From Planomonospora sp. ID82291 (GTDB taxonomy: Bacteria > Actinomycetota > Actinomycetes > Streptosporangiales > Streptosporangiaceae), in contig NZ_JABTEX010000002.1 of NCBI RefSeq assembly GCF_015711645.1, positions 558,001 through 622,000 of the forward strand: a stretch of DNA of 64,000 bases. Reading direction: 5' to 3'. A program made the translations under genes and the position numbers. This document shows positions 1 through 64,000 of the stretch, one piece after another. Each line of letters opens with the position of its first letter. The first letter of the stretch is position 1. The notes below the pieces were generated by a model. That model saw only the letters and a list, made by a program, of their open reading frames with translations. It did no database searches and was not told the DNA's origin.

Positions 1-131
1 TCGCGTGGACGGGTTCGGTCGCGGTCGGGGCGGGCCACAGCGGAGCGGACGACATGTGATGAGCCTACCGAGGCCGGTCCGCCGGGCGGGAAACGCCATG
101 GGCGGTGGAGAACAGGGTGTCGGACGCGAGC

Positions 132-187
132 CGGACGGCGGAGGCGGGACCGGACGGCGGAGGCGGGACCGGACGGCGGGGGCGGGA
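132..187. repeat. 19-bp tandem repeat, about 2.9 copies
   Basis: The unit CGGACGGCGGAGGCGGGAC occurs at 132-150 and 151-169, with a third copy from 170 that carries one substitution and is truncated. It lies in the non-coding stretch 1-235 ahead of the first gene. Nothing else recognisable is seen in that stretch. Confidence 0.85.
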
Positions 188-235
188 GGGGCGTCCGGGA
201 GGCGGCGGAGGCGCGGGAGGTGGCAGAGTGGGGAC

Positions 236-988
236 ATGTGCGGAAGATTCGCGTCTGCGCGCGGCAAGCAGCGGCTGCTGGAGGAGTTCGAGGTCGAGGT
301 CGACGGGGCCGCGGACTCCGAGCTCCGGCCCGACTACAACGTCGCGCCGACCAAACCGGTCTACACCGTGCTCAGCCGGGTGCCGAAGGCCGGCGTCGAG
401 GGTGGCGCCGAGAACGGCCGGGCGGTGCGCCAGCTCCGCGTCATGCGCTGGGGGCTGGTCCCGTCCTGGGCGAAGGACCCGTCGATCGGCTCCAAGATGA
501 TCAACGCGCGGGTGGAGACCGTGGCGGAGAAGCCCTCGTTCCGCAGGGCGTTCAAGGAGCGCCGGTGCCTGGTCCCTGCCGACGGCTACTACGAGTGGAC
601 CGTGCTGGAGGAGACCGACGCCCGGGGCAGGCCGAAGAAGCAGCCGCACTACATCCGGCCGGCGGACGGCGGGATCATGGCGATGGCGGGGCTGTACGAG
701 TTCTGGCGGGACCGGGGCAGGCCCGACGACGACCCGGACGCCTGGCTCGTGACGTGCACGGTCCTGACCACCTCCGCGGTCGACGCGGCGGGCAGGGTGC
801 ACGACCGCATGCCGATGCTGATCGAGCGCGACCGGTGGGGCGAGTGGCTCGATCCCGGGGTGCCCGACGCGCAGGGGTTCCTCATCCCGGCCGGCTCGAC
901 GGGCCTGGTGACCCATCCCGTCTCCACCGCGGTGAACTCGGTCCGCAACAACGGACCCGAACTGATCGAGCCGCTGCCGGAGGGGTGA
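236..988 (+). CDS. SOS response-associated peptidase, HMCES/YedK family
   Basis: Family members form a covalent thiazolidine link between Cys2 and an abasic site in single-stranded DNA and can remove their own Met1; they protect AP sites at replication forks. The 250-aa protein starts MCGRF, so Cys2 is exposed after methionine removal, which fixes the start at this ATG although the frame is open upstream. The conserved NARVET, GYYEW and HDRMP motifs, which carry the DNA-binding and catalytic Asn, Glu and His, are all present, and the length is normal. No LexA-type box is visible in the 235 bases upstream, so the SOS link is by family only. Confidence 0.93.
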   Translation: MCGRFASARGKQRLLEEFEVEVDGAADSELRPDYNVAPTKPVYTVLSRVPKAGVEGGAENGRAVRQLRVMRWGLVPSWAKDPSIGSKMINARVETVAEKPSFRRAFKERRCLVPADGYYEWTVLEETDARGRPKKQPHYIRPADGGIMAMAGLYEFWRDRGRPDDDPDAWLVTCTVLTTSAVDAAGRVHDRMPMLIERDRWGEWLDPGVPDAQGFLIPAGSTGLVTHPVSTAVNSVRNNGPELIEPLPEG

Positions 989-1196
989 GGACAGGATCCG
1001 GCGCCGTCGGGGAGAACGGCTGGTGACCGGTGTAAGAAGCGCGCCGAGCGGGCATCCGGTGAGGAAAGCGAATCCTCCGGCCGAACCTCCGCGGTGACGC
1101 GGTACGGCGACGCCGGAGATCCCACCCCCTCGTGCCCGGCGGGAGATCCGGGGAATCCCGCCGAAGGCCGCCCCCACGTCCCGGAGGTGCGGGTCC

Positions 1197-1529
1197 GTGA
1201 ACGACGCGACCGCGCGTGTGCGCCTGGAGAGCATGCTCAGCGAACTCGACCGCTCCATCGGCATCCTGCGGGGGGATCCCGCGAGCCCGCGCGACCGCTC
1301 GGCGGCGGACGCCGGGTCCGACCTGGTCGACGCGGACCGCAACCAGGCCATGCTGGAGGTGGCCGCCCGGCACCGCCGTTCGGTCCTGGAGGCGCTCCGA
1401 CGGATCGACGACGGCTGCTACGGCCTGTGCGTGGACTGCGGCCGGTCCGTGCCGGAGGGCAGGCTGGAGGCACGGCCCGAGGCCTCCCGGTGCGTGGAGT
1501 GCCAGTCCCGGAGGGAGCGCCGCCGCTGA
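1197..1529 (+). CDS. TraR/DksA-type C4 zinc-finger protein
   Basis: A 110-aa protein with the DksA/TraR C-terminal zinc finger: CYGLCVDCG, then RLEARPEA, then CVECQ. The N-terminal half is helical and short, closer to actinobacterial DksA-like proteins than to E. coli DksA, whose long coiled-coil tip acts in the RNA polymerase secondary channel. The GTG start follows a GGAGGTG ribosome site. A role in transcription via RNA polymerase is inferred from the family. The 208-base gap upstream shows no other gene. Confidence 0.85.
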   Translation: MNDATARVRLESMLSELDRSIGILRGDPASPRDRSAADAGSDLVDADRNQAMLEVAARHRRSVLEALRRIDDGCYGLCVDCGRSVPEGRLEARPEASRCVECQSRRERRR

Positions 1530-1588
1530 CCCGCCGCATCCGCCGCAGATCCGGCCGACCCGGCGGGTCCGGCGGGTCCGGCGGGTGC

Positions 1589-2332
1589 TCAGACCCGCCG
1601 GGCGCTGGCGACCAGGTGGATGCCCACGGTGTCGTCGTCGTCCGGGTGGGCCTCCAACTCGGTGCGGACCAGCCAGTTCAGCGCGCGGGAGTCGGAGGCC
1701 AGGACGTGGTCGACCGTCGAGGGGGACAGCACGGTGCGGGGCCGTATCCACTCGACCTCCAGCCCCGCGTCGGTGAGCAGCTCGCGCAGCTGGGCGCTGC
1801 TGAAGCAGCGGGTGATGCTCCCGTCGGGCCAGGGCACGAGCATGACCTCGCTGGTCTGACGCAGGTGGGCCCAGTAGTTCTGCTCGGCGAGGATCGCCAT
1901 CCCCAGGACCAGGGAGTCGACGCAGACCAGCGCCCGCCCGCCGGGTCGCAGCACCCGGGCGACGTCGCCGATCGCGGACTCGGCCATGAGCTCCAGGGAC
2001 ATCGACCGATCCTCGGCGAGCACGGCGTCGACGCTGCCGTCGGGCAGGAAGCGCAGGTCGTCGGCGCGGACCTGGCGGACCCGCTCGGCGTCGCGCAGGA
2101 CGGGCTGGCCCTCCGCCACCGCCCGGCGGAAGTCGACCACCTCGATCACCCGGTGCCCGGCCCGGGCCGCCTGCGCGGACCAGCGGCCCTGACCGCGGGA
2201 GAGGTCGAGGACGACGGAGGGGCTCCGGGGGAGCCAGCGGTTCAGCTGCTCGGCGACGACCGCGCGGTAAAAGGTCCAGTACGGCCCGAGCGTTCCTGAG
2301 CCGTTCAGCTCTTCGGCCGGGATGGGCAGCAC
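1589..2332 (-). CDS. class I SAM-dependent methyltransferase-like protein
   Basis: A 247-aa protein with a Rossmann-type methyltransferase layout. A motif-I-like VVLDLSRGQGRW loop is followed by an acidic strand end (EVVDF), then RVLRPGGRALVCVD resembling motif III. Substrate unknown. The frame stays open far upstream across sigR, but homology-like sequence begins only near residue 1 of this call, so the GTG at 2332 is the best start. It is divergent from sigR and shares the 165-base intergenic region holding the SigR promoter. Confidence 0.72.
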   Translation of the reverse strand: MLPIPAEELNGSGTLGPYWTFYRAVVAEQLNRWLPRSPSVVLDLSRGQGRWSAQAARAGHRVIEVVDFRRAVAEGQPVLRDAERVRQVRADDLRFLPDGSVDAVLAEDRSMSLELMAESAIGDVARVLRPGGRALVCVDSLVLGMAILAEQNYWAHLRQTSEVMLVPWPDGSITRCFSSAQLRELLTDAGLEVEWIRPRTVLSPSTVDHVLASDSRALNWLVRTELEAHPDDDDTVGIHLVASARRV

Positions 2333-2428
2333 AAGCGGCTCCTGGCGTCGGGGGTCCGGTGGTCTGAAGCTACCTGCCGGTACGTATCTTTTTCCCCGTA
2401 CCGGTTCGTTCGTCACCTTCCATAGTGA

Positions 2429-2456
2429 GGGAACAGACGACCGGACGGGCGTGTTG
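2429..2456 (+). promoter_or_regulatory. SigR-type -35/-10 promoter of sigR
   Basis: GGGAAC (2429-2434), exactly 18 bases, then GTTG (2453-2456). This matches the actinobacterial SigR/SigH consensus GGAAT-N18-GTT. It lies about 40 bases upstream of the long sigR start, as expected for oxidative autoregulation of sigR. Confidence 0.85.
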
Positions 2457-2497
2457 CCAACGAACAGCGCACACCCTTCCGGGAGGTTGGCAAGCGA

Positions 2498-3220
2498 ATG
2501 CTCGCACTGATCGAACCCGTCGCCCGCCCCGGTGACCGGGCCTTCCCTGACGAGCGGGTATCCTCCGCTCAGTACGGTGTCCCGCGTGAGCCGGACTCCG
2601 GAGATCCTAAGGGGGTGGGTCCGGTCCCTGCGACAGATGCGGAGACTCTGGAACAGCGGAGCGAGCGGTTCGAGCGGGACGTGATGCCCTACCTCGACCA
2701 GCTCTACTCCGCCGCGCTCCGGATGACCAGGAACCCCGCGGATGCGGAGGACCTCCTCCAGGAGACCTTCGCCAAGGCCTTCGCCTCCTTCCACCAGTTC
2801 CAGGAGGGCACCAACCTCAAGGCCTGGCTCTACCGCATCCTCACCAACACCTTCATCAACAGCTACCGCAAGAAGCAGCGCGAGCCCAAGCAGGCCGGCA
2901 CCGAGGAGATCGAGGACTGGCAGCTGGCGCGGGCGGGGTCGCACACCTCGACGGGCCTGAAGTCCGCCGAGATCGAGGCGCTCGACCACCTTCCGGACAG
3001 CGACGTCAAGGACGCGCTGGCGGCGCTCCCGGAGGACTTCCGGATCGCCGTCTACCTCGCCGACGTCGAGGGCTTCCCCTACAAGGAGATCGCCGAGATC
3101 ATGGGGACCCCCATCGGGACCGTGATGTCGCGGCTCCACCGTGGCCGCCGTCAGCTGCGGACGCAACTCGAGGACTACGCCCGGGAGCGTGGCCTGGTTC
3201 CTGCGGAGGGTGCGAAGTGA
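2498..3220 (+). CDS. sigR: thiol-oxidative-stress ECF sigma factor SigR/SigH
   Basis: ECF sigma factor that directs the disulfide-stress regulon when released from RsrA. Region 2 ([22 protein letters not shown] through [19 protein letters not shown]) and region 4 ([41 protein letters not shown]) are intact. From the ATG at 2498 the protein is 240 aa. An in-frame GTG at 2615 preceded by GGAG gives 201 aa, the usual size. The longer form corresponds to the SigR' idea known from Streptomyces coelicolor, an unstable N-terminally extended isoform made from the induced promoter; here the extension is 39 residues. It overlaps rsrA by 4 bases. Confidence 0.95.
2615..2617 (+). promoter_or_regulatory. 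alternative internal GTG start of sigR
   Basis: In-frame GTG 39 codons into sigR, with GGAG about 10 bases upstream. It gives a 201-aa sigma factor of standard ECF length. A dual start would yield long and short isoforms. Confidence 0.55.
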
Positions 3221-3483
3221 GCTGTGGAGACCACCACGACACGGACTGCCGCGAGGTCCTGGACAAGGTCTACACCTACCTCGACGGCGAGCTCGGCGAG
3301 GGCGACTGCGCCGACATCCGGCAGCACCTGGACGAATGCGGCCCCTGCCTGCGGGAGTACGGCCTGGACCAGGTGGTCAAGCAGCTGGTGGCCAGGCACT
3401 GCGGCTGCGACGCGGCGCCCGAGGACCTGCGGGCCAGGATCCGCGACCGGATCGACCAGGTCCGCAGCGAGCTGGCGACCTGA
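3217..3483 (+). CDS. rsrA: zinc-binding anti-sigma factor RsrA (redox switch)
   Basis: An 88-aa ZAS-family anti-sigma factor that holds SigR while reduced and zinc-bound and releases it when a disulfide forms. The redox/zinc residues are visible as Cys11, His37, Cys41 and Cys44 (motif HLDECGPC), the same numbering as S. coelicolor RsrA; Cys3 and Cys31 are additional. Its GTG overlaps the sigR stop (GTGA), which indicates translational coupling. At 88 residues it is somewhat shorter than typical RsrA because the C-terminal tail is short. Confidence 0.93.
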
Positions 3484-3601
3484 CCTCTAGGATCGGCCCT
3501 ACGACAACGGCCGCGCGGGCGCGCCGGTGAGCCCTCCCCGGAAAGGGCGAGGGGTCCCGCACGAGTCCGGCCGCGGCCAGGCAACGAGAACGGGGGTCGG
3601 C

Positions 3602-4552
3602 ATGCGGGTGCTCGTCACCGGAGGAGCCGGGTTCATCGGGTCGCACCTGGTGGACCGGCTGCTGGCGGAGGGTCACGAGGTGGGGGTCGTGGACGACCTG
3701 TCCTCGGGGAGCCGGCGCAACCTGGCCGCCGCCGAGGAGGACCCGCGCTTCGCCCTGTACGAGATGGACGTCCTGGACCCCGCCCTGGCCGGCCTGGCCG
3801 CCGACTTCCGGCCGGAGGTGGTCTGCCACCTCGCCGCTCAGATCAGTGTGCGCAAGAGCGTGGCCGACCCGGTGCGCGACGCCCGGCTCAACGTGGAGGG
3901 CACCGCCGCGGTCCTGTCCGCCGCCTGCCGGGGCGGCACGCGCAAGGTCGTCTTCGCCTCCTCCGTCGCGGTGTACGGCCGCCCCGCGGTCATTCCCGTC
4001 CCCGGGGACGCGGCCACCGACCCGCGCTCGCCGTACGCGGCCTCGAAGCTGAGCGCGGAGATCTACCTCGCGACCTTCAGGGCGCTGCACGGCATCGACT
4101 ACACCACGCTGGTGCTCGCCAATGTCTACGGTCCCCGCCAGTCCCCCGACGGGGAGGCCGGGGTGGTCGCCATCTTCACCGACGCGCTGCTCAACGGGGC
4201 CCCCACCGTGGTGTACGGCGACGGCGCGCAGACCCGCGACTACGTCCACGTCGACGACGTGGTGGACGGCTTCGCCCGCGCGTGCGGAGAGGCGGGCGGC
4301 GGCGGGCGGTTCAACCTGGGCACCGGGGTGCAGACCACGGACCGGGAGCTGCACCGCCTGGTCGCGGCGGCGGCGGGGGCTCCCGACGAGCCGGGGAGCG
4401 CGCCCGCGCGGCTGGGCGACCTGCCGGCGATGGCGGTCGACCCCGCCCCCGCGGGCCGGGCCCTCGGCTGGCGGCCCCGGACGGATCTGGTGACCGGACT
4501 GAAGAACACCGTCGAGTGGGCGAGGAGCCGTTCCGCGGCCCGTCAGGGCTGA
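3602..4552 (+). CDS. NAD-dependent epimerase/dehydratase (UDP-glucose 4-epimerase-like)
   Basis: A 316-aa extended short-chain dehydrogenase/reductase acting on nucleotide sugars. It has an N-terminal Rossmann GGAGFIGSH motif right after the start, the catalytic SPYAASK (Tyr-x3-Lys), and NVYGPRQ and DYVHVDDVV signatures of the GalE/RfbB-like group. The ATG at 3602 is chosen because the Rossmann fold starts immediately after it; the 25 upstream codons look non-coding. The exact substrate (UDP-Glc/Gal versus dTDP or GDP sugars) cannot be decided from sequence alone. Confidence 0.88.
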   Translation: MRVLVTGGAGFIGSHLVDRLLAEGHEVGVVDDLSSGSRRNLAAAEEDPRFALYEMDVLDPALAGLAADFRPEVVCHLAAQISVRKSVADPVRDARLNVEGTAAVLSAACRGGTRKVVFASSVAVYGRPAVIPVPGDAATDPRSPYAASKLSAEIYLATFRALHGIDYTTLVLANVYGPRQSPDGEAGVVAIFTDALLNGAPTVVYGDGAQTRDYVHVDDVVDGFARACGEAGGGGRFNLGTGVQTTDRELHRLVAAAAGAPDEPGSAPARLGDLPAMAVDPAPAGRALGWRPRTDLVTGLKNTVEWARSRSAARQG

Positions 4553-4691
4553 CGGTGGAGCGCGGCGGGCCGGGCCGCAGGCCAACTCCCCGTGCTGGGT
4601 TGGTTACGCTTTGCTTGCGATTACCGGTCGGTCCTGCCGGATCTGATTCGCTTCTGTAGCCTGAGAGGCGAAATCAACGTGGAGGCAGCGC

Positions 4692-4742
4692 ATGTCGAAG
4701 GAAACGGTCAGCCGGGCGCACCCGGGGATCTCCTGGACCTGA
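4692..4742 (+). CDS. 16-codon small ORF upstream of HD-GYP gene
   Basis: ATG with a good GGAGG (4681-4685) seven bases upstream, followed by 16 sense codons (MSKETVSRAHPGISWT) and TGA, ending 24 bases before the HD-GYP gene. The strong ribosome site is the main evidence. It could be a translated leader peptide or chance. No repeated-codon attenuator signature is visible. Confidence 0.4.
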   Translation: MSKETVSRAHPGISWT

Positions 4743-4766
4743 ACACGCGCCCGTAGGACCCCTAGG

Positions 4767-6167
4767 GTGGCCGCATTGCGTGGACTGCCATGGTTTGCCA
4801 AGGTCTACCTTGTCGCCGTGATCGGGACGGCCTTCGGGCTGCTCGCCCACGGCGTGGCCGGGAACAGCAGGATCGAGCAGCTCGAATGGTCCACCCTGCT
4901 GGTGCTGGCCCTGCTGTTCCTGGTGTGCGAGTCGATGCCGACGCTGCTCAGCGTCCGGCAGGCCGCGGTCTCGGTCAGCTTCTCGGCCGCGCTCGCCGCG
5001 GTGGTGCTGGCGGGCCCCGAGGGCGCGGCGCTCGTCGGCATGACGGCCGTGCTCAGCGTGCGCCCCGGACTGCCGCTGGTGAAGCGGTTGTTCAACGGCG
5101 CGCAGTTCGCCCTCTGCGGTTACGTCGCGGGCCGGGTCTACGAGAGCCTGCTCGGCCGGAGCGCCGGGGTGCCGGGCGTCGGAGGCGCCGGGGGCGCGGG
5201 GGGGATCGCGTTCAGCGATCTGATCGTGCCGTTCGCGGGCGCGGCGGCGGTGTTCGTACCGCTGAACTTCGTGCTGATCGCGCTGGTCCTGGCGGCGACC
5301 GGCCAGGCCGACCAGGTGCCGTTGCGGGGGCTGGCCCAGTTCATGGTCTCCTACCTGGGATACGCCACCTTCGGCCTGCTGATCGCCGGGCTCTGGGCGA
5401 CGGTCAACTCGATCGCCGCGGTGCTGGTGCTGATCCCGCTGTTCGTCGCCCGCTGGGCCTTCGGCCAGTACCTCGCCCAGCAGCGCTCCTACGACGCCAC
5501 GATCGCCGCGCTCTGCCAGGCGGTGGAGACGAAGGACTACTACACCCGCGGCCACTGCACCCGCGTCTCCCGCGCCTCCGGGATGATCGCCGAGGAGATC
5601 GGGATGGGCTCGGAGCGGCTGCGGGCGATCCGCTACGCCGGGATGCTCCACGACGTGGGCAAGCTGGGCGTGCCGACGAAGGTCCTGCAGAAGGAGGGGC
5701 CGCTCACCGAGGAGGAGTTCGCCGCCATCCAGCTCCACCCGATGCGGGGACTGGAGATCGTGCGGGGCATCGACTTCCTGGACGAGGCCTTCGCCGGGAT
5801 CATGCACCACCACGAGCGGCAGGACGGCAGAGGCTACCCGATGGGGCTGGCCGGGGACGAGATCCCGGAGTTCGCCCGGATCATCGCGGTGGCCGACGCC
5901 TTCGACGCGATGACCTCCGACCGCTCCTACCGCAACGCGCGGTCGGTCGAGGTCGCCACGGAGGAGCTGCGCAAGAGCGCGGGCGCCCAGTTCGACCCGG
6001 TCATGGTGAACGCCTTCCTGCGCGCCCTGGACCGCCAGGGGTGGGAACCGCCGCGCACGGTCGCGGTCCCGCCGGCGGACACGGCGGAGACCACCACCAA
6101 GGACCACGACGACCCGACCGCCCCGATCCAGGTGGTGTCGGACGTGACCACGGGGACGGAACGATGA
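4767..6167 (+). CDS. membrane HD-GYP domain phosphohydrolase-like protein
   Basis: A 466-aa protein with about 6-7 hydrophobic segments over residues 8-240 and a C-terminal HD-GYP domain. HD lies at residues 295-296 in MLHDVGKLG, MHHHERQDGRGYP around residue 345-358, and VADAFDAMTS after it. HD-GYP proteins hydrolyse cyclic di-GMP or related nucleotides; all metal ligands are present here. Start choice is uncertain: GTG 4767 overlaps a TAGGGT -10-like box (4763-4768), and an in-frame TTG at 4776 sits seven bases after that box, fitting a leaderless start. It overlaps the next gene by 4 bases (ATGA), so the two HD-GYP genes are coupled. Confidence 0.9.
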   Translation: MAALRGLPWFAKVYLVAVIGTAFGLLAHGVAGNSRIEQLEWSTLLVLALLFLVCESMPTLLSVRQAAVSVSFSAALAAVVLAGPEGAALVGMTAVLSVRPGLPLVKRLFNGAQFALCGYVAGRVYESLLGRSAGVPGVGGAGGAGGIAFSDLIVPFAGAAAVFVPLNFVLIALVLAATGQADQVPLRGLAQFMVSYLGYATFGLLIAGLWATVNSIAAVLVLIPLFVARWAFGQYLAQQRSYDATIAALCQAVETKDYYTRGHCTRVSRASGMIAEEIGMGSERLRAIRYAGMLHDVGKLGVPTKVLQKEGPLTEEEFAAIQLHPMRGLEIVRGIDFLDEAFAGIMHHHERQDGRGYPMGLAGDEIPEFARIIAVADAFDAMTSDRSYRNARSVEVATEELRKSAGAQFDPVMVNAFLRALDRQGWEPPRTVAVPPADTAETTTKDHDDPTAPIQVVSDVTTGTER

Positions 6168-7444
6168 CGGGCACGGCCGCTCTCACGGCCACGCGGGCGT
6201 TCCGCCGACTCGACTCCGGGCAGGTCCTGCTCATCTCCGCCGCAGGTCTGATGGCGCTGGCGGGGGTGGCGTACACGGCGGCGGTGGGGCTGGTCCAGGC
6301 CGAGTTCGCCATCGGGTTCGGCGCGTTGATCGCGGCGGGGGAGCTGGCCAGGCTCACCATGCCGGGCAACCGGGAGGTGGCGCCGATCGGAGCCGCCGCG
6401 GCGCTCGGCTACACCCTGCTGCTGGACGTGGGGACCACCCGGGCGGGACACCCCGCGCTGCAGGTCGTCGCGGTGACGGCGGTCGGGATGGTGGCCGGGG
6501 CGCTGCCCCACCTGGCGGTCGGGCGCCCGCCGCAGCTCGACGCGCTGGCCCGGCGGCTGCTCACCGGCTCCCTGCTGGCGATCGCCTACCGTCCGCTCGC
6601 CGAGCCGCTCCACCGGACGACCCTCCCGCCCGACGGGAGCTGGACGCCGGCGCTGGGCGTGATGGCCGTGCTGATCCTGGTGACGGTGCTGGTGGACGTG
6701 CTGCTGGCGGCCGTCCTCCGGGCCGAGCAGGTGCGCGCCGCGTTCGCGGTGGCCGTCCGCGACGAGCTGCGGATGGCCGCCCCGCTGGGCGCCGCGGTGG
6801 CGGCCTCCGGCGTCCTGCTGGCGCTGGCCGCGCACAGCATGGCCATGGCGGCGCTGCTGGTCTTCGCCGCCCCGCTGCTGGTGACCCAGGTGGCGTTCCG
6901 CAAGTACGCCGGGATCCGGGCCACCTACCTGCAGACCGTACGGGCGCTGTCGCAGGTGACGGAGGTGGCCGGCTACGTCGAGCCGGGGCACTCGCGCCGG
7001 GTGAGCCGCCTGTCGGTCGCCGCGGGGCGGGAGCTGGGCATGGCGGAGCCCGAGCTGCTGGAGCTGGAGTACGCCGCGCTCATGCACGACATCGGCCAGC
7101 TCTCGCTCCGTGACCCGATCCCCGGCGGCGCGACCGTGCTCACCGACCCGGAGCAGGCGCACCGCATCGCCGAGCTGGGTGCCGAGGTGATCCGGCAGAC
7201 GGGGGTGCTGGACCGGGTGGCGGAGATCGTCCGCCGCCAGTGCGAGCCCTGCGGCGCGGCGCCACCGCCGTCGAGCCGCATCATCAAGGCCGCCAACGCC
7301 TACGACGACCTGGTCGGCGGCTCCACCGACCGCGATCGGGCGGGGGCCGCGCTGGAACGGCTCCGCCTCGGCTCCGGGGTGGAGTACGACCCGGCCGTCG
7401 TCGAGGCGCTGGCCCGGGTCACCGGGCGCCTGGCCCGTTACTGA
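6164..7444 (+). CDS. membrane HD-GYP paralogue with degenerate active site
   Basis: A 426-aa paralogue of the preceding gene: hydrophobic N-terminal half with several membrane segments, then an HD domain. MHDIGQLS is kept (His308-Asp309), and GHSRRVSR matches the GHCTRVSR of its neighbour. The HHHExxDGxGYP segment is replaced by RRQCEPCGAAPPPSSR, so the GYP motif and several metal ligands are missing. It is probably a regulatory or dimerisation partner rather than an active phosphodiesterase; that is inference. It is translationally coupled to the upstream gene. Confidence 0.85.
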   Translation: MTGTAALTATRAFRRLDSGQVLLISAAGLMALAGVAYTAAVGLVQAEFAIGFGALIAAGELARLTMPGNREVAPIGAAAALGYTLLLDVGTTRAGHPALQVVAVTAVGMVAGALPHLAVGRPPQLDALARRLLTGSLLAIAYRPLAEPLHRTTLPPDGSWTPALGVMAVLILVTVLVDVLLAAVLRAEQVRAAFAVAVRDELRMAAPLGAAVAASGVLLALAAHSMAMAALLVFAAPLLVTQVAFRKYAGIRATYLQTVRALSQVTEVAGYVEPGHSRRVSRLSVAAGRELGMAEPELLELEYAALMHDIGQLSLRDPIPGGATVLTDPEQAHRIAELGAEVIRQTGVLDRVAEIVRRQCEPCGAAPPPSSRIIKAANAYDDLVGGSTDRDRAGAALERLRLGSGVEYDPAVVEALARVTGRLARY

Positions 7445-7615
7445 TCCGCTGCGGATCCGCTCGTGAGGTGCGTCTTCACGGCTTGTCGCGCCGGGATTTC
7501 CCGCCCCGCGCGTTGTAAGTTTCCTACAGTTCGCGCTGCTGTGATCAGTGGCGTCGGGCGAAAGGCTGTGCCGAGATCTCGGCCATAGGGTGGAGCGGTC
7601 GAAAGGGGCCACTAC

Positions 7616-8956
7616 GTGTTCGAGTCTGTCCTGGTCGCGAACCGAGGCGAAATCGCCCGGCGCGTCATCCGTACGGTCCGCCGCATGGGGGCGAGGGCCA
7701 TCGCGGTGTACTCCGAGGCCGACGCGGACCTGCCGTTCGTGAAGGAGGCCGACGAGGCGATCCTGTTGGGTCCCGCCAATCCGGTGCAGAGCTACCTCGA
7801 TGCGGACAAGGTGATCGAGGCCGCCCGCGCGTCGGGTGCGCAGGCGGTCCACCCCGGATACGGCTTCTTCTCCGAGAACGCGGACTTCGCACGCGCCGTG
7901 ATCGACGCGGGGCTGGTCTGGATCGGTCCCGCGCCCGAGGCGATCGAGCGGATGGGCGACAAGATCAACGCCCGCAACCTGATGGAGGCCGCGGGCGTGC
8001 CCGTCGCGGCCGGGACCAGGGAGCCGGTCACCGACCTGGAGCAGGCCGCGGCCGCCGCGGCCGGGATCGGCTACCCGGTCATGGTGAAGACGGCCGGTGG
8101 AGGCGGCGGCATCGGGATGGGCGTCGCCCACGACGAAGCGGAGCTGGCCAAGGCCTTCGAGACCGCCGCGCGCGCCGCGGCGCGGTTCGGCGGAGCCGGA
8201 GGGGGCCCCGCGATCCTGCTCGAGCGCTACATCGAGCGCGCCCGCCACGTCGAGGTGCAGATCCTCGGCCTCCCGGACGGCACGGTCGTCGCGCTGGGCG
8301 AGCGGGACTGCTCGGTGCAGCGCCGCCACCAGAAGGTCGTGGAGGAGACGCCCTCTCCCGGCATCACCCCGGAGCTGCGCGCGCGCATGCTGGCCGCGGC
8401 CGTACGGGCGGGCGAGGCCGTCGGCTACCTCGGAGCCGGGACGGTGGAGTGCCTGGTCGACGCGGACGCGCAGGATTTCGTGTTCCTGGAGATGAACACC
8501 CGGCTCCAGGTCGAGCATCCCGTCACCGAGCTGGTCACCGGGGTGGACCTGGTGGAGCAGCAGCTGCGGATCGCCGCGGGCGAGGCGGTGGACCTGCGGG
8601 CGGCCCCCGCCGGGCACGCGATCGAGTTCCGGGTCTACGCCGAGGACCCCAAGCGGTTCTTCCCCGGCCCCGGGAAGATCGACGTGTGGGAGGAGCCGTC
8701 CGGGGAGGGCGTGCGGATCGACTCCGGCTACGCCGCCGGCAACACGGTCACGCCGTTCTACGACCCGCTCATGGCCAAGCTGTGCGTCTTCGGCCGGACG
8801 CGGGACGAGGCCCTGGAGCGTGCCCGCAAGGCGGTGGCGGGCTTCCTCGTCGAGGGTCCCAAGAACAACCTGCCGTTCTGCGCCGAGCTGCTGGAGCATC
8901 CCGAGTTCGTCTCCGGCGACTACGACACCGGACTGGTGTCCCGCATGAGGGCCTGA
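7616..8956 (+). CDS. biotin carboxylase subunit of an acyl-CoA carboxylase
   Basis: A 446-aa ATP-grasp enzyme that carboxylates biotin on a carrier protein using ATP and bicarbonate. Visible are the N-terminal VLVANRGEIARRV, the glycine-rich ATP loop KTAGGGGGIGM, the ExxxxxxRHVEVQILG segment, and FLEMNTRLQVEHPVTE. It lacks a fused biotinyl domain, so it needs a separate carrier; the 70-aa biotinyl protein at 9095 lies 138 bases downstream and is the obvious candidate. The GTG start has AAAGGGG upstream. No carboxyltransferase subunit is in the window. Confidence 0.94.
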   Translation: MFESVLVANRGEIARRVIRTVRRMGARAIAVYSEADADLPFVKEADEAILLGPANPVQSYLDADKVIEAARASGAQAVHPGYGFFSENADFARAVIDAGLVWIGPAPEAIERMGDKINARNLMEAAGVPVAAGTREPVTDLEQAAAAAAGIGYPVMVKTAGGGGGIGMGVAHDEAELAKAFETAARAAARFGGAGGGPAILLERYIERARHVEVQILGLPDGTVVALGERDCSVQRRHQKVVEETPSPGITPELRARMLAAAVRAGEAVGYLGAGTVECLVDADAQDFVFLEMNTRLQVEHPVTELVTGVDLVEQQLRIAAGEAVDLRAAPAGHAIEFRVYAEDPKRFFPGPGKIDVWEEPSGEGVRIDSGYAAGNTVTPFYDPLMAKLCVFGRTRDEALERARKAVAGFLVEGPKNNLPFCAELLEHPEFVSGDYDTGLVSRMRA

Positions 8957-9094
8957 TCGTTCTGGCACAGTGGGAAGGCGCGGGCGGCGGGCCGGGCACG
9001 GGGGGACGGGCGCGTACGGCGCGGCATGACTCGTGCGGCCGGCGGAGGCCGGAGCGAGCACGATCGTTGACAGTGACAGTGATGGGAGTTCCCG

Positions 9095-9307
9095 GTGGCT
9101 GAAGTGCGCGCGGAGATGGTGGCGAACGTCTGGAAGGTGCTCGTCAAGGAGGGCGACACCGTGCAGGACGGCGACACCCTGGTCATCCTGGAGTCGATGA
9201 AGATGGAGATCCCGGTCATCGCGGAGGACGACGGTGTGGTGGCGCAGCTCAAGGTGGCCGAGGGAGACGTCATCCAGGAGGGCGACCTCATCGCCGTCAT
9301 CGAGTAG
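9095..9307 (+). CDS. stand-alone biotinyl (biotin/lipoyl attachment) protein
   Basis: A 70-aa protein that is one biotinyl domain. The biotinylation lysine is in ESMKMEIPV, and the second half repeats the swinging-arm hammerhead fold (GVVAQLKVAEGDVIQEGDLIAVIE). It resembles M. tuberculosis TB7.3 (Rv3221c), which also lies near the sigH/rshA and pdtaS/whiB1 genes. Likely the carboxyl carrier for the biotin carboxylase just upstream. The GTG start follows GGGAGTTCCCG. Confidence 0.92.
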   Translation: MAEVRAEMVANVWKVLVKEGDTVQDGDTLVILESMKMEIPVIAEDDGVVAQLKVAEGDVIQEGDLIAVIE

Positions 9308-9434
9308 CGCCCCATCGGCCGGCCCGGCGGGCGGAGACGCGCCGCGCCGGCGGCGACCGCCGCGTGCCGGGAGACGCGCCGCGCCCGCCGGGCTCGCCGG
9401 GCCGGCCGCGGACCGGCGAGCCCGGCGGGCGCGG

Positions 9435-9815
9435 TCAGCGGGCGTGCCTGGCGAGGAAGCGCTCGCGGTCGACGACCACGCGCTCGATCGTCCCCGTCGC
9501 GACGGTGGACTCCCGGCCGCGTACGGTGACGGCGAAGACCAGCCGGCGGCCGTCGACCTCGGTGAGCTCGGCGGAGATCTCGACGTGGGCGCCGATCGGG
9601 CTGGCCGTCAGGTGCTCCAGGGCGACTCTGGTTCCCACGGAGGTCTGGCCGGGTCCGAGGGCGTCCGCGACCGCCTGGACGGTGGCGCGCTCGGCGAGGG
9701 CGAGCAGGCGGGGGGTGCCCAGCACGGGGACGTCGCCGCTGCCGATCTGCAGGGCGGTGTCCTCTCTCTCCACCATGATGAGCAGCCGGGAGCGCAGACC
9801 GGGAGCGAGCGTCAT
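9435..9815 (-). CDS. hotdog-fold thioesterase, FlK-like
   Basis: A 126-aa single hotdog-domain protein. GTPRLLALAERATVQAV, SVGTRVALEHLTASPIG and LVFAVTVRG match the layout of fluoroacetyl-CoA thioesterase-like acyl-CoA hydrolases, including Thr, Glu and His positions. The substrate is unknown. Start ATG 9815 is preferred over ATG 9827 because a TATGCT -10 box (9823-9828, minus strand) lies exactly seven bases upstream, so the mRNA is probably leaderless and the earlier ATG would fall inside the promoter. Divergent from the BsaP-like gene. Confidence 0.82.
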   Translation of the reverse strand: MTLAPGLRSRLLIMVEREDTALQIGSGDVPVLGTPRLLALAERATVQAVADALGPGQTSVGTRVALEHLTASPIGAHVEISAELTEVDGRRLVFAVTVRGRESTVATGTIERVVVDRERFLARHAR

Positions 9816-9822
9816 GCGCGCC

Positions 9823-9832
9823 AGCATAGGGT
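9823..9832. promoter_or_regulatory. overlapping divergent -10 boxes for two leaderless genes
   Basis: On the minus strand TATGCT (9828-9823) is followed by seven bases and the thioesterase ATG. On the plus strand TAGGGT (9827-9832) is followed by seven bases and the BsaP-like GTG at 9840. The two hexamers overlap by two bases, so the polymerases would compete. No clear -35 is seen on either strand. Confidence 0.6.
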
Positions 9833-9839
9833 CTGAACC

Positions 9840-10022
9840 GTGACCCCATACTGCGATCACTGCGGTCTCCCGGCCGGCGAGGGCGAGCACGCGTCCTGCC
9901 GTGCCGCGCGGGCGATGGAGCCGCCGCGCTACTGCTCCCGCTGCCGCCGCCGGATGGTGGTCCAGGTGACCCCGCTGGGCTGGTCGGCCCGGTGTGTGGA
10001 GCACGGCACGCTCACCGGATGA
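9840..10022 (+). CDS. bsaP: biotin synthase auxiliary protein BsaP-like small Cys-rich protein
   Basis: A 60-aa protein with two Cys clusters: CDHCG near the N-terminus, then [21 protein letters not shown] followed by CVEHG. I recognise this pattern as the actinobacterial biotin synthase auxiliary protein (BsaP) family, iron-sulfur proteins that support BioB. BsaP genes usually sit beside bioB; here bioB is 4 kb away in a separate biotin cluster. The GTG start seven bases after a TAGGGT box suggests leaderless translation. Family assignment is from memory of the motif and should be confirmed by profile search. Confidence 0.7.
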
Positions 10023-10336
10023 ACCGGTTCGCGGGCCGCCGGGCGGACTCGCCGCCGCGTACGCCGGACGTCACCGGACCCGCCGTGGAGGGCGCGGAGC
10101 CGTGGGCCGTGGAGGGCGCGAAGCCGTGGTGAAGGCCGGGTCGCCCGGCGGGACGTGGCAAAATGGATAAATACCCCCGAAGTTTGGACTTTTGTGTCAT
10201 GCTGCCGCTCGTCCCACAGTGATGCGGAGAGGCGGCATACCGGCCTTCGTTACGCTTCTGTGACGTTGTCGCGATACAAATCCGCTTTGTTGGAGAACCC
10301 TGGGGTGGGAGTGGAGAGGGTTACGGGGGAGTAGCC
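10023..10336. other. 314-base intergenic region upstream of the PASTA kinase
   Basis: Holds a 24-bp tandem duplication (10082-10105 and 10106-10129, one mismatch), then an AT-richer patch (about 10155-10205), and the ribosome site GGGGGAG before the kinase ATG. No gene, terminator or clear operator is visible. Confidence 0.6.
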
Positions 10337-12013
10337 ATGGTGGCCCAAGGCACGACGCTGGCCGGGCGGTATCGCTTAGATACCCGCATCGGTGCCGGCG
10401 GCATGGGCGAAGTGTGGCGCGGCGAGGACACCGTCCTGGCCCGCACCGTCGCGGTGAAGGTGTTGCTCCCGGGCCGCACCGACGACCCGGGGTTCCTGGT
10501 GAGGTTCCAGGGCGAGGCCCGGGCGATGGCGACGATCAACCACCCGGGGGTCGTCGACGTCTACGACTACGGGGTTCACGAGGTGCCCGGCGCGGGGGCG
10601 ACGGCGTACCTGGTGATGAAGTTCGTGGACGGCGAGCCGCTCGACCGGCTGCTCAGCCGGCTGGGCAGCATCGCCCCCGGGGCCGCGATGGAGCTCATCG
10701 CCCAGGCGGCCTCGGCCCTGCAGGCGGTCCACGACCAGGGCATCGTCCACCGGGACGTCAAACCCGGCAACCTGCTGGTCCGGTCCGACGGCACGCTCGT
10801 GCTCACCGACTTCGGCATCGCCCGGTCCGACGCGGCCAGCCGGCTGACCGACGCGGGCATGGTGCTCGGCACCGCCTCCTACTGCGCGCCCGAGCAGGCC
10901 GAGGGTGCACCGGTGACCCCCGCGGTGGACATCTACGCCCTGGGCGTGGTCGCCTACGAGTGCCTGGCGGGTCAGCGGCCCTTCGACGGCGACAGCCCGG
11001 TCACGATCGCGCTCAAGCACATCCGGGAGGCCCCGCCGCCGCTGCCCGAGCGCATCCCGTCGGCGATCCGGGCCCTGGTGGAACGGGCCCTGTCCAAGGA
11101 CCCGGCCCGGCGCTTCCCCAGCGCCGCCGCGATGAGCACCGCCGCGCGGCAGGCGGTGGCCGGACCGGAGACCGGGGCCACGGCGCTCCCGCCGGTTCAG
11201 CAGCCGGCGGCCGGAGCCGTCCACGGGCTGCCCGGCCAGGGCGTCGCCCCGCGGTCGGACGGTCCGTACCCCGAGACCGGCTGGAGCACGGCCGCGCAGC
11301 CGACGGCGGGCTGGCAGGCGGCCTCGCCGGCGCCGCCCGGCACGCCCACGGAGCTCTCCTCCGGCAGGCGGGGGCGCCGGAGCGCGCAGAGGCCCAGGCG
11401 CCGGGGCGGGCTGGTCGCCGTGGCCTCGGCGGGCGCCGTCGTGGTCTGCGCCGGGCTGGCCGCGGTGGTGATCAACACCATGGCGGCGAGTTCCGAGGTG
11501 CCGCCCCTCGACAGGGAGAGGCTCGCGGCGAGCGATCCGGCCGCGAAGCCCGTCGTCACCGAGCCGACGAAGAGCCCGTCGCCGAAGCCGCACCGGACCC
11601 GCGCCAGGCCCACGCCGACGCAGAACCGCCCGGTCCCCGATCCCACGCCCGAGGTCAGCGAGGAGCCGGAGCCCACTCCGACGGCGACGAAGAGCCCGTC
11701 GCCGAAGCCCACCCCCCGCAAGGGGACCCCGACTCCCACCCCGACCCCGACCCCGGTGGCGAAGAAGAGGGTGCCGAACGTCACCCAGCTGCCGCTCGCG
11801 GCGGCGCTCCAGCAGCTCAAGGCCGCCGGGCTCAAGGCGCGGCCGGAGTACAGCGGTGGGTTCGACGCGGAGAAGTGCTGGATCGTCTACCAGCAGCACC
11901 CCTCCGCGGAGGAGATGCTGGATCCCCGGATCCCGGTCAAGCTGGTCGCGGACGCGGTGCCGTGTTCGGGCGGCTCGACGCCGACTCCCACGCCCGCGGC
12001 GACCAAGGGCTGA
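10337..12013 (+). CDS. PASTA-domain Ser/Thr protein kinase (PknB-like)
   Basis: A 558-aa receptor-like Hanks kinase. The cytoplasmic kinase domain (residues 10-275) shows IGAGGMGEVWRG, VAVKVLL, HRDVKPGN (HRD at 138-140) and LTDFG. A low-complexity juxtamembrane stretch leads to one transmembrane helix around residues 357-380. An extracytoplasmic Pro/Thr/Lys-rich linker with a repeated KSPSPKP motif is followed by one C-terminal PASTA domain (about 470-545). PASTA domains usually bind peptidoglycan fragments, so a role in sensing wall state is inferred. PknB proper has several PASTA domains; this one has only one. Confidence 0.9.
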   Translation: MVAQGTTLAGRYRLDTRIGAGGMGEVWRGEDTVLARTVAVKVLLPGRTDDPGFLVRFQGEARAMATINHPGVVDVYDYGVHEVPGAGATAYLVMKFVDGEPLDRLLSRLGSIAPGAAMELIAQAASALQAVHDQGIVHRDVKPGNLLVRSDGTLVLTDFGIARSDAASRLTDAGMVLGTASYCAPEQAEGAPVTPAVDIYALGVVAYECLAGQRPFDGDSPVTIALKHIREAPPPLPERIPSAIRALVERALSKDPARRFPSAAAMSTAARQAVAGPETGATALPPVQQPAAGAVHGLPGQGVAPRSDGPYPETGWSTAAQPTAGWQAASPAPPGTPTELSSGRRGRRSAQRPRRRGGLVAVASAGAVVVCAGLAAVVINTMAASSEVPPLDRERLAASDPAAKPVVTEPTKSPSPKPHRTRARPTPTQNRPVPDPTPEVSEEPEPTPTATKSPSPKPTPRKGTPTPTPTPTPVAKKRVPNVTQLPLAAALQQLKAAGLKARPEYSGGFDAEKCWIVYQQHPSAEEMLDPRIPVKLVADAVPCSGGSTPTPTPAATKG

Positions 12014-12068
12014 CCCGCCGGGACGCCCGGTCGAGCGTCCGCCCTGCGGAGGGGTGTCCGTCCGGTGA

Positions 12069-12097
12069 CCCGCGTAGAGGCCCGGCCTCTACGCGGG
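12069..12097. terminator. bidirectional hairpin between convergent genes
   Basis: Perfect 12-bp stem (CCCGCGTAGAGG / CCTCTACGCGGG) with a five-base loop. It lies between the convergent kinase and ThDP-enzyme genes. Confidence 0.8.
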
Positions 12098-12102
12098 GGG
12101 CC

Positions 12103-13749
12103 TCACACGCCGGTGGTGGTGCGCGGGTAGGCCACGGACGGGTCGGTGGCGATGTTCACCAGGTACGGCACGCCGGAGTCGAACGCACGGCGCAACGCGG
12201 GACCGATCTGCGACGGGTCGGTGACGAGCTCACCGCCGCCGCCCAGGGCGGTCACCACCTGGTCGTAGCGGCACTGCGGCTGGAGTTCGGCGGCCACGTC
12301 GTAGCCGTAGAGCATCTGCATGGGGTGCTTCTCCAGGCCCCACATGCCGTTGTTGCCGCAGATCATCACGACCGGCAGGCGGTGCCGCACCAGCGTGTCG
12401 ACGTCCATCAGGGAGAAGCCGGCCGCGCCGTCGCCGAGCAGCAGCACGACCTGCGAGGAGGGCCGGGCCAGCCGGGCGGCGATCGCGTAGCCCAGGCCGG
12501 TGCCCAGGCAGCCGTACGGGCCCGGGTCGAGCCAGTTGCCCGGCTGGCGGGGCTCGACGTACTTGCCCGCGTAGGAGACGAAGTCGCCGCCGTCGCCGAT
12601 CACCACGGCGTCGTCGGCGAGGATCCTGCCGAGCTCGCCGTAGATCCGCATCGGGTGGATCGGGTCGGAGGCGGACTCCAGCAGCTGGACGTCGCCGGCG
12701 ATGGCCGCCCTGGACGCCTCGGCCAGGGCCGACAGCCACGGGGCGTAGGCCGCGGGGGAGACGCCCGCCTCCGCGCAGGCCGAGGACAGGCCCCAGAAGA
12801 CCAGGGACAGGTCGCCGGCGGCGGCCCCGGCGGGCTTGACGTGCGTGGCGGCCTGTGACGGGGCGTCGGTCAGGTGCACGACCTTCGCCAGGGGAGCGCC
12901 CTCCTTTCCGCCGAACCAGCCGTAGCCGAGCCGGAAGTCCAGCGGGGTGCCCGCCACGATCACCAGATCGGCCTGGGCGAAGGCCTGGCCCCGGGCGCGG
13001 TTGACCAGCAGCTCGTGTCCGGCGGGCAGGATGCCGCGGCCCTGGCCGTTGGGGATGACCGGCAGGCGGTACTCCTCGGCGAAGCCCCGGGCGACTTCTT
13101 CGGCGCGGTCCATCCACACGTCGGAGCCGAGCACCAGGACCGGCCGCTCGGCCTCGGCGAGCAGCCGGGCGATCTGCGCGAGGGCGCCCGCGTCGGGTTC
13201 GAGCGGCGAGGGGGTGAGCGTCTCGGTGTGGTGCTCGGCCGCGGGGGCGAACAGGTCGTCCATGTGGAAGTCGAGGAAGACCGGGCCCCGGTGCGGGGCG
13301 ATGGCCGTGCGGAAGGCCATCTCGACGTCCTGCCCGACGGAGTCGGCGCCCGAGCCGGTGAAGGCGAGCTTGGTGACCGGCGCCAGCAGCGGCGGGTGGT
13401 CCATCTCCTGCAGCGCTCCGGAACCCCAGCGGGATCGCGGGGCCCGCCCTCCCATGACGACGACGGGGGAGCCGTTGAAGTGCGCGGTGGCCACGCCGCT
13501 GACGCCGTTGGTGACGCCGGGTCCCGCGGTGAGCACGGCCAGGCCGGGCCTGCGGGTCAGGCGGGCGGTGGCCTCGGCGGCGAAGACCGCGCTCTGCTCG
13601 TGCCGCACGTCGAGGATGGACACGCCTTCGTGCACCGCCCCGTCGTAGAGCGGGAAGACGTGCCCGCCGGACAGGGTGAACATGGTTTCGATGCCGTAGG
13701 CCTTGGAGACGGCGACCGCGATGTCACCGGCGTGCTTGGGGGACTCCAT
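12103..13749 (-). CDS. ThDP-dependent enzyme, acetolactate synthase-like
   Basis: A 548-aa protein with the three-domain ThDP enzyme architecture. The N-terminal domain has the cofactor-activating Glu in VRHEQSA; the middle domain follows a PVFLDFHMD segment; the C-terminal domain has GDGAAGFSLMDV about 27 residues before NNGMWG. Such proteins are often annotated acetolactate synthase, but oxalyl-CoA/2-hydroxyacyl-CoA lyase-type activity is equally possible. The ATG lies seven bases after a TAGGTT -10-like box (13757-13762, minus strand), suggesting leaderless mRNA. It follows bioB on the same strand but has its own promoter region. Confidence 0.8.
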   Translation of the reverse strand: MESPKHAGDIAVAVSKAYGIETMFTLSGGHVFPLYDGAVHEGVSILDVRHEQSAVFAAEATARLTRRPGLAVLTAGPGVTNGVSGVATAHFNGSPVVVMGGRAPRSRWGSGALQEMDHPPLLAPVTKLAFTGSGADSVGQDVEMAFRTAIAPHRGPVFLDFHMDDLFAPAAEHHTETLTPSPLEPDAGALAQIARLLAEAERPVLVLGSDVWMDRAEEVARGFAEEYRLPVIPNGQGRGILPAGHELLVNRARGQAFAQADLVIVAGTPLDFRLGYGWFGGKEGAPLAKVVHLTDAPSQAATHVKPAGAAAGDLSLVFWGLSSACAEAGVSPAAYAPWLSALAEASRAAIAGDVQLLESASDPIHPMRIYGELGRILADDAVVIGDGGDFVSYAGKYVEPRQPGNWLDPGPYGCLGTGLGYAIAARLARPSSQVVLLLGDGAAGFSLMDVDTLVRHRLPVVMICGNNGMWGLEKHPMQMLYGYDVAAELQPQCRYDQVVTALGGGGELVTDPSQIGPALRRAFDSGVPYLVNIATDPSVAYPRTTTGV

Positions 13750-13756
13750 ACCGCGA

Positions 13757-13762
13757 AACCTA
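13757..13762 (-). promoter_or_regulatory. -10 box of a leaderless transcript (ThDP enzyme)
   Basis: TAGGTT on the minus strand, seven bases before the ATG at 13749. A TGACTGACTGG sequence immediately upstream could serve a regulator. Nothing else notable is seen in the 234 bases to bioB beyond a short GC hairpin near 13957-13974, which may end the bioB transcript. Confidence 0.5.
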
Positions 13763-13983
13763 CCAGTCAGTCACTTAGCCGGACAGGGGAGTTGCTTGGC
13801 GTGCTCGTGGCCTTCTACCTCCCCAGATTCCCCTCTGTCACACGCGCGCGCGCAGAGATCTGCGGTACGGTAAGCGACTGTCCCGTTACTCTCCGATGAA
13901 ACGGTGGGCGGGTCGACGTACGGAACGGCGCGCGCCCCGCGGACCCGGCGTACGGCCCCGGCGGGTCCGCCGGGCCCGGTGGG

Positions 13984-14979
13984 TCACAGCGTGTCGGAGA
14001 GTGCCTTGATCGGCATCCGCAGGTCCGCCAGCAGCCCCAGGTCCTGCTCGGCGGTGCGGCCGAGGGTGGTCAGGTAGTTGCCGACGATGATCGCGTTGAT
14101 CCCGCCGAGCATGCCGTCACGGGTGCCCAGGTCGCCCAGGGTCAGCTCGCGGCCGCCGGCGTAGCGCAGGATCGTGCGCGGCAGCGCCAGCCGGAAGGTC
14201 GCGATCGTCCTGAGCGCCTCGCCGCCCTCCAGGAGCGGGAACCGTTCGAACGGTGTGCCGGGGCGCGGGTTGAGGAAGTTGAGCGGGACCTCGTCGGGCG
14301 CCAGCTCGCCGAGCTGTCCGGCGAACTCGGCCCGCTGCTCCAGCGTCTCGCCCATGCCCACGATGCCCCCGCAGCACAGCTCCATGCCGGCCTCGCGGAC
14401 CATCAGGCAGGTGTCCCAGCGCTCCTCCCAGGTGTGGGTGGTGACGACCTTGCCGAAGTGCGACCTGGCGGTCTCCAGGTTGTGGTTGTAGCGGTGCACG
14501 CCGAGGGCGGCCAGCTCCTCCACCTGCTCCCGGGTGAGCATGCCCAGCGAGCAGGCGACGTTGATGTCGACCGCCTCCCGGATCGCCGCCACGCCCTCGC
14601 GGACCTGGTCCATCAGGCGCCGGTCGGGCCCGCGCACGGCGGCCACGATGCAGAACTCCGTGGCGCCGGTCGCCGCGGTCTCCTTCGCGGCCCGGACGAG
14701 CGAGGGGATGTCCAGCCAGGCGGCGCGGACCGGGGAGGGGAACCGCCCCGACTGGGAGCAGAAGTGGCAGTCCTCGGGGCAGCCGCCGGTCTTGAGGGAG
14801 ACGATCCCCTCGACCTCCACCTCCGGGCCGCACCACTTCATCCGCACCTCGTGCGCGAGGGCCAGGAGGTCGGCCAGGCGGTCGTCGGGCAGCTTCAGGC
14901 ACTCCAGCGCCTGGGCGGCGTCGAGGCCCCGGCCCTCATCGAGGACCTGCACCCGGGCGATCTCGAGGATGTCGCTCAA
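13984..14979 (-). CDS. bioB: biotin synthase
   Basis: A 331-aa radical-SAM enzyme inserting sulfur into dethiobiotin, the last step of biotin synthesis. The radical cluster motif is CPEDCHFC in [17 protein letters not shown]. Likely ligands of the auxiliary cluster are the Cys in [16 protein letters not shown] and ELCCGGIVG and the Arg in RYAGGREL, so the canonical 2Fe-2S set appears complete. Translation starts at TTG (14979) with GGAG upstream. It is last in the order bioF, gntR, bioD, bioB, about 115 bases after bioD. A BsaP-like partner is encoded at 9840. Confidence 0.96.
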
Positions 14980-15060
14980 CGTCTGACTCCAACTCTGCGG
15001 GGACGGTTACGGGGGACTGCGGGGAACCGGCGCTGACGGGGACTCACGGGGAGCTGCGAG

Positions 15061-15100
15061 GACTCGCCGGGACTCGCCGGGACTCGCCGGGACTCACGGG
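15061..15100. repeat. 10-bp tandem repeat, 4 copies
   Basis: GACTCGCCGG three times, then GACTCACGGG. It overlaps the end of bioD and the start of the bioD-bioB spacer. Confidence 0.8.
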
Positions 15101-15816
15101 GCGAGCGTAAGGGCGTTCCGGAAGACGCCGGGGTCGAAGCCGCCGCCCAGGACCGGGCTCAGCCCCGCGCGCGCCACCCTGGCGAAGGACGCGCGGTCCA
15201 GTCCGCCGGCCCCTTCGGGGAGCACGCCCGCCAGCGGCCGGGCGGCCAGCATCTCCAGGTCCGCCACGTTGCACCGCTCGGCCAGACCGGGATCCGGCGG
15301 CCACGAGCCGATCACCAGGCCGGCCAGGTCGAGGCCGCGACCCGCCACGGCCTCCAGCGTCAGCGCGGTGTGGTTGAGCGTGCCCAGCGACGCCCGGGCC
15401 ACCACCAGCACCGGCGCGTGCAGCATCCGGGCCAGGTCCGCCAGCGTGAACCCCTCCTCGTCGAAGCGGACGAGGAGTCCGCCCGCGCCCTCCACGACGA
15501 CCAGCCGGTGCGACCCGGTCAGCTCCTTGATCCGCACGGCGGCCTCGGCGAGGGAGACCGGGGGCAGTCCCGAGACCCGCGCGGCGGCGGCCGGGGCCAG
15601 CGGGTCGGGGAACCTGGCGAGCTCGAAGGTGGTCGTCACCCCGGACAGGCGGATGACGTCGTCCAGGTCGCCGGGCTCGTTCTCGCCCACGCCGGTCTGG
15701 GCGGGCTTGACCACCGCGACGGTCGAGCCCCGCTCCCGGGCCAGCGCCGCCACGGCGGCCGTGACGACCGTCTTGCCCACCCCGGTGTCGGTCCCGGTGA
15801 CCACGAGAATGCTCAC
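15094..15816 (-). CDS. bioD: dethiobiotin synthetase
   Basis: A 240-aa ATP-dependent enzyme that closes the ureido ring of 7,8-diaminopelargonate with CO2. P-loop GTDTGVGKT at residues 8-16, VVKPAQTG with the conserved Lys, and VVEGAGGLLVR. GTG 15816 is chosen because the P-loop strand follows at once; the open frame upstream reads through gntR out of phase. Downstream of the gntR gene in the same orientation, and probably co-transcribed with bioB. Confidence 0.94.
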   Translation of the reverse strand: MSILVVTGTDTGVGKTVVTAAVAALARERGSTVAVVKPAQTGVGENEPGDLDDVIRLSGVTTTFELARFPDPLAPAAAARVSGLPPVSLAEAAVRIKELTGSHRLVVVEGAGGLLVRFDEEGFTLADLARMLHAPVLVVARASLGTLNHTALTLEAVAGRGLDLAGLVIGSWPPDPGLAERCNVADLEMLAARPLAGVLPEGAGGLDRASFARVARAGLSPVLGGGFDPGVFRNALTLAP

Positions 15817-15926
15817 CCGCCTCACCCTACGGGGAGCCGGGCCGCGTGACGGGGCGGCGCGGCCGATCCGCCGGGGGCGGCGCGGACGGGCGCTCCCGGC
15901 GGAGGCGGCGCGGACGGGCGCTCTCG

Positions 15927-16646
15927 TCAGGGACGGCGCAGGCGGGTGACGAACTTGTAGCGGTCGCCGCGGTAGAGCGACTGCGCCCACTCCACGGGGT
16001 TGCCGTCGGCGTCGAAGGCGTGCCGGGTGAGCAGCAGCATCGGCAGGCCGACGTCGACGCTCAGCACCTGGGCGTCGTACGGCGTCGCCAGCACGGTCTC
16101 GATGATCTCCTCGGCGTCCATCAGCCGCACGTTGTAGGCGTTGTGCAGCGTCTCGTACAGCGAGGAGTGCACCTCCAGCTCCCGCCGGAGCCGGGGGAAG
16201 CGGCGGGCGGACAGGTGGGTGGTGTCGATCGACATCGGCTCGCCGTTGGCCAGGCGGAGCCGGTGGATGCGGAGCACGCGCCCACCGGGGTTGATGGCCA
16301 GCCGGCGGGCCAGGGGCTCGTCGGCCGTGACGTAGCTGATGTCCAGGATCTTGGTGTCGGGTTCCAGGCCGACGGTCCGCAGGTCGCCGGTGTAGGAGGT
16401 CAGCTGGAGGACCTGGGCGACCTTCGGCTGCGCGACGAACGTGCCCTTGCCCTGGATGCGGACCAGGCGGCCCTCCACCACGAGCTCCGAGAGCGCCTGG
16501 CGCACGGTGGTCCGCGACGTCTCGAAGCGGACCGCGAGCGTCCTCTCCGGAGGCAGCGCGCTGCCCGCCGGCAGGCTCTTGGTGAGGGAGAGGAGGCTCC
16601 GCTTGACGTCGTAGTACTTCGGGATCCGGGGGGAGTCGTCCGTCAT
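15927..16646 (-). CDS. GntR/HutC-family regulator, DasR-like
   Basis: A 239-aa regulator with an N-terminal winged helix ([54 protein letters not shown]) and a C-terminal UTRA effector domain ([11 protein letters not shown] through [13 protein letters not shown]). The match to Streptomyces DasR, the N-acetylglucosamine/chitin regulator, is strong along the whole length. It sits between bioF and bioD, an unexpected place. No DasR box (TGGTC-TAGACCA type) was seen nearby. ATG start with GGAGC ribosome site. Confidence 0.88.
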
Positions 16647-16731
16647 GGAAGCTCCTCGCCCGCAGGCGCGGAACCCGTCCGGCCGGCCGTGCCGTACCGG
16701 CCGTGCCGGCCGGGCCGCTCACCGCGTTCGC

Positions 16732-17892
16732 TCACTTGCCCACCTTCAACTCGGCGACGGCGGTGAGGGCACCCCGGATCACCGCGAGATCATCGGAACT
16801 CAGATTGGCCCGCGCGGTCAACCGCAGGCAAGAGCGGCCGGCCGGCACCGAGGGCGGCCGGAAGCATCCGGCCCGCACTCCGTGCTCCGCGCAGATGGCG
16901 GCGGCCCGCAGTGCGGTCTCGGGCCGGCCGAGGACGACGGGGACGACCGCACCCGCCGGCTCGCCGGTCTCCAGGCCGAGTTCGCGGGCCATCGAGGCCA
17001 GCTCCCTCGCTCTGGTCCGCACGCGTCCGGGCAGCTCGGGCCGATGGTGAAGGATATCGATCGCGGCGAGTGCCGCGGCCGCGCTGCCCGGGGCCAGCCC
17101 GGTGTCGAAGATGAACGAGCGGCCCGTGTCCACCAGGGTCTCCACGACCTCGGGCGCGGCGAGCACGGCCCCGCCCTGGGAGCCCAGCGACTTCGACAGT
17201 GTGACCGTTCTCACAACCGTCCGTTCACCGGCCAGACCCGCGGCGTACACCGCGCCCCGCCCGCCCGGCCCCACCACGCCGAGCGAGTGCGCCTCGTCCA
17301 CCACCAGCAGCGCGCCCTGCCGTACGGCCGCGGCGTGCAGCTCCTCCAGCGGAGCCAGGTCCCCGTCGACGGAGAAGATCGCGTCGGTGACGACGACGGC
17401 GTGCTCCTCGGCGCGGTCGGCCAGGGCCTTCTCCACGGCCGCCGCGTCCCCGTGCGGGGTGACCGCCACGCGGGAGCGGGAGAGCCTGCAGGCGTCCACG
17501 ATCGAGGCGTGGTTGCCCGCGTCGGAGACCACCAGCGCGCCGGCGCCCAGCGTCGCGACGGCCGCCAGGTTGGCGAGGTAGCCGGAGGAGAAGACCAGCG
17601 CGGCCTCGGCCCCGGCGAAGGCGGCCAGCGCCTCCTCCAGCCGGGCGTGCAGCGCGGTGGAGCCGGTGACCAGGCGGGAGCCGGTGGAGCCGGTGCCCCA
17701 GGTGCGGGTGGCCTCGACGGCGGCCTCGGCCGGCCGCGGGTCCCTGGCCAGCCCGAGGTAGTCGTTGGAGGCCAGGTCGATCAGGCCGTCGTCGTCGGGT
17801 GTGCGGGCGCGCAGGGTCCGCCGCAGTCCTGCCGCACGGCGTGCTTCGGCGGCGGTCCGCAGGCGGGCCAGGGGATCCGGGGTCTGCTCCAT
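16732..17892 (-). CDS. bioF: 8-amino-7-oxononanoate synthase
   Basis: A 386-aa PLP enzyme of the alpha-oxoamine synthase family that condenses pimeloyl thioester with L-alanine. LASNDYLGLA, SGYLANLA, SDAGNHASIVD, VVDEAHSLGV and the PLP-lysine motif TLSKSLGSQGG are all present; length is normal. The start is taken at ATG 17892, where BioF similarity begins. First gene of the biotin cluster and divergent from pdtaS, with 68 bases between them. bioA is not in the window. Confidence 0.94.
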   Translation of the reverse strand: MEQTPDPLARLRTAAEARRAAGLRRTLRARTPDDDGLIDLASNDYLGLARDPRPAEAAVEATRTWGTGSTGSRLVTGSTALHARLEEALAAFAGAEAALVFSSGYLANLAAVATLGAGALVVSDAGNHASIVDACRLSRSRVAVTPHGDAAAVEKALADRAEEHAVVVTDAIFSVDGDLAPLEELHAAAVRQGALLVVDEAHSLGVVGPGGRGAVYAAGLAGERTVVRTVTLSKSLGSQGGAVLAAPEVVETLVDTGRSFIFDTGLAPGSAAAALAAIDILHHRPELPGRVRTRARELASMARELGLETGEPAGAVVPVVLGRPETALRAAAICAEHGVRAGCFRPPSVPAGRSCLRLTARANLSSDDLAVIRGALTAVAELKVGK

Positions 17893-17960
17893 GGGGGCAT
17901 CTTCGCAGTTCCGGATCGGCCGATTCGCATTCGGAGCGGCAAAGAACGCATGATGCACGG

Positions 17961-19577
17961 GTGCCGACTCTTAGCGACCTGGCGGTCCGCCACACCGCGC
18001 TCGACGACGCGGACCTCGATTGGATGCACTCGCTGGTCTCCGACTGGCAGCTCCTGGCCGACCTGTCGTTCGCCGACCTCATCCTGTGGATCCCCCTCAA
18101 GGACGGGTCGGGGTGGATCGCGGTCGCGCAGATGCGCCCCACCACCGGGCCCACCGTCTACCACGACGACGTCGTGGGCACGACCATCGCCAGGGGCGAG
18201 CGCGAGCTCATCGACACCGCCTGGGACGAGCGGAGGATCTGCCGCGAGGGCGACCCCGACTGGTCCACCGGCGTCCCGGTGCGGGAGGAGACCATCCCGG
18301 TACGGCGGGCTGACCCGGCCGGAGGCGCCCTCGGCGGGCTCGCGTCGGGCGGGCCCGCGTCCGGTGGGCCCGCGTCCGGCGGGTCTCCGGGCGGCGGGTC
18401 TCCGGGCGGCAGGGCGGCGAACGGGACCGCCCCCGTCGGGCCCGCGAACGGGGCGGCTCCCGGGCAGCGCTACCTGGGGGTGATCCAGCGCTCGACGAAC
18501 CTGTCGTCGGCGCGTACGCCGTCCCGCCTGGAGCTCACCTACCTGCAGAGCGCCTCGGACCTGGCCCAGATGGTGGCCGAGGGCCGCTTCCCGTTCTCCG
18601 GCGCGGAGCCGATCCTGGTCCGCTCGCCGCGCGTGGGCGACGGCCTGCTCCGGCTGGACCGGGCGGGCCGGGTGACCTACGCCTCGCCCAACGCCCTGTC
18701 GGCCTATCGGCGGCTGGGCCTGACCGCGGACCTGGTCGGCGCGGAACTGGGCCGCACGACCGCCACGCTCTGCTACGCCGGTGAGCCCATCAACGAGAAC
18801 CTGATGATCGTGGCGAGCGGCAGGGAGCCCCGGGAGACCGAGGTGGAGGCGGGCGGCACGGTCGTGCAGCTGCGGGCGATCCCGCTGGTGGTCGGGGGCG
18901 GGCGGATCGGCGCGCTGGTGCTCATCCGCGACGTGACCGAGCTGCGGCGGCGCGAGCGCGAGCTGATGACCAAGGACGCCACGATCCGGGAGATCCACCA
19001 CCGGGTGAAGAACAACCTGCAGACGGTGGCGGCGCTGCTGCGGCTGCAGGCCCGGCGGCTGCGGGTGCCTGAGGGGCGGGAGGCGCTGGAGGAGGCGGTC
19101 CGCAGGGTCGGGTCGATCGCGATCGTGCACGAGACGCTGTCCCACACGCCCGAGGAGCAGGTGGACTTCGACGACATCGCCGACCGGGTGATCGCGATGG
19201 CCAGCGAGGTCTCGGCCCCGGAGGCGCAGGTGGTGCCGCGCCGCGTCGGGACGTTCGGGGTGCTGAAGTCGGAGATCGCCACCCCGCTGGCGATGGTCCT
19301 CACCGAGCTGCTGCAGAACGCCGTCCAGCACGGGCTGGCGCAGCGGCCGGGCCGGCTGCAGGTGATCGTCTCGCGGGAGGCCGACCGGCTGGACGTGGTC
19401 GTCTCCGATGACGGCGCCGGTCTGCCGGAGGGGTTCGACCTCGAACTGTCCACCAGTCTGGGCCTGCAGATCGTGCGGACCCTGGTGGTGGGGGAGCTCT
19501 CCGGACGGCTGGCCATCGAGCCGCGTCAGGGCGGCGGGACCGAGGTCACCCTGGCGATCCCCCTGCCGGGGATCTGA
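17961..19577 (+). CDS. pdtaS: sensor histidine kinase PdtaS
   Basis: A 538-aa soluble HisKA_2-family kinase, probably paired with an ANTAR regulator PdtaR encoded elsewhere. The N-terminal GAF-like domain carries the WQLLADLSFADLILW and RPTTGPTVYHDD sequence typical of PdtaS; a PAS domain follows (about 210-330). The phospho-acceptor region is EIHHRVKNNLQ (His about 347) and the HATPase ends with DDGAGLPEGF. A Gly/Ala/Pro/Ser-rich insertion of about 45 residues (about 118-165) splits the GAF domain. GTG start. In M. tuberculosis pdtaS also neighbours whiB1. Confidence 0.9.
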   Translation: MPTLSDLAVRHTALDDADLDWMHSLVSDWQLLADLSFADLILWIPLKDGSGWIAVAQMRPTTGPTVYHDDVVGTTIARGERELIDTAWDERRICREGDPDWSTGVPVREETIPVRRADPAGGALGGLASGGPASGGPASGGSPGGGSPGGRAANGTAPVGPANGAAPGQRYLGVIQRSTNLSSARTPSRLELTYLQSASDLAQMVAEGRFPFSGAEPILVRSPRVGDGLLRLDRAGRVTYASPNALSAYRRLGLTADLVGAELGRTTATLCYAGEPINENLMIVASGREPRETEVEAGGTVVQLRAIPLVVGGGRIGALVLIRDVTELRRRERELMTKDATIREIHHRVKNNLQTVAALLRLQARRLRVPEGREALEEAVRRVGSIAIVHETLSHTPEEQVDFDDIADRVIAMASEVSAPEAQVVPRRVGTFGVLKSEIATPLAMVLTELLQNAVQHGLAQRPGRLQVIVSREADRLDVVVSDDGAGLPEGFDLELSTSLGLQIVRTLVVGELSGRLAIEPRQGGGTEVTLAIPLPGI

Positions 19578-19625
19578 CGGGCGGGTCCGCGGAGAGCGGC
19601 CGGGCGGCGGTGCGGGCCGCCGCGG

Positions 19626-19654
19626 CGGGGCCCGGGCGCATCCCCGGGGCCCCG
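19626..19654. terminator. GC hairpin between convergent pdtaS and whiB1
   Basis: CGGGGCCCGGG (19626-19636) pairs with CCCCGGGGCCCCG (19642-19654), with small bulges and a five-base loop. Confidence 0.55.
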
Positions 19655-19671
19655 TGCCGGTGGGGCGCGGT

Positions 19672-19926
19672 TCAGGCGGTGGCGCGGGCGCGGGCGCGGG
19701 CCGTGCGGCGCTTGAAGGCGCGGCGCTCGTCCTCGCTCAGACCGCCCCAGACGCCGGCGTCCTGCCCGGACTCCAGAGCCCACTTCAGACAGGCGTCGCT
19801 CACGGTGCACGTCCGGCAGACCTGCTTGGCCTCTTCGATCTGCATCAGGGCGGGGCCGGTGTTGCCGATCGGGAAGAACAGCTCGGGGTCCACGTCACGG
19901 CAGGCGGCTCGGTGGCGCCAGTCCAT
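19672..19926 (-). CDS. whiB1: WhiB1-type iron-sulfur transcription factor
   Basis: An 84-aa Wbl protein that binds a nitric-oxide-sensitive 4Fe-4S cluster and the primary sigma factor. Cluster ligands are Cys9, Cys37, Cys40 and Cys46, at the same positions as M. tuberculosis WhiB1, followed by the GVWGGLSEDERR turn and a basic tail. ATG start with GAAGGAG ribosome site. Convergent with pdtaS. A CRP-like palindrome lies 52 bases upstream. Confidence 0.95.
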   Translation of the reverse strand: MDWRHRAACRDVDPELFFPIGNTGPALMQIEEAKQVCRTCTVSDACLKWALESGQDAGVWGGLSEDERRAFKRRTARARARATA

Positions 19927-19977
19927 GCGTCCACTCCTTCGTAAGAGGAGCCCTTGCTCGGCTCCGACGGCTCACTT

Positions 19978-19993
19978 TGTGAAGACTTTCACT
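19978..19993 (-). promoter_or_regulatory. CRP-like operator upstream of whiB1
   Basis: TGTGA-N6-TCACT as read on the plus strand (AGTGA-N6-TCACA on the gene strand), one mismatch from the CRP consensus, 52 bases before the whiB1 ATG. In M. tuberculosis whiB1 is controlled by CRP (Rv3676). Confidence 0.65.
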
Positions 19994-20206
19994 AACAGGC
20001 GCGAACGACCTCCCGGTCCTGAACCGGTCCGGAGGTGCTCGCGGTGATCGTCGGTGACCTCAGCGTGATTACGGCCACTCAAAGGTCCTACGTTCCGACG
20101 TCACTGTTGAGAGTGGCAGCTACCCGGAGGGCAAGCAAGAGGTTTGGTAAAAGGTTTTGGGGGAGAAGAGTGTCGGATACGTCACACAATGACGATATGT
20201 AACCCA

Positions 20207-21151
20207 CTATGCCAATACTTGTAACGCATTGGGGGTAGAGCGGAAGATCACCTGCTCGACCTCCCCCAGATAGTCGCCGTCGAGCTGGAAGGCCACCGGG
20301 CGCTCGGCGGTCAGCGTGAACTCCTTCTCGTCGTGCAGTTGCACCAGGTGCCGCCCGGTCGGCAGGGTCTCGCGCGTGCCCATGATCTGCGGCATCAGGT
20401 GGAGCATGGACGGCAGGCCGAGGCGCTGGAGCCCGAGCAGGTCCAGACCCGTCTCGAAGCTCGCCCACGGGGTCGGGCAGACCGGCCGGGGGCCGATGAA
20501 GCTCCAGGGCGAGGTGTTGGAGACCACCGCCATGAAGATGCCGGAGGCCGGGGGCACCCCGGGGCCCTCCAGGCGCATCGCCGCGCGGCGCTTGTCGGTC
20601 GACAGGTAGTGGCGCAGCGCGGTGTTCACGTAGCGCGCGGGGGTGGCCTTGCGGCCCGTGCCGCGCATGCCCTCGACCGCCCGGATCACCTCGGCGTCGT
20701 ATCCCAGGCCGCTGCAGAACGTGAAGTAGCGGCTCTGCCCGTCCCAGAGGGCCTGGCCGAGCCCGACCGTGCGCCGCCGGTCGCGGCCGACCGCCTCCAG
20801 CACCACTCCGGTGGCCTCGACCGGGTCGTTCGGCAGGCCGAGCGCGCGGGCGAAGACGTTCGCGCTCCCGCCGGGGATCACCAGCAGCGCCGGCCGGTCG
20901 GCCGCCACCTCGCCGTCCTCGGCGTCGAGCAGGCCGTTCACCGTCTCGTTGATCGTGCCGTCGCCGCCGAGCACCGCGACCACGCCGAACCCGTCGGCAT
21001 GGGCCGTGCGGGCGAGATGGGCGGCGTGCCCCCGGTAGCCGGTCTCCTCGACGGTCAGGTCCATCGTCGCGCCCAGCGCCCTGATGAGCACGTCCCGCGT
21101 CCGCTGGTTGGTGGTCGTGGCCTTGGGGTTCACCAGGAGCATCGCGCGCAT
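20207..21151 (-). CDS. diacylglycerol kinase family lipid kinase
   Basis: A 314-aa DAGK-catalytic-domain protein. LLVNPKATTTNQ at the N-terminus, the nucleotide loop VLGGDGTINE, and PGGSANVFARALG are the family signatures; the C-terminal beta-rich half ends with FQLDGDYLGE. Such kinases phosphorylate diacylglycerol, sphingosine-like or other lipids. ATG lies six bases after a TACGCT -10 box (21158-21163, minus strand), so a leaderless mRNA is likely. It is upstream of whiB1 in tandem, with 280 bases between them. Confidence 0.9.
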   Translation of the reverse strand: MRAMLLVNPKATTTNQRTRDVLIRALGATMDLTVEETGYRGHAAHLARTAHADGFGVVAVLGGDGTINETVNGLLDAEDGEVAADRPALLVIPGGSANVFARALGLPNDPVEATGVVLEAVGRDRRRTVGLGQALWDGQSRYFTFCSGLGYDAEVIRAVEGMRGTGRKATPARYVNTALRHYLSTDKRRAAMRLEGPGVPPASGIFMAVVSNTSPWSFIGPRPVCPTPWASFETGLDLLGLQRLGLPSMLHLMPQIMGTRETLPTGRHLVQLHDEKEFTLTAERPVAFQLDGDYLGEVEQVIFRSTPNALQVLA

Positions 21152-21157
21152 GGCGCC

Positions 21158-21163
21158 AGCGTA
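21158..21163 (-). promoter_or_regulatory. -10 box of a leaderless transcript (lipid kinase)
   Basis: TACGCT on the minus strand, six bases before the ATG at 21151. No clear -35. Confidence 0.5.
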
Positions 21164-21216
21164 TCCGGCAATAACGGCACATAGGCGGTCAAAGGGGAGC
21201 CCATCGGTACCGGCTG

Positions 21217-21222
21217 TAGGGT
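21217..21222 (+). promoter_or_regulatory. -10 box of a leaderless transcript (membrane protein)
   Basis: TAGGGT followed by six bases and the GTG at 21229. Confidence 0.5.
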
Positions 21223-21228
21223 TGCCCT

Positions 21229-21642
21229 GTGCAGAACCGCCCGCCGACCCTCACCGTCGCCGCCGCCGTCCTCGCGCTGGAAGGGCTGACCGCGCTGCTC
21301 CTCGGCGGCTACGTCGCGGTCGAGACCGCGGTCGGGAACCCGTCCGACACGATGAGCTCGGCCTTCGTCGCCGGGTTCGGGCTCCTCGTGGGAGCGGTCC
21401 TGCTCCGGGTGGCCTGGGGTCTGCTGCGGGCCGAGAAATGGACGCGGAGCCCGGGGGTGCTGACCCAGATCTTCATGGTCCCGGTCGTGGCCACGCTGCT
21501 GGAGTCGGGCTGGACGCTGTCCGGCGGCCTCCTGGCCGCCGCGGTGGTGACCGCGCTGGTCGCGCTGCTCTCCCCGCCGACGACCCGGGTCCTCTACGGG
21601 GACGCGGAGCCGTCGGACGGGATCGGGAGCGGCGGGGCCTGA
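21229..21642 (+). CDS. conserved four-TM membrane protein, function unknown
   Basis: A 137-aa hydrophobic protein with four predicted transmembrane segments (about 8-30, 44-64, 78-94, 97-114) and a short acidic tail. No motif pointing to a function. GTG start, probably leaderless. It ends 19 bases before the convergent sigma factor gene. Small proteins of this type are common in actinomycetes. Confidence 0.75.
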   Translation: MQNRPPTLTVAAAVLALEGLTALLLGGYVAVETAVGNPSDTMSSAFVAGFGLLVGAVLLRVAWGLLRAEKWTRSPGVLTQIFMVPVVATLLESGWTLSGGLLAAAVVTALVALLSPPTTRVLYGDAEPSDGIGSGGA

Positions 21643-21660
21643 GCGGGCCGGTCCGGCGGG

Positions 21661-22440
21661 TCAGTCCTCGGCGGTGAGGCCCTCGCGGAGCTGGGTCAGG
21701 GTCCTGGCCAGCAGCCGGGAGACGTGCATCTGCGAGATGCCCAGCTCGGTGGCGATCTGCGACTGCGTCATGTTGCCGAAGAACCGCAGCAGCAGGATCC
21801 GCTTCTCGCGCGGCGGGAGCCGTTCGAGCAGCGGCTTGAGCGACTCGCGGTACTCGACGCCCTCCAGGGAGTCGTCCACGATGCCGAGGGAGTCGGCGAC
21901 CGCGGGCGCGTCGTCGTCACCGGAGTCGGGGGCGTCCAGGGAGACCGTGGAGTAGGCGTTGGCCGACTCCAGGCCCTCCAGGACCTCCTCCTCGCTCATC
22001 TTCAGGAACGCCGCGAGCTCGGCGACGGTGGGCGCCCGCCCCTCGCGCTGCGACAGCTCGCTGATCGCCTTGGTGAGCGAGAGCTTGAGCTCCTGCAGGC
22101 GGCGCGGCACGCGGACCGCCCAGCCCTTGTCGCGGAAGTGCCGCTTGATCTCGCCCACGATGGTGGGCGTGGCGTAGGTGGAGAACTCCACCCCGCGGTC
22201 CAGGTCGAAGCGGTCGATCGACTTGATCAGGCCGATGGTGGCGACCTGCGTCAGGTCGTCGAGCCACTCGCCCCGGTTGCGGAAGCGCCGGGCGAGGTAT
22301 TCGACCAGGGGCAGGTGGAGCTCGACGAGCTCGTCGCGGATGCGCTGGCGTCGCGGGTCGTCGGGGGTCAACTCCGCCAGTTCACCGAAGAGCGTGCGCG
22401 CGCGAACCCTGTCGGGGACCGCGTGGTCGCTGGTGGCCAT
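21661..22440 (-). CDS. SigB/SigF-family stress sigma factor
   Basis: A 259-aa group 3 sigma factor. Region 2 shows YLARRFRNRGEWLDDLTQVATIGLIKSIDRFD and EFSTYATPTIVGEIKRHFRDKGW, region 3 PRRLQELKLSLTKAISEL, region 4 LPPREKRILLLRFFGNMTQSQIATELGISQMHVSRLL. Two starts compete: ATG 22440 with AAAGGA at good spacing, or GTG 22461 whose GTGA overlaps the stop of the upstream anti-sigma gene. The overlap indicates co-expression with its RsbW-type partner, the usual control of this family. Confidence 0.92.
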   Translation of the reverse strand: MATSDHAVPDRVRARTLFGELAELTPDDPRRQRIRDELVELHLPLVEYLARRFRNRGEWLDDLTQVATIGLIKSIDRFDLDRGVEFSTYATPTIVGEIKRHFRDKGWAVRVPRRLQELKLSLTKAISELSQREGRAPTVAELAAFLKMSEEEVLEGLESANAYSTVSLDAPDSGDDDAPAVADSLGIVDDSLEGVEYRESLKPLLERLPPREKRILLLRFFGNMTQSQIATELGISQMHVSRLLARTLTQLREGLTAED

Positions 22441-22457
22441 GGCACGAGTCCTTTCCG

Positions 22458-22883
22458 TCACGCCGGCCTCGCCGCGCCTCGACGCTTGCGGAGCACGATC
22501 GCCATACGGTCGGGGGAGTCGGTCACGGCGTCCACGTCGTCCGCCAGAGCGGTGAGCACCATCCAGGCGAACTCGTCGCGCTTGGGCGGGGAGCTGCCCA
22601 CCGTGCTGACCTCGACCCGGACCCGCATCTCCTGTCCGGTGAGCTCGAACTCGGCCGTCAGGTCGGTGCCCGGGACGGCCTGGGTCAACAACATCGCACA
22701 CGCCTCGTCGACCGCGATCCGGAGATCCTCGATCTCGTCGAGCGTGAAGTCCAGACGGGCGGCCAGCCCTGCGGTGGCCGTACGTAAAACGGACAGATAT
22801 GCGCTCACAGCCGGCAGCCGGACGCTCACCACGTCACGGATCCCGCCCGCGTCGACCGCGGGCGCCTCGGTGTGCTCAGTCAC
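22458..22883 (-). CDS. RsbW-type anti-sigma factor / HATPase kinase
   Basis: A 141-aa GHKL ATPase-fold protein of the anti-sigma regulatory family, expected to bind the downstream SigF-like factor and to be relieved by an anti-anti-sigma protein. The N-box region appears as DLRIAVDEACAML, in which the usual Asn is replaced, as in many actinobacterial members. GTG start behind a strong GGAGGA. It precedes and overlaps the sigma gene. No anti-anti-sigma gene is nearby. Confidence 0.86.
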   Translation of the reverse strand: MTEHTEAPAVDAGGIRDVVSVRLPAVSAYLSVLRTATAGLAARLDFTLDEIEDLRIAVDEACAMLLTQAVPGTDLTAEFELTGQEMRVRVEVSTVGSSPPKRDEFAWMVLTALADDVDAVTDSPDRMAIVLRKRRGAARPA

Positions 22884-23074
22884 GTTCCTCCTCGCAAGGT
22901 CGCTGACTGCAACCTACCGCCCCAAGGTGGCCGTTGGCCCGATCAGACGCGCGATCGGGATGATTTGGAACGGGAAAAAAGGACGTTCCGCGAGGTGGGA
23001 GAGGCGCACCGGAGCCTCTGGGGGCGCCGGTGCGCCGTGCCCTGCGCGGTCGCCGATCCGGCCGCGGCGGCGGA

Positions 23075-23476
23075 TCAGGCGGCCTTGGTCTCCCAGAAGA
23101 TCTTGGAGATCTCCTCGATCTTGGCCAGGAGCTCGTCGGCCTTGGAGGAGTCGACGGTGCCCTTGGCCGCGGCGGCGCCCGCCAGCTTGGTGGCCTCCCA
23201 GAACAGCTGGTGCAGCTGGGGGTAGGCCTCCAGGTGCTGCGGCTTGAAGTAGTCGGTCCACAGCACCCACAGGTGGTGCTTGACCAGCTGGGCCCGCTCC
23301 TCCTTGATGATCAGTGCGCGCGTGCGGAAGACCGGGTCCTCGTTCGCGGCGTACTTCTCCATGATGGCCTTGACGGACTCGGCCTCGATCCGGGCCTGGG
23401 CCGGGTCGTAGACGCCGCAGGGCAGGTCGCAGTGGGCGGACGCGACGTGCCTGGGGCGCAGAAGTCGTGCGAGCAT
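23075..23476 (-). CDS. sodN: nickel superoxide dismutase
   Basis: A 133-aa precursor that dismutates superoxide with a nickel centre. After a 14-residue leader (MLARLLRPRHVASA) the mature enzyme begins with the nickel hook HCDLPCGVYDPAQ: the His1 amino group and side chain, Cys2 and Cys6. The mature part of about 119 residues fits the helical hexameric enzyme. Start ATG 23476 is chosen for the leader length. Divergent from sodX, which encodes the leader-cleaving protease. A Ni-responsive control site was not identified. Confidence 0.97.
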   Translation of the reverse strand: MLARLLRPRHVASAHCDLPCGVYDPAQARIEAESVKAIMEKYAANEDPVFRTRALIIKEERAQLVKHHLWVLWTDYFKPQHLEAYPQLHQLFWEATKLAGAAAAKGTVDSSKADELLAKIEEISKIFWETKAA

Positions 23477-23567
23477 CGGAGAATCCTTCCTTGATGCTGA
23501 GATCGACATGGTCCTCGAACGACCTTACTCGCCTTCGCAGGCCCGTACAGGAAGGGGGTTGGCGCTC

Positions 23568-23876
23568 ATGAGAGTCCGTGTCGAGGGGGATTCCATGCTG
23601 CCCGCGCTGCGCCCCGGCGACTGGCTCTGGGTCCGGCGCGGCGCCCCGGTCCGGTCCGGGGACCTCGTCCTCGCCCGGCTCCCCGCCGATCCGTCCCGGC
23701 TGATCGTCAAACGCGCCGCGTGGCGCGACGGCGAGGACTGGTGGCTGGAGAGCGACAACCAGCGCGCCTCCGGCCGCCGGGACAGCTGGGACTTCGGCCC
23801 GGTCCCGGTGGTGGGCCGGGTGGTGGCGCGCTACAGGCCGCCGCTGTCCTGGCCGACCTTCTTCCGGGCCCGGTAG
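23568..23876 (+). CDS. sodX: nickel-type superoxide dismutase maturation protease
   Basis: A 102-aa S24/S26-fold peptidase. Nucleophile Ser in VEGDSMLPALRPGDWL, general base Lys in RLIVKRAAW, with the SDNQRASGRRDSW strand that closes the fold. SodX removes the SodN leader to free the nickel hook. ATG start behind AAGGGGG. It lies 91 bases from divergent sodN, and its last 46 bases overlap the 3' end of the convergent CGNR gene. Confidence 0.93.
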   Translation: MRVRVEGDSMLPALRPGDWLWVRRGAPVRSGDLVLARLPADPSRLIVKRAAWRDGEDWWLESDNQRASGRRDSWDFGPVPVVGRVVARYRPPLSWPTFFRAR

Positions 23877-24376
23877 GCGGCGACGTTCGCCCGGCTGGCG
23901 CACCGCTCCGAGCAGTAGCGCCGGGAGCGGTTGGAGGAGGTGTCGAGGTAGGCCCGGCGGCACGGCGCCGCCCGGCAGAGGCCGAGCCGGTCCGCGCCGA
24001 GGTCGGTGACGATGGTGGCCAGACCCATCACCGCGCCCACGATGTACTGGTCGCAGAAGCGCCCGCCCTCGGTGAGGTGCAGGTGCCACGGCTCGCCGTC
24101 GTGCGCGGCGATCTGCGGGTGGACGGGATGGCGGCGGAGCAGCGCGTTGAGCCGGTCGACGACCTCCCGCTCGTCTCCGGCGGCGGCGGCCTCGAAGACG
24201 GTCACGAGCTCCGTGCGCAGCCCGCGCAGGGCGTCGAGGTCCCCGGGGGCGAGGCGGTCGGCCTGCGGGGGGCGGCCGCTCTCCTCCAGCAGGGTCCGCA
24301 CCCCTTCCAGGCCGGTGAGGCGGTCGGGGCGGTTGACGAGCAGCACGGCCAGCTCGGCGTAGGAGATCAGATCCAC
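23831..24376 (-). CDS. CGNR zinc-finger / ABATE-domain transcriptional regulator
   Basis: A 181-aa protein with an N-terminal ABATE domain and a C-terminal CGNR-type zinc finger (LCRAAPCRRAYLD, then SRRYCSERCASRANVAAYRARK). Such proteins are putative stress-linked regulators. GTG 24376 starts the domain. It ends inside sodX on the opposite strand (46-base convergent overlap). Confidence 0.87.
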   Translation of the reverse strand: MDLISYAELAVLLVNRPDRLTGLEGVRTLLEESGRPPQADRLAPGDLDALRGLRTELVTVFEAAAAGDEREVVDRLNALLRRHPVHPQIAAHDGEPWHLHLTEGGRFCDQYIVGAVMGLATIVTDLGADRLGLCRAAPCRRAYLDTSSNRSRRYCSERCASRANVAAYRARKKVGQDSGGL

Positions 24377-24654
24377 CGGGGGTTTCCGTCGAGGTGTTCG
24401 GAGTGTCGAGGTAAGGGGTCTGCCGGGATTCAAGTATTACATGTGAGCAGGTTAACGTTCCCGGTGACGAAAGTGTGCGTTCTCTGTCACCTGCGGGAGT
24501 CTCACCATGTGGCACAATCGAGCAACGGGTGACCCCCGAACCCTCCAGGCGACCGTCCTCCAGTGAGCACGTCCCGAGCGGCTACCGAAGCCGGGCCGAC
24601 CTCCTCCGGCGCCTACGAAGGAAAATGTCCGTCTGACTGATTACAGGGGTCGCT

Positions 24655-25848
24655 GTGGCAATCTCGTCATCTTCCATCTCCCTCGAAGCCCTCGATCTGG
24701 ATCCGGCCTTCGCCCTGCACCGCGGGGGCAAGCTGGAGGTCCGCTCGACCGTCCCGGTCCGCAACGCCGACGACCTGGCCCTCGCCTACACCCCGGGCGT
24801 GGCCAAGGTCTGCACCGCGATCGCCGAGGAGCCCGAGCTGGCCGCCGACTACACCTGGGTCTCGAACGTCGTGGCCGTCGTCTCCGACGGCACCGCGGTG
24901 CTCGGGCTCGGTGACATCGGGCCCGCCGCCGCCATGCCCGTCATGGAGGGCAAGGCCCTGCTGTTCAAGGAGTTCGCCGGCGTCGACGCCGTGCCGATCT
25001 GCCTCGACTGCACCGACGTGGACGCCCTGGTCGAGACCGTCGTCCGGCTCGCACCCTCGTTCGGCGGCATCAACCTGGAGGACATCAGCGCGCCCCGGTG
25101 CTTCGAGGTCGAGGAGCGGCTGCGCGACCTGCTGGACATCCCGGTCTTCCACGACGACCAGCACGGCACCGCGATCGTCGTGCTGGCCGCGCTGAAGAAC
25201 GCCGCCCGGCTGACCGGCCGCCCGCTGGGCGAGCTGCGGGCCGTGGTGGCCGGCGCCGGCGCCTCCGGGGTGGCGGTCAGCCGCATCCTGCTCAACGCGG
25301 GCATCGGCGACATCGCGGTCTCCGACTCCAAGGGCCTCGTCCACCGGGGCCGCGACGACCTCAACCCGGTCAAGGAGGCGCTGGCCCGCGACACGAACCG
25401 GGCGGACCTGCGCGGCTCCACCGAGGAGGCGCTGGCCGGGGCCGACGTGTTCGTCGGCCTGTCGGGCTCGACGGTCTCCGAGCGGGCCATCGCCTCGATG
25501 GCGCCCGGCGCGATCGTGTTCGCGCTGTCCAACCCGACGCCCGAGGTCCACCCCGAGGTGGCCAGGAAGCACGCCCGGGTGGTCGCCACCGGCCGCTCGG
25601 ACTTCCCCAACCAGATCAACAACGTGCTGGCCTTCCCCGGCGTCTTCCGCGGGGCGCTCGACGTGCGGGCCAGCGCCATCACCGAGAACATGAAGGTCGC
25701 CGCCGCCGAGGCGCTGGCCGCCGTGGTCGGCGACGACGAGCTCTCGGCCGACTCGGTGATCCCCAGCCCGTTCGACGAGCGGGTCGCCCCCGCGGTCACC
25801 GCCGCGGTCATCGCCCAGGCGCGCGCCGACGGGGTCGCCCGGCTGTAG
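24655..25848 (+). CDS. NAD(P)-dependent malic enzyme
   Basis: A 397-aa short malic enzyme that decarboxylates malate to pyruvate. The N-terminal domain has [25 protein letters not shown] and the metal-binding ICLDCTDVD; the Rossmann domain has FHDDQHGTA and [24 protein letters not shown] is typical of the bacterial short form. GTG start. A strong intrinsic terminator lies about 200 bases downstream. Cofactor preference cannot be read reliably. Confidence 0.93.
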
Positions 25849-25872
25849 CCGCCTGATCCGGCCGGCCCGCTC

Positions 25873-25944
25873 GGCCCGTCCGGCTGATCCGGCCCGTCCG
25901 GCTGATCCGGCCCGTCCGGCTGATCCGGCCCGTCCGGCTGATCC
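25873..25944. repeat. 18-bp tandem repeat, 4 perfect copies
   Basis: GGCCCGTCCGGCTGATCC repeated exactly four times just after the malic enzyme stop codon. Confidence 0.95.
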
Positions 25945-26050
25945 GCCCCGGGCGGCCGGTCCGCCCGGAGCGGCGATCCCGGTCAGGGAGCGGCGCTCGC
26001 GGTCCGGGCCGCACCGGCCCGTCTCCCGGCGCCCCTCCGGCCCACCCTCC

Positions 26051-26088
26051 GAAGACGCCCCCGCCCGACCGGCGGGGGCGTCTTCTTT
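26051..26088 (+). terminator. intrinsic terminator after malic enzyme gene
   Basis: Perfect 15-bp stem (GAAGACGCCCCCGCC / GGCGGGGGCGTCTTC), five-base loop CGACC, followed by TTT. Confidence 0.92.
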
Positions 26089-26240
26089 GCCAAAGAATCG
26101 CAATTACTTTACGGAACGTGCTATAACAAGTTCTCTCCGTTACCTTTACCTTCCGGGCAGGGCACGCGGGCACCCGTACGCCCGCGGACCGTCCAGGCGC
26201 ACCATCATGCGCTCCGGGATTCTCGACGGCGAGGAGAACG

Positions 26241-27599
26241 ATGGAACGCCAGCCGAACCGCTCCCTCCGACGGCTCATCGCCGAGGCCGGATTCACCTAC
26301 AAGGGACTGGCCCGCGAACTCAACGAGCTCGGCCGGGCGCGCGGCCTGTCCGGGCTGAGGTACGACCACAGCTCCGTCCTGCGCTGGCTCGGCGGCCAGC
26401 GCCCCCGCGACCCGGTCCCGGCCCTGCTGGCGGAGATCTTCTCGCTGCGGCTCGGCCGGACGGTCACCCCGCAGGACATGGACATGTCCGCGGTGACTAC
26501 GCCTCTCGACGTGGGGCAGGAGTTCCCGCACACCTGGGACGAAGGGGTCGCGAGCGTGACGGCGTTGTGGCGGGCGGACGTGGAGCGGCGCAGGTTCCTG
26601 GTGGACTCCACCTTCGCGATCGGGGCCGGTTCGGTCGGCGCGGTGCGCTGGCTGACCCTCCCGGCGGAGACCCGCCCCGCCGCGGGCGGCTCCCGGCGGG
26701 TGGGCATGGCCGACATCTCCGCGATCCGGGAGGTCACCCGGTCCTTCGGCGAACTGGACAACAGGTTCGGCGGCGGCCGGATCCGTGCGGCGGTGGTGAA
26801 GTACCTCGACACGGCCGTCGCCCCGCTGCTCAACGACGGCTCCTACGCCGAGGCCACCGGCAGGGAGCTCGCCTCGGCCGCCGCCGAGCTGACCCGGCTG
26901 GCCGGCTGGATGGCCTACGACCTGGAGCACCACGGGGTCGCCCAGCGCTACCTGATCCAGGCGCTGCGCCTGGCCAGGGGGGCGGGGGACCACGGCCTCG
27001 GCGGGGAGATCCTCGCCGGCATGAGCCACCAGGCCGCCTACATCGGGCAGCCCGCCCACGCCCTCGACCTCGCCCGCGCCGCCCAGCTCTCGGCCCGGCG
27101 CGCCGGGATCGCCTCCCTGCTGGCCGAGGCGCACGTGCTGGAGGCCCACGCGCAGGCGCTGCTGGGCGACCGTACGGCCTGCCGCGCCGCGCTGCACCAG
27201 GCGGAGCTGGCCTTCGACCAGAGGAAACCCGGGGACGAGCCCGAGTGGATCGCGTACTTCGACGAGGCCTACCTGTCGGCGAAGACCGCTCACTGCTTCC
27301 GCGACCTGCGCGACGGGCCGCAGGCCGTACGGCACGCGCGGCGGTCGCTGGAGATGGACGGGCGGTTCGTGCGCGGGCGCATGTTCAACCTGTCGCTGCT
27401 CGCCGCGGGGCTGCTGGAATGCGGCGAGCTGGAGGAGGCCTGCCCGGCGGCCGGCGAGGCGCTGGAGCTGGCGGGCGGGTTGCAGTCGGCCCGGACCCGG
27501 TCCTATGTCACCGACCTGCGCCGGCGGCTGGAGCCGCACGCCGCCGAGCCCGCGGTGGTGGAGCTGGACGAGCGGATCAGGGAGCTCGCCCCGGCCTGA
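26241..27599 (+). CDS. HTH/TPR-type regulator (NsdA-like family)
   Basis: A 452-aa protein. The N-terminal ~75 residues (LRRLIAEAGFTYKGLARELNELG, SSVLRWLGGQRP) form a divergent XRE-like DNA-binding helix-turn-helix; residues about 150-440 are helical repeats of TPR type. This layout matches the Streptomyces NsdA/related regulators that influence development and antibiotic production. ATG start with GGAGAACG upstream. It stands alone between two terminators. The target genes are unknown. Confidence 0.75.
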   Translation: MERQPNRSLRRLIAEAGFTYKGLARELNELGRARGLSGLRYDHSSVLRWLGGQRPRDPVPALLAEIFSLRLGRTVTPQDMDMSAVTTPLDVGQEFPHTWDEGVASVTALWRADVERRRFLVDSTFAIGAGSVGAVRWLTLPAETRPAAGGSRRVGMADISAIREVTRSFGELDNRFGGGRIRAAVVKYLDTAVAPLLNDGSYAEATGRELASAAAELTRLAGWMAYDLEHHGVAQRYLIQALRLARGAGDHGLGGEILAGMSHQAAYIGQPAHALDLARAAQLSARRAGIASLLAEAHVLEAHAQALLGDRTACRAALHQAELAFDQRKPGDEPEWIAYFDEAYLSAKTAHCFRDLRDGPQAVRHARRSLEMDGRFVRGRMFNLSLLAAGLLECGELEEACPAAGEALELAGGLQSARTRSYVTDLRRRLEPHAAEPAVVELDERIRELAPA

Positions 27600-27710
27600 G
27601 CGGGAACGTTCCACCGGGAGACCCCGGTGCCCCGGGGTCTCGTCCTGACAGGCGGCCTGTGGGGAGTCCTGCCGGTCTTCCCGGGGCGTTCTCGTTCGTC
27701 GGGGGAATGG

Positions 27711-27746
27711 CCGAGGGGCCCGGCGGGAATCCGCCGGGCCCCTCGG
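27711..27746 (-). terminator. terminator of secreted pseudoprotease copy A
   Basis: Perfect 16-bp stem (CCGAGGGGCCCGGCGG / CCGCCGGGCCCCTCGG), four-base loop, about 60 bases past the stop codon. Confidence 0.85.
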
Positions 27747-27806
27747 GTGGAGCAGGGTGAGTCGTCAGGGTGTGGACCCCTGGAGGACTCGGGTGATCGT
27801 CGGGTG

Positions 27807-29411
27807 TTACTTGACGATCGAGCCGGACCAGACAGCCGCGGCCTTGGTGTAGATGGCGTTGGTCTCGCCATCGAAGTAGGCCGAGGTGCTCAGGTCGTAG
27901 CGGTTGTTCTTGTCCTGGTCACCGAAGAGGCTGGTGACACCGTTGACGTAGCCCAGACGCTTGGCGTTGCTGTACTTGATGAGCCACGGGGAGCCGTCGG
28001 CGCCCGGGGTCATCGCGCACTTGAGGCCGACGTGCTCCTCGACCTTGGTCGCGGCGTGGGTGTAGGTCTTGCCGGTGGTGGTGCCGTAGCACCACTTGGC
28101 GGTCACGCCGGTGTAGGCCTTGTGGCCGTCGGGGTGGGCGTCGGCCGGGTAACCGAAGATGTAGACCTTCTGGCCGGTCTTCTGGTTCCAGGCGAAGCCC
28201 TGGCCACCGACGTTGTCGCCGAGGCGGCCGGTGTCCTTGATGAAGTCCGCGGCCAGCCAGTAGGTCTCGACCCAGTACTGCATCTGGACCGTGGACTTGA
28301 CCCACTTCTTGACGTAGAACTGCTGCTTGGCCCAGCCGATGACCTTGTCACCCTGCTTGACCTCGGTCAGCTCACCGAGGAAGTTGCCGTCGGCCTTCTT
28401 GGCCTTCAGCTCGTTGTACTCCTCGAGGCTGATCGGCACCGGCTTGCTGTCGGACTTGCCGACGTACTGGTTGCCGTTCTCCAGGCCGTCACCGGCAGCG
28501 GTGTAGACGGACTTGACGACCTCGACGCCGACCAGCTTGACGCCGTCCTTGCCGTCCTCGTCGGTGTAGTCGTGGACGTTGGCCCCGGTCACGTTCGCCG
28601 GCTTGGCGATGTGCTCGACCTTGGGGTCGGCGGCCTTCGACTGGTACGGGCCGTTCTCGCCGAACTTCTCGCGGCCGGCGATGAAGGTCTTCTCGTCGAT
28701 GGCCTTCGTGTCGACGAACTTGCCCGGGCCGGTGGCCTTGTCGAACTCGCTCTTCGAGACCTGCTTGGCGGAGCCGCCGCCGACCTGCACGCCGTTGTAG
28801 ACGGTGACGAACGCGTAGTCGCGGTCGCGGTCCTCGAAGGCGGCGAAGTCGTAGTGGGTGTAGGCGGTCTTACCGACGTACACGCCCCACGGAGCCTTGC
28901 CCTGGTAGTAACCCGGGACGAAGATCCACTTGTCCATGACGCTGGAGTTCTTGGCGTCGTCGTAGACGCAGTGGCCCGCGGTCGCGACCAGGTTGCGGTA
29001 CTTGGCCTCGATCGAGGTGGCGGAGCACCACTTCAGGCCGCCGTCGGAGTCGACGAAGAACACCTTGCCGATGGTCTTGGGCAGGTTGATGTTCTTGACG
29101 ACCGAGGTGGCCTTCTTGCCCTCGCCGGTCGGCAGCACCGAGCCGGGCTTGCCGTCGGGGGTGTAGCCGCCGCCGACGCTCAGCTTCGGCGTGGCCTTGG
29201 TCTCCCAGGTGTAGGGCGTGGCCTTGGCGAGGTTGTTGGTCTTGTAGTTGGCGCCCAGCCAGAACTCCGCGGTCTCGAGCGCGGTGGGGGCGTCCTTGGC
29301 CATCGTGTCGAAGGCCCACTGCGGGTCGGCCTGAGCGGTGCCGGCCAGACCGGCGGCCAGCAGACCGGTGGCCAGAACGGCGCCACCGGCGGGGAGGAGG
29401 ATGCGCTTCAA
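27807..29411 (-). CDS. secreted trypsin-like protein, catalytic Ser replaced (copy A)
   Basis: A 534-aa exported protein of the trypsin/V8-like peptidase fold. Signal peptide 1-28 (AQA cut before DPQ). His147 in TAGHCVYD and Asp198 in RDRDYAFV fit the catalytic dyad positions, but the serine motif reads TPGADGSPW with Asp472 where the paralogues have Ser (GASGGP, GSSGSP), so proteolysis is unlikely. A long insertion (about 205-410) separates the Asp and serine regions. TTG start with AAGGAG six bases upstream. Copy B at 30166-31770 encodes the identical protein. Confidence 0.88.
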   Translation of the reverse strand: MKRILLPAGGAVLATGLLAAGLAGTAQADPQWAFDTMAKDAPTALETAEFWLGANYKTNNLAKATPYTWETKATPKLSVGGGYTPDGKPGSVLPTGEGKKATSVVKNINLPKTIGKVFFVDSDGGLKWCSATSIEAKYRNLVATAGHCVYDDAKNSSVMDKWIFVPGYYQGKAPWGVYVGKTAYTHYDFAAFEDRDRDYAFVTVYNGVQVGGGSAKQVSKSEFDKATGPGKFVDTKAIDEKTFIAGREKFGENGPYQSKAADPKVEHIAKPANVTGANVHDYTDEDGKDGVKLVGVEVVKSVYTAAGDGLENGNQYVGKSDSKPVPISLEEYNELKAKKADGNFLGELTEVKQGDKVIGWAKQQFYVKKWVKSTVQMQYWVETYWLAADFIKDTGRLGDNVGGQGFAWNQKTGQKVYIFGYPADAHPDGHKAYTGVTAKWCYGTTTGKTYTHAATKVEEHVGLKCAMTPGADGSPWLIKYSNAKRLGYVNGVTSLFGDQDKNNRYDLSTSAYFDGETNAIYTKAAAVWSGSIVK

Positions 29412-29688
29412 GGGAAACTCCTTGGTCTGTCGTGGAACGCATCTTGCGTCCCATGCGTCAGTAAAGGGATAGCCAGGAACATACAGCCCCGATCTTGAAA
29501 AACGGAAGCCGCTTCGCGGGTGAAAAACGGCACCCATCCGAGCGTGACCGTTCCGTTATCTGATCTGAGGTTTGGAAACATTGATCTCGCATGACCTGGT
29601 GGGTCGCGTTTGTGCAGATCACCATAAGGATGTTGTAAGTGGTGATGATGTGACGTGAGTGTTCCGATACGTTCCGTTACGACAGCCC

Positions 29689-29704
29689 TGTGATGCAGAT
29701 CACA
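29689..29704. promoter_or_regulatory. perfect CRP-type palindrome upstream of copy A
   Basis: TGTGATGCAGATCACA matches TGTGA-N6-TCACA exactly, 278 bases upstream of the gene start. An identical-consensus site lies at the same distance from copy B. Confidence 0.65.
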
Positions 29705-29757
29705 GGGAACGGATGGCACCGATTCGGGGTCCGCCACGTCTAACGCTGTCGACATCG

Positions 29758-29785
29758 GAGGGGCCCGGCGATCGCCGGGCCCCTC
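29758..29785. terminator. perfect 28-base palindrome followed by T-run, orphan terminator
   Basis: GAGGGGCCCGGCGA and its exact complement, followed by TTT on the plus strand. No gene ends next to it. By position it matches the terminator at 32113-32141 of the next paralogue, so it may be a relic. Confidence 0.6.
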
Positions 29786-30069
29786 TTTCGATGTTCGTGC
29801 GCTGCCGGTGAGACCGCCGGGCCGGATCCGGCGGCGGGAAAGATCCCTGCGCCGCCCTCCGGTTGCTCCCGCCGTGAACCCTGGAGCGTCCGTGCGGAGC
29901 GAGTGGGTCCGGGCGCCGTGGCCGGGGCGGAAACGTGCGTGGGAGCCGGATGATCGCTCCTGTGACGGGCCCCGCCCGTCGCAGGGAAACCGTTCCCGCG
30001 GTCGGCAGGCGCGTCCGCGGCCGGCTGATCCGCTGCGGACGGAGGCCGTTCCCCCTGTCGGGGGAACGG

Positions 30070-30105
30070 CCGAGGGGCCCGGCGGGAATCCGCCGGGCCC
30101 CTCGG
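30070..30105 (-). terminator. terminator of secreted pseudoprotease copy B
   Basis: Same perfect 16-bp stem as in copy A. Confidence 0.85.
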
Positions 30106-30165
30106 GTGGAGCAGGGTGAGTCGTCAGGGTGTGGACCCCTGGAGGACTCGGGTGATCGTCGGGTG

Positions 30166-31770
30166 TTACTTGACGATCGAGCCGGACCAGACAGCCGCGG
30201 CCTTGGTGTAGATGGCGTTGGTCTCGCCATCGAAGTAGGCCGAGGTGCTCAGGTCGTAGCGGTTGTTCTTGTCCTGGTCACCGAAGAGGCTGGTGACACC
30301 GTTGACGTAGCCCAGACGCTTGGCGTTGCTGTACTTGATGAGCCACGGGGAGCCGTCGGCGCCCGGGGTCATCGCGCACTTGAGGCCGACGTGCTCCTCG
30401 ACCTTGGTCGCGGCGTGGGTGTAGGTCTTGCCGGTGGTGGTGCCGTAGCACCACTTGGCGGTCACGCCGGTGTAGGCCTTGTGGCCGTCGGGGTGGGCGT
30501 CGGCCGGGTAACCGAAGATGTAGACCTTCTGGCCGGTCTTCTGGTTCCAGGCGAAGCCCTGGCCACCGACGTTGTCGCCGAGGCGGCCGGTGTCCTTGAT
30601 GAAGTCCGCGGCCAGCCAGTAGGTCTCGACCCAGTACTGCATCTGGACCGTGGACTTGACCCACTTCTTGACGTAGAACTGCTGCTTGGCCCAGCCGATG
30701 ACCTTGTCACCCTGCTTGACCTCGGTCAGCTCACCGAGGAAGTTGCCGTCGGCCTTCTTGGCCTTCAGCTCGTTGTACTCCTCGAGGCTGATCGGCACCG
30801 GCTTGCTGTCGGACTTGCCGACGTACTGGTTGCCGTTCTCCAGGCCGTCACCGGCAGCGGTGTAGACGGACTTGACGACCTCGACGCCGACCAGCTTGAC
30901 GCCGTCCTTGCCGTCCTCGTCGGTGTAGTCGTGGACGTTGGCCCCGGTCACGTTCGCCGGCTTGGCGATGTGCTCGACCTTGGGGTCGGCGGCCTTCGAC
31001 TGGTACGGGCCGTTCTCGCCGAACTTCTCGCGGCCGGCGATGAAGGTCTTCTCGTCGATGGCCTTCGTGTCGACGAACTTGCCCGGGCCGGTGGCCTTGT
31101 CGAACTCGCTCTTCGAGACCTGCTTGGCGGAGCCGCCGCCGACCTGCACGCCGTTGTAGACGGTGACGAACGCGTAGTCGCGGTCGCGGTCCTCGAAGGC
31201 GGCGAAGTCGTAGTGGGTGTAGGCGGTCTTACCGACGTACACGCCCCACGGAGCCTTGCCCTGGTAGTAACCCGGGACGAAGATCCACTTGTCCATGACG
31301 CTGGAGTTCTTGGCGTCGTCGTAGACGCAGTGGCCCGCGGTCGCGACCAGGTTGCGGTACTTGGCCTCGATCGAGGTGGCGGAGCACCACTTCAGGCCGC
31401 CGTCGGAGTCGACGAAGAACACCTTGCCGATGGTCTTGGGCAGGTTGATGTTCTTGACGACCGAGGTGGCCTTCTTGCCCTCGCCGGTCGGCAGCACCGA
31501 GCCGGGCTTGCCGTCGGGGGTGTAGCCGCCGCCGACGCTCAGCTTCGGCGTGGCCTTGGTCTCCCAGGTGTAGGGCGTGGCCTTGGCGAGGTTGTTGGTC
31601 TTGTAGTTGGCGCCCAGCCAGAACTCCGCGGTCTCGAGCGCGGTGGGGGCGTCCTTGGCCATCGTGTCGAAGGCCCACTGCGGGTCGGCCTGAGCGGTGC
31701 CGGCCAGACCGGCGGCCAGCAGACCGGTGGCCAGAACGGCGCCACCGGCGGGGAGGAGGATGCGCTTCAA
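30166..31770 (-). CDS. secreted trypsin-like protein, catalytic Ser replaced (copy B)
   Basis: Encodes the same 534 residues as copy A, including the signal peptide, His147, Asp198 and Asp472 in place of the nucleophile. TTG start and ribosome site are identical. Its upstream region beyond 31870 differs from that of copy A, so the two genes may be expressed differently while the protein is kept the same. Two copies could raise dosage of a non-catalytic secreted protein, for example an inhibitor, decoy or binding partner of the active paralogues; that role is conjecture. Confidence 0.88.
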   Translation of the reverse strand: MKRILLPAGGAVLATGLLAAGLAGTAQADPQWAFDTMAKDAPTALETAEFWLGANYKTNNLAKATPYTWETKATPKLSVGGGYTPDGKPGSVLPTGEGKKATSVVKNINLPKTIGKVFFVDSDGGLKWCSATSIEAKYRNLVATAGHCVYDDAKNSSVMDKWIFVPGYYQGKAPWGVYVGKTAYTHYDFAAFEDRDRDYAFVTVYNGVQVGGGSAKQVSKSEFDKATGPGKFVDTKAIDEKTFIAGREKFGENGPYQSKAADPKVEHIAKPANVTGANVHDYTDEDGKDGVKLVGVEVVKSVYTAAGDGLENGNQYVGKSDSKPVPISLEEYNELKAKKADGNFLGELTEVKQGDKVIGWAKQQFYVKKWVKSTVQMQYWVETYWLAADFIKDTGRLGDNVGGQGFAWNQKTGQKVYIFGYPADAHPDGHKAYTGVTAKWCYGTTTGKTYTHAATKVEEHVGLKCAMTPGADGSPWLIKYSNAKRLGYVNGVTSLFGDQDKNNRYDLSTSAYFDGETNAIYTKAAAVWSGSIVK

Positions 31771-32047
31771 GGGAAACTCCTTGGTCTGTCGTGGAACGCA
31801 TCTTGCGTCCCATGCGTCAGTAAAGGGATAGCCAGGAACATACAGCCCCGATCTTGAAAAACGGAAGCCGATCGGGAACCGGCGAAGCCGGTCACATCCG
31901 CCGATATCATTCCGTTACCTATGGCCACCACTGGACCCCTTGTTGGCCTTGGGGGTGGAGTGCCGTGTCTTCGCAGCTAGGTCGAGGGTTGTGATGAATG
32001 CGACGGATGTTGTGTAGTCGGACGTGTACCGTGGGTGGCGAACCCTC

Positions 32048-32063
32048 TGTGACGCAGATCACA
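32048..32063. promoter_or_regulatory. perfect CRP-type palindrome upstream of copy B
   Basis: TGTGACGCAGATCACA, 278 bases upstream of the copy B start codon, exactly as in copy A, although the bases between are diverged. Confidence 0.65.
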
Positions 32064-32112
32064 GGGAACGGACGGCACCGATTCGGCGCCCGCCACGTCT
32101 AACGGAACTCGA

Positions 32113-32141
32113 AAGGGCCCCGGCGGATCGCCGAGGCCCTT
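32113..32141 (-). terminator. terminator of the 402-aa secreted protease
   Basis: AAGGGCCCCGGCG pairs with CGCCGAGGCCCTT (12 of 13 positions) across a three-base loop, just after the stop codon of the minus-strand gene. Confidence 0.75.
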
Positions 32142-32173
32142 CATGCCGTCCGGACCGGTCCCGCGACGGGGGA

Positions 32174-33382
32174 TCAGTCCACGCGCTGGCTGCCCGCGTA
32201 CCGGTAGACGACATAGGTCGACAGGGTGAAGTACGGCGAGGAGATCAGGTCGTACCGCTTGTCGACGTCGGTGTCCCAGGCGAAGCTGTTGACCCCGTTG
32301 AGGTAGCCGAGGCCGCGCTTGATGTCGTATGCGATCAGCCACGGACCGCCGCTGGCGCCGGCGGTGAACCCGCACTTCAGTGCGACGCCGTACTCCACCA
32401 GGCGGGCGGGGGCCGCCTGCTTGCGCGTCTGGCCGTCGCACGACTTCAGCTCCTGGCCGTTGAAGGGCTTGCTGCCGTCGAGGTGGGGGGCGGCGGGGTA
32501 GCCGAAGGCGAAGGTGTACCTGCCCGGACCGTGCCGGAAGACCAGCCCCTGTCCGCCGACGTTGTCCTCCAGGCTGCCCGTGGGCTCCATCTCGTGGGAA
32601 CCCGCGGTCTTGCCGGCCTTCCACCGGAAGCCGTCGTGCACGGTGACGAAGGCGTAGTCGTAGTCGTAGTCGCCCTTGCCGACGAAGCTCTCGTGCAGGT
32701 TGAGGGAGTGGCCGACGTAGATTCCGTACGGCGTGGCGCCTCTGTCGTAGCCCGGGATGAAGATCCAGTACTCGGCGGACCTGCCCGTCTTGGCGTCGTA
32801 GGCGCAGTGGGCGGCCGTCGCGACCAGGTTCCTGCCCGCGGAGGCCACGGCGGAGGCCGAGCACCAGTAGTCCTTGTCCCCGATCCGGAAGAACACCTTC
32901 CCGACGGTGATGGGAGCGGGGCCGGCGGCCTGCGCCTTCTTCTTCGGCGAGGTGGGTTCGATGACCGGAGAGGAGCCCGCGGTGGTGGTCACGGTGGTGG
33001 TCGTCCGCTCTCCGCCGGTCGTGACGGTCGGGGCGGTCGAGGTGGTGGCCGTCTGCTCTCCCGCCGCCGCGGCGGTGGTGGCCTGGCCGGCGCCGCCGGG
33101 GGTGGGGGAGGCCGGGGGCGGCGTGGGGGCGCTCTCGCTGGGCTTGACCCCGGGGATCGCCGGGGTGTTGTCCTGCGCCTGCTTGAGCCGTTCCGGGCTC
33201 CAGTAGCCCGCGATCCGCTTCATGTCGGCGTGGTTCCGAGTCAGCGTGACGGACGTGACGCCGTTCGGCACCCCGTCCCACGGACTGGCCGCGGCGCTCC
33301 CGGGGAAGGCGGACATCGCGGTCGCACAGACGGCGACCAGGGCGCCGAATGTGGCCGTGAGCCGCCGGACGCGGGAGGACAT
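32174..33382 (-). CDS. secreted trypsin-like serine protease (short type)
   Basis: A 402-aa exported serine protease paralogue. Signal peptide about 1-32, then a Thr/Ala/Pro-rich spacer (about 80-150). The catalytic residues look intact: His192 in TAAHCAYD, Asp in YDYDYAFVTV, Ser344 in TAGASGGPWL. The region between Asp and Ser is short, lacking the large insertion of the 534- and 523-aa paralogues. SLEDNVGGQG and FAFGYPAAPHLDG are shared family motifs. ATG start with AAAGGA. The Thr-rich spacer could be a glycosylated wall-spanning linker (inference). Confidence 0.86.
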   Translation of the reverse strand: MSSRVRRLTATFGALVAVCATAMSAFPGSAAASPWDGVPNGVTSVTLTRNHADMKRIAGYWSPERLKQAQDNTPAIPGVKPSESAPTPPPASPTPGGAGQATTAAAAGEQTATTSTAPTVTTGGERTTTTVTTTAGSSPVIEPTSPKKKAQAAGPAPITVGKVFFRIGDKDYWCSASAVASAGRNLVATAAHCAYDAKTGRSAEYWIFIPGYDRGATPYGIYVGHSLNLHESFVGKGDYDYDYAFVTVHDGFRWKAGKTAGSHEMEPTGSLEDNVGGQGLVFRHGPGRYTFAFGYPAAPHLDGSKPFNGQELKSCDGQTRKQAAPARLVEYGVALKCGFTAGASGGPWLIAYDIKRGLGYLNGVNSFAWDTDVDKRYDLISSPYFTLSTYVVYRYAGSQRVD

Positions 33383-33588
33383 GAAGAACGGTCCTTTCAG
33401 GGGTGCGGAGCGCGATGTGTGCGTAAAGGAGGATTTTTCCAGATCAACTGGCTTTTGGGCAGCTTGGTGGACCGATCCGGTCCGACGTCGTCGTCCCGCC
33501 CAGCGTGCTCCCCGCGGTATAAGAGCCCCGTGAAGACGGGAAAGGGCCCGGCGTGGTCACCAGGCCCTCCCCCATCGGATCTCCGCGC

Positions 33589-35160
33589 TCAGGCCGGGAG
33601 CTTGCCGGTCCACAGGTTGGCGGCGTGCTTGTAGATGCCGTAGGTCTCCCCGTTGAAGTACGGGGTGGTGACCCGGTCGTAGCGGTTGTTGCCGTCGCTG
33701 TCGATCGTGAGGCTCACGACGCCGTTGACGTATCCGGTCCGCTTGCTGTTCTTGTAGCGCAGCAGGAAGGGGCTGCCGCTGGACCCCGGAGTGAAGGCGC
33801 ACTTGATGGCCTGGTGCTCCTGGGCGTTGTACTTCGGCACGTCCGGAGCGTTGCCGGTGGCGCCGTAGCACCACTTCATGGTGTGGCCGCTGTACGGCTT
33901 GTGGCCGTCCAGGTGGGCGTAGGCCGGGTAGCCGAAGGTGAAGACCTTCTTGCCCAGCTTCTGGTTCCAGCTGAAGCCCTGGCCGCCGACGTTGTCGCCC
34001 AGGCGGCCGGCGTCGGCCAGCGTGATCACGAAGTACCGGGTGTGGAAGTACAGCTCCTTCACCGTGATCTTGACCCACTTCTTCACGAAGTACTGGGACT
34101 TGAACCAGGCGATCTCGTTGCCGTTGACGTCCTTGGTGGCCTCGAGCCTGCCGAGGAAGCCGCCGTCCGCCTTCTGCTTGACGAGCCTGTCGTACTCTTC
34201 CTTGCTGATCGGCGTCCTGACGGTCTTGCGCTCGAACCTGTTGCCGTTCTCCAGGCCCTTGGGAGCCTTGTCGTAGACGCTCTCGACGACCTCGACGGCC
34301 GTCAGCTTGATGCCGTTGCGGCCGCCGGCGACGTACTCCTCGATGTGCTTCGCGGCATCGGCCGGCTTGGCGACGTGCTCGACGGTCGGGTCGACCGCCT
34401 TCTTCCAGTACGGGCCGAGCTCGCCGTACCTCTCGTAGCCCTTCTCGAACTCCTCCTTGGAGATCGCCCGGTCCTCGGTGTACTTGAAGCCCTTGGCGGC
34501 CGTGTACGCGGACTTGCCGACCTCCTTCACGCCCGTCTGCCTGATGCCGTTGTAGACGTTGACGAACGCGTAGTCGTAGTCGTAGTCCTCGTAGACGTCG
34601 AAGTCGTGGTGCATGTTGACCTTGGCGCCGACGTAGATGCCCCAGGGGGCCTTGCCCTGGTAGTAGCCGGGGATGAACACGAAGTTGCTGAAGGGCTTGT
34701 TCGTGTCGGTGTCGTAGACGCAGTGGCCGGCGGTGGCGACCAGGTTGCGGTACTTCGACTGGACCGAGGTGCCGGAGCACCAGCGCTCCTGGCCCTTGTC
34801 GTCGAGGAAGAAGACCTTGCCGACGGTGATCGGCAGGTTGACGTTCCTGGACCGGCCGGCGGACTTGCCGCCCTCGCCGGTCGGCGCGACGATGCCGGGC
34901 CTGCCGTCGGCGGAGGCCTTCGTGCCGCCCACCTGCAGCTTGCCGGTGGCGGTGGACTCGGCGAGGTAGGTCTTCGCCTCCTTCAGCTTCGAGGAGGTCC
35001 AGTAGCCCGCGATGGCCTGCGCGTTGGCAGAGGGGGCGAGCGTCGCCGACGTCAGGTCGGGCTCGGCGTGGGCGGTGCCGGCGAGGGCGCCGCCGGCCAC
35101 GGAGGCGGCCACGAGAGCACCTCCCAGGGGGAGGGCGAGGTGCTTGACTCGGGGGTTCAC
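33589..35160 (-). CDS. secreted trypsin-like serine protease (long type)
   Basis: A 523-aa paralogue closest in layout to the 534-aa pair. Signal peptide about 1-33 (AHA cut). His146 in TAGHCVYD, Asp in YDYDYAFVNV and Ser461 in TPGSSGSPF form a complete triad, so this is likely active. It carries the long insertion (about 205-405) shared with the pseudoproteases, including DPTVEHVAKPAD, VEVVESVY, GLENGN and VKKWVKITVK. GTG 35160 is preferred over an upstream ATG because GGAGC is correctly spaced and the signal peptide begins there. Confidence 0.87.
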   Translation of the reverse strand: MNPRVKHLALPLGGALVAASVAGGALAGTAHAEPDLTSATLAPSANAQAIAGYWTSSKLKEAKTYLAESTATGKLQVGGTKASADGRPGIVAPTGEGGKSAGRSRNVNLPITVGKVFFLDDKGQERWCSGTSVQSKYRNLVATAGHCVYDTDTNKPFSNFVFIPGYYQGKAPWGIYVGAKVNMHHDFDVYEDYDYDYAFVNVYNGIRQTGVKEVGKSAYTAAKGFKYTEDRAISKEEFEKGYERYGELGPYWKKAVDPTVEHVAKPADAAKHIEEYVAGGRNGIKLTAVEVVESVYDKAPKGLENGNRFERKTVRTPISKEEYDRLVKQKADGGFLGRLEATKDVNGNEIAWFKSQYFVKKWVKITVKELYFHTRYFVITLADAGRLGDNVGGQGFSWNQKLGKKVFTFGYPAYAHLDGHKPYSGHTMKWCYGATGNAPDVPKYNAQEHQAIKCAFTPGSSGSPFLLRYKNSKRTGYVNGVVSLTIDSDGNNRYDRVTTPYFNGETYGIYKHAANLWTGKLPA

Positions 35161-35635
35161 GGTAGCTCCTTCTTTGTCATGAGCGCTCGGGTGGCTCACG
35201 CGTACGTAAAGAGACAAGAGGAGACGGTACTCAGCAAAGATGGTGTAAAGGGGCAGTAATCCGGCATCAAGATGGACCGTTATGTTTTCGTTGCGGAATC
35301 AGCGGAACCGAAAGATCCTGACCAGCGTCGGATCTTCTCCTGATCGGCATTCGTCGGCGATGCCCTCCGTACGGCCATCCTGAGCTGCGGAGACGTCGGA
35401 CCGCCCGCCGCCCGGAGGCGGTGTCCGCAGGGTGCCGGAGGAATCTTCCATGACTGGGGCTCCGCGGGTTTCCGGGCAACCCATCAGTCGGTGCCCGGAG
35501 GGTTTCCGTCAAGCGCCCGCACTTCGCCGGGGCGGCCCGCCCGGAACGAGGCCACCGTCACCGGTTCGGCGGGAGGTGGTCGGCCGGGCCGCCGAGGCCG
35601 ACGGTCAGGGGAACGTCCTGTGCGTCACGAGGCCG
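35161..35635. other. 475-base intergenic region
   Basis: Between the long-type protease start and the PIN toxin stop. It holds an AT-richer patch (about 35205-35295) that probably carries the protease promoter. I see no gene and no convincing operator. Confidence 0.6.
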
Positions 35636-36040
35636 TCACACGGGCACGATGGTCACCATGCTGTCGAGCCCTTTGAAGTCGGCGCCGTTACGCGTGTAGA
35701 GCGGTAGGCCGTGGGCTGACGCCACTGCCGCGATCAGCAAGTCCATCCTGCGGGGGCGAGGGTCGCGACCGGAGGAGATCGTGAGGGCGACCAGAGTCCC
35801 GTAACGGGCGGCGGCGTCACGGTCGAAAGGCAGCGGTTCGAAGTCGGTGACGGCCGCCCCCAGCTTCTCCATGCGGGCGGCCCGGGCCCCGGCGTCCTTG
35901 GCCATGGCGACGCCCTGGTGAAGCTCGGCAAGAGTGATCGAGGTGATCTCGGGAACGGTCGGCAACCGTTCCGGGTCGATGAGGTCCAGATCGATGTATG
36001 TGCAGGTGTCGATCACTCCGGACTCGTCGCGGTCAGGCAC
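35636..36040 (-). CDS. PIN-domain toxin (VapC-like)
   Basis: A 134-aa PIN-domain ribonuclease. The four acidic metal ligands are visible: Asp11 in VIDTCTYID, Glu39 in LAELHQG, Asp100 in RRMDLLIA, Asp121 in NGADFKGL. VapC-type toxins cleave specific RNAs and are neutralised by the adjacent antitoxin. Its GTG overlaps the antitoxin gene by 8 bases, the normal antitoxin-first order. It lies among the secreted protease genes. Confidence 0.92.
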
Positions 36041-36311
36041 GGTCGGACTCCCACGGGTCGCCGTCGCCGACGCGGTCCTCGGTGCCGAAGAACTCGTCGG
36101 CCTCCTGGCGCATGCGCGCGTAGTCCACGCGCGGGAGCTTGCGGTGCCGGGCGACGAGCTCTTCTGCGGTCAGCCGCCGCCGGCGGGGCAGGGGACGGAG
36201 CTCCGCGACCCCGATGCCGTTACGGGTGATGTGGTAGACCTCGCCTGCCTCCACCGCGTCCATGACGGCCGCGGAGTTGTTGCGGAACTCACGCTGTGTG
36301 ATCGTCTTCAT
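36033..36311 (-). CDS. Phd/YefM-family antitoxin
   Basis: A 92-aa antitoxin. The N-terminal Phd fold reads [40 protein letters not shown]; the acidic, flexible C-terminus wraps the toxin. It usually represses its own operon. ATG at 36311, with an AT-rich promoter immediately upstream. Partner of the PIN toxin that it overlaps. Confidence 0.92.
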
Positions 36312-36354
36312 CGTTCTATTGTAGCTCCCTGTGTCTCGTGGGGCTACGACTCAG

Positions 36355-36391
36355 AGGGGACGGCGGCCGGGTCGTCCGAACGCCGTCCCCT
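36355..36391 (-). terminator. terminator of the 380-aa secreted protease
   Basis: Perfect 11-bp stem (AGGGGACGGCG / CGCCGTCCCCT) with a 15-base loop, directly after the stop at 36400. Confidence 0.75.
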
Positions 36392-36399
36392 GAGCCGGA

Positions 36400-37542
36400 C
36401 TACTTCGTCCAGCGGTTGGCCGCGACCCTGTAGACCTGGTGGGTGTCGCCGTTGAAGTACGGCGAGGAGACGTGGTCGTAGCGGTCGTTCTTGTCGGTGT
36501 CCCAGGCGACGCTGTTGACGCCGTTGAGGTAGCCGGTGCGGGTGGAGCTCCGGTACTTCAGCAGGAACGGGCCGCCGCTGGCGCCCGCGGTGAAGGCGCA
36601 CCGGAAGCCGACGTGCTCCTGGATGGTGTACTTCGGCGCGGCGGGCATGGCGGCGGTCGCACCGTAGCACCACTTCATCGTGCGCCCGGTGAACGGCTTG
36701 TCGCCGTCGGGGTGGGGTCCGGCCGGGTAGCCGAAGGAGAAGACCTTGTTCTTCACCTTCTGGTTCCAGGCGAAGCCCTGGCCGCCGACGTTGTCACCGA
36801 GCCGGCCGACGTTCTTGACGACCGGCTTCCACTTGCCGTCCTTGTCCTTCTCCCAGCTCACCTTGACGCCGGAGTGGACGTTGACGAAGGCGTAGTCGTA
36901 GTCGTAGTCCTCCTTCACGACGAAGTCGTCGTGCGCGTTGAACCACTTGGCCGCGTAGACGCCGTACGGGTTCTTGCCGTCCCAGGCCTGGGTGCCGTCC
37001 CAGTAGGACGGGATGAAGACCCAGTTGTCGTAGAACTGGTTGGTCTTCACGTCGTAGACGCAGTGCGCCGAGGTGGCGACCAGGTTGCGGTACCTGCTCT
37101 GGATCGAGGTGCCGGAGCAGTACTTCCAGCTCTTCGGGTCCAGCGGGTCGGCCTTGGGCAGCGTGAAGAAGACCCGGCCGACCGTGTTGGGCAGGTTGAC
37201 CTGCTTGCTCTTGGTGGCCGCGCCGCCTCCGGGGCCGCTCGGCGGGACGGCTCCGGCCTTGCCGGTGGGCCCGGCCGCCGAGGAGGCCTTGCCGCCCCGG
37301 ACGCTGAGGTCGACGTCGCCGGTGGCGTCGGTGGCCTTTCGCATGCGCTCCGGCGACCAGAAGGAGGTCGCCTCGGCAGGGGTCTCCGACGCGGTGGACG
37401 TCACCACGTCGGAGGGTGCCCCCGTACCGGTGACGCCGGTGGCGCTCGCGGCGCTCGCGCCGGCGGAGGTGGCGCCCATCGCTCCGGCGACCATGAGGAG
37501 GCCGGTGAGGGGGACGGTGAGGCGCCGTGCTCGGGGATTCAA
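36400..37542 (-). CDS. secreted trypsin-like serine protease (short type)
   Basis: A 380-aa paralogue of the family. Signal peptide about 1-32, then a Gly/Ala/Pro spacer. His160 in TSAHCVYD, Asp in YDYDYAFVNV and Ser322 in TAGASGGPF make a complete triad. CSGTSIQSRYRNLVATS and RLGDNVGGQGFAWNQ are near-identical to the long-type members, but the insertion is absent. Translation begins at TTG 37542 behind AAAGGAG. It is the first gene of the five-member array in transcription order. Confidence 0.87.
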   Translation of the reverse strand: MNPRARRLTVPLTGLLMVAGAMGATSAGASAASATGVTGTGAPSDVVTSTASETPAEATSFWSPERMRKATDATGDVDLSVRGGKASSAAGPTGKAGAVPPSGPGGGAATKSKQVNLPNTVGRVFFTLPKADPLDPKSWKYCSGTSIQSRYRNLVATSAHCVYDVKTNQFYDNWVFIPSYWDGTQAWDGKNPYGVYAAKWFNAHDDFVVKEDYDYDYAFVNVHSGVKVSWEKDKDGKWKPVVKNVGRLGDNVGGQGFAWNQKVKNKVFSFGYPAGPHPDGDKPFTGRTMKWCYGATAAMPAAPKYTIQEHVGFRCAFTAGASGGPFLLKYRSSTRTGYLNGVNSVAWDTDKNDRYDHVSSPYFNGDTHQVYRVAANRWTK

Positions 37543-37862
37543 TGGAGCTCCTTTCGTCTTCGGCGGCGGGCGGGACGTCCCGTCGCCGGGAAAACGTTGG
37601 GAACGCTACTGAGTGGATCAGAAGTCCGGCCATGAATTGACGGGAAAAAGTCTGGGACGGTTCCCTTCGATGCGTTTCCGTTATTGAAATGCCCATTGGT
37701 TATCATTTAACGAAACGGCATCTCTGCAGGCAGAGGCCGGTGTGAGGCCTTTTTCAAGGCGTCTCCCGCATCACCGGCACCAGTGATGGACGTGCATTTC
37801 TCGGGCCCCTTCCGCGCACGCCGCACTATCCAAACCGAACGACGTTCTGGTTTGATGGGCGC
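37543..37862. other. 320-base divergent intergenic region
   Basis: Separates the secreted protease (minus) from the thiolase-like gene (plus). It contains an AT-rich patch (about 37670-37715) for the protease promoter and the palindrome at 37831-37854 ahead of the thiolase start. No gene. Confidence 0.65.
37831..37854. promoter_or_regulatory. imperfect palindrome just upstream of thiolase-like gene
   Basis: CAAACC-GAAC-GAC-GTTC-T-GGTTTG: both arms match apart from a one-base bulge. It ends 8 bases before the ATG, so a bound repressor would block transcription or initiation. The regulator is unknown; TetR-type is plausible. Confidence 0.5.
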
Positions 37863-39374
37863 ATGAGCGTGGACCCACGGACCCCCTGCCTCGTCGGCGT
37901 CGCCCAGCACACCGTCCGCGAGCAGCCGGGGCCGGAGCCGCTGGACCTGTGGGAGCTGGCCGCCCGCGGGGCCGCCGCCGACGCGGGGGCCCCCGGCCTG
38001 CTGGAGCGGCTCGACTCGATCCAGGTCGTCTACACCGAGTCCTGGCAGTACGACGACCCCGCTGCCCGGCTCGCCGAGCGCCTGGCGGCCGCACCCCGCC
38101 ACCGCGCCTACTCCACGGTGAGCGGTACGGCCCCGCAGACGCTCCTCGGCACGGCCGCCGCCGCGATCGCCGCCGGGGAGATGGACGCGGCCCTGGTCGC
38201 CGGCGGTGAGGCGCTGGCCACCCGGCGGGCCCTGCGCCGGGCGGGGGAGCGTCCCGCGTGGAGCCACCGCGCCCACCCCAAGCCGCCCTACGGCTGGGAG
38301 CGCCCGCCGCACCCGGCCGAGCTGGCCCACGAGCTCTTCCTGCCCGTGCACACCTACGCGATCATGGAGACCGCGCGCCGGGCCGCCGCCGGGGAGTCCG
38401 TCGAGGACGAGCGGGAGGCCCGGGGCCGGATGATGGCCCCGATGACCCGCGTCGCCGCGGCCAACCCGCACGCCTGGCACCGCCGGGCCTGGACGCCGGA
38501 GGAGCTCGTCACCCCGGGCCCGGACAACCGCGTCGTCGGCTGGCCGTACACCAAGCGGACCGTCGCGTTCATGGACGTCGACCAGGCCGCGGCCGTGATC
38601 ATGGTCAGCTCGGGGCTCGCCGACCGGCTCGGGATCGCCCGCGACCGCCGCGTCCACCTGCGGGGCTGGGCGTACGCCGAGGATCCCTGGGAGGTCGCGG
38701 CCCGGCCGGTCCTGGGCGAGTCCCCCGCGATGGCGGCCGTGGCCCGGCACGCCCTGGCCCGGGCGGGCACGGACCTGGACGGGATCGGCGCGCTGGACCT
38801 CTACAGCTGCTTCGCGGTCGCCCTCCGTACGGCCTGCGCCGCGACGGGCCTGGACCCGACGGACGGGCGGGGGCTGACGGTCACCGGCGGCCTGCCGTAC
38901 GCCGGGGCCCCGGTCAGCGTCTACGTGCTGCACTCCACCGCGGCGATGGCCGAACGGCTGCGGGCGGGGACGGAGCCCGGGCACGGCCTGGTCACCGGGG
39001 TGGGGATGCACCTGACCAAGCACACCTGGGCCGTCTGGTCCACCGAGCCGGGAGAGGACTTCCGGGAGGGACGGGGCGACGGGCTCGCGGCGCTGCGCGG
39101 GGCGGGCGAGCCGGTGCACGTCACCGGAGCCGTGCCGATCGCCGACGCCGCCGACGCCGACGGGGGGACGGGGACCGTCGCCGGCTACACCGTCGCGCAC
39201 GGCAGGGACGGCGCGGCCGAGCGCGGGATCCTGGTCGTGGACCTGCCGGACGGCGCCCGCGCGCACGCCCTCGTCCGCGACCCCGGCCTGATCGCCGAGG
39301 CCGAGGCCGCCGAACTCGTCGGCCGGCGGGTCCGGCTGACCCCCGACGGGCCGGTGAACGTCGCCACCTGGTGA
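37863..39374 (+). CDS. thiolase-fold acetyl-CoA acetyltransferase-like protein
   Basis: A 503-aa thiolase-like protein with the extra C-terminal domain of thiolase-like protein type 1 (about 415-503). The position of the nucleophilic Cys of true thiolases reads VSGTAPQTLLG, without Cys; Cys in DLYSCFAVA and the GVGMHLTKH segment are kept. It may bind acyl-CoA without classical thiolysis. ATG start. It is followed 42 bases later by an MDR reductase, possibly a functional pair. Confidence 0.82.
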   Translation: MSVDPRTPCLVGVAQHTVREQPGPEPLDLWELAARGAAADAGAPGLLERLDSIQVVYTESWQYDDPAARLAERLAAAPRHRAYSTVSGTAPQTLLGTAAAAIAAGEMDAALVAGGEALATRRALRRAGERPAWSHRAHPKPPYGWERPPHPAELAHELFLPVHTYAIMETARRAAAGESVEDEREARGRMMAPMTRVAAANPHAWHRRAWTPEELVTPGPDNRVVGWPYTKRTVAFMDVDQAAAVIMVSSGLADRLGIARDRRVHLRGWAYAEDPWEVAARPVLGESPAMAAVARHALARAGTDLDGIGALDLYSCFAVALRTACAATGLDPTDGRGLTVTGGLPYAGAPVSVYVLHSTAAMAERLRAGTEPGHGLVTGVGMHLTKHTWAVWSTEPGEDFREGRGDGLAALRGAGEPVHVTGAVPIADAADADGGTGTVAGYTVAHGRDGAAERGILVVDLPDGARAHALVRDPGLIAEAEAAELVGRRVRLTPDGPVNVATW

Positions 39375-39403
39375 GCCGCCGCCCGGTGCGGGGAGCGGGG
39401 GCG

Positions 39404-39409
39404 TAGGGT
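39404..39409 (+). promoter_or_regulatory. -10 box of a leaderless transcript (MDR reductase)
   Basis: TAGGGT followed by six bases and the ATG at 39416. Confidence 0.5.
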
Positions 39410-39415
39410 GCGGCC

Positions 39416-40384
39416 ATGTTCGCCGTAACCGCAACCCAGACCGATTTCGACGACCCCCTCGCCGGGCTGACGCTCGGTGAGCACCCCGAACCGGAGGTCC
39501 CCGACGGCTGGACCACCGTCACCGTGAAGGCCGCCGCCCTCAACCACCACGACCTGTGGACCCTCAAGGGCGTGGGCATCCGCCAGGAAAGGCTGCCCAT
39601 CGTGCTCGGCTGCGACGCCGCCGGGATCGACGAGGACGGCAACGAGGTCATCGTGCACGCGGTGATCGGCACGGAGACGGGCGCGGGGGCCGACGAGACG
39701 CTGGACCCGAAGCGGTCGCTGCTGTCGGAGGTGCACGACGGGACCTTCGCCGAGCGGGTCGCCGTGCCCCGCCGGAACCTGGTGCCCAAGCCCGCCGCGC
39801 TCGGCTTCGAGGAGGCGGCCTGTCTGCCCACCGCGTGGCTGACCGCCTACCGGATGCTGTTCGACAAGGCGGGGTTGGAGCCCGGCTCGACCGTGCTGGT
39901 CCAGGGGGCGGGCGGCGGCGTGGCCACCGCGCTGATCGCGCTGGGCCGGGCCGGCGGCTACCGGGTCTGGGCCACCAGCCGGTCGGAGGCCAAGCGGGCC
40001 CGCGCCCTGGAGCTCGGCGCCGACCGGGTCTTCGAGCCCGGAGCGCGACTGCCCGAGCGGGTGGACGCGGTCATGGAGACCGTGGGCCAGGCCACCTGGG
40101 ACCACTCGCTCAAGTCGCTGCGCCCCGGCGGCCGGATCGTGGTCTCCGGCGCGACCAGCGGCGCGGTGCCCCCGGCGGACCTGAACCGGGTCTTCTTCCT
40201 GCAGCTGTCAGTGGTCGGCTCGACCATGGGCAGCCGGGACCAGCTCGCCCGGCTGGCCCGCTTCCTGGAGCAGACCGGCACCCGTCCCCTGATCGACCGG
40301 GTGCTCCCGCTGGCCCGGGCCCGGGAGGGCTTCGCGGCCATGCACGGGGGCGAGGTCTTCGGGAAGGTCGTCTTCACTCCCTGA
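39416..40384 (+). CDS. MDR-superfamily oxidoreductase (quinone oxidoreductase-like)
   Basis: A 322-aa medium-chain dehydrogenase/reductase. Catalytic domain (NHHDLWTLKGVG, LGCDAAG), cofactor-binding domain (VLVQGAGGGVATALIALGR) and the C-terminal RGFAAMHGGEVFGKVV-like end are typical. The zinc ligands of alcohol dehydrogenases are lacking, so it is probably an NADPH-dependent enoyl or quinone reductase. Probably leaderless, so it may have its own promoter despite lying 42 bases after the thiolase-like gene. Confidence 0.86.
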   Translation: MFAVTATQTDFDDPLAGLTLGEHPEPEVPDGWTTVTVKAAALNHHDLWTLKGVGIRQERLPIVLGCDAAGIDEDGNEVIVHAVIGTETGAGADETLDPKRSLLSEVHDGTFAERVAVPRRNLVPKPAALGFEEAACLPTAWLTAYRMLFDKAGLEPGSTVLVQGAGGGVATALIALGRAGGYRVWATSRSEAKRARALELGADRVFEPGARLPERVDAVMETVGQATWDHSLKSLRPGGRIVVSGATSGAVPPADLNRVFFLQLSVVGSTMGSRDQLARLARFLEQTGTRPLIDRVLPLARAREGFAAMHGGEVFGKVVFTP

Positions 40385-40512
40385 GCGCACCGAGCAGCCC
40401 GGCGGCAGCGGGCACCCCTGCGGCGCGGGGCGTGCCGGGAAGGCGGGGCGCGCCCGGCGCGGCAGCGGCGGTCCCGCCCGGAGGAGAGGCGGGGCCGCCC
40501 GGATCAGGAGGA

Positions 40513-41244
40513 TCACCGCAGGGCGTCCCTGATCCGGCGGGCCGCGTCGTAGAGCGCGTCCTGCGCGGCGGCCAGCGTCTCCTCGGTGACCTGCCGGCCG
40601 GCCGCGTCCCCGCGGACCTCCTCGGCGAACTCGGCGAGCATCTGCCCGAGCCGGTCGTCGCCCTCGGCGGAGCCGGAGCCGGTGAAGCCGGTGGCCCAGA
40701 TGCGCTTCCACTCCTGCTGCCAGCGCTCGGTCTCGTGCTTCCACTCGTGCCTGTGCCGCTGCCACTCGGCCTTCTGCTCCCGCCAGGCCTCGCGCTGCTC
40801 CCGCTTGGCCCGCCGGAACCCGTCCTTGGCCGCGCGCTCCTCCTGCCGGGTGCTCTGCCGCACGTCGCGGGCCATCTGCGTGAGCTCCTCGCGCAGCGAC
40901 TTGACCGTCTCGCGCACGTCCTCCTTCACCTCGCGGGCGATGTCGCGAACGGAGTCGGTGATCTCCTGCTCCAGCTCCGCCAGCTCGTCCATCCGGGACT
41001 CCAGCTCGGCGCGGCCCGCCTCGGTGAGGGTGAAGACCTTCTTGCCGGCCACGACCTCGTGGGTGACCAGTCCCTCCTCCTCCAACCGGGCCAGCCGCGG
41101 GTAGATCGTGCCGGGCGAGGGGGAGTAGACGCCCAGGAAGCGGTCCTGGAGCAGCCGGATCACCTCGTAGCCGTGGCGCGGGCTCTCCTGGAGCAGCTTG
41201 AGCAGGTAGAGCCGGAGTCGCCCGTGGCCGAAGACGGGGCTCAC
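40513..41244 (-). CDS. PadR-family transcriptional regulator
   Basis: A 243-aa PadR protein: winged helix at about 10-80 (LLKLLQESPRHGYEVIRLLQDRF, GTIYPRLARLEEEGLV, KKVFTLTEAGRAEL), then an unusually long charged coiled coil (about 85-185, rich in Glu/Arg/Lys/Gln). Start GTG 41244. It follows the DUF4097 gene by 55 bases on the same strand. A palindrome at the head of that operon is a likely autoregulatory operator. Confidence 0.9.
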   Translation of the reverse strand: MSPVFGHGRLRLYLLKLLQESPRHGYEVIRLLQDRFLGVYSPSPGTIYPRLARLEEEGLVTHEVVAGKKVFTLTEAGRAELESRMDELAELEQEITDSVRDIAREVKEDVRETVKSLREELTQMARDVRQSTRQEERAAKDGFRRAKREQREAWREQKAEWQRHRHEWKHETERWQQEWKRIWATGFTGSGSAEGDDRLGQMLAEFAEEVRGDAAGRQVTEETLAAAQDALYDAARRIRDALR

Positions 41245-41299
41245 GACGCCCTCCCGCCCGGGACCGGTCCGGAGGCGCGGCCGGTGTCGAACGAACCGT

Positions 41300-42097
41300 T
41301 CACGAGGGCTCTCCCTTCAGAAGAGTGACGTCGCCGGAGACGGTGGTGGCCGACAGGGAGGCCATGCCCCCGCCGATCCGGCCGGTGAGCGCCTTCCTGC
41401 CGGGCTGGTCGACCCGGTCGAGCCCGGAGAAGGCGGTGCCGATCCGGCCGTTGGTGGAGCGGACCGCGACGTCGGTCTCCACGGAGTGCGGGAGCCGTAC
41501 CACGATCTCGCCGGAGACGCTGTTCAGCGTGACGTGGCCGGTCGGCGGGAGCTCCAGGTCGGCGGTGATCCGGCCGGAGACGGTGCCGGCCTTCAACCGG
41601 CGGGGCGTGCCCCGGGCGACGGTCAGGTCACCCGAGATGCTCTTGAAGGACAGGTCGCCGACCAGGCTGCGGCTCTCCACGGGACCGGAGACGGTGTCGG
41701 CGTGGACCTCGCCGCTCACCCCGTCGAGCACGATCTCGCCGGAGACGCTCTTGACCGCGGTGCGGGCCTCGAAGCCCGCCACGACGGCCGAGGCGGAGAC
41801 CACCCCGGCACTGACCGGGCAGTCCTTCGGCACGGTGAGCGTCAGCACGCTCTCGCGGCTGCCGGGGCGGAGCCAGCTGAGCAGCCCGTCCCAGGTGAGG
41901 TCCTGGTAGGTGACGGTGAGCACGCCGTCGTCGTCGTGCGTCACGACCAGCGGGAGGTCACCGACGGAGGTGACCTCCAGCGCGGGCGGGCCGTCGCTGG
42001 CCAGCACCGCCAGCCTGCCCGCCACGATCCGCACGTTCAACCTGCTCACCGGGTCGAACGTGATCTGCTCGGGTTTCCCGACCGTCCATTCACGCAT
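41300..42097 (-). CDS. DUF4097-family beta-solenoid protein
   Basis: A 265-aa protein made of repeated beta strands with the recurring motif VSGxI/V (KSVSGEIVLDGVSGEV, DTVSGPVES, KSISGDLTV, GTVSGRITADL, NSVSGEIVVRL, TTVSGDVTLL), typical of DUF4097 adhesin-like solenoids. No signal peptide is seen, so it is cytoplasmic. Genes of this family often pair with PadR regulators. ATG start behind AAGGAGG. First gene of the two-gene operon. Function unknown. Confidence 0.87.
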   Translation of the reverse strand: MREWTVGKPEQITFDPVSRLNVRIVAGRLAVLASDGPPALEVTSVGDLPLVVTHDDDGVLTVTYQDLTWDGLLSWLRPGSRESVLTLTVPKDCPVSAGVVSASAVVAGFEARTAVKSVSGEIVLDGVSGEVHADTVSGPVESRSLVGDLSFKSISGDLTVARGTPRRLKAGTVSGRITADLELPPTGHVTLNSVSGEIVVRLPHSVETDVAVRSTNGRIGTAFSGLDRVDQPGRKALTGRIGGGMASLSATTVSGDVTLLKGEPS

Positions 42098-42112
42098 GTC
42101 TGCGACCTCCTT

Positions 42113-42169
42113 GGATAAAACACGATATGTCGCGTCACACGGAAGGTCAAGATATATCGTGTTTTATCC
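42113..42169. promoter_or_regulatory. 18-bp inverted repeat, putative PadR operator/promoter
   Basis: GGATAAAACACGATATGT (42113-42130) and ATATATCGTGTTTTATCC (42152-42169) match at 17 of 18 positions when inverted, separated by 21 bases. It starts 16 bases before the DUF4097 ATG and is strikingly AT-rich for this genome. Likely bound by the PadR protein of the same operon. Confidence 0.7.
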
Positions 42170-42230
42170 GCCGGGAGGCCGGCCCGCTCCGGCCGTTCCC
42201 GGGTCACCCGTTCCCGTCCGTCGCCCGTCC

Positions 42231-42350
42231 CCGCCGGCCGCTCCTCTCCGTCCGCCCGTCCGTCCGTCCGTCGTCCGTCCGTCCGTCGTCCGTCCGTCCG
42301 TTGCCCGTCCGTCCGTCGCCCGTCCGCGCCGTCGTTCGTCTCCGTCCGTC
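42231..42350. repeat. CGTC-type microsatellite tract
   Basis: Irregular run of CCGTCCGTCCGT units, with GTCGTCC and GCCCGTCC interruptions, between the PadR-operon operator and the DUF6104-like gene. The last units touch the stop codon of that gene. No other function seen. Confidence 0.8.
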
Positions 42351-42525
42351 ACTCGTCCTCGTCGTCCAGGCGGGCCAGCCAGGTGGCCAGCCGGTCCACC
42401 GGGATCTCGAACTCGGGGTTGAGATCCACGAACTCGCGCAGCCGCTCGGCCAGCCAGCCGATGCCGACCTCCTCCTCGCCGCGGCGGGTGACGAGCTCCT
42501 CGATGCCCCGGTCGGTGAAGTACAT
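42349..42525 (-). CDS. small conserved actinobacterial protein (DUF6104-like)
   Basis: A 58-aa protein starting MYFTDRGIEELVTRRGEEE, with WLAERLREFVDLNPEFEIPV and an acidic end (RLDDEDE). I recognise this as the small DUF6104 family often found next to the 2-oxoglutarate dehydrogenase gene in actinomycetes. Start ATG 42525 has the strong site AGGAGGGG. It lies 112 bases downstream of kgd on the same strand, beyond a hairpin. Function unknown. Confidence 0.82.
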   Translation of the reverse strand: MYFTDRGIEELVTRRGEEEVGIGWLAERLREFVDLNPEFEIPVDRLATWLARLDDEDE

Positions 42526-42541
42526 GTTCCCCTCCTGATAG

Positions 42542-42580
42542 CGGGAGGTCCCCCACAGCCGTGCTGTGGGGGACCTCCCG
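42542..42580. terminator. perfect 18-bp hairpin between kgd and the DUF6104-like gene
   Basis: CGGGAGGTCCCCCACAGC pairs with GCTGTGGGGGACCTCCCG across a three-base loop (CGT). There is no T-run, so it may be a factor-assisted terminator, mRNA end stabiliser or attenuator rather than a simple intrinsic terminator. Confidence 0.8.
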
Positions 42581-42636
42581 GTCGGACTTTCCGGAAACCC
42601 GGCGCGCCGGACCGCCGTCGCGGCCCGGTGCCCGGA

Positions 42637-46299
<3,663 letters not shown>

Positions 46300-46585
46300 G
46301 GCGGAAATCGCCCTCTTCCGCAGATCGGCGTTGATGATAAGAGAACCTGTCCAAGGCTACTCTCCTGGGCATGGGCCCGCGCCAGTCCGGCCGCAGCCCC
46401 CGGAGCGATCCTCTCAGAACCGTTAAAAACGGTCACGTTCGGGGGCTGTCCGGAGGGTGTGAGCATGGTCACTCCGTTCCCGGGCGCGTCACCGGGGCGC
46501 CGACCGGTCGTCGCCCGCCGTCCATCCGCCGTCCGTTCACGGGCGGACCGGCTTCCCCCGGCGGGCGGCCGGCTTCCCCGGCGGG
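46300..46585. other. 286-base region upstream of kgd
   Basis: Between the kgd start and the stop of the B3/B4-domain gene, both minus strand. It must hold the kgd promoter; no convincing -10/-35, operator or small gene was found. Confidence 0.5.
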
Positions 46586-47248
46586 CTACGCGGTGACGAG
46601 GCGCGTCTCGACGCGCAGGCCCGGGGTGATCTCCTCCAGCAGGGCGGTCAGCTCGTCCCCGGCGGTCCGGAGCTCCTCCAGGGACATGGGGGCCAGCCGC
46701 TCCAGCAGGAACAGGGCGTCGGAGGTCTCCTCGGTGATCCGGGTCCGCACGCACTGCCGCCAGTTCCACCGCCGGCAGGTGACGCCGAGGTCGTCCCGCC
46801 AGACCACCTCGCCGACCTCCGGGTGGTCGACCGCGGGCTCGCCCTTCTCCACGACCTCGAACGGCTCGTCCCCCTCGGCCCGGACCAGCCTGGCGGTCCC
46901 CGCGTAGCGGGCCAGGTCCTCGCCGCCGATCGGCAGGCCGTGGCCGACGCTGACCGCGTTGTAGGCGTCCACCACCAGGTTGATCTCCGGCAGCGGCATC
47001 CGCCGGACCAGCGCGTCCACCGACGGCCGGGTCCGCTGCGGCTTGGCGCCGAACGCCCGGTAGGCGTCCCGCCACGCCTCGACCTTCGGGTCGTCCGGCG
47101 TCACCGCCCGGTCGGCCGCCGCGGCCAGCCAGGCCCGGGACCGGTCGTCCGTCGGCCCGTTGCGCAGGCCGTACACCGTCACGGCCAGCACCGCGAAGTC
47201 CGGCCTGAGCTCGGTGACGGCCGGATCCACCCAGATGTCCTCGATCAC
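46586..47248 (-). CDS. B3/B4 (tRNA-binding-like) domain protein
   Basis: A 220-aa protein with the B3/B4 domain otherwise found in phenylalanyl-tRNA synthetase beta chains, here stand-alone. SVDALVRRMPLPEINLVVDAYNAVSVGHGLPIGGEDLA and DGVTCRRWNWRQ-like segments are the signatures. Such proteins may edit or bind aminoacyl-tRNA or amino acids; function not established. The GTG lies seven bases after TAAACT (47256-47261, minus strand), so translation is probably leaderless. Confidence 0.82.
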   Translation of the reverse strand: MIEDIWVDPAVTELRPDFAVLAVTVYGLRNGPTDDRSRAWLAAAADRAVTPDDPKVEAWRDAYRAFGAKPQRTRPSVDALVRRMPLPEINLVVDAYNAVSVGHGLPIGGEDLARYAGTARLVRAEGDEPFEVVEKGEPAVDHPEVGEVVWRDDLGVTCRRWNWRQCVRTRITEETSDALFLLERLAPMSLEELRTAGDELTALLEEITPGLRVETRLVTA

Positions 47249-47255
47249 AGCCGTC

Positions 47256-47261
47256 AGTTTA
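47256..47261 (-). promoter_or_regulatory. -10 box of a leaderless transcript (B3/B4 protein)
   Basis: TAAACT on the minus strand followed by seven bases and the GTG at 47248. Confidence 0.5.
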
Positions 47262-47323
47262 CGGCCGGGCCGGTCCCGGGCGGATCGGGAGGAGCCCGCG
47301 GGACGGGCCTTTCAGGGAACGGA

Positions 47324-47356
47324 CAGGGCGGCCGCCGGAGGAGTGCGGCCGCCCTG
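47324..47356 (-). terminator. terminator of the GH9 cellulase gene
   Basis: Perfect 12-bp stem (CAGGGCGGCCGC / GCGGCCGCCCTG) with a nine-base loop, 45 bases after the stop codon. Confidence 0.8.
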
Positions 47357-47401
47357 GTCTGGGGGCGTCCGCCCGGCGGGGTGCCGCCGGGCGGGAGGGG
47401 G

Positions 47402-49942
47402 CTACCGGGCGAGGGTCCCGTTGACGATGAAGCGCTCCGGCTTGGGGTTGGGGCCGGGCGCGTCGGCGCCGATGAAACCGACGGTGACCGAGCGGCCGGG
47501 CTTGATCACGCGGTTCCACGGCAGGTTCTTCGCGGTCACCGTCGCGCCGTCCTGGGACAGCTCGGCGTTCCAGTGCCGGCGCACCTGCTGGCCGCCGAGG
47601 AAGGACCACTTCAGGGTCCAGCCCTCGATCGGCTCGTCACCGGTGTTGGTGAGGGTGATCTGGGTGTTGAACCCGTCGGGCCACTGGCCGTGGTTGGTGT
47701 AGGTCACCTTCACGTCGCCCGCCGGGACGGGGTCGGCGAGGAAGGAGGCGATCCAGGAGAGCGGGGAGTTCCAGTTGATGGTCAGCTCGTTGGTGGACCA
47801 CGACTCGATGTCGTCGATGTAGCAGAACTGCGGCTTGCAGCCCCGGAGCTTGGCCTGCGCGACCGGGTCCTGGATCGCGGAGTTCGGGCCGCCCGACAGG
47901 GTGCCCTTCGGCGGGTTCGGCAGGGACGGGTCGAGCTGGCGGGCGTACCAGCGGCTGTGCTGGTTCTTGGCGGCGACCTCGCCGTAGCCGGTCACGTAGG
48001 ACTGGTTGAGCGCGTTGCGGCCCAGGATGTAGTCCATGCCCTCCAGCACGGCCTCGCGGTACTTCGCCTCCCCGCTGATGTCGTGCGCGACGGCCATCAC
48101 GACCATGTTGTTCAGGACGAGGTTGTTGGAGCCCCAGTCGAAGTCCGGCGGGCCGTACGGCAGGCCGTACGCGCTGGCCTTCTGCACCGCCAGGTACGTG
48201 TCGGCGCCCTGGAGCACCGAGGCGCGCACCCGGGCGCGGTCGGGCAGGCCGTTGGGCACGGCGGCGAGCTGGAGCCTGCCGAGTTGGGCGGTGTTGCCCC
48301 AGTCGAAGCCCCGGTCGCGCCAGATGTCGCCGGTGTGGTGCGGGGAGGCCAGGACGAAGTCCTTGAACTCCTTCTCACCGGTGGTGATGTAGAGCTCGGC
48401 GGCGGCCCAGTAGAACTCGTCGGTCACGTCGCCGTCGGGATAGGCGCCGCCGCCGGTGCCGTCGGCGGGGTCGGCGTAGCGGGCGGGGTCGGCCTTGGCC
48501 GCCGCCCACGCCTTCTTCGCGGCCGCGAGGTTCCGCGCGGCGAACGCGGCGTCGTACGGCGCGAACAGGCGGGCCGCCTGGGCGGCGGTGGCCGCCAGGT
48601 TGAGGGTGGCGGCGGTGGAGACCGGGTGCAGCTCGCGCTTCTGCGGGTCGAGGTGGGGCATCATCGGCAGGCCGGTCCAGGCCGCGTCGTGGATCTTGTG
48701 GTGGACCATCCCGGCGTGCGGCTTTCCGTCCGGGACCTGCATGCTCAGCAGGAACTCCTGCTCCCAGCGGGCCTCGTCGAGGATGTCCGGCACGCCGTTG
48801 CCGCTCTCGGGGATGTCCAGGTCCCCGTCGGCGTGGGTGCCGTCGGCCTTGGCCCGCTCGAAGGCGGACATGATCTGGTGGACGGAGATGCCGCCGTTGA
48901 CGACGTACTTGCCGTGGTCGCCCGCGTCGTACCAGCCGCCCCGGACGTCGAGCGTGTAGTCGCACACGCCGGCCTGGCAGGGCACCCGCGTGTCGCCCTG
49001 GTTCGGGGCGACGCCGAGGTGGCCGGCGGGCCTGCCGTACCCGGGGCGCAGGGCGTCGAGGATCTCGATGCCGCTGCGCTGGGTGTAGTAGAACTTCAGC
49101 GCGTCGGTCTTCAGGTCGTCGTAGAGGCCGGCGGCGATGTCGAACGGGCGGCTGGTCTCGCCGTCGGCGGTGAGGGTGTAGCCGGTGCCGGCGTCCTCGA
49201 CGGAGCCGAAGTCGATCGAGTGCACGTTCTGGCCGGAGCTCGCGTCCACGCCGCGCGGCACGGTCTCGCCCTCGGCCACCGTCCGGCCGTCGCGCTCCAG
49301 CCTCCACTCGACGGCCTCGGTCCGCTCGGTGACCAGGGTGGCGTTCTTCGGGCCGGACGGCAGGTAGCCGACCATGTTCACCCGGACGCGGGGGCCGGTG
49401 TCGGGGGTGTGGACGTCGGGTTCGGCTCCGCCCTTGAGCGAGACGTTGTCCACGCAGAACCTCCAGGGGGTCGCGCTGCCGCCGACCTGGAAGGCCACCT
49501 GGGCGTTCGGCAGGTCCACCGGCGCGGTGAACGTGTACGAGTAGTCGTTGCCGGACACGCTCAGCTCGGGGTTGACCGCCAGGAACTGGGTCCACGGCTC
49601 CACCGGGAGCTGGACCAGGGCCTTGGCGACCTTGCCGGGGGACGCGACGCCGAAGAACGAGAACGCATAGGTCTCGTCCTTGACCAGGGGGATGTCGTTC
49701 TGGCCGATGATGACGTCCCACGGGTTGGCGGTCCCGCCGGGGATGTCGGCGCAGAGCCGCCCGCCGTCGAGTTCGAGCGCGGTGTTGGCCGTGCTCCACC
49801 AGGGAGCGGTGCCGGAGTCGAAGGTGCCGTTGACGATCTGCTCGGGCCCTTCGGCGGCGGCGGTCGCGGGGGCCGGCGCCAGGACGGCGGCGGCCAGCGC
49901 GGCGGAGAGGGAGAGGGCGAGCCAGGCGGGGGGTCTGATCAC
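47402..49942 (-). CDS. secreted glycoside hydrolase family 9 cellulase with CBMs
   Basis: An 846-aa exported modular endo-/processive cellulase. Signal peptide about 1-30; CBM4/9-like beta-sandwich about 32-175; Ig-like CelD N-terminal domain about 185-270; GH9 catalytic (alpha/alpha)6 domain about 280-735 with YDAGDHGKY (Asp340, Asp343) and the acid Glu719 in NELTINWN; C-terminal CBM2 about 745-846 with conserved Trp. GTG 49942 begins the signal peptide. A perfect CebR/CelR box sits 34 bases upstream, indicating cellobiose-type induction. Confidence 0.95.
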
Positions 49943-49975
49943 GGGAGGTCCTTCGGAAAGGGTGGCGCGATCGTG

Positions 49976-49989
49976 TGGGAGCGCTCCCA
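49976..49989. promoter_or_regulatory. CebR/CelR operator
   Basis: TGGGAGCGCTCCCA, the exact 14-bp palindrome bound by LacI-family CebR/CelR cellulose regulators in actinomycetes, 34 bases upstream of the cellulase start. Confidence 0.92.
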
Positions 49990-50198
49990 CTCGGGGGGTC
50001 CCCTGATTGTTCCCGGGCGGTTTCGGCGCCGTCAACGGAGCGGTGCCGCGATCTCCCGGCTGACCGGCACGATGTCCGCTTTGTCCGATGAAATTTTCAC
50101 GGGCGGCCTCTCTGGGGCCCGATGGCCCGCGGGGACCCCTGTATAGAACATAATTCGGTCCACGGGGCACAATCGGGGGCGACGAAGGGAGAGGGCCG

Positions 50199-51251
50199 AT
50201 GACCATGGTGACGCCGGCCAGCGAGGCGCAGCGGGACGCGTGGCGGAGCAGGACGCTGCCGGAGGTGGAGCGGGTCCGGCCGGGGCTGTGGTCGATCCCG
50301 GTGCCGCTGCCCATCCCCCTGCGTTACGTGCTGGTCTACGCGCTGGAGCTGCCCGGCGGGGTGGCGCTCGTGGACGCGGGCTGGAACACCGACGAGGCGT
50401 ACGGCGCGCTGGCCGCCGGGCTGGAGGTCGCCGGGTATGCGATGACCGACGTCAAGGCGGTGCTGGTCACCCACATCCACCCCGACCACTACGGCCTGGC
50501 CGGGCGGGTCCGGGAGGTGTCAGGGGCCTGGATCGGCCTGCACCCGGCGGACGCCGCCCTGATCCACGGCCGCTACGACCCGGAGGCGGTCGAGGTGCTG
50601 GTGGAGCAGGAGCGGGGGCTGCTGGCGCGCTCCGGGGTGCCCGCGGCGACCCTGGACGAACTGGCCGGGGCCTCGCTGATGATCCGGCAGTTCGTGACCA
50701 TGGCCGGACCCGACCGGCTGATCGAGGACGGCGACCGCCTCGACCTGCCCGGCTGGGACCTGCGCGCGATCTGGACGCCCGGCCACTCGCCGGGGCACCT
50801 GTGCTTCGCCGAGCCGGAACGGCGGCTGCTGTTCTCCGGCGACCACGTACTGGCGAAGATCACGCCGATCGTGGCGGTGCACGCGCAGTCCGTGCCCAAC
50901 CCGCTGGCCGACTACCTCGACTCGCTGGCGGCCGTGCGCAAGCTCGACGTGGACGAGGTGCTGCCCGCGCACGAGTACCGGTTCCTGGAGCTGGCCGAGC
51001 GGGTCGACCACGTGACGGGCCACCACGAGGAGCGGCTGGCCGAGATCGAGGCGCTGGTCGGCGGGGACGGCGGGGGCGTCACCTGCTGGGCCGCGGCCAC
51101 CCGGCTGACCTGGTCGCGGCCGTGGGAGGACATCCCGCCGCACATGCGCCGGGCGGCCAACAACGAGACCCTGGCCCACCTGGTCTGGCTGGAGGCGCGC
51201 GGCCGGCTGCGCCGGGTCCCGGGTGAGCCCGAGCTCTGGTACCCCGTCTGA
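50199..51251 (+). CDS. metallo-beta-lactamase fold hydrolase
   Basis: A 350-aa protein of the MBL superfamily. The metal site motif is [13 protein letters not shown]; further ligands lie in [17 protein letters not shown] and LPAHEYR. A C-terminal winged-helix-like extension (THLxxLEARGRL-type) resembles the LACTB2-like subgroup. The substrate is unknown; thioester or RNA/phosphodiester hydrolysis are both possible. ATG at 50199. No obvious operon partner. Confidence 0.88.
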
Positions 51252-51291
51252 CCCGTTCCCCGCCCGAGCTCCGGTGGTCGGCCCGGCCCGT

Positions 51292-51313
51292 GCCCCGCCG
51301 TGGAGGGCGGGGC
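51292..51313 (+). terminator. hairpin after MBL-fold gene
   Basis: GCCCCGCC pairs with GGCGGGGC across six bases, 41 bases after the stop. Confidence 0.6.
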
Positions 51314-51385
51314 CCCTCCGCGGACCCCCGCGGCGGTCTCTCCGGGGCCCGTCCGCCTATTTTCATGCAAAGCCAGTAGGAAATG

Positions 51386-51414
51386 TTGACTTAGTGCTCC
51401 GGGGTGCGTACCTT
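51386..51414 (+). promoter_or_regulatory. sigma-70-type promoter of the leader and organosulfur operon
   Basis: TTGACT (51386-51391), 17-base spacer, TACCTT (51409-51414). The expected transcription start falls at about 51421-51422, on the A of the leader ATG. Confidence 0.75.
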
Positions 51415-51421
51415 CATGGGC

Positions 51422-51490
51422 ATGGGCCTTTACCTGACCCGGTGCGCACACGTGGACTTCTGCCGCGTCGTCAGCGCCCAGTGTCTGTGA
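51422..51490 (+). CDS. leaderless Cys-containing leader peptide of the organosulfur operon
   Basis: A 22-codon ORF: MGLYLTRCAHVDFCRVVSAQ then Cys-Leu and TGA. The LTRxAHVDxxRVxSA core with three Cys matches the actinobacterial family of putative leader peptides found ahead of sulfur-assimilation operons. In mycobacteria related leaderless Cys-rich ORFs act as cysteine-responsive attenuators. The promoter places the first base at the ATG, so translation should start without a ribosome site (an ATG six bases earlier would be partly untranscribed). Attenuation here is inferred. Confidence 0.8.
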   Translation: MGLYLTRCAHVDFCRVVSAQCL

Positions 51491-51517
51491 TCACGAGCTG
51501 ACGACGATCCCGTCCCC

Positions 51518-51541
51518 GGCACGGCCGCCGCTGCCCGTGCC
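51518..51541 (+). promoter_or_regulatory. hairpin between leader peptide and ABC operon
   Basis: GGCACGG and CCGTGCC pair across ten bases, 28 bases after the leader stop. It may act as the attenuator or mask downstream signals. Confidence 0.4.
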
Positions 51542-51617
51542 CTCCCTCATGACGTGAGCCCTCCGGCGTGTCCCGCCCGGCGCGAGCATGCCCAGATTCC
51601 GCAAGGACCGAATTCCC

Positions 51618-52637
51618 GTGATCAGAACCAGACACGTCCTCCTCTCCCTCCTGCTGGCCGGCTCCCTGACCGCCTGCTCCGCCGCCTCCGGAGCGACCGG
51701 GAGCGGCGGTGACGAGGTCACCGAGATCCGCTACCAGGGCTGGGTCGGCCAGGTCACCTACCCCGAGCTGGCCGAGAGCCTGGGCTACCTCGGAGACCTC
51801 AAGTTGAAGTGGGTCGGCAACACGATCTCCGGCCCGCAGGACATCCAGGCCACCGCGACCGGCCAGGTCGACGCCGGCGGCGCCTTCAACGGCGCGATCG
51901 TCAAGCTCAGGGCGAGCGGCGCCCGGGTCAAGGCGGTGGTCGGCTACTACGGCGTCGACAAGGAGTCCTACACCGGCTTCTACGTGCTGGACGGCAGCCC
52001 CGTCACGAAGCCGCGCGACCTGATCGGCAAGAAGATCGGCGTCAACACCCTCGGCGCGCACAGCGAGGCCATCACCAAGGAGTACCTCAAGCGGGGCGGC
52101 CTCACCCCGGAGGAGGTCGACAAGGTCGAGCTGGTCGTCGTGCCGCCGGTCAACACCGAGCAGGCGCTGCGGCAGAAGCAGATCGACGTCGCCTCGCTCA
52201 GCGGCATCCTCCGCGACAAGGCGCTGTCGCGCGGCGGGATCCACCCGCTCTACACCGACGTCGACCTGTTCGGGCCGTTCACCGCGGGCAGCTTCGTGCT
52301 CCGCGAGGACTTCATCGCGGAGAACCCGACCACCACGAAGAAGTTCGTGCAGGCCTTCGCCAAGGCGGTCGAGTGGACGCAGTCGCGCCCGAGGGAGGAG
52401 GTGATCGCCAAGTACAAGGAGATCATCACCAAGCGCGGGCGGAACGAGGACGCCGCCACCATCGACTTCTGGAAGAGCAGCGGGGTGGCCGGCAAGGGCG
52501 GGGTGATCGCCGACCGGGAGTTCCAGACCTGGATCGACTGGCTGGAGCGCGAGGGCGACGTCAAGCCCGGCCAGGTCAAGGCCGCTGACATCTACACCAA
52601 CGCGTTCAACCCCTTCACGTCCGGGAGCACCTCGTGA
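51618..52637 (+). CDS. sulfonate-type ABC transporter substrate-binding lipoprotein
   Basis: A 339-aa SsuA/TauA-like periplasmic-type binding protein anchored as a lipoprotein: hydrophobic signal followed by lipobox LTAC with Cys20. Domain motifs GNTISGPQDIQATATGQVDAGG, KIGVNTLGAHSEA and KKFVQAFAKAVEW fit the NMT1/SsuA family. GTG 51618 gives a proper short signal; an in-frame ATG at 51588 would add ten residues. First gene of an operon with ATPase, permease, monooxygenase and flavin reductases. The ligand is likely an organosulfur compound (inference). Confidence 0.87.
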   Translation: MIRTRHVLLSLLLAGSLTACSAASGATGSGGDEVTEIRYQGWVGQVTYPELAESLGYLGDLKLKWVGNTISGPQDIQATATGQVDAGGAFNGAIVKLRASGARVKAVVGYYGVDKESYTGFYVLDGSPVTKPRDLIGKKIGVNTLGAHSEAITKEYLKRGGLTPEEVDKVELVVVPPVNTEQALRQKQIDVASLSGILRDKALSRGGIHPLYTDVDLFGPFTAGSFVLREDFIAENPTTTKKFVQAFAKAVEWTQSRPREEVIAKYKEIITKRGRNEDAATIDFWKSSGVAGKGGVIADREFQTWIDWLEREGDVKPGQVKAADIYTNAFNPFTSGSTS

Positions 52638-52683
52638 ACCGGGACCTCGACCGGCGGCGTGACCGGACGGCGCAGGAGGAACG

Positions 52684-53568
52684 ATGACCGTCACCCAGAC
52701 CCAGACCCAGACCCAGACTCGGAACCGGACGCGGATCCGGACGGAGAACCCGGCGCAGGACCGGCCGGAGCGGCAGGCGAAGATCGTCATCCGCGACGTC
52801 GGCAAGGTCTTCCGGATCCGCGGGACCGACCGGCCCTTCATCGCGGTCGACGGCATCGACCTGGACGTGCGGGACGGGGAGTTCCTCACCCTGGTCGGCC
52901 CGAGCGGCTGCGGGAAGTCCACCCTGCTCGACCTGATCGCCGGTCTCACCGCCCCGACCACCGGGGAGATCCTCATCGACGGCGAGGCCGTCACCGGCCC
53001 CGGCCTGGACCGCGGGATCGTGTTCCAGCAGTACGCGCTGTTCCCGTGGCGCACGGCGCTGGCCAACATCGAGTTCGGCCTGGAGGCGAAGGCCGTACCG
53101 AGGAAGGAGCGCAGGGAGCGGGCGCGGCACTACCTGGACCTGGTCGGGCTGACCGGGTTCGAGCACCGCTACCCGCACGAGCTGTCCGGCGGCATGCGCC
53201 AGCGGGTGGCGATCGCCCGGAGCCTGGCCTTCGACCCGGACGTGCTGCTGATGGACGAGCCGTTCGCCGCGCTCGACGCGCAGACCAGGGAGTCGCTCCA
53301 GGAGGAGCTGCTGCGCATCTGGGAGAAGACGAACAAGACCATCGTGTTCATCACCCACGGCATCGACGAGGCCGTCTACCTCGGCCAGCGGGTCGCGGTG
53401 ATGACGTCCCGGCCGGGCCGGATCAAGAGGGTCATCGACATCGCGTTCGAGTCGCGCGAGGGCGACCTGCGCGCGGATCCGCGCTTCGGCGCCTACCGGC
53501 ACGAGATCTGGACCCTGCTGCGCGACGAGGTCGCCGCGGCCCAGGAACAGGAGCGGACCATTGGCTGA
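52684..53568 (+). CDS. sulfonate-type ABC transporter ATP-binding protein (SsuB-like)
   Basis: A 294-aa ABC ATPase: Walker A GPSGCGKST, Q-loop FQQYALFPW, signature LSGGMRQR, Walker B LLMDEPFAALD, H-loop ITHGIDEA. It energises uptake through the downstream permease. The first 25 residues are an odd TQTQTQTQT low-complexity start encoded by a CCCAGA-type hexamer repeat. ATG behind CAGGAGG. Overlaps the permease start by 8 bases. Confidence 0.92.
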   Translation: MTVTQTQTQTQTRNRTRIRTENPAQDRPERQAKIVIRDVGKVFRIRGTDRPFIAVDGIDLDVRDGEFLTLVGPSGCGKSTLLDLIAGLTAPTTGEILIDGEAVTGPGLDRGIVFQQYALFPWRTALANIEFGLEAKAVPRKERRERARHYLDLVGLTGFEHRYPHELSGGMRQRVAIARSLAFDPDVLLMDEPFAALDAQTRESLQEELLRIWEKTNKTIVFITHGIDEAVYLGQRVAVMTSRPGRIKRVIDIAFESREGDLRADPRFGAYRHEIWTLLRDEVAAAQEQERTIG

Positions 53569-54508
53569 CACGCTCGCCGCCGTCCCCGCCGTCCCCGCCA
53601 CCGGGACCCCTGCCGGGACCGTCCCCGCCGGGACCGCCACCGGGACCCCTGCCGGGACCCCCGCCGTGTCCCCGCGCGGGGACGTGCCCACCGCCGACGA
53701 CCGGGCCACCAACTTCTTCCGGGTCGCGGCCGGGGTGCGGTCCTCGGCGCTGCCGAGGCTGTCGCTGCTGCTGCGCCGTACCGCGGCCCTCGCGCTGCTG
53801 GCCGGGCTCTGGGAGACGCTGCCCCGGCTCGGCGTGGTGGACCGGGTGTTCGCCCCGCCGCTGTCGGAGGTCCTCGTCGCCTGGTACGACCTGCTGGTCG
53901 GCGGGCAGCTCGTCGAGCACTTCCAGGCGTCCCTGATCCGGTCGCTGTCGGGCTTCGCCCTGGCCATCGCGCTGACCATCCCGCTCGGGCTGGCGATCGG
54001 CTGGTACCGGCCGGTCGCCGACTTCCTCAGCCCGGTGCTGGAGCTGTTCCGCAACACCTCGGCCGTCGCCCTGCTGCCCGTCTTCATCCTGATCTTCGGT
54101 CTGGGCGAGCCATCGAAGATCATCTTCGTGTTCTACGCCTGCTCCTGGCCGATCCTGCTCAACACCATCAGCGGCGTGCGGACCGTGGAACCGCTCCTGG
54201 TGAAGTCGGCCCGGTCCATGGGCCTGAGCCCGTTCCGCCTCTTCCAGAAGGTCATCCTGCCCGCCGCGGTGCCGACCATCTTCACCGGCGTCCGGCTGGC
54301 CGGGGCCTACTCGATCCTCACGCTGCTGTTCGCCGAGATGGTGGGCGCCAAGGCCGGGCTCGGCTACCTCATCCAGGACGCCCAGTTCAGCTTCCGCATC
54401 CCCGACATGTACGCCGGGATCATCACCATCTCCGTGCTCGGCCTGCTGTTCAACCTGCTGCTCGTCACCGTGGAGCGCCGCTTCTCGACGTGGAGGACCA
54501 CCTCATGA
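53561..54508 (+). CDS. sulfonate-type ABC transporter permease (SsuC-like)
   Basis: A 315-aa inner-membrane permease with six predicted helices from about residue 68 on and the BPD loop (KSARSMGLSPFRLFQKVILPAAVPTIFTGVRLA). The first 50 residues are a Pro/Ala/Gly/Thr repeat (TGTPAGT, VPAGT) of unknown use. TTG start at 53561 overlapping the ATPase gene. Operates with the binding protein and ATPase upstream; its stop overlaps the monooxygenase ATG. Confidence 0.9.
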   Translation: MADTLAAVPAVPATGTPAGTVPAGTATGTPAGTPAVSPRGDVPTADDRATNFFRVAAGVRSSALPRLSLLLRRTAALALLAGLWETLPRLGVVDRVFAPPLSEVLVAWYDLLVGGQLVEHFQASLIRSLSGFALAIALTIPLGLAIGWYRPVADFLSPVLELFRNTSAVALLPVFILIFGLGEPSKIIFVFYACSWPILLNTISGVRTVEPLLVKSARSMGLSPFRLFQKVILPAAVPTIFTGVRLAGAYSILTLLFAEMVGAKAGLGYLIQDAQFSFRIPDMYAGIITISVLGLLFNLLLVTVERRFSTWRTTS

Positions 54509-55833
54509 CCGCCCGCACGCTGCACCTGAACGCCTTCCTGATGGGCGTCGGCCACCACGAGGCCGCCTGGCGGCACCCGCGGACCGAGCCCTCCCACCTC
54601 ACCGACGTCCGGCACTACCAGCGGCTCGCCCTGGCCGCCGAGCGGGGCAGGCTCGACTCGGTCTTCCTGGCCGACGGCCTGGCCCTGCAGGGCGACGTCC
54701 GGCACAACGCGCTCGGCGGGCTCGAACCCCTCACCCTGCTGTCCGCGCTGGCCGCCGTCACCGACCACGTCGGCCTGATCGCGACCGTCTCCACCACCTA
54801 CAACGAGCCGTTCCACGTGGCCCGCAAGTTCGCCTCGCTGGACCACATCAGCGGCGGCCGGGCCGGCTGGAACATCGTCACCTCCGCCGGCGAGGCCGAG
54901 GCGCGCAACTTCGGGATCGAGCGCCCCGCGCACGCCGAGCGCTACGCCAGGGCGGCGGAGTTCCTCCAAGTCGTCACCGGCCTGTGGGACAGCTGGGAGG
55001 ACGACGCGATCCTGGGCGACCGCCGCAGCGGGGAGTACGCCGACACCGGCAGGATCCACCCGCTCGACCACACCGGCCCCCACTTCCGGGTCAGCGGCCC
55101 GCTGAACACCTCCCGCCCCCCGCAGGGCCACCCCCTGCTGGTCCAGGCCGGGTCGTCGGAGGGCGGCAAGGAGTTCGCCGCCCGCTTCGCCGAGGCGGTC
55201 TTCACCGCCCAGCAGACCCTCGCCGAGGGCCGGGAGTTCTACGCCGACCTCAAGGGCCGCCTGGCCCGGTACGGCCGGCACGAGGGCGAGCTGCTGGTCC
55301 TGCCCGGCATCTCCCCGATCATCGGCTCCACCGAGCGGGAGGCGCTGCGCCTGGAGCGGGAGCTGGAGGAGCTCATCATCCCGGCGTACGGCCTCAGCCA
55401 GCTCTCCCACATGGTGGGCATCGAGCTGACGGAGGACGCGCTGGACCGGCCACTGCCGGAGGTCTCCGCCGAGACGGAGGGGGCGCAGAGCCGCCGCAGG
55501 CTCGTCATCGACCTCGCCCGCCGGGAGCGGCTGACCGTGCGGCAGCTCCTCGGCCGCCTGGCGGGCGGCCGGGGGCACCGGGTCGTGGCCGGGACCCCGG
55601 AGCGGATCGCCGACGAGATCCAGACCTGGTTCGAGGGCGGCGCGGCCGACGGCTTCAACATCATGCCGCCCCTGCTCCCGAGCGGCCTGGAGGACTTCGT
55701 CGACCACGTCGTCCCGGTGCTGCAGACCCGCGGCCTGTTCCGCACCGAGTACAAGGGCCGGACCCTGCGGGAGAACTACGGGCTGGAGCGCCCCGCCTCC
55801 CGCCACGCGCGCAAGGTCGCGGTGGCCTCGTGA
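54505..55833 (+). CDS. FMN-dependent monooxygenase, NtaA/SnaA/DszA/SfnG family
   Basis: A 442-aa LLM-class flavin monooxygenase. TIM-barrel signatures: LNAFLMGVGHHEAAWRHP, DSVFLADG, SGGRAGWNIVTS, HPLLVQAGSSEGGKEFAAR, FNIMPPLLP. The family oxidises C-S or C-N bonds using reduced FMN from a separate reductase, and two candidate reductases follow. Substrate probably an alkyl sulfone, sulfonate or thiophenic compound given the transporter and leader peptide (inference). ATGA overlap with the permease; GGAGG ribosome site. Confidence 0.9.
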   Translation: MTARTLHLNAFLMGVGHHEAAWRHPRTEPSHLTDVRHYQRLALAAERGRLDSVFLADGLALQGDVRHNALGGLEPLTLLSALAAVTDHVGLIATVSTTYNEPFHVARKFASLDHISGGRAGWNIVTSAGEAEARNFGIERPAHAERYARAAEFLQVVTGLWDSWEDDAILGDRRSGEYADTGRIHPLDHTGPHFRVSGPLNTSRPPQGHPLLVQAGSSEGGKEFAARFAEAVFTAQQTLAEGREFYADLKGRLARYGRHEGELLVLPGISPIIGSTEREALRLERELEELIIPAYGLSQLSHMVGIELTEDALDRPLPEVSAETEGAQSRRRLVIDLARRERLTVRQLLGRLAGGRGHRVVAGTPERIADEIQTWFEGGAADGFNIMPPLLPSGLEDFVDHVVPVLQTRGLFRTEYKGRTLRENYGLERPASRHARKVAVAS

Positions 55834-55872
55834 ACGCGCCACGCGCACAAGGCCGCGGCGGCCTCGTGAACA
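55801..55872. repeat. 36-bp tandem duplication over the 3' end of the monooxygenase gene
   Basis: Two copies (55801-55836 and 55837-55872, about 4 mismatches), each containing the GCCTCGTGA that holds the stop codon of the first copy. Confidence 0.85.
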
Positions 55873-55930
55873 CGCCGCGCGACGGGCGGACCGCGGGTGC
55901 GGGAGCGCACCGGGAGACGGGAGGAGGGCG

Positions 55931-56455
55931 ATGAGCGTCGTGACCCTGGTGGGCAACCCGCGCAGCGGATCGCGCACCCACGAGGCGGCGGTCCGCGCCG
56001 CCGGGACGCTGGCCGGGCGCCTCGGCCACGACGGGCCCGGAGAGGTCGTCGACCTGTCCGCGCTGGCGCCGCTGCTGCTGGCGCCCGGCGCGTCGTCCGG
56101 TGTGGAGATCGCGCTGGAGCAGGTCGCCGAGGCGCGGGTGCTGGTCGTGGCGAGCCCGGTGTACAAGGGCACCTACACCGGCCTGCTCAAGGTGTTCCTC
56201 GACCGGCTGCCGGGCGGGGCGCTGGCCGGGGCCGTCGCCCTCCCGCTGCTGGTGCTGGGGGACGCCCGGCACTCCCTGGCGGTGGAGGTGCACCTGCGGC
56301 CCCTCCTGGTCGAGCTGGGCGCCGCGGTGCCCACGCCGGGCCTGGCCCTGCTGGAGTCGGAGCTGGCCGACCTGGACGCGCGTCTGGGCCCCTGGGCCGA
56401 CCGGGTGGCCCCCCAGGCGGCCGCCCTCCTGGCGGAGCGGAGCGTGGCCCGATGA
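55931..56455 (+). CDS. NADPH-dependent FMN reductase (SsuE/MsuE-like)
   Basis: A 174-aa flavodoxin-fold reductase: GNPRSGSRTH phosphate-binding loop at residues 8-17, ASPVYKGTYTGLLKVFLD typical of NADPH-dependent FMN reductases. Supplies FMNH2 to the upstream monooxygenase. ATG at 55931; its stop overlaps the next gene (ATGA). Confidence 0.9.
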   Translation: MSVVTLVGNPRSGSRTHEAAVRAAGTLAGRLGHDGPGEVVDLSALAPLLLAPGASSGVEIALEQVAEARVLVVASPVYKGTYTGLLKVFLDRLPGGALAGAVALPLLVLGDARHSLAVEVHLRPLLVELGAAVPTPGLALLESELADLDARLGPWADRVAPQAAALLAERSVAR

Positions 56456-56982
56456 CCGAGACGCTTCCGGGGACGCTTCCGGGGACGCTGCCGGAGCGGG
56501 CGGTCGACGCGGAGCGGTTCCGCCGGGCGCTCGCCGTACACGCGGCCGGGGTCGTGGTGGTGACCGCGCAGACCGAGGGCGTGCCGGTCGGTCTGACGGC
56601 CACCTCGTTCTCCTCGGTGAGCCTGGAGCCGCCGCTGGTCTCCTTCTACGTGGACCGGGCCTCGACCACCTGGCCCTGGCTCCGCCGGGCGGGGCACTTC
56701 GCGGTCAACATCCTGGCCGGCGACCAGGCCGACCTCGCCTCCCGGTTCGCCCGCAAGGGCGTCGACCGCTTCGCCCCGCCCACGCGGTGGCGTCCCGGCC
56801 CGCTGGGCGTCCCCCTGCTGGGCGGGGTCTCCGCCCACCTGGTCTGCGCCCCGCACTCCACCACCGAGATCGGCGACCACGTCCTGGTGGTCGGTCTCGT
56901 GACCGAGGCCCGCCTCGGTACGGAGCACCGCCCGCTCCTGTACCACCAGGGCCGGTTCGGCCGGTTCGCCCCCCACGTCTGA
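56452..56982 (+). CDS. flavin reductase domain protein (HpaC/DszD-like)
   Basis: A 176-aa split-barrel flavin:NAD(P)H reductase. FRRALAVHAAGVVVVTAQ, TATSFSSVSLEPPLVSFYV and HFAVNILAGDQADLASRFA are the family signatures. A second reductase in the same operon, unrelated in fold to the SsuE-like one. The N-terminus repeats TLPG (a 12-bp DNA repeat). Overlaps the upstream gene by four bases, so it is co-translated. It may serve the same monooxygenase or one encoded elsewhere. Confidence 0.9.
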   Translation: MTETLPGTLPGTLPERAVDAERFRRALAVHAAGVVVVTAQTEGVPVGLTATSFSSVSLEPPLVSFYVDRASTTWPWLRRAGHFAVNILAGDQADLASRFARKGVDRFAPPTRWRPGPLGVPLLGGVSAHLVCAPHSTTEIGDHVLVVGLVTEARLGTEHRPLLYHQGRFGRFAPHV

Positions 56983-57187
56983 CGTCCGGGCACCCGCCGG
57001 GGCCTCCCCGGCGGGCGCGGTGGCGGGACGGGCCCGCGGGCCGCGCCGGGACCCGGACGGGTTCCGGCGCGGCCCGGGGCATAACCTGGCTGTGAGCCGG
57101 GACCCGGGGGGCGGGCCCGGCTGTACGGCCGGGCGGGGGCGTCGCCGGCTCGGCGGCGGTTCCGGACGCCCGGGGGAGGCGCGATCG

Positions 57188-58510
57188 ATGGCGGAGACGC
57201 CGATACCGCCCGACGAGGCCGAGCGGCTGCGGGACCTGGACGAGCTGGGGGCGCTGGAGGCCCCGCTCGAACCCGACTTCGACGCGGTCGCCACGCTGGC
57301 CGCGCACATCTGCCGGGCGCCGGTCGCGATGGTCAACCTGCTGGACGGGGAGCGGCAGCACTTCAGGGGCAGGGCGGGCACCACCTGGACCGGCGCCGAC
57401 CGGAGCAGCGGCTACTGCCAGTACGCGGTCTGCGGGCGGGAGCTGCTGGAGATCCCCGACACCCTGGCCGACCCGCGCTACCGCGAGAACGCCGTCGCCC
57501 AGGGCGAGCCGTACCTCCGCTACTACGCGGGCGTGCCGCTGGTCAGCGGCCGGGGGCACGCGCTGGGCACCGTGTGCGTGGTGGACCACCGCCCGCGCCT
57601 GCTGACCTCCGAGCAGCGGGAGACCCTGCAGATCCTGGCCGAGAGCGTCGTGACGATGCTGGAGCTGCACCGGCGCGCCCGCGAGGCCGGCAGGACCGAG
57701 GTCCCGCGCCCGCCTGGGCTGGAGCGGCTCAAGGACCGCTTCCTGAGCAGCATCAACCACGAGCTGCGCACCCCGGTGACCTCGATCCGCAGCGCCCTGC
57801 AGCTGCTGCGGGAGGGCGGCCTGGACGAGGAGACCGAACGCCGCTTCCTGCTGGTGATGGAGCGCAACAACGAGCGGTTGCTGGGGCTGCTGGACGAACT
57901 GCTCCTGGTGACCAGCCTCAACGCCGGAACCGCCGTCTTCGCGCCGCAGCGGACCGATCTGGCCGAGACCGTACGGCGGGCGGTGGACGACGTCGCCGAC
58001 GGCGCGCGGCAGCGGCGGCACGCCCTGCGCGTGCACGCCCGGAGCGGGGTGGCGGTGCGGGCCGACGCCGAGCGGCTGCGGCTCGCGCTGCGGCACGTGC
58101 TGGACAACGCGGTCAAGTTCACCCCGCCGGGCGGTGCGATCGACGTCGTGGTCACGGCGGATCCGCGGCCCGCCGTGGAGGTCCGCGACACCGGGATCGG
58201 CATCCGGCCCGAGGACCTGGGCCACGTCCTGGAGGACTTCTATCGCGCTCCGGAGATGGAGGAGCGGGCCATCGGCGGCACCGGGCTGGGCCTGGCCATC
58301 GTCGACAAGATCATCCGGTTGCACGGGGGCGAGGTGCGGGTGGAGAGCGAACCCGGCGGAGGCACCCGGGTGCGCCTCACCCTGCCGGTGTTCACGGGTC
58401 CCGACACGGGCCGGTCGGCCTCGCCGCCGTCTTCCCCGGGTCCCTCCGGTTCCCCGGGTCCTTGCGGGCCGGAGGAGGACGGCGGCGAGGCCGCCACCGG
58501 AACCCGGTGA
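57188..58510 (+). CDS. GAF-domain sensor histidine kinase
   Basis: A 440-aa soluble kinase. N-terminal GAF domain about 20-170 (ICRAPVAMVNLLDGERQHFRG, SSGYCQYAVCG, YYAGVPLVSGRGHALGTVCVVD); HisKA with the phospho-His in SSINHELRTPVTS (about 196); HATPase with NAVKFTPPGG, DTGIGI and GGTGLGLAIVDKI. A Pro/Ser/Gly tail ends the protein. Start ATG 57188 behind GGGGGAGG. No response regulator is adjacent. Signal unknown. Confidence 0.9.
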   Translation: MAETPIPPDEAERLRDLDELGALEAPLEPDFDAVATLAAHICRAPVAMVNLLDGERQHFRGRAGTTWTGADRSSGYCQYAVCGRELLEIPDTLADPRYRENAVAQGEPYLRYYAGVPLVSGRGHALGTVCVVDHRPRLLTSEQRETLQILAESVVTMLELHRRAREAGRTEVPRPPGLERLKDRFLSSINHELRTPVTSIRSALQLLREGGLDEETERRFLLVMERNNERLLGLLDELLLVTSLNAGTAVFAPQRTDLAETVRRAVDDVADGARQRRHALRVHARSGVAVRADAERLRLALRHVLDNAVKFTPPGGAIDVVVTADPRPAVEVRDTGIGIRPEDLGHVLEDFYRAPEMEERAIGGTGLGLAIVDKIIRLHGGEVRVESEPGGGTRVRLTLPVFTGPDTGRSASPPSSPGPSGSPGPCGPEEDGGEAATGTR

Positions 58511-58555
58511 CGGCCTCGTGGCGTCCTGCCCGGCGGGACCGGGGGCCTCGGAACC

Positions 58556-58582
58556 GGGGGACCGGTGTCCGGCCGGTCCCCC
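58556..58582. terminator. hairpin between convergent kinase and protease genes
   Basis: GGGGGACCGG pairs with CCGGTCCCCC across a seven-base loop. Confidence 0.7.
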
Positions 58583-58603
58583 GGCCCCGCGGCCGGGCGG
58601 TGG

Positions 58604-59725
58604 TCAGCCGACGCGGAGCGTCAGCCCGTACACCGAGAGGATCTCGTTGACCGGCTGGTGGTAGGTGGTGCCGCCGGTGGTGCAGTTGCCGGAGCCGCCC
58701 GAGGTCACGCCCTGGGCCTGGCTGCCGGAGATGAACGAGCCGCCGGAGTCGCCGGGCTGCGCGCAGACCGTGGTGCGGGTCAGCCCGCCGACGGTGCCCT
58801 GCGGGTAGGTGACGCTGGCGTTGTGCTGCTGGATGACGCCGCAGCGCCAGCCGGTGGTCGAGCCGGAGCGGCAGATGGACGCGCCGACCACGGCCTGGGT
58901 GGACCCGCGGACGATGACGTTGGCGCCGCCCGAGCCCCGCACCCACGGCTGGGGGGTGTGGCCGGGGGTGGCGACCCAGGCGTAGTCGTTGCCGGGGAAC
59001 GAGGAGCCCTGGAAGGTGCCGGTCGGGTTGGTGGTCCGGGAACCGGCCCGGCCGCAGTGGCCGGCGGTGACGAACCCGGGGGTGCTGCCGCGGGTGACGG
59101 AGAAGCCGATGCTGCAGCGGCTGGAGCCGATGTAGTAGGCCGCGCCGCCGATGATGTTCATGAAGGGCTGCGGCCGCTCGCCGGAGACCTCCACCCGGAC
59201 CGTGCCGGCGTCCACGCCCGCTGCGGCGGCGAGGGCCTCGCCCGCGGCCTGGTCGGCGGCCTTGATCACCACGCTGTTGGTGGTGACGTCGACGTACCAG
59301 AGGGCGGCGCCGGTCTTGGCCTGATCCGCGACCTGGTCGAGCCGGTCCTTGGCGGCGTTGAGCTGGGCGAGCGTCCGGGGGACGACCACCGGCAGGGCGC
59401 CCTGCGCCTTGATCGCCTCGCTCTGCGCCGCGTCGGTGGTGGCGACGGTGAGCCGGGAGGCGTCCCCGTTGAGCCAGGAACCGGCGTAGGCCTCGCCGAG
59501 GGAGGAGCTCAGGGAGGAGTCCGCCCGGGCGGCGCGCTCCTCGTTGGCCAGCCGGGTGACGGCCTGCTGCTCGCTGAGCCCGAGGTCGCGCTGGAGGGCT
59601 TCGAGCATCGAGCTCTCCGGTGCGGAGGGGGAGGGACCGGACTGCGCGGAGGCGGTGGTGGTGGTGCCGGCCAGGCAGAGGGCCACGAGGGCGGTCCCGG
59701 CCAGCAGGGAGCGTTGACTCAACAT
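58604..59725 (-). CDS. secreted alpha-lytic/streptogrisin-type serine protease
   Basis: A 373-aa preproprotease. Signal peptide about 1-34; pro-region about 40-190 with an alpha-lytic-type foldase pro-domain (LWYVDVTTNSVVIKA); mature S1 domain from about IGGAAYYIG. Triad: His in VTAGHCG, Asp in PGNDYAWV, Ser in PGDSGGSF. Six Cys give three disulfides. Unrelated at sequence level to the five paralogues at 27.8-37.5 kb. ATG 59725 with AGGAG. Confidence 0.93.
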   Translation of the reverse strand: MLSQRSLLAGTALVALCLAGTTTTASAQSGPSPSAPESSMLEALQRDLGLSEQQAVTRLANEERAARADSSLSSSLGEAYAGSWLNGDASRLTVATTDAAQSEAIKAQGALPVVVPRTLAQLNAAKDRLDQVADQAKTGAALWYVDVTTNSVVIKAADQAAGEALAAAAGVDAGTVRVEVSGERPQPFMNIIGGAAYYIGSSRCSIGFSVTRGSTPGFVTAGHCGRAGSRTTNPTGTFQGSSFPGNDYAWVATPGHTPQPWVRGSGGANVIVRGSTQAVVGASICRSGSTTGWRCGVIQQHNASVTYPQGTVGGLTRTTVCAQPGDSGGSFISGSQAQGVTSGGSGNCTTGGTTYHQPVNEILSVYGLTLRVG

Positions 59726-59992
59726 GTGCACTCCTGTGTGAGGGGTGCTGTCAAGGTATTCCGCGACCCGGGGCCGTGTGATGTAGCAAAAGATCCCTAT
59801 CGCGGCGTTATGGGTGGGGGGTGCGGCTGCGGGCCGGGGGAGCGGCTGCGGTTCACGGGTCGGGGGTGTGGGCGCGGGCCGGGGGCTGCGGGCGGGGAGT
59901 GGCGTCGCCGATGGGCGGGGTCCGTGGATTCGCGAGGGCGGGCAGGATATCCTGATCCGCACTAGAACTTTATTCTCGTGGGAGGGCTGCTC
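59726..59992. other. 267-base divergent intergenic region
   Basis: G-rich, purine-skewed stretch (59810-59910) with repeated CGGG-type words, then an AT-richer patch (59955-59980) ahead of the SDR ribosome site GGGAGGG. No gene. Confidence 0.5.
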
Positions 59993-60898
59993 ATGTCAGA
60001 GCTGCGGTTCGACGGCAGGGTCGCGGTCGTCACCGGCGCCGGACACGGCCTCGGCCGGTCGCACGCGCTGTCACTGGCCGAGCGCGGCGCCAAGGTGGTC
60101 GTCAACGACCTCGGCGGCGCGCTGGACGGCACCGGCGCGTCCACCGGCCCGGCCGCCGAGGTGGTCGAGCTGATCACCAAGAACGGCGGCGAGGCGGTCG
60201 TGAGCGGGGACAACGTCGCCACTCCGGAGGGCGCCAAGGCGATCGTGCAGTCGGCGATCGACGCCTTCGGGCGGATCGACGTCGTCGTCAACAACGCGGG
60301 CATCCTGCGGGACAGGTCGTTCGGGAAGATGAGCGTCGAGGAGTGGGACGCCGTCATCGCCGTCCACCTCCGCGGCGCGTTCCTGGTCACCCACGCGGCC
60401 TTCCCCTACCTGAAGGAGCAGGCCTACGGCCGGATCGTCAACACCTCCTCGCCCTCCGGCCTGTTCGGCAGCTTCGGCCAGGCGAACTACTCCACGGCCA
60501 AGATGGGGCTGGTCGGCCTGACCAAGACCCTCGGTCTGGAAGGCGCCCGGGCGAACATCCGCGTCAACGCGATCGCCCCGATCGCCTGGACCCGGATGAC
60601 CGAGTCGCTGCTCCCGGCCGAGTTCGAGGCCAGGTTCACCCCGGAGCGGATCAGCCCCCTGGTGGCGTACCTGGCGCACGAGTCCTGCGAGACCAGCGGC
60701 GAGGTCTTCAGCGTCGGGGCCGGCCGGGTCGCGCGGGTGTTCGTCGCCGAGGGGCCGGGCTGGAAGCAGGACGGACCCGGCGACCACACGGCCGAGGACG
60801 TCCGGGACAACTGGGAGGCCATCATGGCCGAGCAGCCCTACCTGACGCCGACCACCCTCGGCCAGCAGTCGGGCGCGTCGATGAAGGCCATGCTCTGA
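59993..60898 (+). CDS. short-chain dehydrogenase (HSD17B4/3-hydroxyacyl-CoA dehydrogenase-like)
   Basis: A 301-aa classical SDR. Cofactor loop VVTGAGHGLGRSHA, VVNNAGILRD, catalytic Ser in NTSSPSG and NYSTAKMG (Tyr-x3-Lys). The NDLGGALDGTG insertion and the extended C-terminus resemble the (3R)-hydroxyacyl-CoA dehydrogenase domain of multifunctional enzyme type 2, acting in fatty-acyl or steroid side-chain oxidation. ATG 59993. A 43-bp tandem duplication follows its 3' end. Confidence 0.88.
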   Translation: MSELRFDGRVAVVTGAGHGLGRSHALSLAERGAKVVVNDLGGALDGTGASTGPAAEVVELITKNGGEAVVSGDNVATPEGAKAIVQSAIDAFGRIDVVVNNAGILRDRSFGKMSVEEWDAVIAVHLRGAFLVTHAAFPYLKEQAYGRIVNTSSPSGLFGSFGQANYSTAKMGLVGLTKTLGLEGARANIRVNAIAPIAWTRMTESLLPAEFEARFTPERISPLVAYLAHESCETSGEVFSVGAGRVARVFVAEGPGWKQDGPGDHTAEDVRDNWEAIMAEQPYLTPTTLGQQSGASMKAML

Positions 60899-60941
60899 CC
60901 TCGGCCGGCAGTCGGGCGCGTCGATGAAGGCCATGCCCTGA
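60856..60941. repeat. 43-bp tandem duplication over the 3' end of the SDR gene
   Basis: 60856-60898 (ending at the real stop) is repeated at 60899-60941 with two mismatches, including a second TGA. Confidence 0.93.
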
Positions 60942-61074
60942 GGTCCGTCCCGCGCGTTTCCCTCGCGGGGCCCCGCCGGGCCGCCGATCCGTCAGGCCCG
61001 GCGCACCGGGGCCGCGTGACGGCCCGGGGCGGTGATCCCGGTCGCGGTACCCGCTCGGTGCGTGACGGCCCGGG

Positions 61075-62994
61075 TCAGCGGCCCCGGTTGACGTGCGCGC
61101 TCAGGTACCGCGCCGCCGCGGTCGCCTCGGCGGCCCTCGTCCGGCGGTTCAGCCGCTGCGTCTCCGCGCGCGTCACGGCGCTCCTGAACGTGGTCGTCCT
61201 GGAGATCCGCTCGGAGTCCTCGTAGACGCCGTGGCTCCAGTTGAGCCACGCGGCCAGCAGCTCGCGGTCCAGGAGCGCCTTGCCGGACGTCCCCCTGAGG
61301 ACCTTGGCGGCGGCGGTGAGCGATCCCGCGCCCACGGCCTCGGGGAAGACCCTGCTGCGGCTGCCGGCCATGTTCAGGTAGCACTGCAGGGTCTCGTTCC
61401 TGAGGCCGGCGGCGCCGTTGGAGGTCTCCCGGGCCCACTCGGCGGCGGTCAGGGACCTGCGCCCGGCGCCGCGGAGGCACGGGGCCGGCGCGGGGGGCGG
61501 CGAGGGCGTCGCCGTCGGTGCGGGCGTCGGTGCGGAGGTGGGAGCCGGTGTCGGCGTGGGAGTGGGCGTGGGTGTCGGCGCCGGTGCGGCCGTCGGTGTC
61601 GGTACGGGACTCACCGTGGGGACCGGTGCGGGCGGGGGAGCCGTCGTGGGCGCAGGCGCCGGGGCGAGCCGTCCGAGGGCCGCGAACAGGTCGATCCGGC
61701 GCGCGGGGAACCACCCGCCGGAGTAGGGGACCACCGTGCCGGTCGTCGCGAGGGCGTCGAGGGCCTGGGCGGGGGTGAGGGCCGGGTGACCGCTGCGCAG
61801 CAGCGCGAACGCGCCGGCCACGTGCGGTGCGGCCATCGAGGTGCCGCTGAAGACGGCGTAGGCGTCGTCGGGCACCGAGGAATTGATCGACACCCCCGGA
61901 GCGAGCAGGTCGATCAGGAGGCCGCGGTTGGAGAAGGACGCGAACAGGTCGGAGCCGGTCGTCGCGCCGACGGCGACGGCCGAGGAGACGCAGGCGGGCC
62001 AGCTGACCGCCCGCTCCCAGCCGTTGTTGCCGGCGGCCACCACGGTCGCCACCCCCTTGGCCAGGAGCTGGTCGATGATCGGCTTGATGTAGCGGCCCTC
62101 GTCGGTGGAATCGCACGCAGTGCCGTACGCTCCGCCGCCGAGGCTGAGGTTGGCCGCGGCGATCCGGTGACCGGCGGCCAGCGCGCCCACGTGGCCGAGC
62201 GCCTCCCGGATCTGCCCGTCGAAGGCCAGGACGCAGGGGCTGCGGCCCGTTCCGCAGTAGAGGTCGTCGTCGACGCGGCTGAAGACCTGGATGGCGACGA
62301 TCTTCGAGCCGGGGGCCACGCCGTCGGAGCCGCCTCCCGCGTTCCGGCCCGCGGCGATGCCCGCGACATGGCTGCCGTGGTCGCAGAGGTTCTCGCCCCC
62401 GTCCAGGCACTGGGGCGTCTCGGCGTCGGCCGCGCCCGCCCCGATCTGGGTCTGCTGCCCGTTCGGGCAGAGCGACCGGATGCCGCTGTTCGGCGCGGAG
62501 GCCGAGAAGCACGCCTCGGCAGCGATCCGGTCCGCGAAGAACGGGTGGTCGCGGTCGATCCCGGTGTCCAGGACGGCGACGGCCTGTCCCGCGCCGGTGA
62601 CCCCCGTCCGGTGGACCTTGTCGCCGCCTATCGTCGTGAGGCCGTCGACCAGCGCGGGCGGGACGGCCCTCTCCCTGCGGATCGACAGGACGTCGTCGTC
62701 GGCCGCCAGTTTCTCCAGATCGTCACCGTCGGCGGTCACCACGATGAACGAGCCGCGCCGAGGCTCCTGGACGACCTCGGTGTCGGGGAGCCGCTCGGCG
62801 GCCTCGGCCACGGAGTCCACGCTGGCGGGACTCCGGAGTTCCACGATGACGCGGTGCTCCCGGGTGGAGTCCGCCAGCGCAGGAGCGATCTTGTCGTCGG
62901 GGGAGTCGGTCACGGCGGCCACGGGGGTGGCGGTGAAGGTGACCGAGACGACCGTGAGAGCCAGGAAAGCGGCCAGGATGTCGCGGGGTCTCAT
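61075..62994 (-). CDS. secreted subtilisin-like protease with C-terminal domain
   Basis: A 639-aa S8 protease. Signal peptide about 1-27; inhibitor-I9-like pro-domain about 45-115; catalytic domain about 130-410 with VLDTGID (Asp), CDHGSHVAG (His), VAAGNNG (oxyanion Asn) and FSGTSMAAPHVAG (Ser). Then a Pro/Thr/Ala linker (about 425-490; TPTPTPTP) and a ~130-residue C-terminal domain, helical with two Cys (PCLRGAG, LQCYLNM), which I cannot assign. ATG 62994. It probably anchors or targets the enzyme. Confidence 0.92.
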   Translation of the reverse strand: MRPRDILAAFLALTVVSVTFTATPVAAVTDSPDDKIAPALADSTREHRVIVELRSPASVDSVAEAAERLPDTEVVQEPRRGSFIVVTADGDDLEKLAADDDVLSIRRERAVPPALVDGLTTIGGDKVHRTGVTGAGQAVAVLDTGIDRDHPFFADRIAAEACFSASAPNSGIRSLCPNGQQTQIGAGAADAETPQCLDGGENLCDHGSHVAGIAAGRNAGGGSDGVAPGSKIVAIQVFSRVDDDLYCGTGRSPCVLAFDGQIREALGHVGALAAGHRIAAANLSLGGGAYGTACDSTDEGRYIKPIIDQLLAKGVATVVAAGNNGWERAVSWPACVSSAVAVGATTGSDLFASFSNRGLLIDLLAPGVSINSSVPDDAYAVFSGTSMAAPHVAGAFALLRSGHPALTPAQALDALATTGTVVPYSGGWFPARRIDLFAALGRLAPAPAPTTAPPPAPVPTVSPVPTPTAAPAPTPTPTPTPTPAPTSAPTPAPTATPSPPPAPAPCLRGAGRRSLTAAEWARETSNGAAGLRNETLQCYLNMAGSRSRVFPEAVGAGSLTAAAKVLRGTSGKALLDRELLAAWLNWSHGVYEDSERISRTTTFRSAVTRAETQRLNRRTRAAEATAAARYLSAHVNRGR

Positions 62995-63190
62995 GGGCTT
63001 TTCCGGGAGGGACGGTCGTGCTCGGGGCACGTTCGGTGAACAGGGGGAACGGCTCGTCTGGGGGTCGGGCCTGGCGAGATCCGCCTCGTCCTGTCGCATC
63101 AGGGAAAGCGTTTCATCTCCTCTGTCAGGCTAAATCTTCCTATATAGCGATAAATGTGATCAAACGGAAAAAATAAGCAAATATCGGCAT

Positions 63191-63260
63191 CGCGGCCACT
63201 CGCCGTCGCGAGCACCCGCCCCCGGCTCGCGGCGGGTGCTCGCGACGGCGAGTGGCCGCG
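63191..63260. repeat. 30-bp perfect inverted repeat
   Basis: Arms 63191-63220 and 63231-63260 are exact reverse complements over 30 bases, with a ten-base spacer. It sits about 200 bases upstream of the subtilisin gene and 300 bases upstream of the sugar ABC gene, neither of which ends here. Confidence 0.95.
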
Positions 63261-63428
63261 GGCCGGGGCCGCGCCGGACGGACTGGATGGGCCGGGTGAC
63301 CGCGCGACGGGCCGGAGGCCGCGCCGGACAGGCCGGACAGGCCGGGTGACCGTGCCGGACGGGCCGGACGCGCCAGGGGCTGCGTCGAAGGGGCGGGTGC
63401 GGGATCGCCCTCGGGCGTCGTCGTCTCC

Positions 63429-63454
63429 GACTTTTGCTGAAATCAGCGAAAGTC
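63429..63454. promoter_or_regulatory. palindromic operator upstream of sugar ABC transporter
   Basis: GACTTTTGCTGA (63429-63440), AA, TCAGCGAAAGTC (63443-63454): 11 of 12 positions pair. Size and position suit a sugar-responsive LacI- or ROK-type repressor. Confidence 0.6.
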
Positions 63455-63561
63455 TGACGACAACCGATAGAAGGGTCTTCCCAAGCGGGCGGAACAGAGT
63501 TAGCTTCTGCATCACCGACTCCGAATCCCGGAGGTCGGGAGCCGCCGAGACGGGAGAGCCC

Positions 63562-64000
63562 GTGTCCGGAGACACCCCTCTGCTGCTGATGCGGGGGATC
63601 GTCAAGCAGTTCCCCGGCGTCCGCGCCCTCGACGGGGTCGACCTGGAGGTGCGGCGCGGCGAGGTGCACTGCCTGCTGGGCCAGAACGGCGCCGGCAAGT
63701 CCACCCTCATCAAGATCCTCTCGGGGGCGCACCAGCCCGACGAGGGCGTCATCGCGCTGGCCGGGGAGGAGACGCGCCTGGCGACGCCGACCGCCGCGAT
63801 CAGGGCCGGCATCTCCACGATCTACCAGGAGCTCGATCTGGTCGACGGCCTCAGCGTGGCCGAGAACGTCTTCCTCGGCCACGAGCGCACCCGGTTCGGC
63901 TTCGTCCGCTCCCGCGAGGCCGACCGCGCCGCGCACGCGCTCCTCACCCGGCTCGGGCATCCCGAGATCCGCCCGTCCACCGAGGTGGGCCGCCTCTCGC
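63562..64000 (+). CDS. sugar ABC transporter ATP-binding protein (partial)
   Basis: The first 146 codons of a RbsA/XylG/MglA-type ATPase, cut by the window end. GTG start behind GGGAG. Walker A GQNGAGKST at about residues 41-49, Q-loop YQELDLVDGLSVAENVFLG. These proteins carry two ABC domains in tandem; only part of the first is here. The rest of the transporter should follow downstream. Sugar unknown. Confidence 0.9.
   Translation, partial: MSGDTPLLLMRGIVKQFPGVRALDGVDLEVRRGEVHCLLGQNGAGKSTLIKILSGAHQPDEGVIALAGEETRLATPTAAIRAGISTIYQELDLVDGLSVAENVFLGHERTRFGFVRSREADRAAHALLTRLGHPEIRPSTEVGRLS

Follow-up and report, generated by a model that had tools for sequence, protein, structure and literature searches.

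Two genes in the window, the whole stretch of 64,000 nucleotides that was analysed, encode identical proteins with Asp472 at the position of the trypsin nucleophile Ser195. They were termed copies A and B. Asp at this position is old and conserved, and it is more than chance because 119 of the 333 complete members of the family have it. We consider it fairly probable that copies A and B are secreted pseudoproteases of the trypsin fold, that they come from an old lineage with Asp substituted for the nucleophilic Ser, and that they work beside Ser paralogues with an intact triad. The array is a natural experiment on the purpose of a protease site once its nucleophile is gone. Ser was lost twice in the one family; where Asp took its place the His-Asp pair stays, and where Leu, Ile or Val did the pair was repeatedly lost. 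This contrast allows new chemistry to be tested against a structural Asp-His pair in the Asp lineage. The pairing of active and inactive proteases also becomes testable in bacteria outside the magnetotactic groups.

The two copies, their array and the predicted fold

The features of the two copies are as follows.

27807-29411, minus strand: coding sequence of copy A, 534 aa, with a TTG start shortly downstream of AAGGAG and Asp at the Ser195 position
30166-31770, minus strand: copy B, coding sequence identical to copy A
27996-27998, minus strand: Asp472 codon GAC of copy A (GTC on the plus strand)
30355-30357, minus strand: Asp472 codon GAC of copy B (GTC on the plus strand)
28971-28973, minus strand: His147 codon of copy A, the trypsin His57 position (coordinates calculated from the start of the coding sequence)
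28818-28820, minus strand: Asp198 codon of copy A, the trypsin Asp102 position (coordinates calculated from the start of the coding sequence)
29328-29411, minus strand: likely Sec signal peptide of copy A, residues 1-28 (..TAQA/DPQ), read by eye
27709-29511, minus strand: tract of 1,803 bp matching 30068-31870 exactly
30068-31870, minus strand: tract of 1,803 bp matching 27709-29511 exactly

An earlier note on this DNA had placed Asp at 27996-27998 where the paralogues have Ser, and this was confirmed with GAC read on the minus strand. His147 and Asp198 are in place as it had said, and the residue numbers 472, 147 and 198 were right. Copy A lacks the Ser195 nucleophile of an active family S1 peptidase and has the His57 and Asp102 equivalents of one. 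In the alignment Asp472, His147 and Asp198 place Asp-His-Asp at the catalytic positions.

The Asp was also found in copy B (30355-30357), as claimed, in an identical coding sequence. Copy B was rejected as independent support for Asp because both genes lie in tracts of 1,803 bp that match exactly. The flanks just outside the tracts match at only 23-50%. A block of 58 nt upstream of both copies and outside the tract has 93% identity. An exact tract between unrelated flanks points to gene conversion or to a recent copying event. The sharp borders, together with an older upstream block that is still alike, fit gene conversion; alternatively, a recent duplication may have had its flanks replaced afterwards. 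The aligned identity of A and B was 0.986 by a measure that includes N-terminal extensions. Near-identical Asp copies were present in other arrays by the same measure (L048 0.92, L049 0.98, L056 0.92, L065 0.84).

The array consists of five minus-strand genes arranged head to tail in the order Ser, Ser with an insert, Ser, Asp copy B and Asp copy A. The remaining genes of the array and the gene next to it are listed below.

36400-37542, minus strand: Ser paralogue, GASGGP, without insert
33589-35217, minus strand: Ser paralogue, GSSGSP, with insert
32174-33382, minus strand: Ser paralogue, GASGGP, without insert
26241-27599, plus strand: putative regulator of 452 aa, convergent with and adjoining copy A

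The regulator label is our assumption from a resemblance of the N-terminus of the protein, which had no Pfam match. No Rfam family reached gathering scores between 27000 and 39000, none of the four window proteins matched NCBIfam, and no stretch of the viral contigs matched the search patterns. The genome containing the window is 7.58 Mb in 15 contigs. As a control, five other S1 homologues of this genome that the pattern resolved (the HtrA-like L159-L161, and L008/L009) were read and all have Ser; L162 and L170 were left out as the pattern did not resolve them.

Copy A is predicted to have the two-barrel trypsin fold of an S1 homologue. An AlphaFold2 model built from 26 sequences had a mean pLDDT of 84.9, and the block around Asp472 was at 93. 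VIA-align matched the model to Anisep (3wy8) with a Z of 27.2 and an rmsd of 2.1 over 216 residues and to AL20 (3cp7) with a Z of 26.8. A profile of the four window proteins matched the same two structures (E 9e-31 and 4e-28, respectively), and Pfam Trypsin_2 scored 23.3 bits, under its cut-off of 27.6. Anisep and AL20 are the closest solved relatives by sequence and fold. Unlike copy A they have a Ser nucleophile (GSSGGP), and their chains of approximately 216-219 residues are without the insert found in copy A:

28242-28775, minus strand: insert of approximately 178 aa in copy A, between the Asp198 strand and the remainder of the second barrel

The insert alone was modelled at a pLDDT of 90.2. 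It had no match up to E 1 among PDB sequences or in Pfam, in which other inserts had weak, scattered matches. Comparison with solved structures by Foldseek gave nothing at E 0.001, and the best Z was 3.3; this is no proof of a new fold. By eye the insert appears to hold repeated strand-helix units with an xIxxxEY-like motif.

Spread and age of the Asp state

Copy A matched 135 of the 341 genomes of the host family, in 23 of its 68 genera, at E 1e-60. The genome of the window was the sole one of its genus in this survey; the named relatives were two Streptosporangium, two Nonomuraea and one Thermoactinospora, from which we take the host family to be Streptosporangiaceae. In a class-wide sample 16 of 394 genomes matched at E 1e-20 and 15 of these, the window's own genome included, were of the host family, a proportion which says little on restriction to that family as the sample drew many genomes from it. 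The sixteenth (G396, E 1.8e-28) had no clean member and was dropped. Among the matches listed in the open-licence literature no description of this protease family was found.

Loci were selected by similarity and not at random. Forty regions were taken mostly from the best-scoring genomes (L046-L085), and 20 more followed (L139-L158). Also added were L016, the single-match loci, L008 and L009 from the window's own genome, and L125, which was later removed; L017-L045 and L116-L138 are outside all counts. The first batch held 205 family open frames, of which 199 were aligned after removal of four from L015 that repeat L076 and two fragments. From the 176 matches of the second batch 26 repeats (judged on the last 200 residues) and two matches under 250 aa were removed. 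The resulting 347 rows were reduced to 337 by removing those with a gap at a triad column, those under 350 aa and L125, and to 333 by removing those with no clear GxxG around residue 195.

The 199 aligned members of the first batch had His, Asp102 and residue 195 as His-Asp-Asp (101), His-Asp-Ser (86), His-Asp-Asn (7) and His-Asp-Leu (2), with one each of Ser-Asp-Asn, Asn-Asn-Asp and a gap. Residue 195 of the 333 complete members was Ser in 136, Asp in 119, Leu, Ile or Val in 62, Asn in 11 and another residue in five. Copies A and B are both counted among the 119, and two others (L139_4853 and L146_6661) align doubtfully. Asp loci were found in at least 12 genus codes (g1, g11, g40, g44, g45, g50, g56, g58, g59, g62, g64, g65). 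The members with Leu, Ile or Val for Ser make up a second inactive lineage, present in L139-L147, L158 and other loci of g2, g18, g24, g30, g31, g32 and g51. Its genes occur in tandem runs of up to six (L139), and there were up to 29 matching stretches in one genome (G082).

Trees were built with FastTree and carry local support only. In the tree of 337 members, from which the triad columns were removed, the main Asp clade had 131 rows comprising 116 Asp, 10 Asn and five Ser (support 93). The matching clade of a smaller tree had 113 rows comprising 101 Asp, eight Asn, three Ser and one gap (support 96). Another Asp member, L085_5282, was nested in a Ser group, and the doubtful L139_4853 and L146_6661 were placed near the Leu/Ile/Val members, for which a single origin suffices (support 92 in the 337-member tree). 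The earlier note had proposed an alignment of orthologues, with orthologues having Ser counting against its view. In that alignment at least 12 genera retain the Asp, which falls almost entirely in one clade, and orthologues with Ser were mostly absent there. Three Ser members within the clade have possibly reverted to Ser (L064_7843-9600, L070_5452-7005 and L071_6625-8178). A fast-evolving Asp member, L081_10029-11621, has Asn at both His and Asp102.

The Asp codons were GAC (117) and GAT (2) and all 11 Asn codons were AAC. Ser was encoded by AGC (106), TCC (18), TCG (7), AGT (4) and TCA (1). A path from Ser to Asp by AGC, AAC and GAC is possible from these codons.

Selection was compared by a simple Nei-Gojobori count on orthologue pairs drawn from 14 genome pairs. 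As this count ignores base-composition bias, its values were used solely to compare the groups. The median dN/dS was 0.348 for Ser (29 pairs, range 0.141-1.8), 0.295 for Asp (26 pairs, range 0.15-0.867), 0.339 for Leu/Ile/Val (12 pairs) and 0.499 for Asn (one pair). For copy A, comparison with five near orthologues (one an Asn member) gave 0.56-0.76, which is above the median of the Asp group. The claim that copy A is not a decaying pseudogene was supported by the spread over genera and by a median for Asp close to that for Ser. The same replacement in many genera, beside intact copies, points to an altered protein preserved for some job. A decaying gene or a sequencing error is hardly credible given Asp in 119 of 333 members and the similar dN/dS of the Asp and Ser groups, and the pseudogene reading was rejected on these two grounds.

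The catalytic pair and possible roles of Asp472

His and Asp102 were both present in all 136 Ser members, 115 of 119 Asp members, nine of 11 Asn members and 42 of 62 Leu/Ile/Val members. They were also present in the five others, which have Ala, Gly or Thr. Asp and Leu/Ile/Val differed with a Fisher p of 1.6e-7, kinship being ignored. Changes of intactness on the tree numbered 0 per 28.5 substitutions per site for Ser, 3 per 19.2 for Asp, 2 per 3.2 for Asn and 8 per 5.9 for Leu/Ile/Val, and the rates for Asp and Leu/Ile/Val differed with a p of 0.0008. Of the 391 columns of the Leu/Ile/Val group, 246 were conserved at least as well as the His column and 236 at least as well as the Asp102 column; the numbers for the Asp group were 58 and 69 of 447. 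Asp472 seems from this to be tied to His147 and Asp198, because the pair is kept in nearly all Asp members and in only 42 of the 62 with Leu, Ile or Val. The two groups differ in genera and sampling, so the contrast is good evidence and not decisive. Retention alone is no proof of a role for Asp since the pair is also kept in the Ala, Gly and Thr members and in most Leu/Ile/Val members.

Column 472 was the sole column that was at least 80% conserved in both the Asp and Ser groups yet differed in residue. At column 494, read as Ser214, 114 of the 119 Asp members have Ser; in the Leu/Ile/Val group 61 of the 62 have Ile there. Cys was present at 441 and at 465 in 89 of 119 Asp members each and absent from all 62 Leu/Ile/Val members. 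The column of Gly470 in copy A, equivalent to Gly193, was Gly in 117 of 119 Asp members with two gaps.

The earlier note had named proteolysis through another serine as a finding that would count against it. Ser474 is two residues past Asp472 in copy A, and a serine protease acting through it or another Ser is very improbable. Column 474 was Gly in 99, Ala in 12 and Ser in eight of the 119 Asp members, and Ser474 was rejected as a substitute nucleophile as just eight have Ser there.

On sequence grounds the Asp protein would be secreted and is likely non-catalytic. It would bind the same kind of substrate or partner as its Ser siblings without cutting it, or would bind and activate a Ser sibling, again without cutting. 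Asp472, which by homology lies beside His147, probably forms a salt bridge with it that would hold the His-Asp pair and the oxyanion loop in an active-like shape. Of the interpretation in the earlier note, the absence of decay stood and copy B added no independent support; a non-catalytic role is likely, as we infer from these comparisons. Several points go against a secreted pseudoprotease working beside Ser paralogues. The site as a whole shows more conservation than would be expected if it served merely as a binding scaffold, and the five Ser members inside the main Asp clade indicate that the line between the two states has been crossed. The raised dN/dS of copy A against its near orthologues and the 10 further loci that have family genes but neither Asp nor Asn also count against it.

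Some serine protease homologues, vertebrate protein Z among them, have a trypsin fold and no working triad and act as binding partners. Protein Z has lost the catalytic His as well, whereas the Asp lineage of copy A keeps it. The array resembles the MamO and MamE pair of magnetotactic bacteria, in which an inactive trypsin-like protein is also encoded with an active relative. According to the report on this pair (PMC4794232), MamO is without protease activity and promotes proteolysis by MamE, which requires it; its nucleophile position is dispensable, its His and Asp matter conditionally, and it binds metal at another place. MamO belongs to the HtrA-like proteins and has Thr as the nucleophile residue and Glu at 193. 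Copy A has Asp472 and Gly470, and so lacks the MamO-type combination of Thr with a residue other than Gly at 193. The Asp lineage further differs from MamO in keeping Gly193 (117 of 119) and in its arrays of several copies. The sole pointer to a MamO-like promotion of a nearby active relative is co-location, with both kinds in 36 of 41 clusters. The Ser-then-Asp cassette across many genera is a new form of the known pairing of active and inactive proteases.

Asp472 could itself be a nucleophile with His147 and Asp198. The protein would then be a trypsin-fold hydrolase derived from a serine protease and kept in many genera alongside the Ser relatives of its array, forming an aspartyl-ester intermediate on an ester, epoxide or other small group and not on a peptide. 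Asp-His-Asp sets are known in haloalkane dehalogenases and epoxide hydrolases, which have a different fold from trypsin. Copy A shares the Asp-His-Asp residues of haloalkane dehalogenase, an alpha/beta hydrolase, and differs in having a predicted trypsin fold. Other chemistry is possible on the grounds that His, Asp102, Gly193 and Ser214 are nearly always kept, the pair in 115 of 119 Asp members and often lost with Leu, Ile or Val. Against this, a literature search aimed at such chemistry found no precedent in a trypsin fold. Within the main Asp clade 10 members have Asn instead, and nine of all 11 Asn members keep His and Asp102, which is at odds with a strict nucleophile. We regard Asp-His-Asp chemistry as unlikely because the His and Asp of MamO can matter when the nucleophile does not (PMC4794232).

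Much the same low probability is given to a decoy role, in which the substrate-like cleft of the Asp protein would sequester protease inhibitors, whether from rivals or from the producer itself, and thereby shield the Ser paralogues. A site almost unaltered except at residue 472, the recurrence of near-identical tandem copies and the keeping of Asp genes together with Ser genes are consistent with it, but strict His and Asp102 are not obviously needed to bind an inhibitor. A metal site made up of Asp472, His147 and Asp198 is improbable. The two Asp and the His are retained together, and the trypsin-like pseudoprotease MamO offers a precedent for metal binding (PMC4794232), but His and Asp102 are ancestral and their presence is thus no sign of a new metal site.

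Locus organisation and the upstream palindrome

The locus is a conserved cassette that begins with Ser genes, continues with Asp (or Asn) genes and ends with a putative regulator in convergent orientation. Across the window and L046-L085, Ser and Asp or Asn genes were together in 36 of 41 loci, and in 35 of these the Ser genes came first; the loci without both kinds were L072, L073, L076, L081 and L084. Relatives of the regulator were found by blastp in 35 of the 41 loci. By tblastn 34 of the 40 fetched loci carry the regulator with an identity of 72-83%, and it is convergent with the last Asp or Asn gene and adjoins it. Of the six fetched loci without it, three (L061, L069 and L070) are at a contig edge. 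It was also found by tblastn in six loci of the further set of 20 (L139-L158). Ten loci of this set speak against the cassette, as they have family genes and, within the stretch read, neither an Asp nor an Asn gene; two of the 10, L153 and L154, have no Leu/Ile/Val gene either. L157 has no counted family member.

A palindrome was found upstream of each copy.

29689-29704, no strand assigned: TGTGA-N6-TCACA upstream of copy A, in the 58-nt block 29688-29745 that is common to copy B
32048-32063, no strand assigned: TGTGA-N6-TCACA upstream of copy B, in the 58-nt block 32047-32104

The scan took at least nine of the 10 fixed positions within 400 bp upstream. The palindrome was present in 72 of 119 Asp genes, 10 of 11 Asn genes, 56 of 60 Leu/Ile/Val genes and none of six other genes. 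Among Ser genes, eight of the 15 inside the 209-row clade holding the inactive lineages have it, as do 12 of the 115 outside that clade. In Markov shuffles the frequency was less than 2% in each group. These counts point to an upstream element common to most genes of the inactive lineages and missing from most Ser genes. It resembles a Crp site. Upstream of inactive-lineage genes of other genera it was often near -285.
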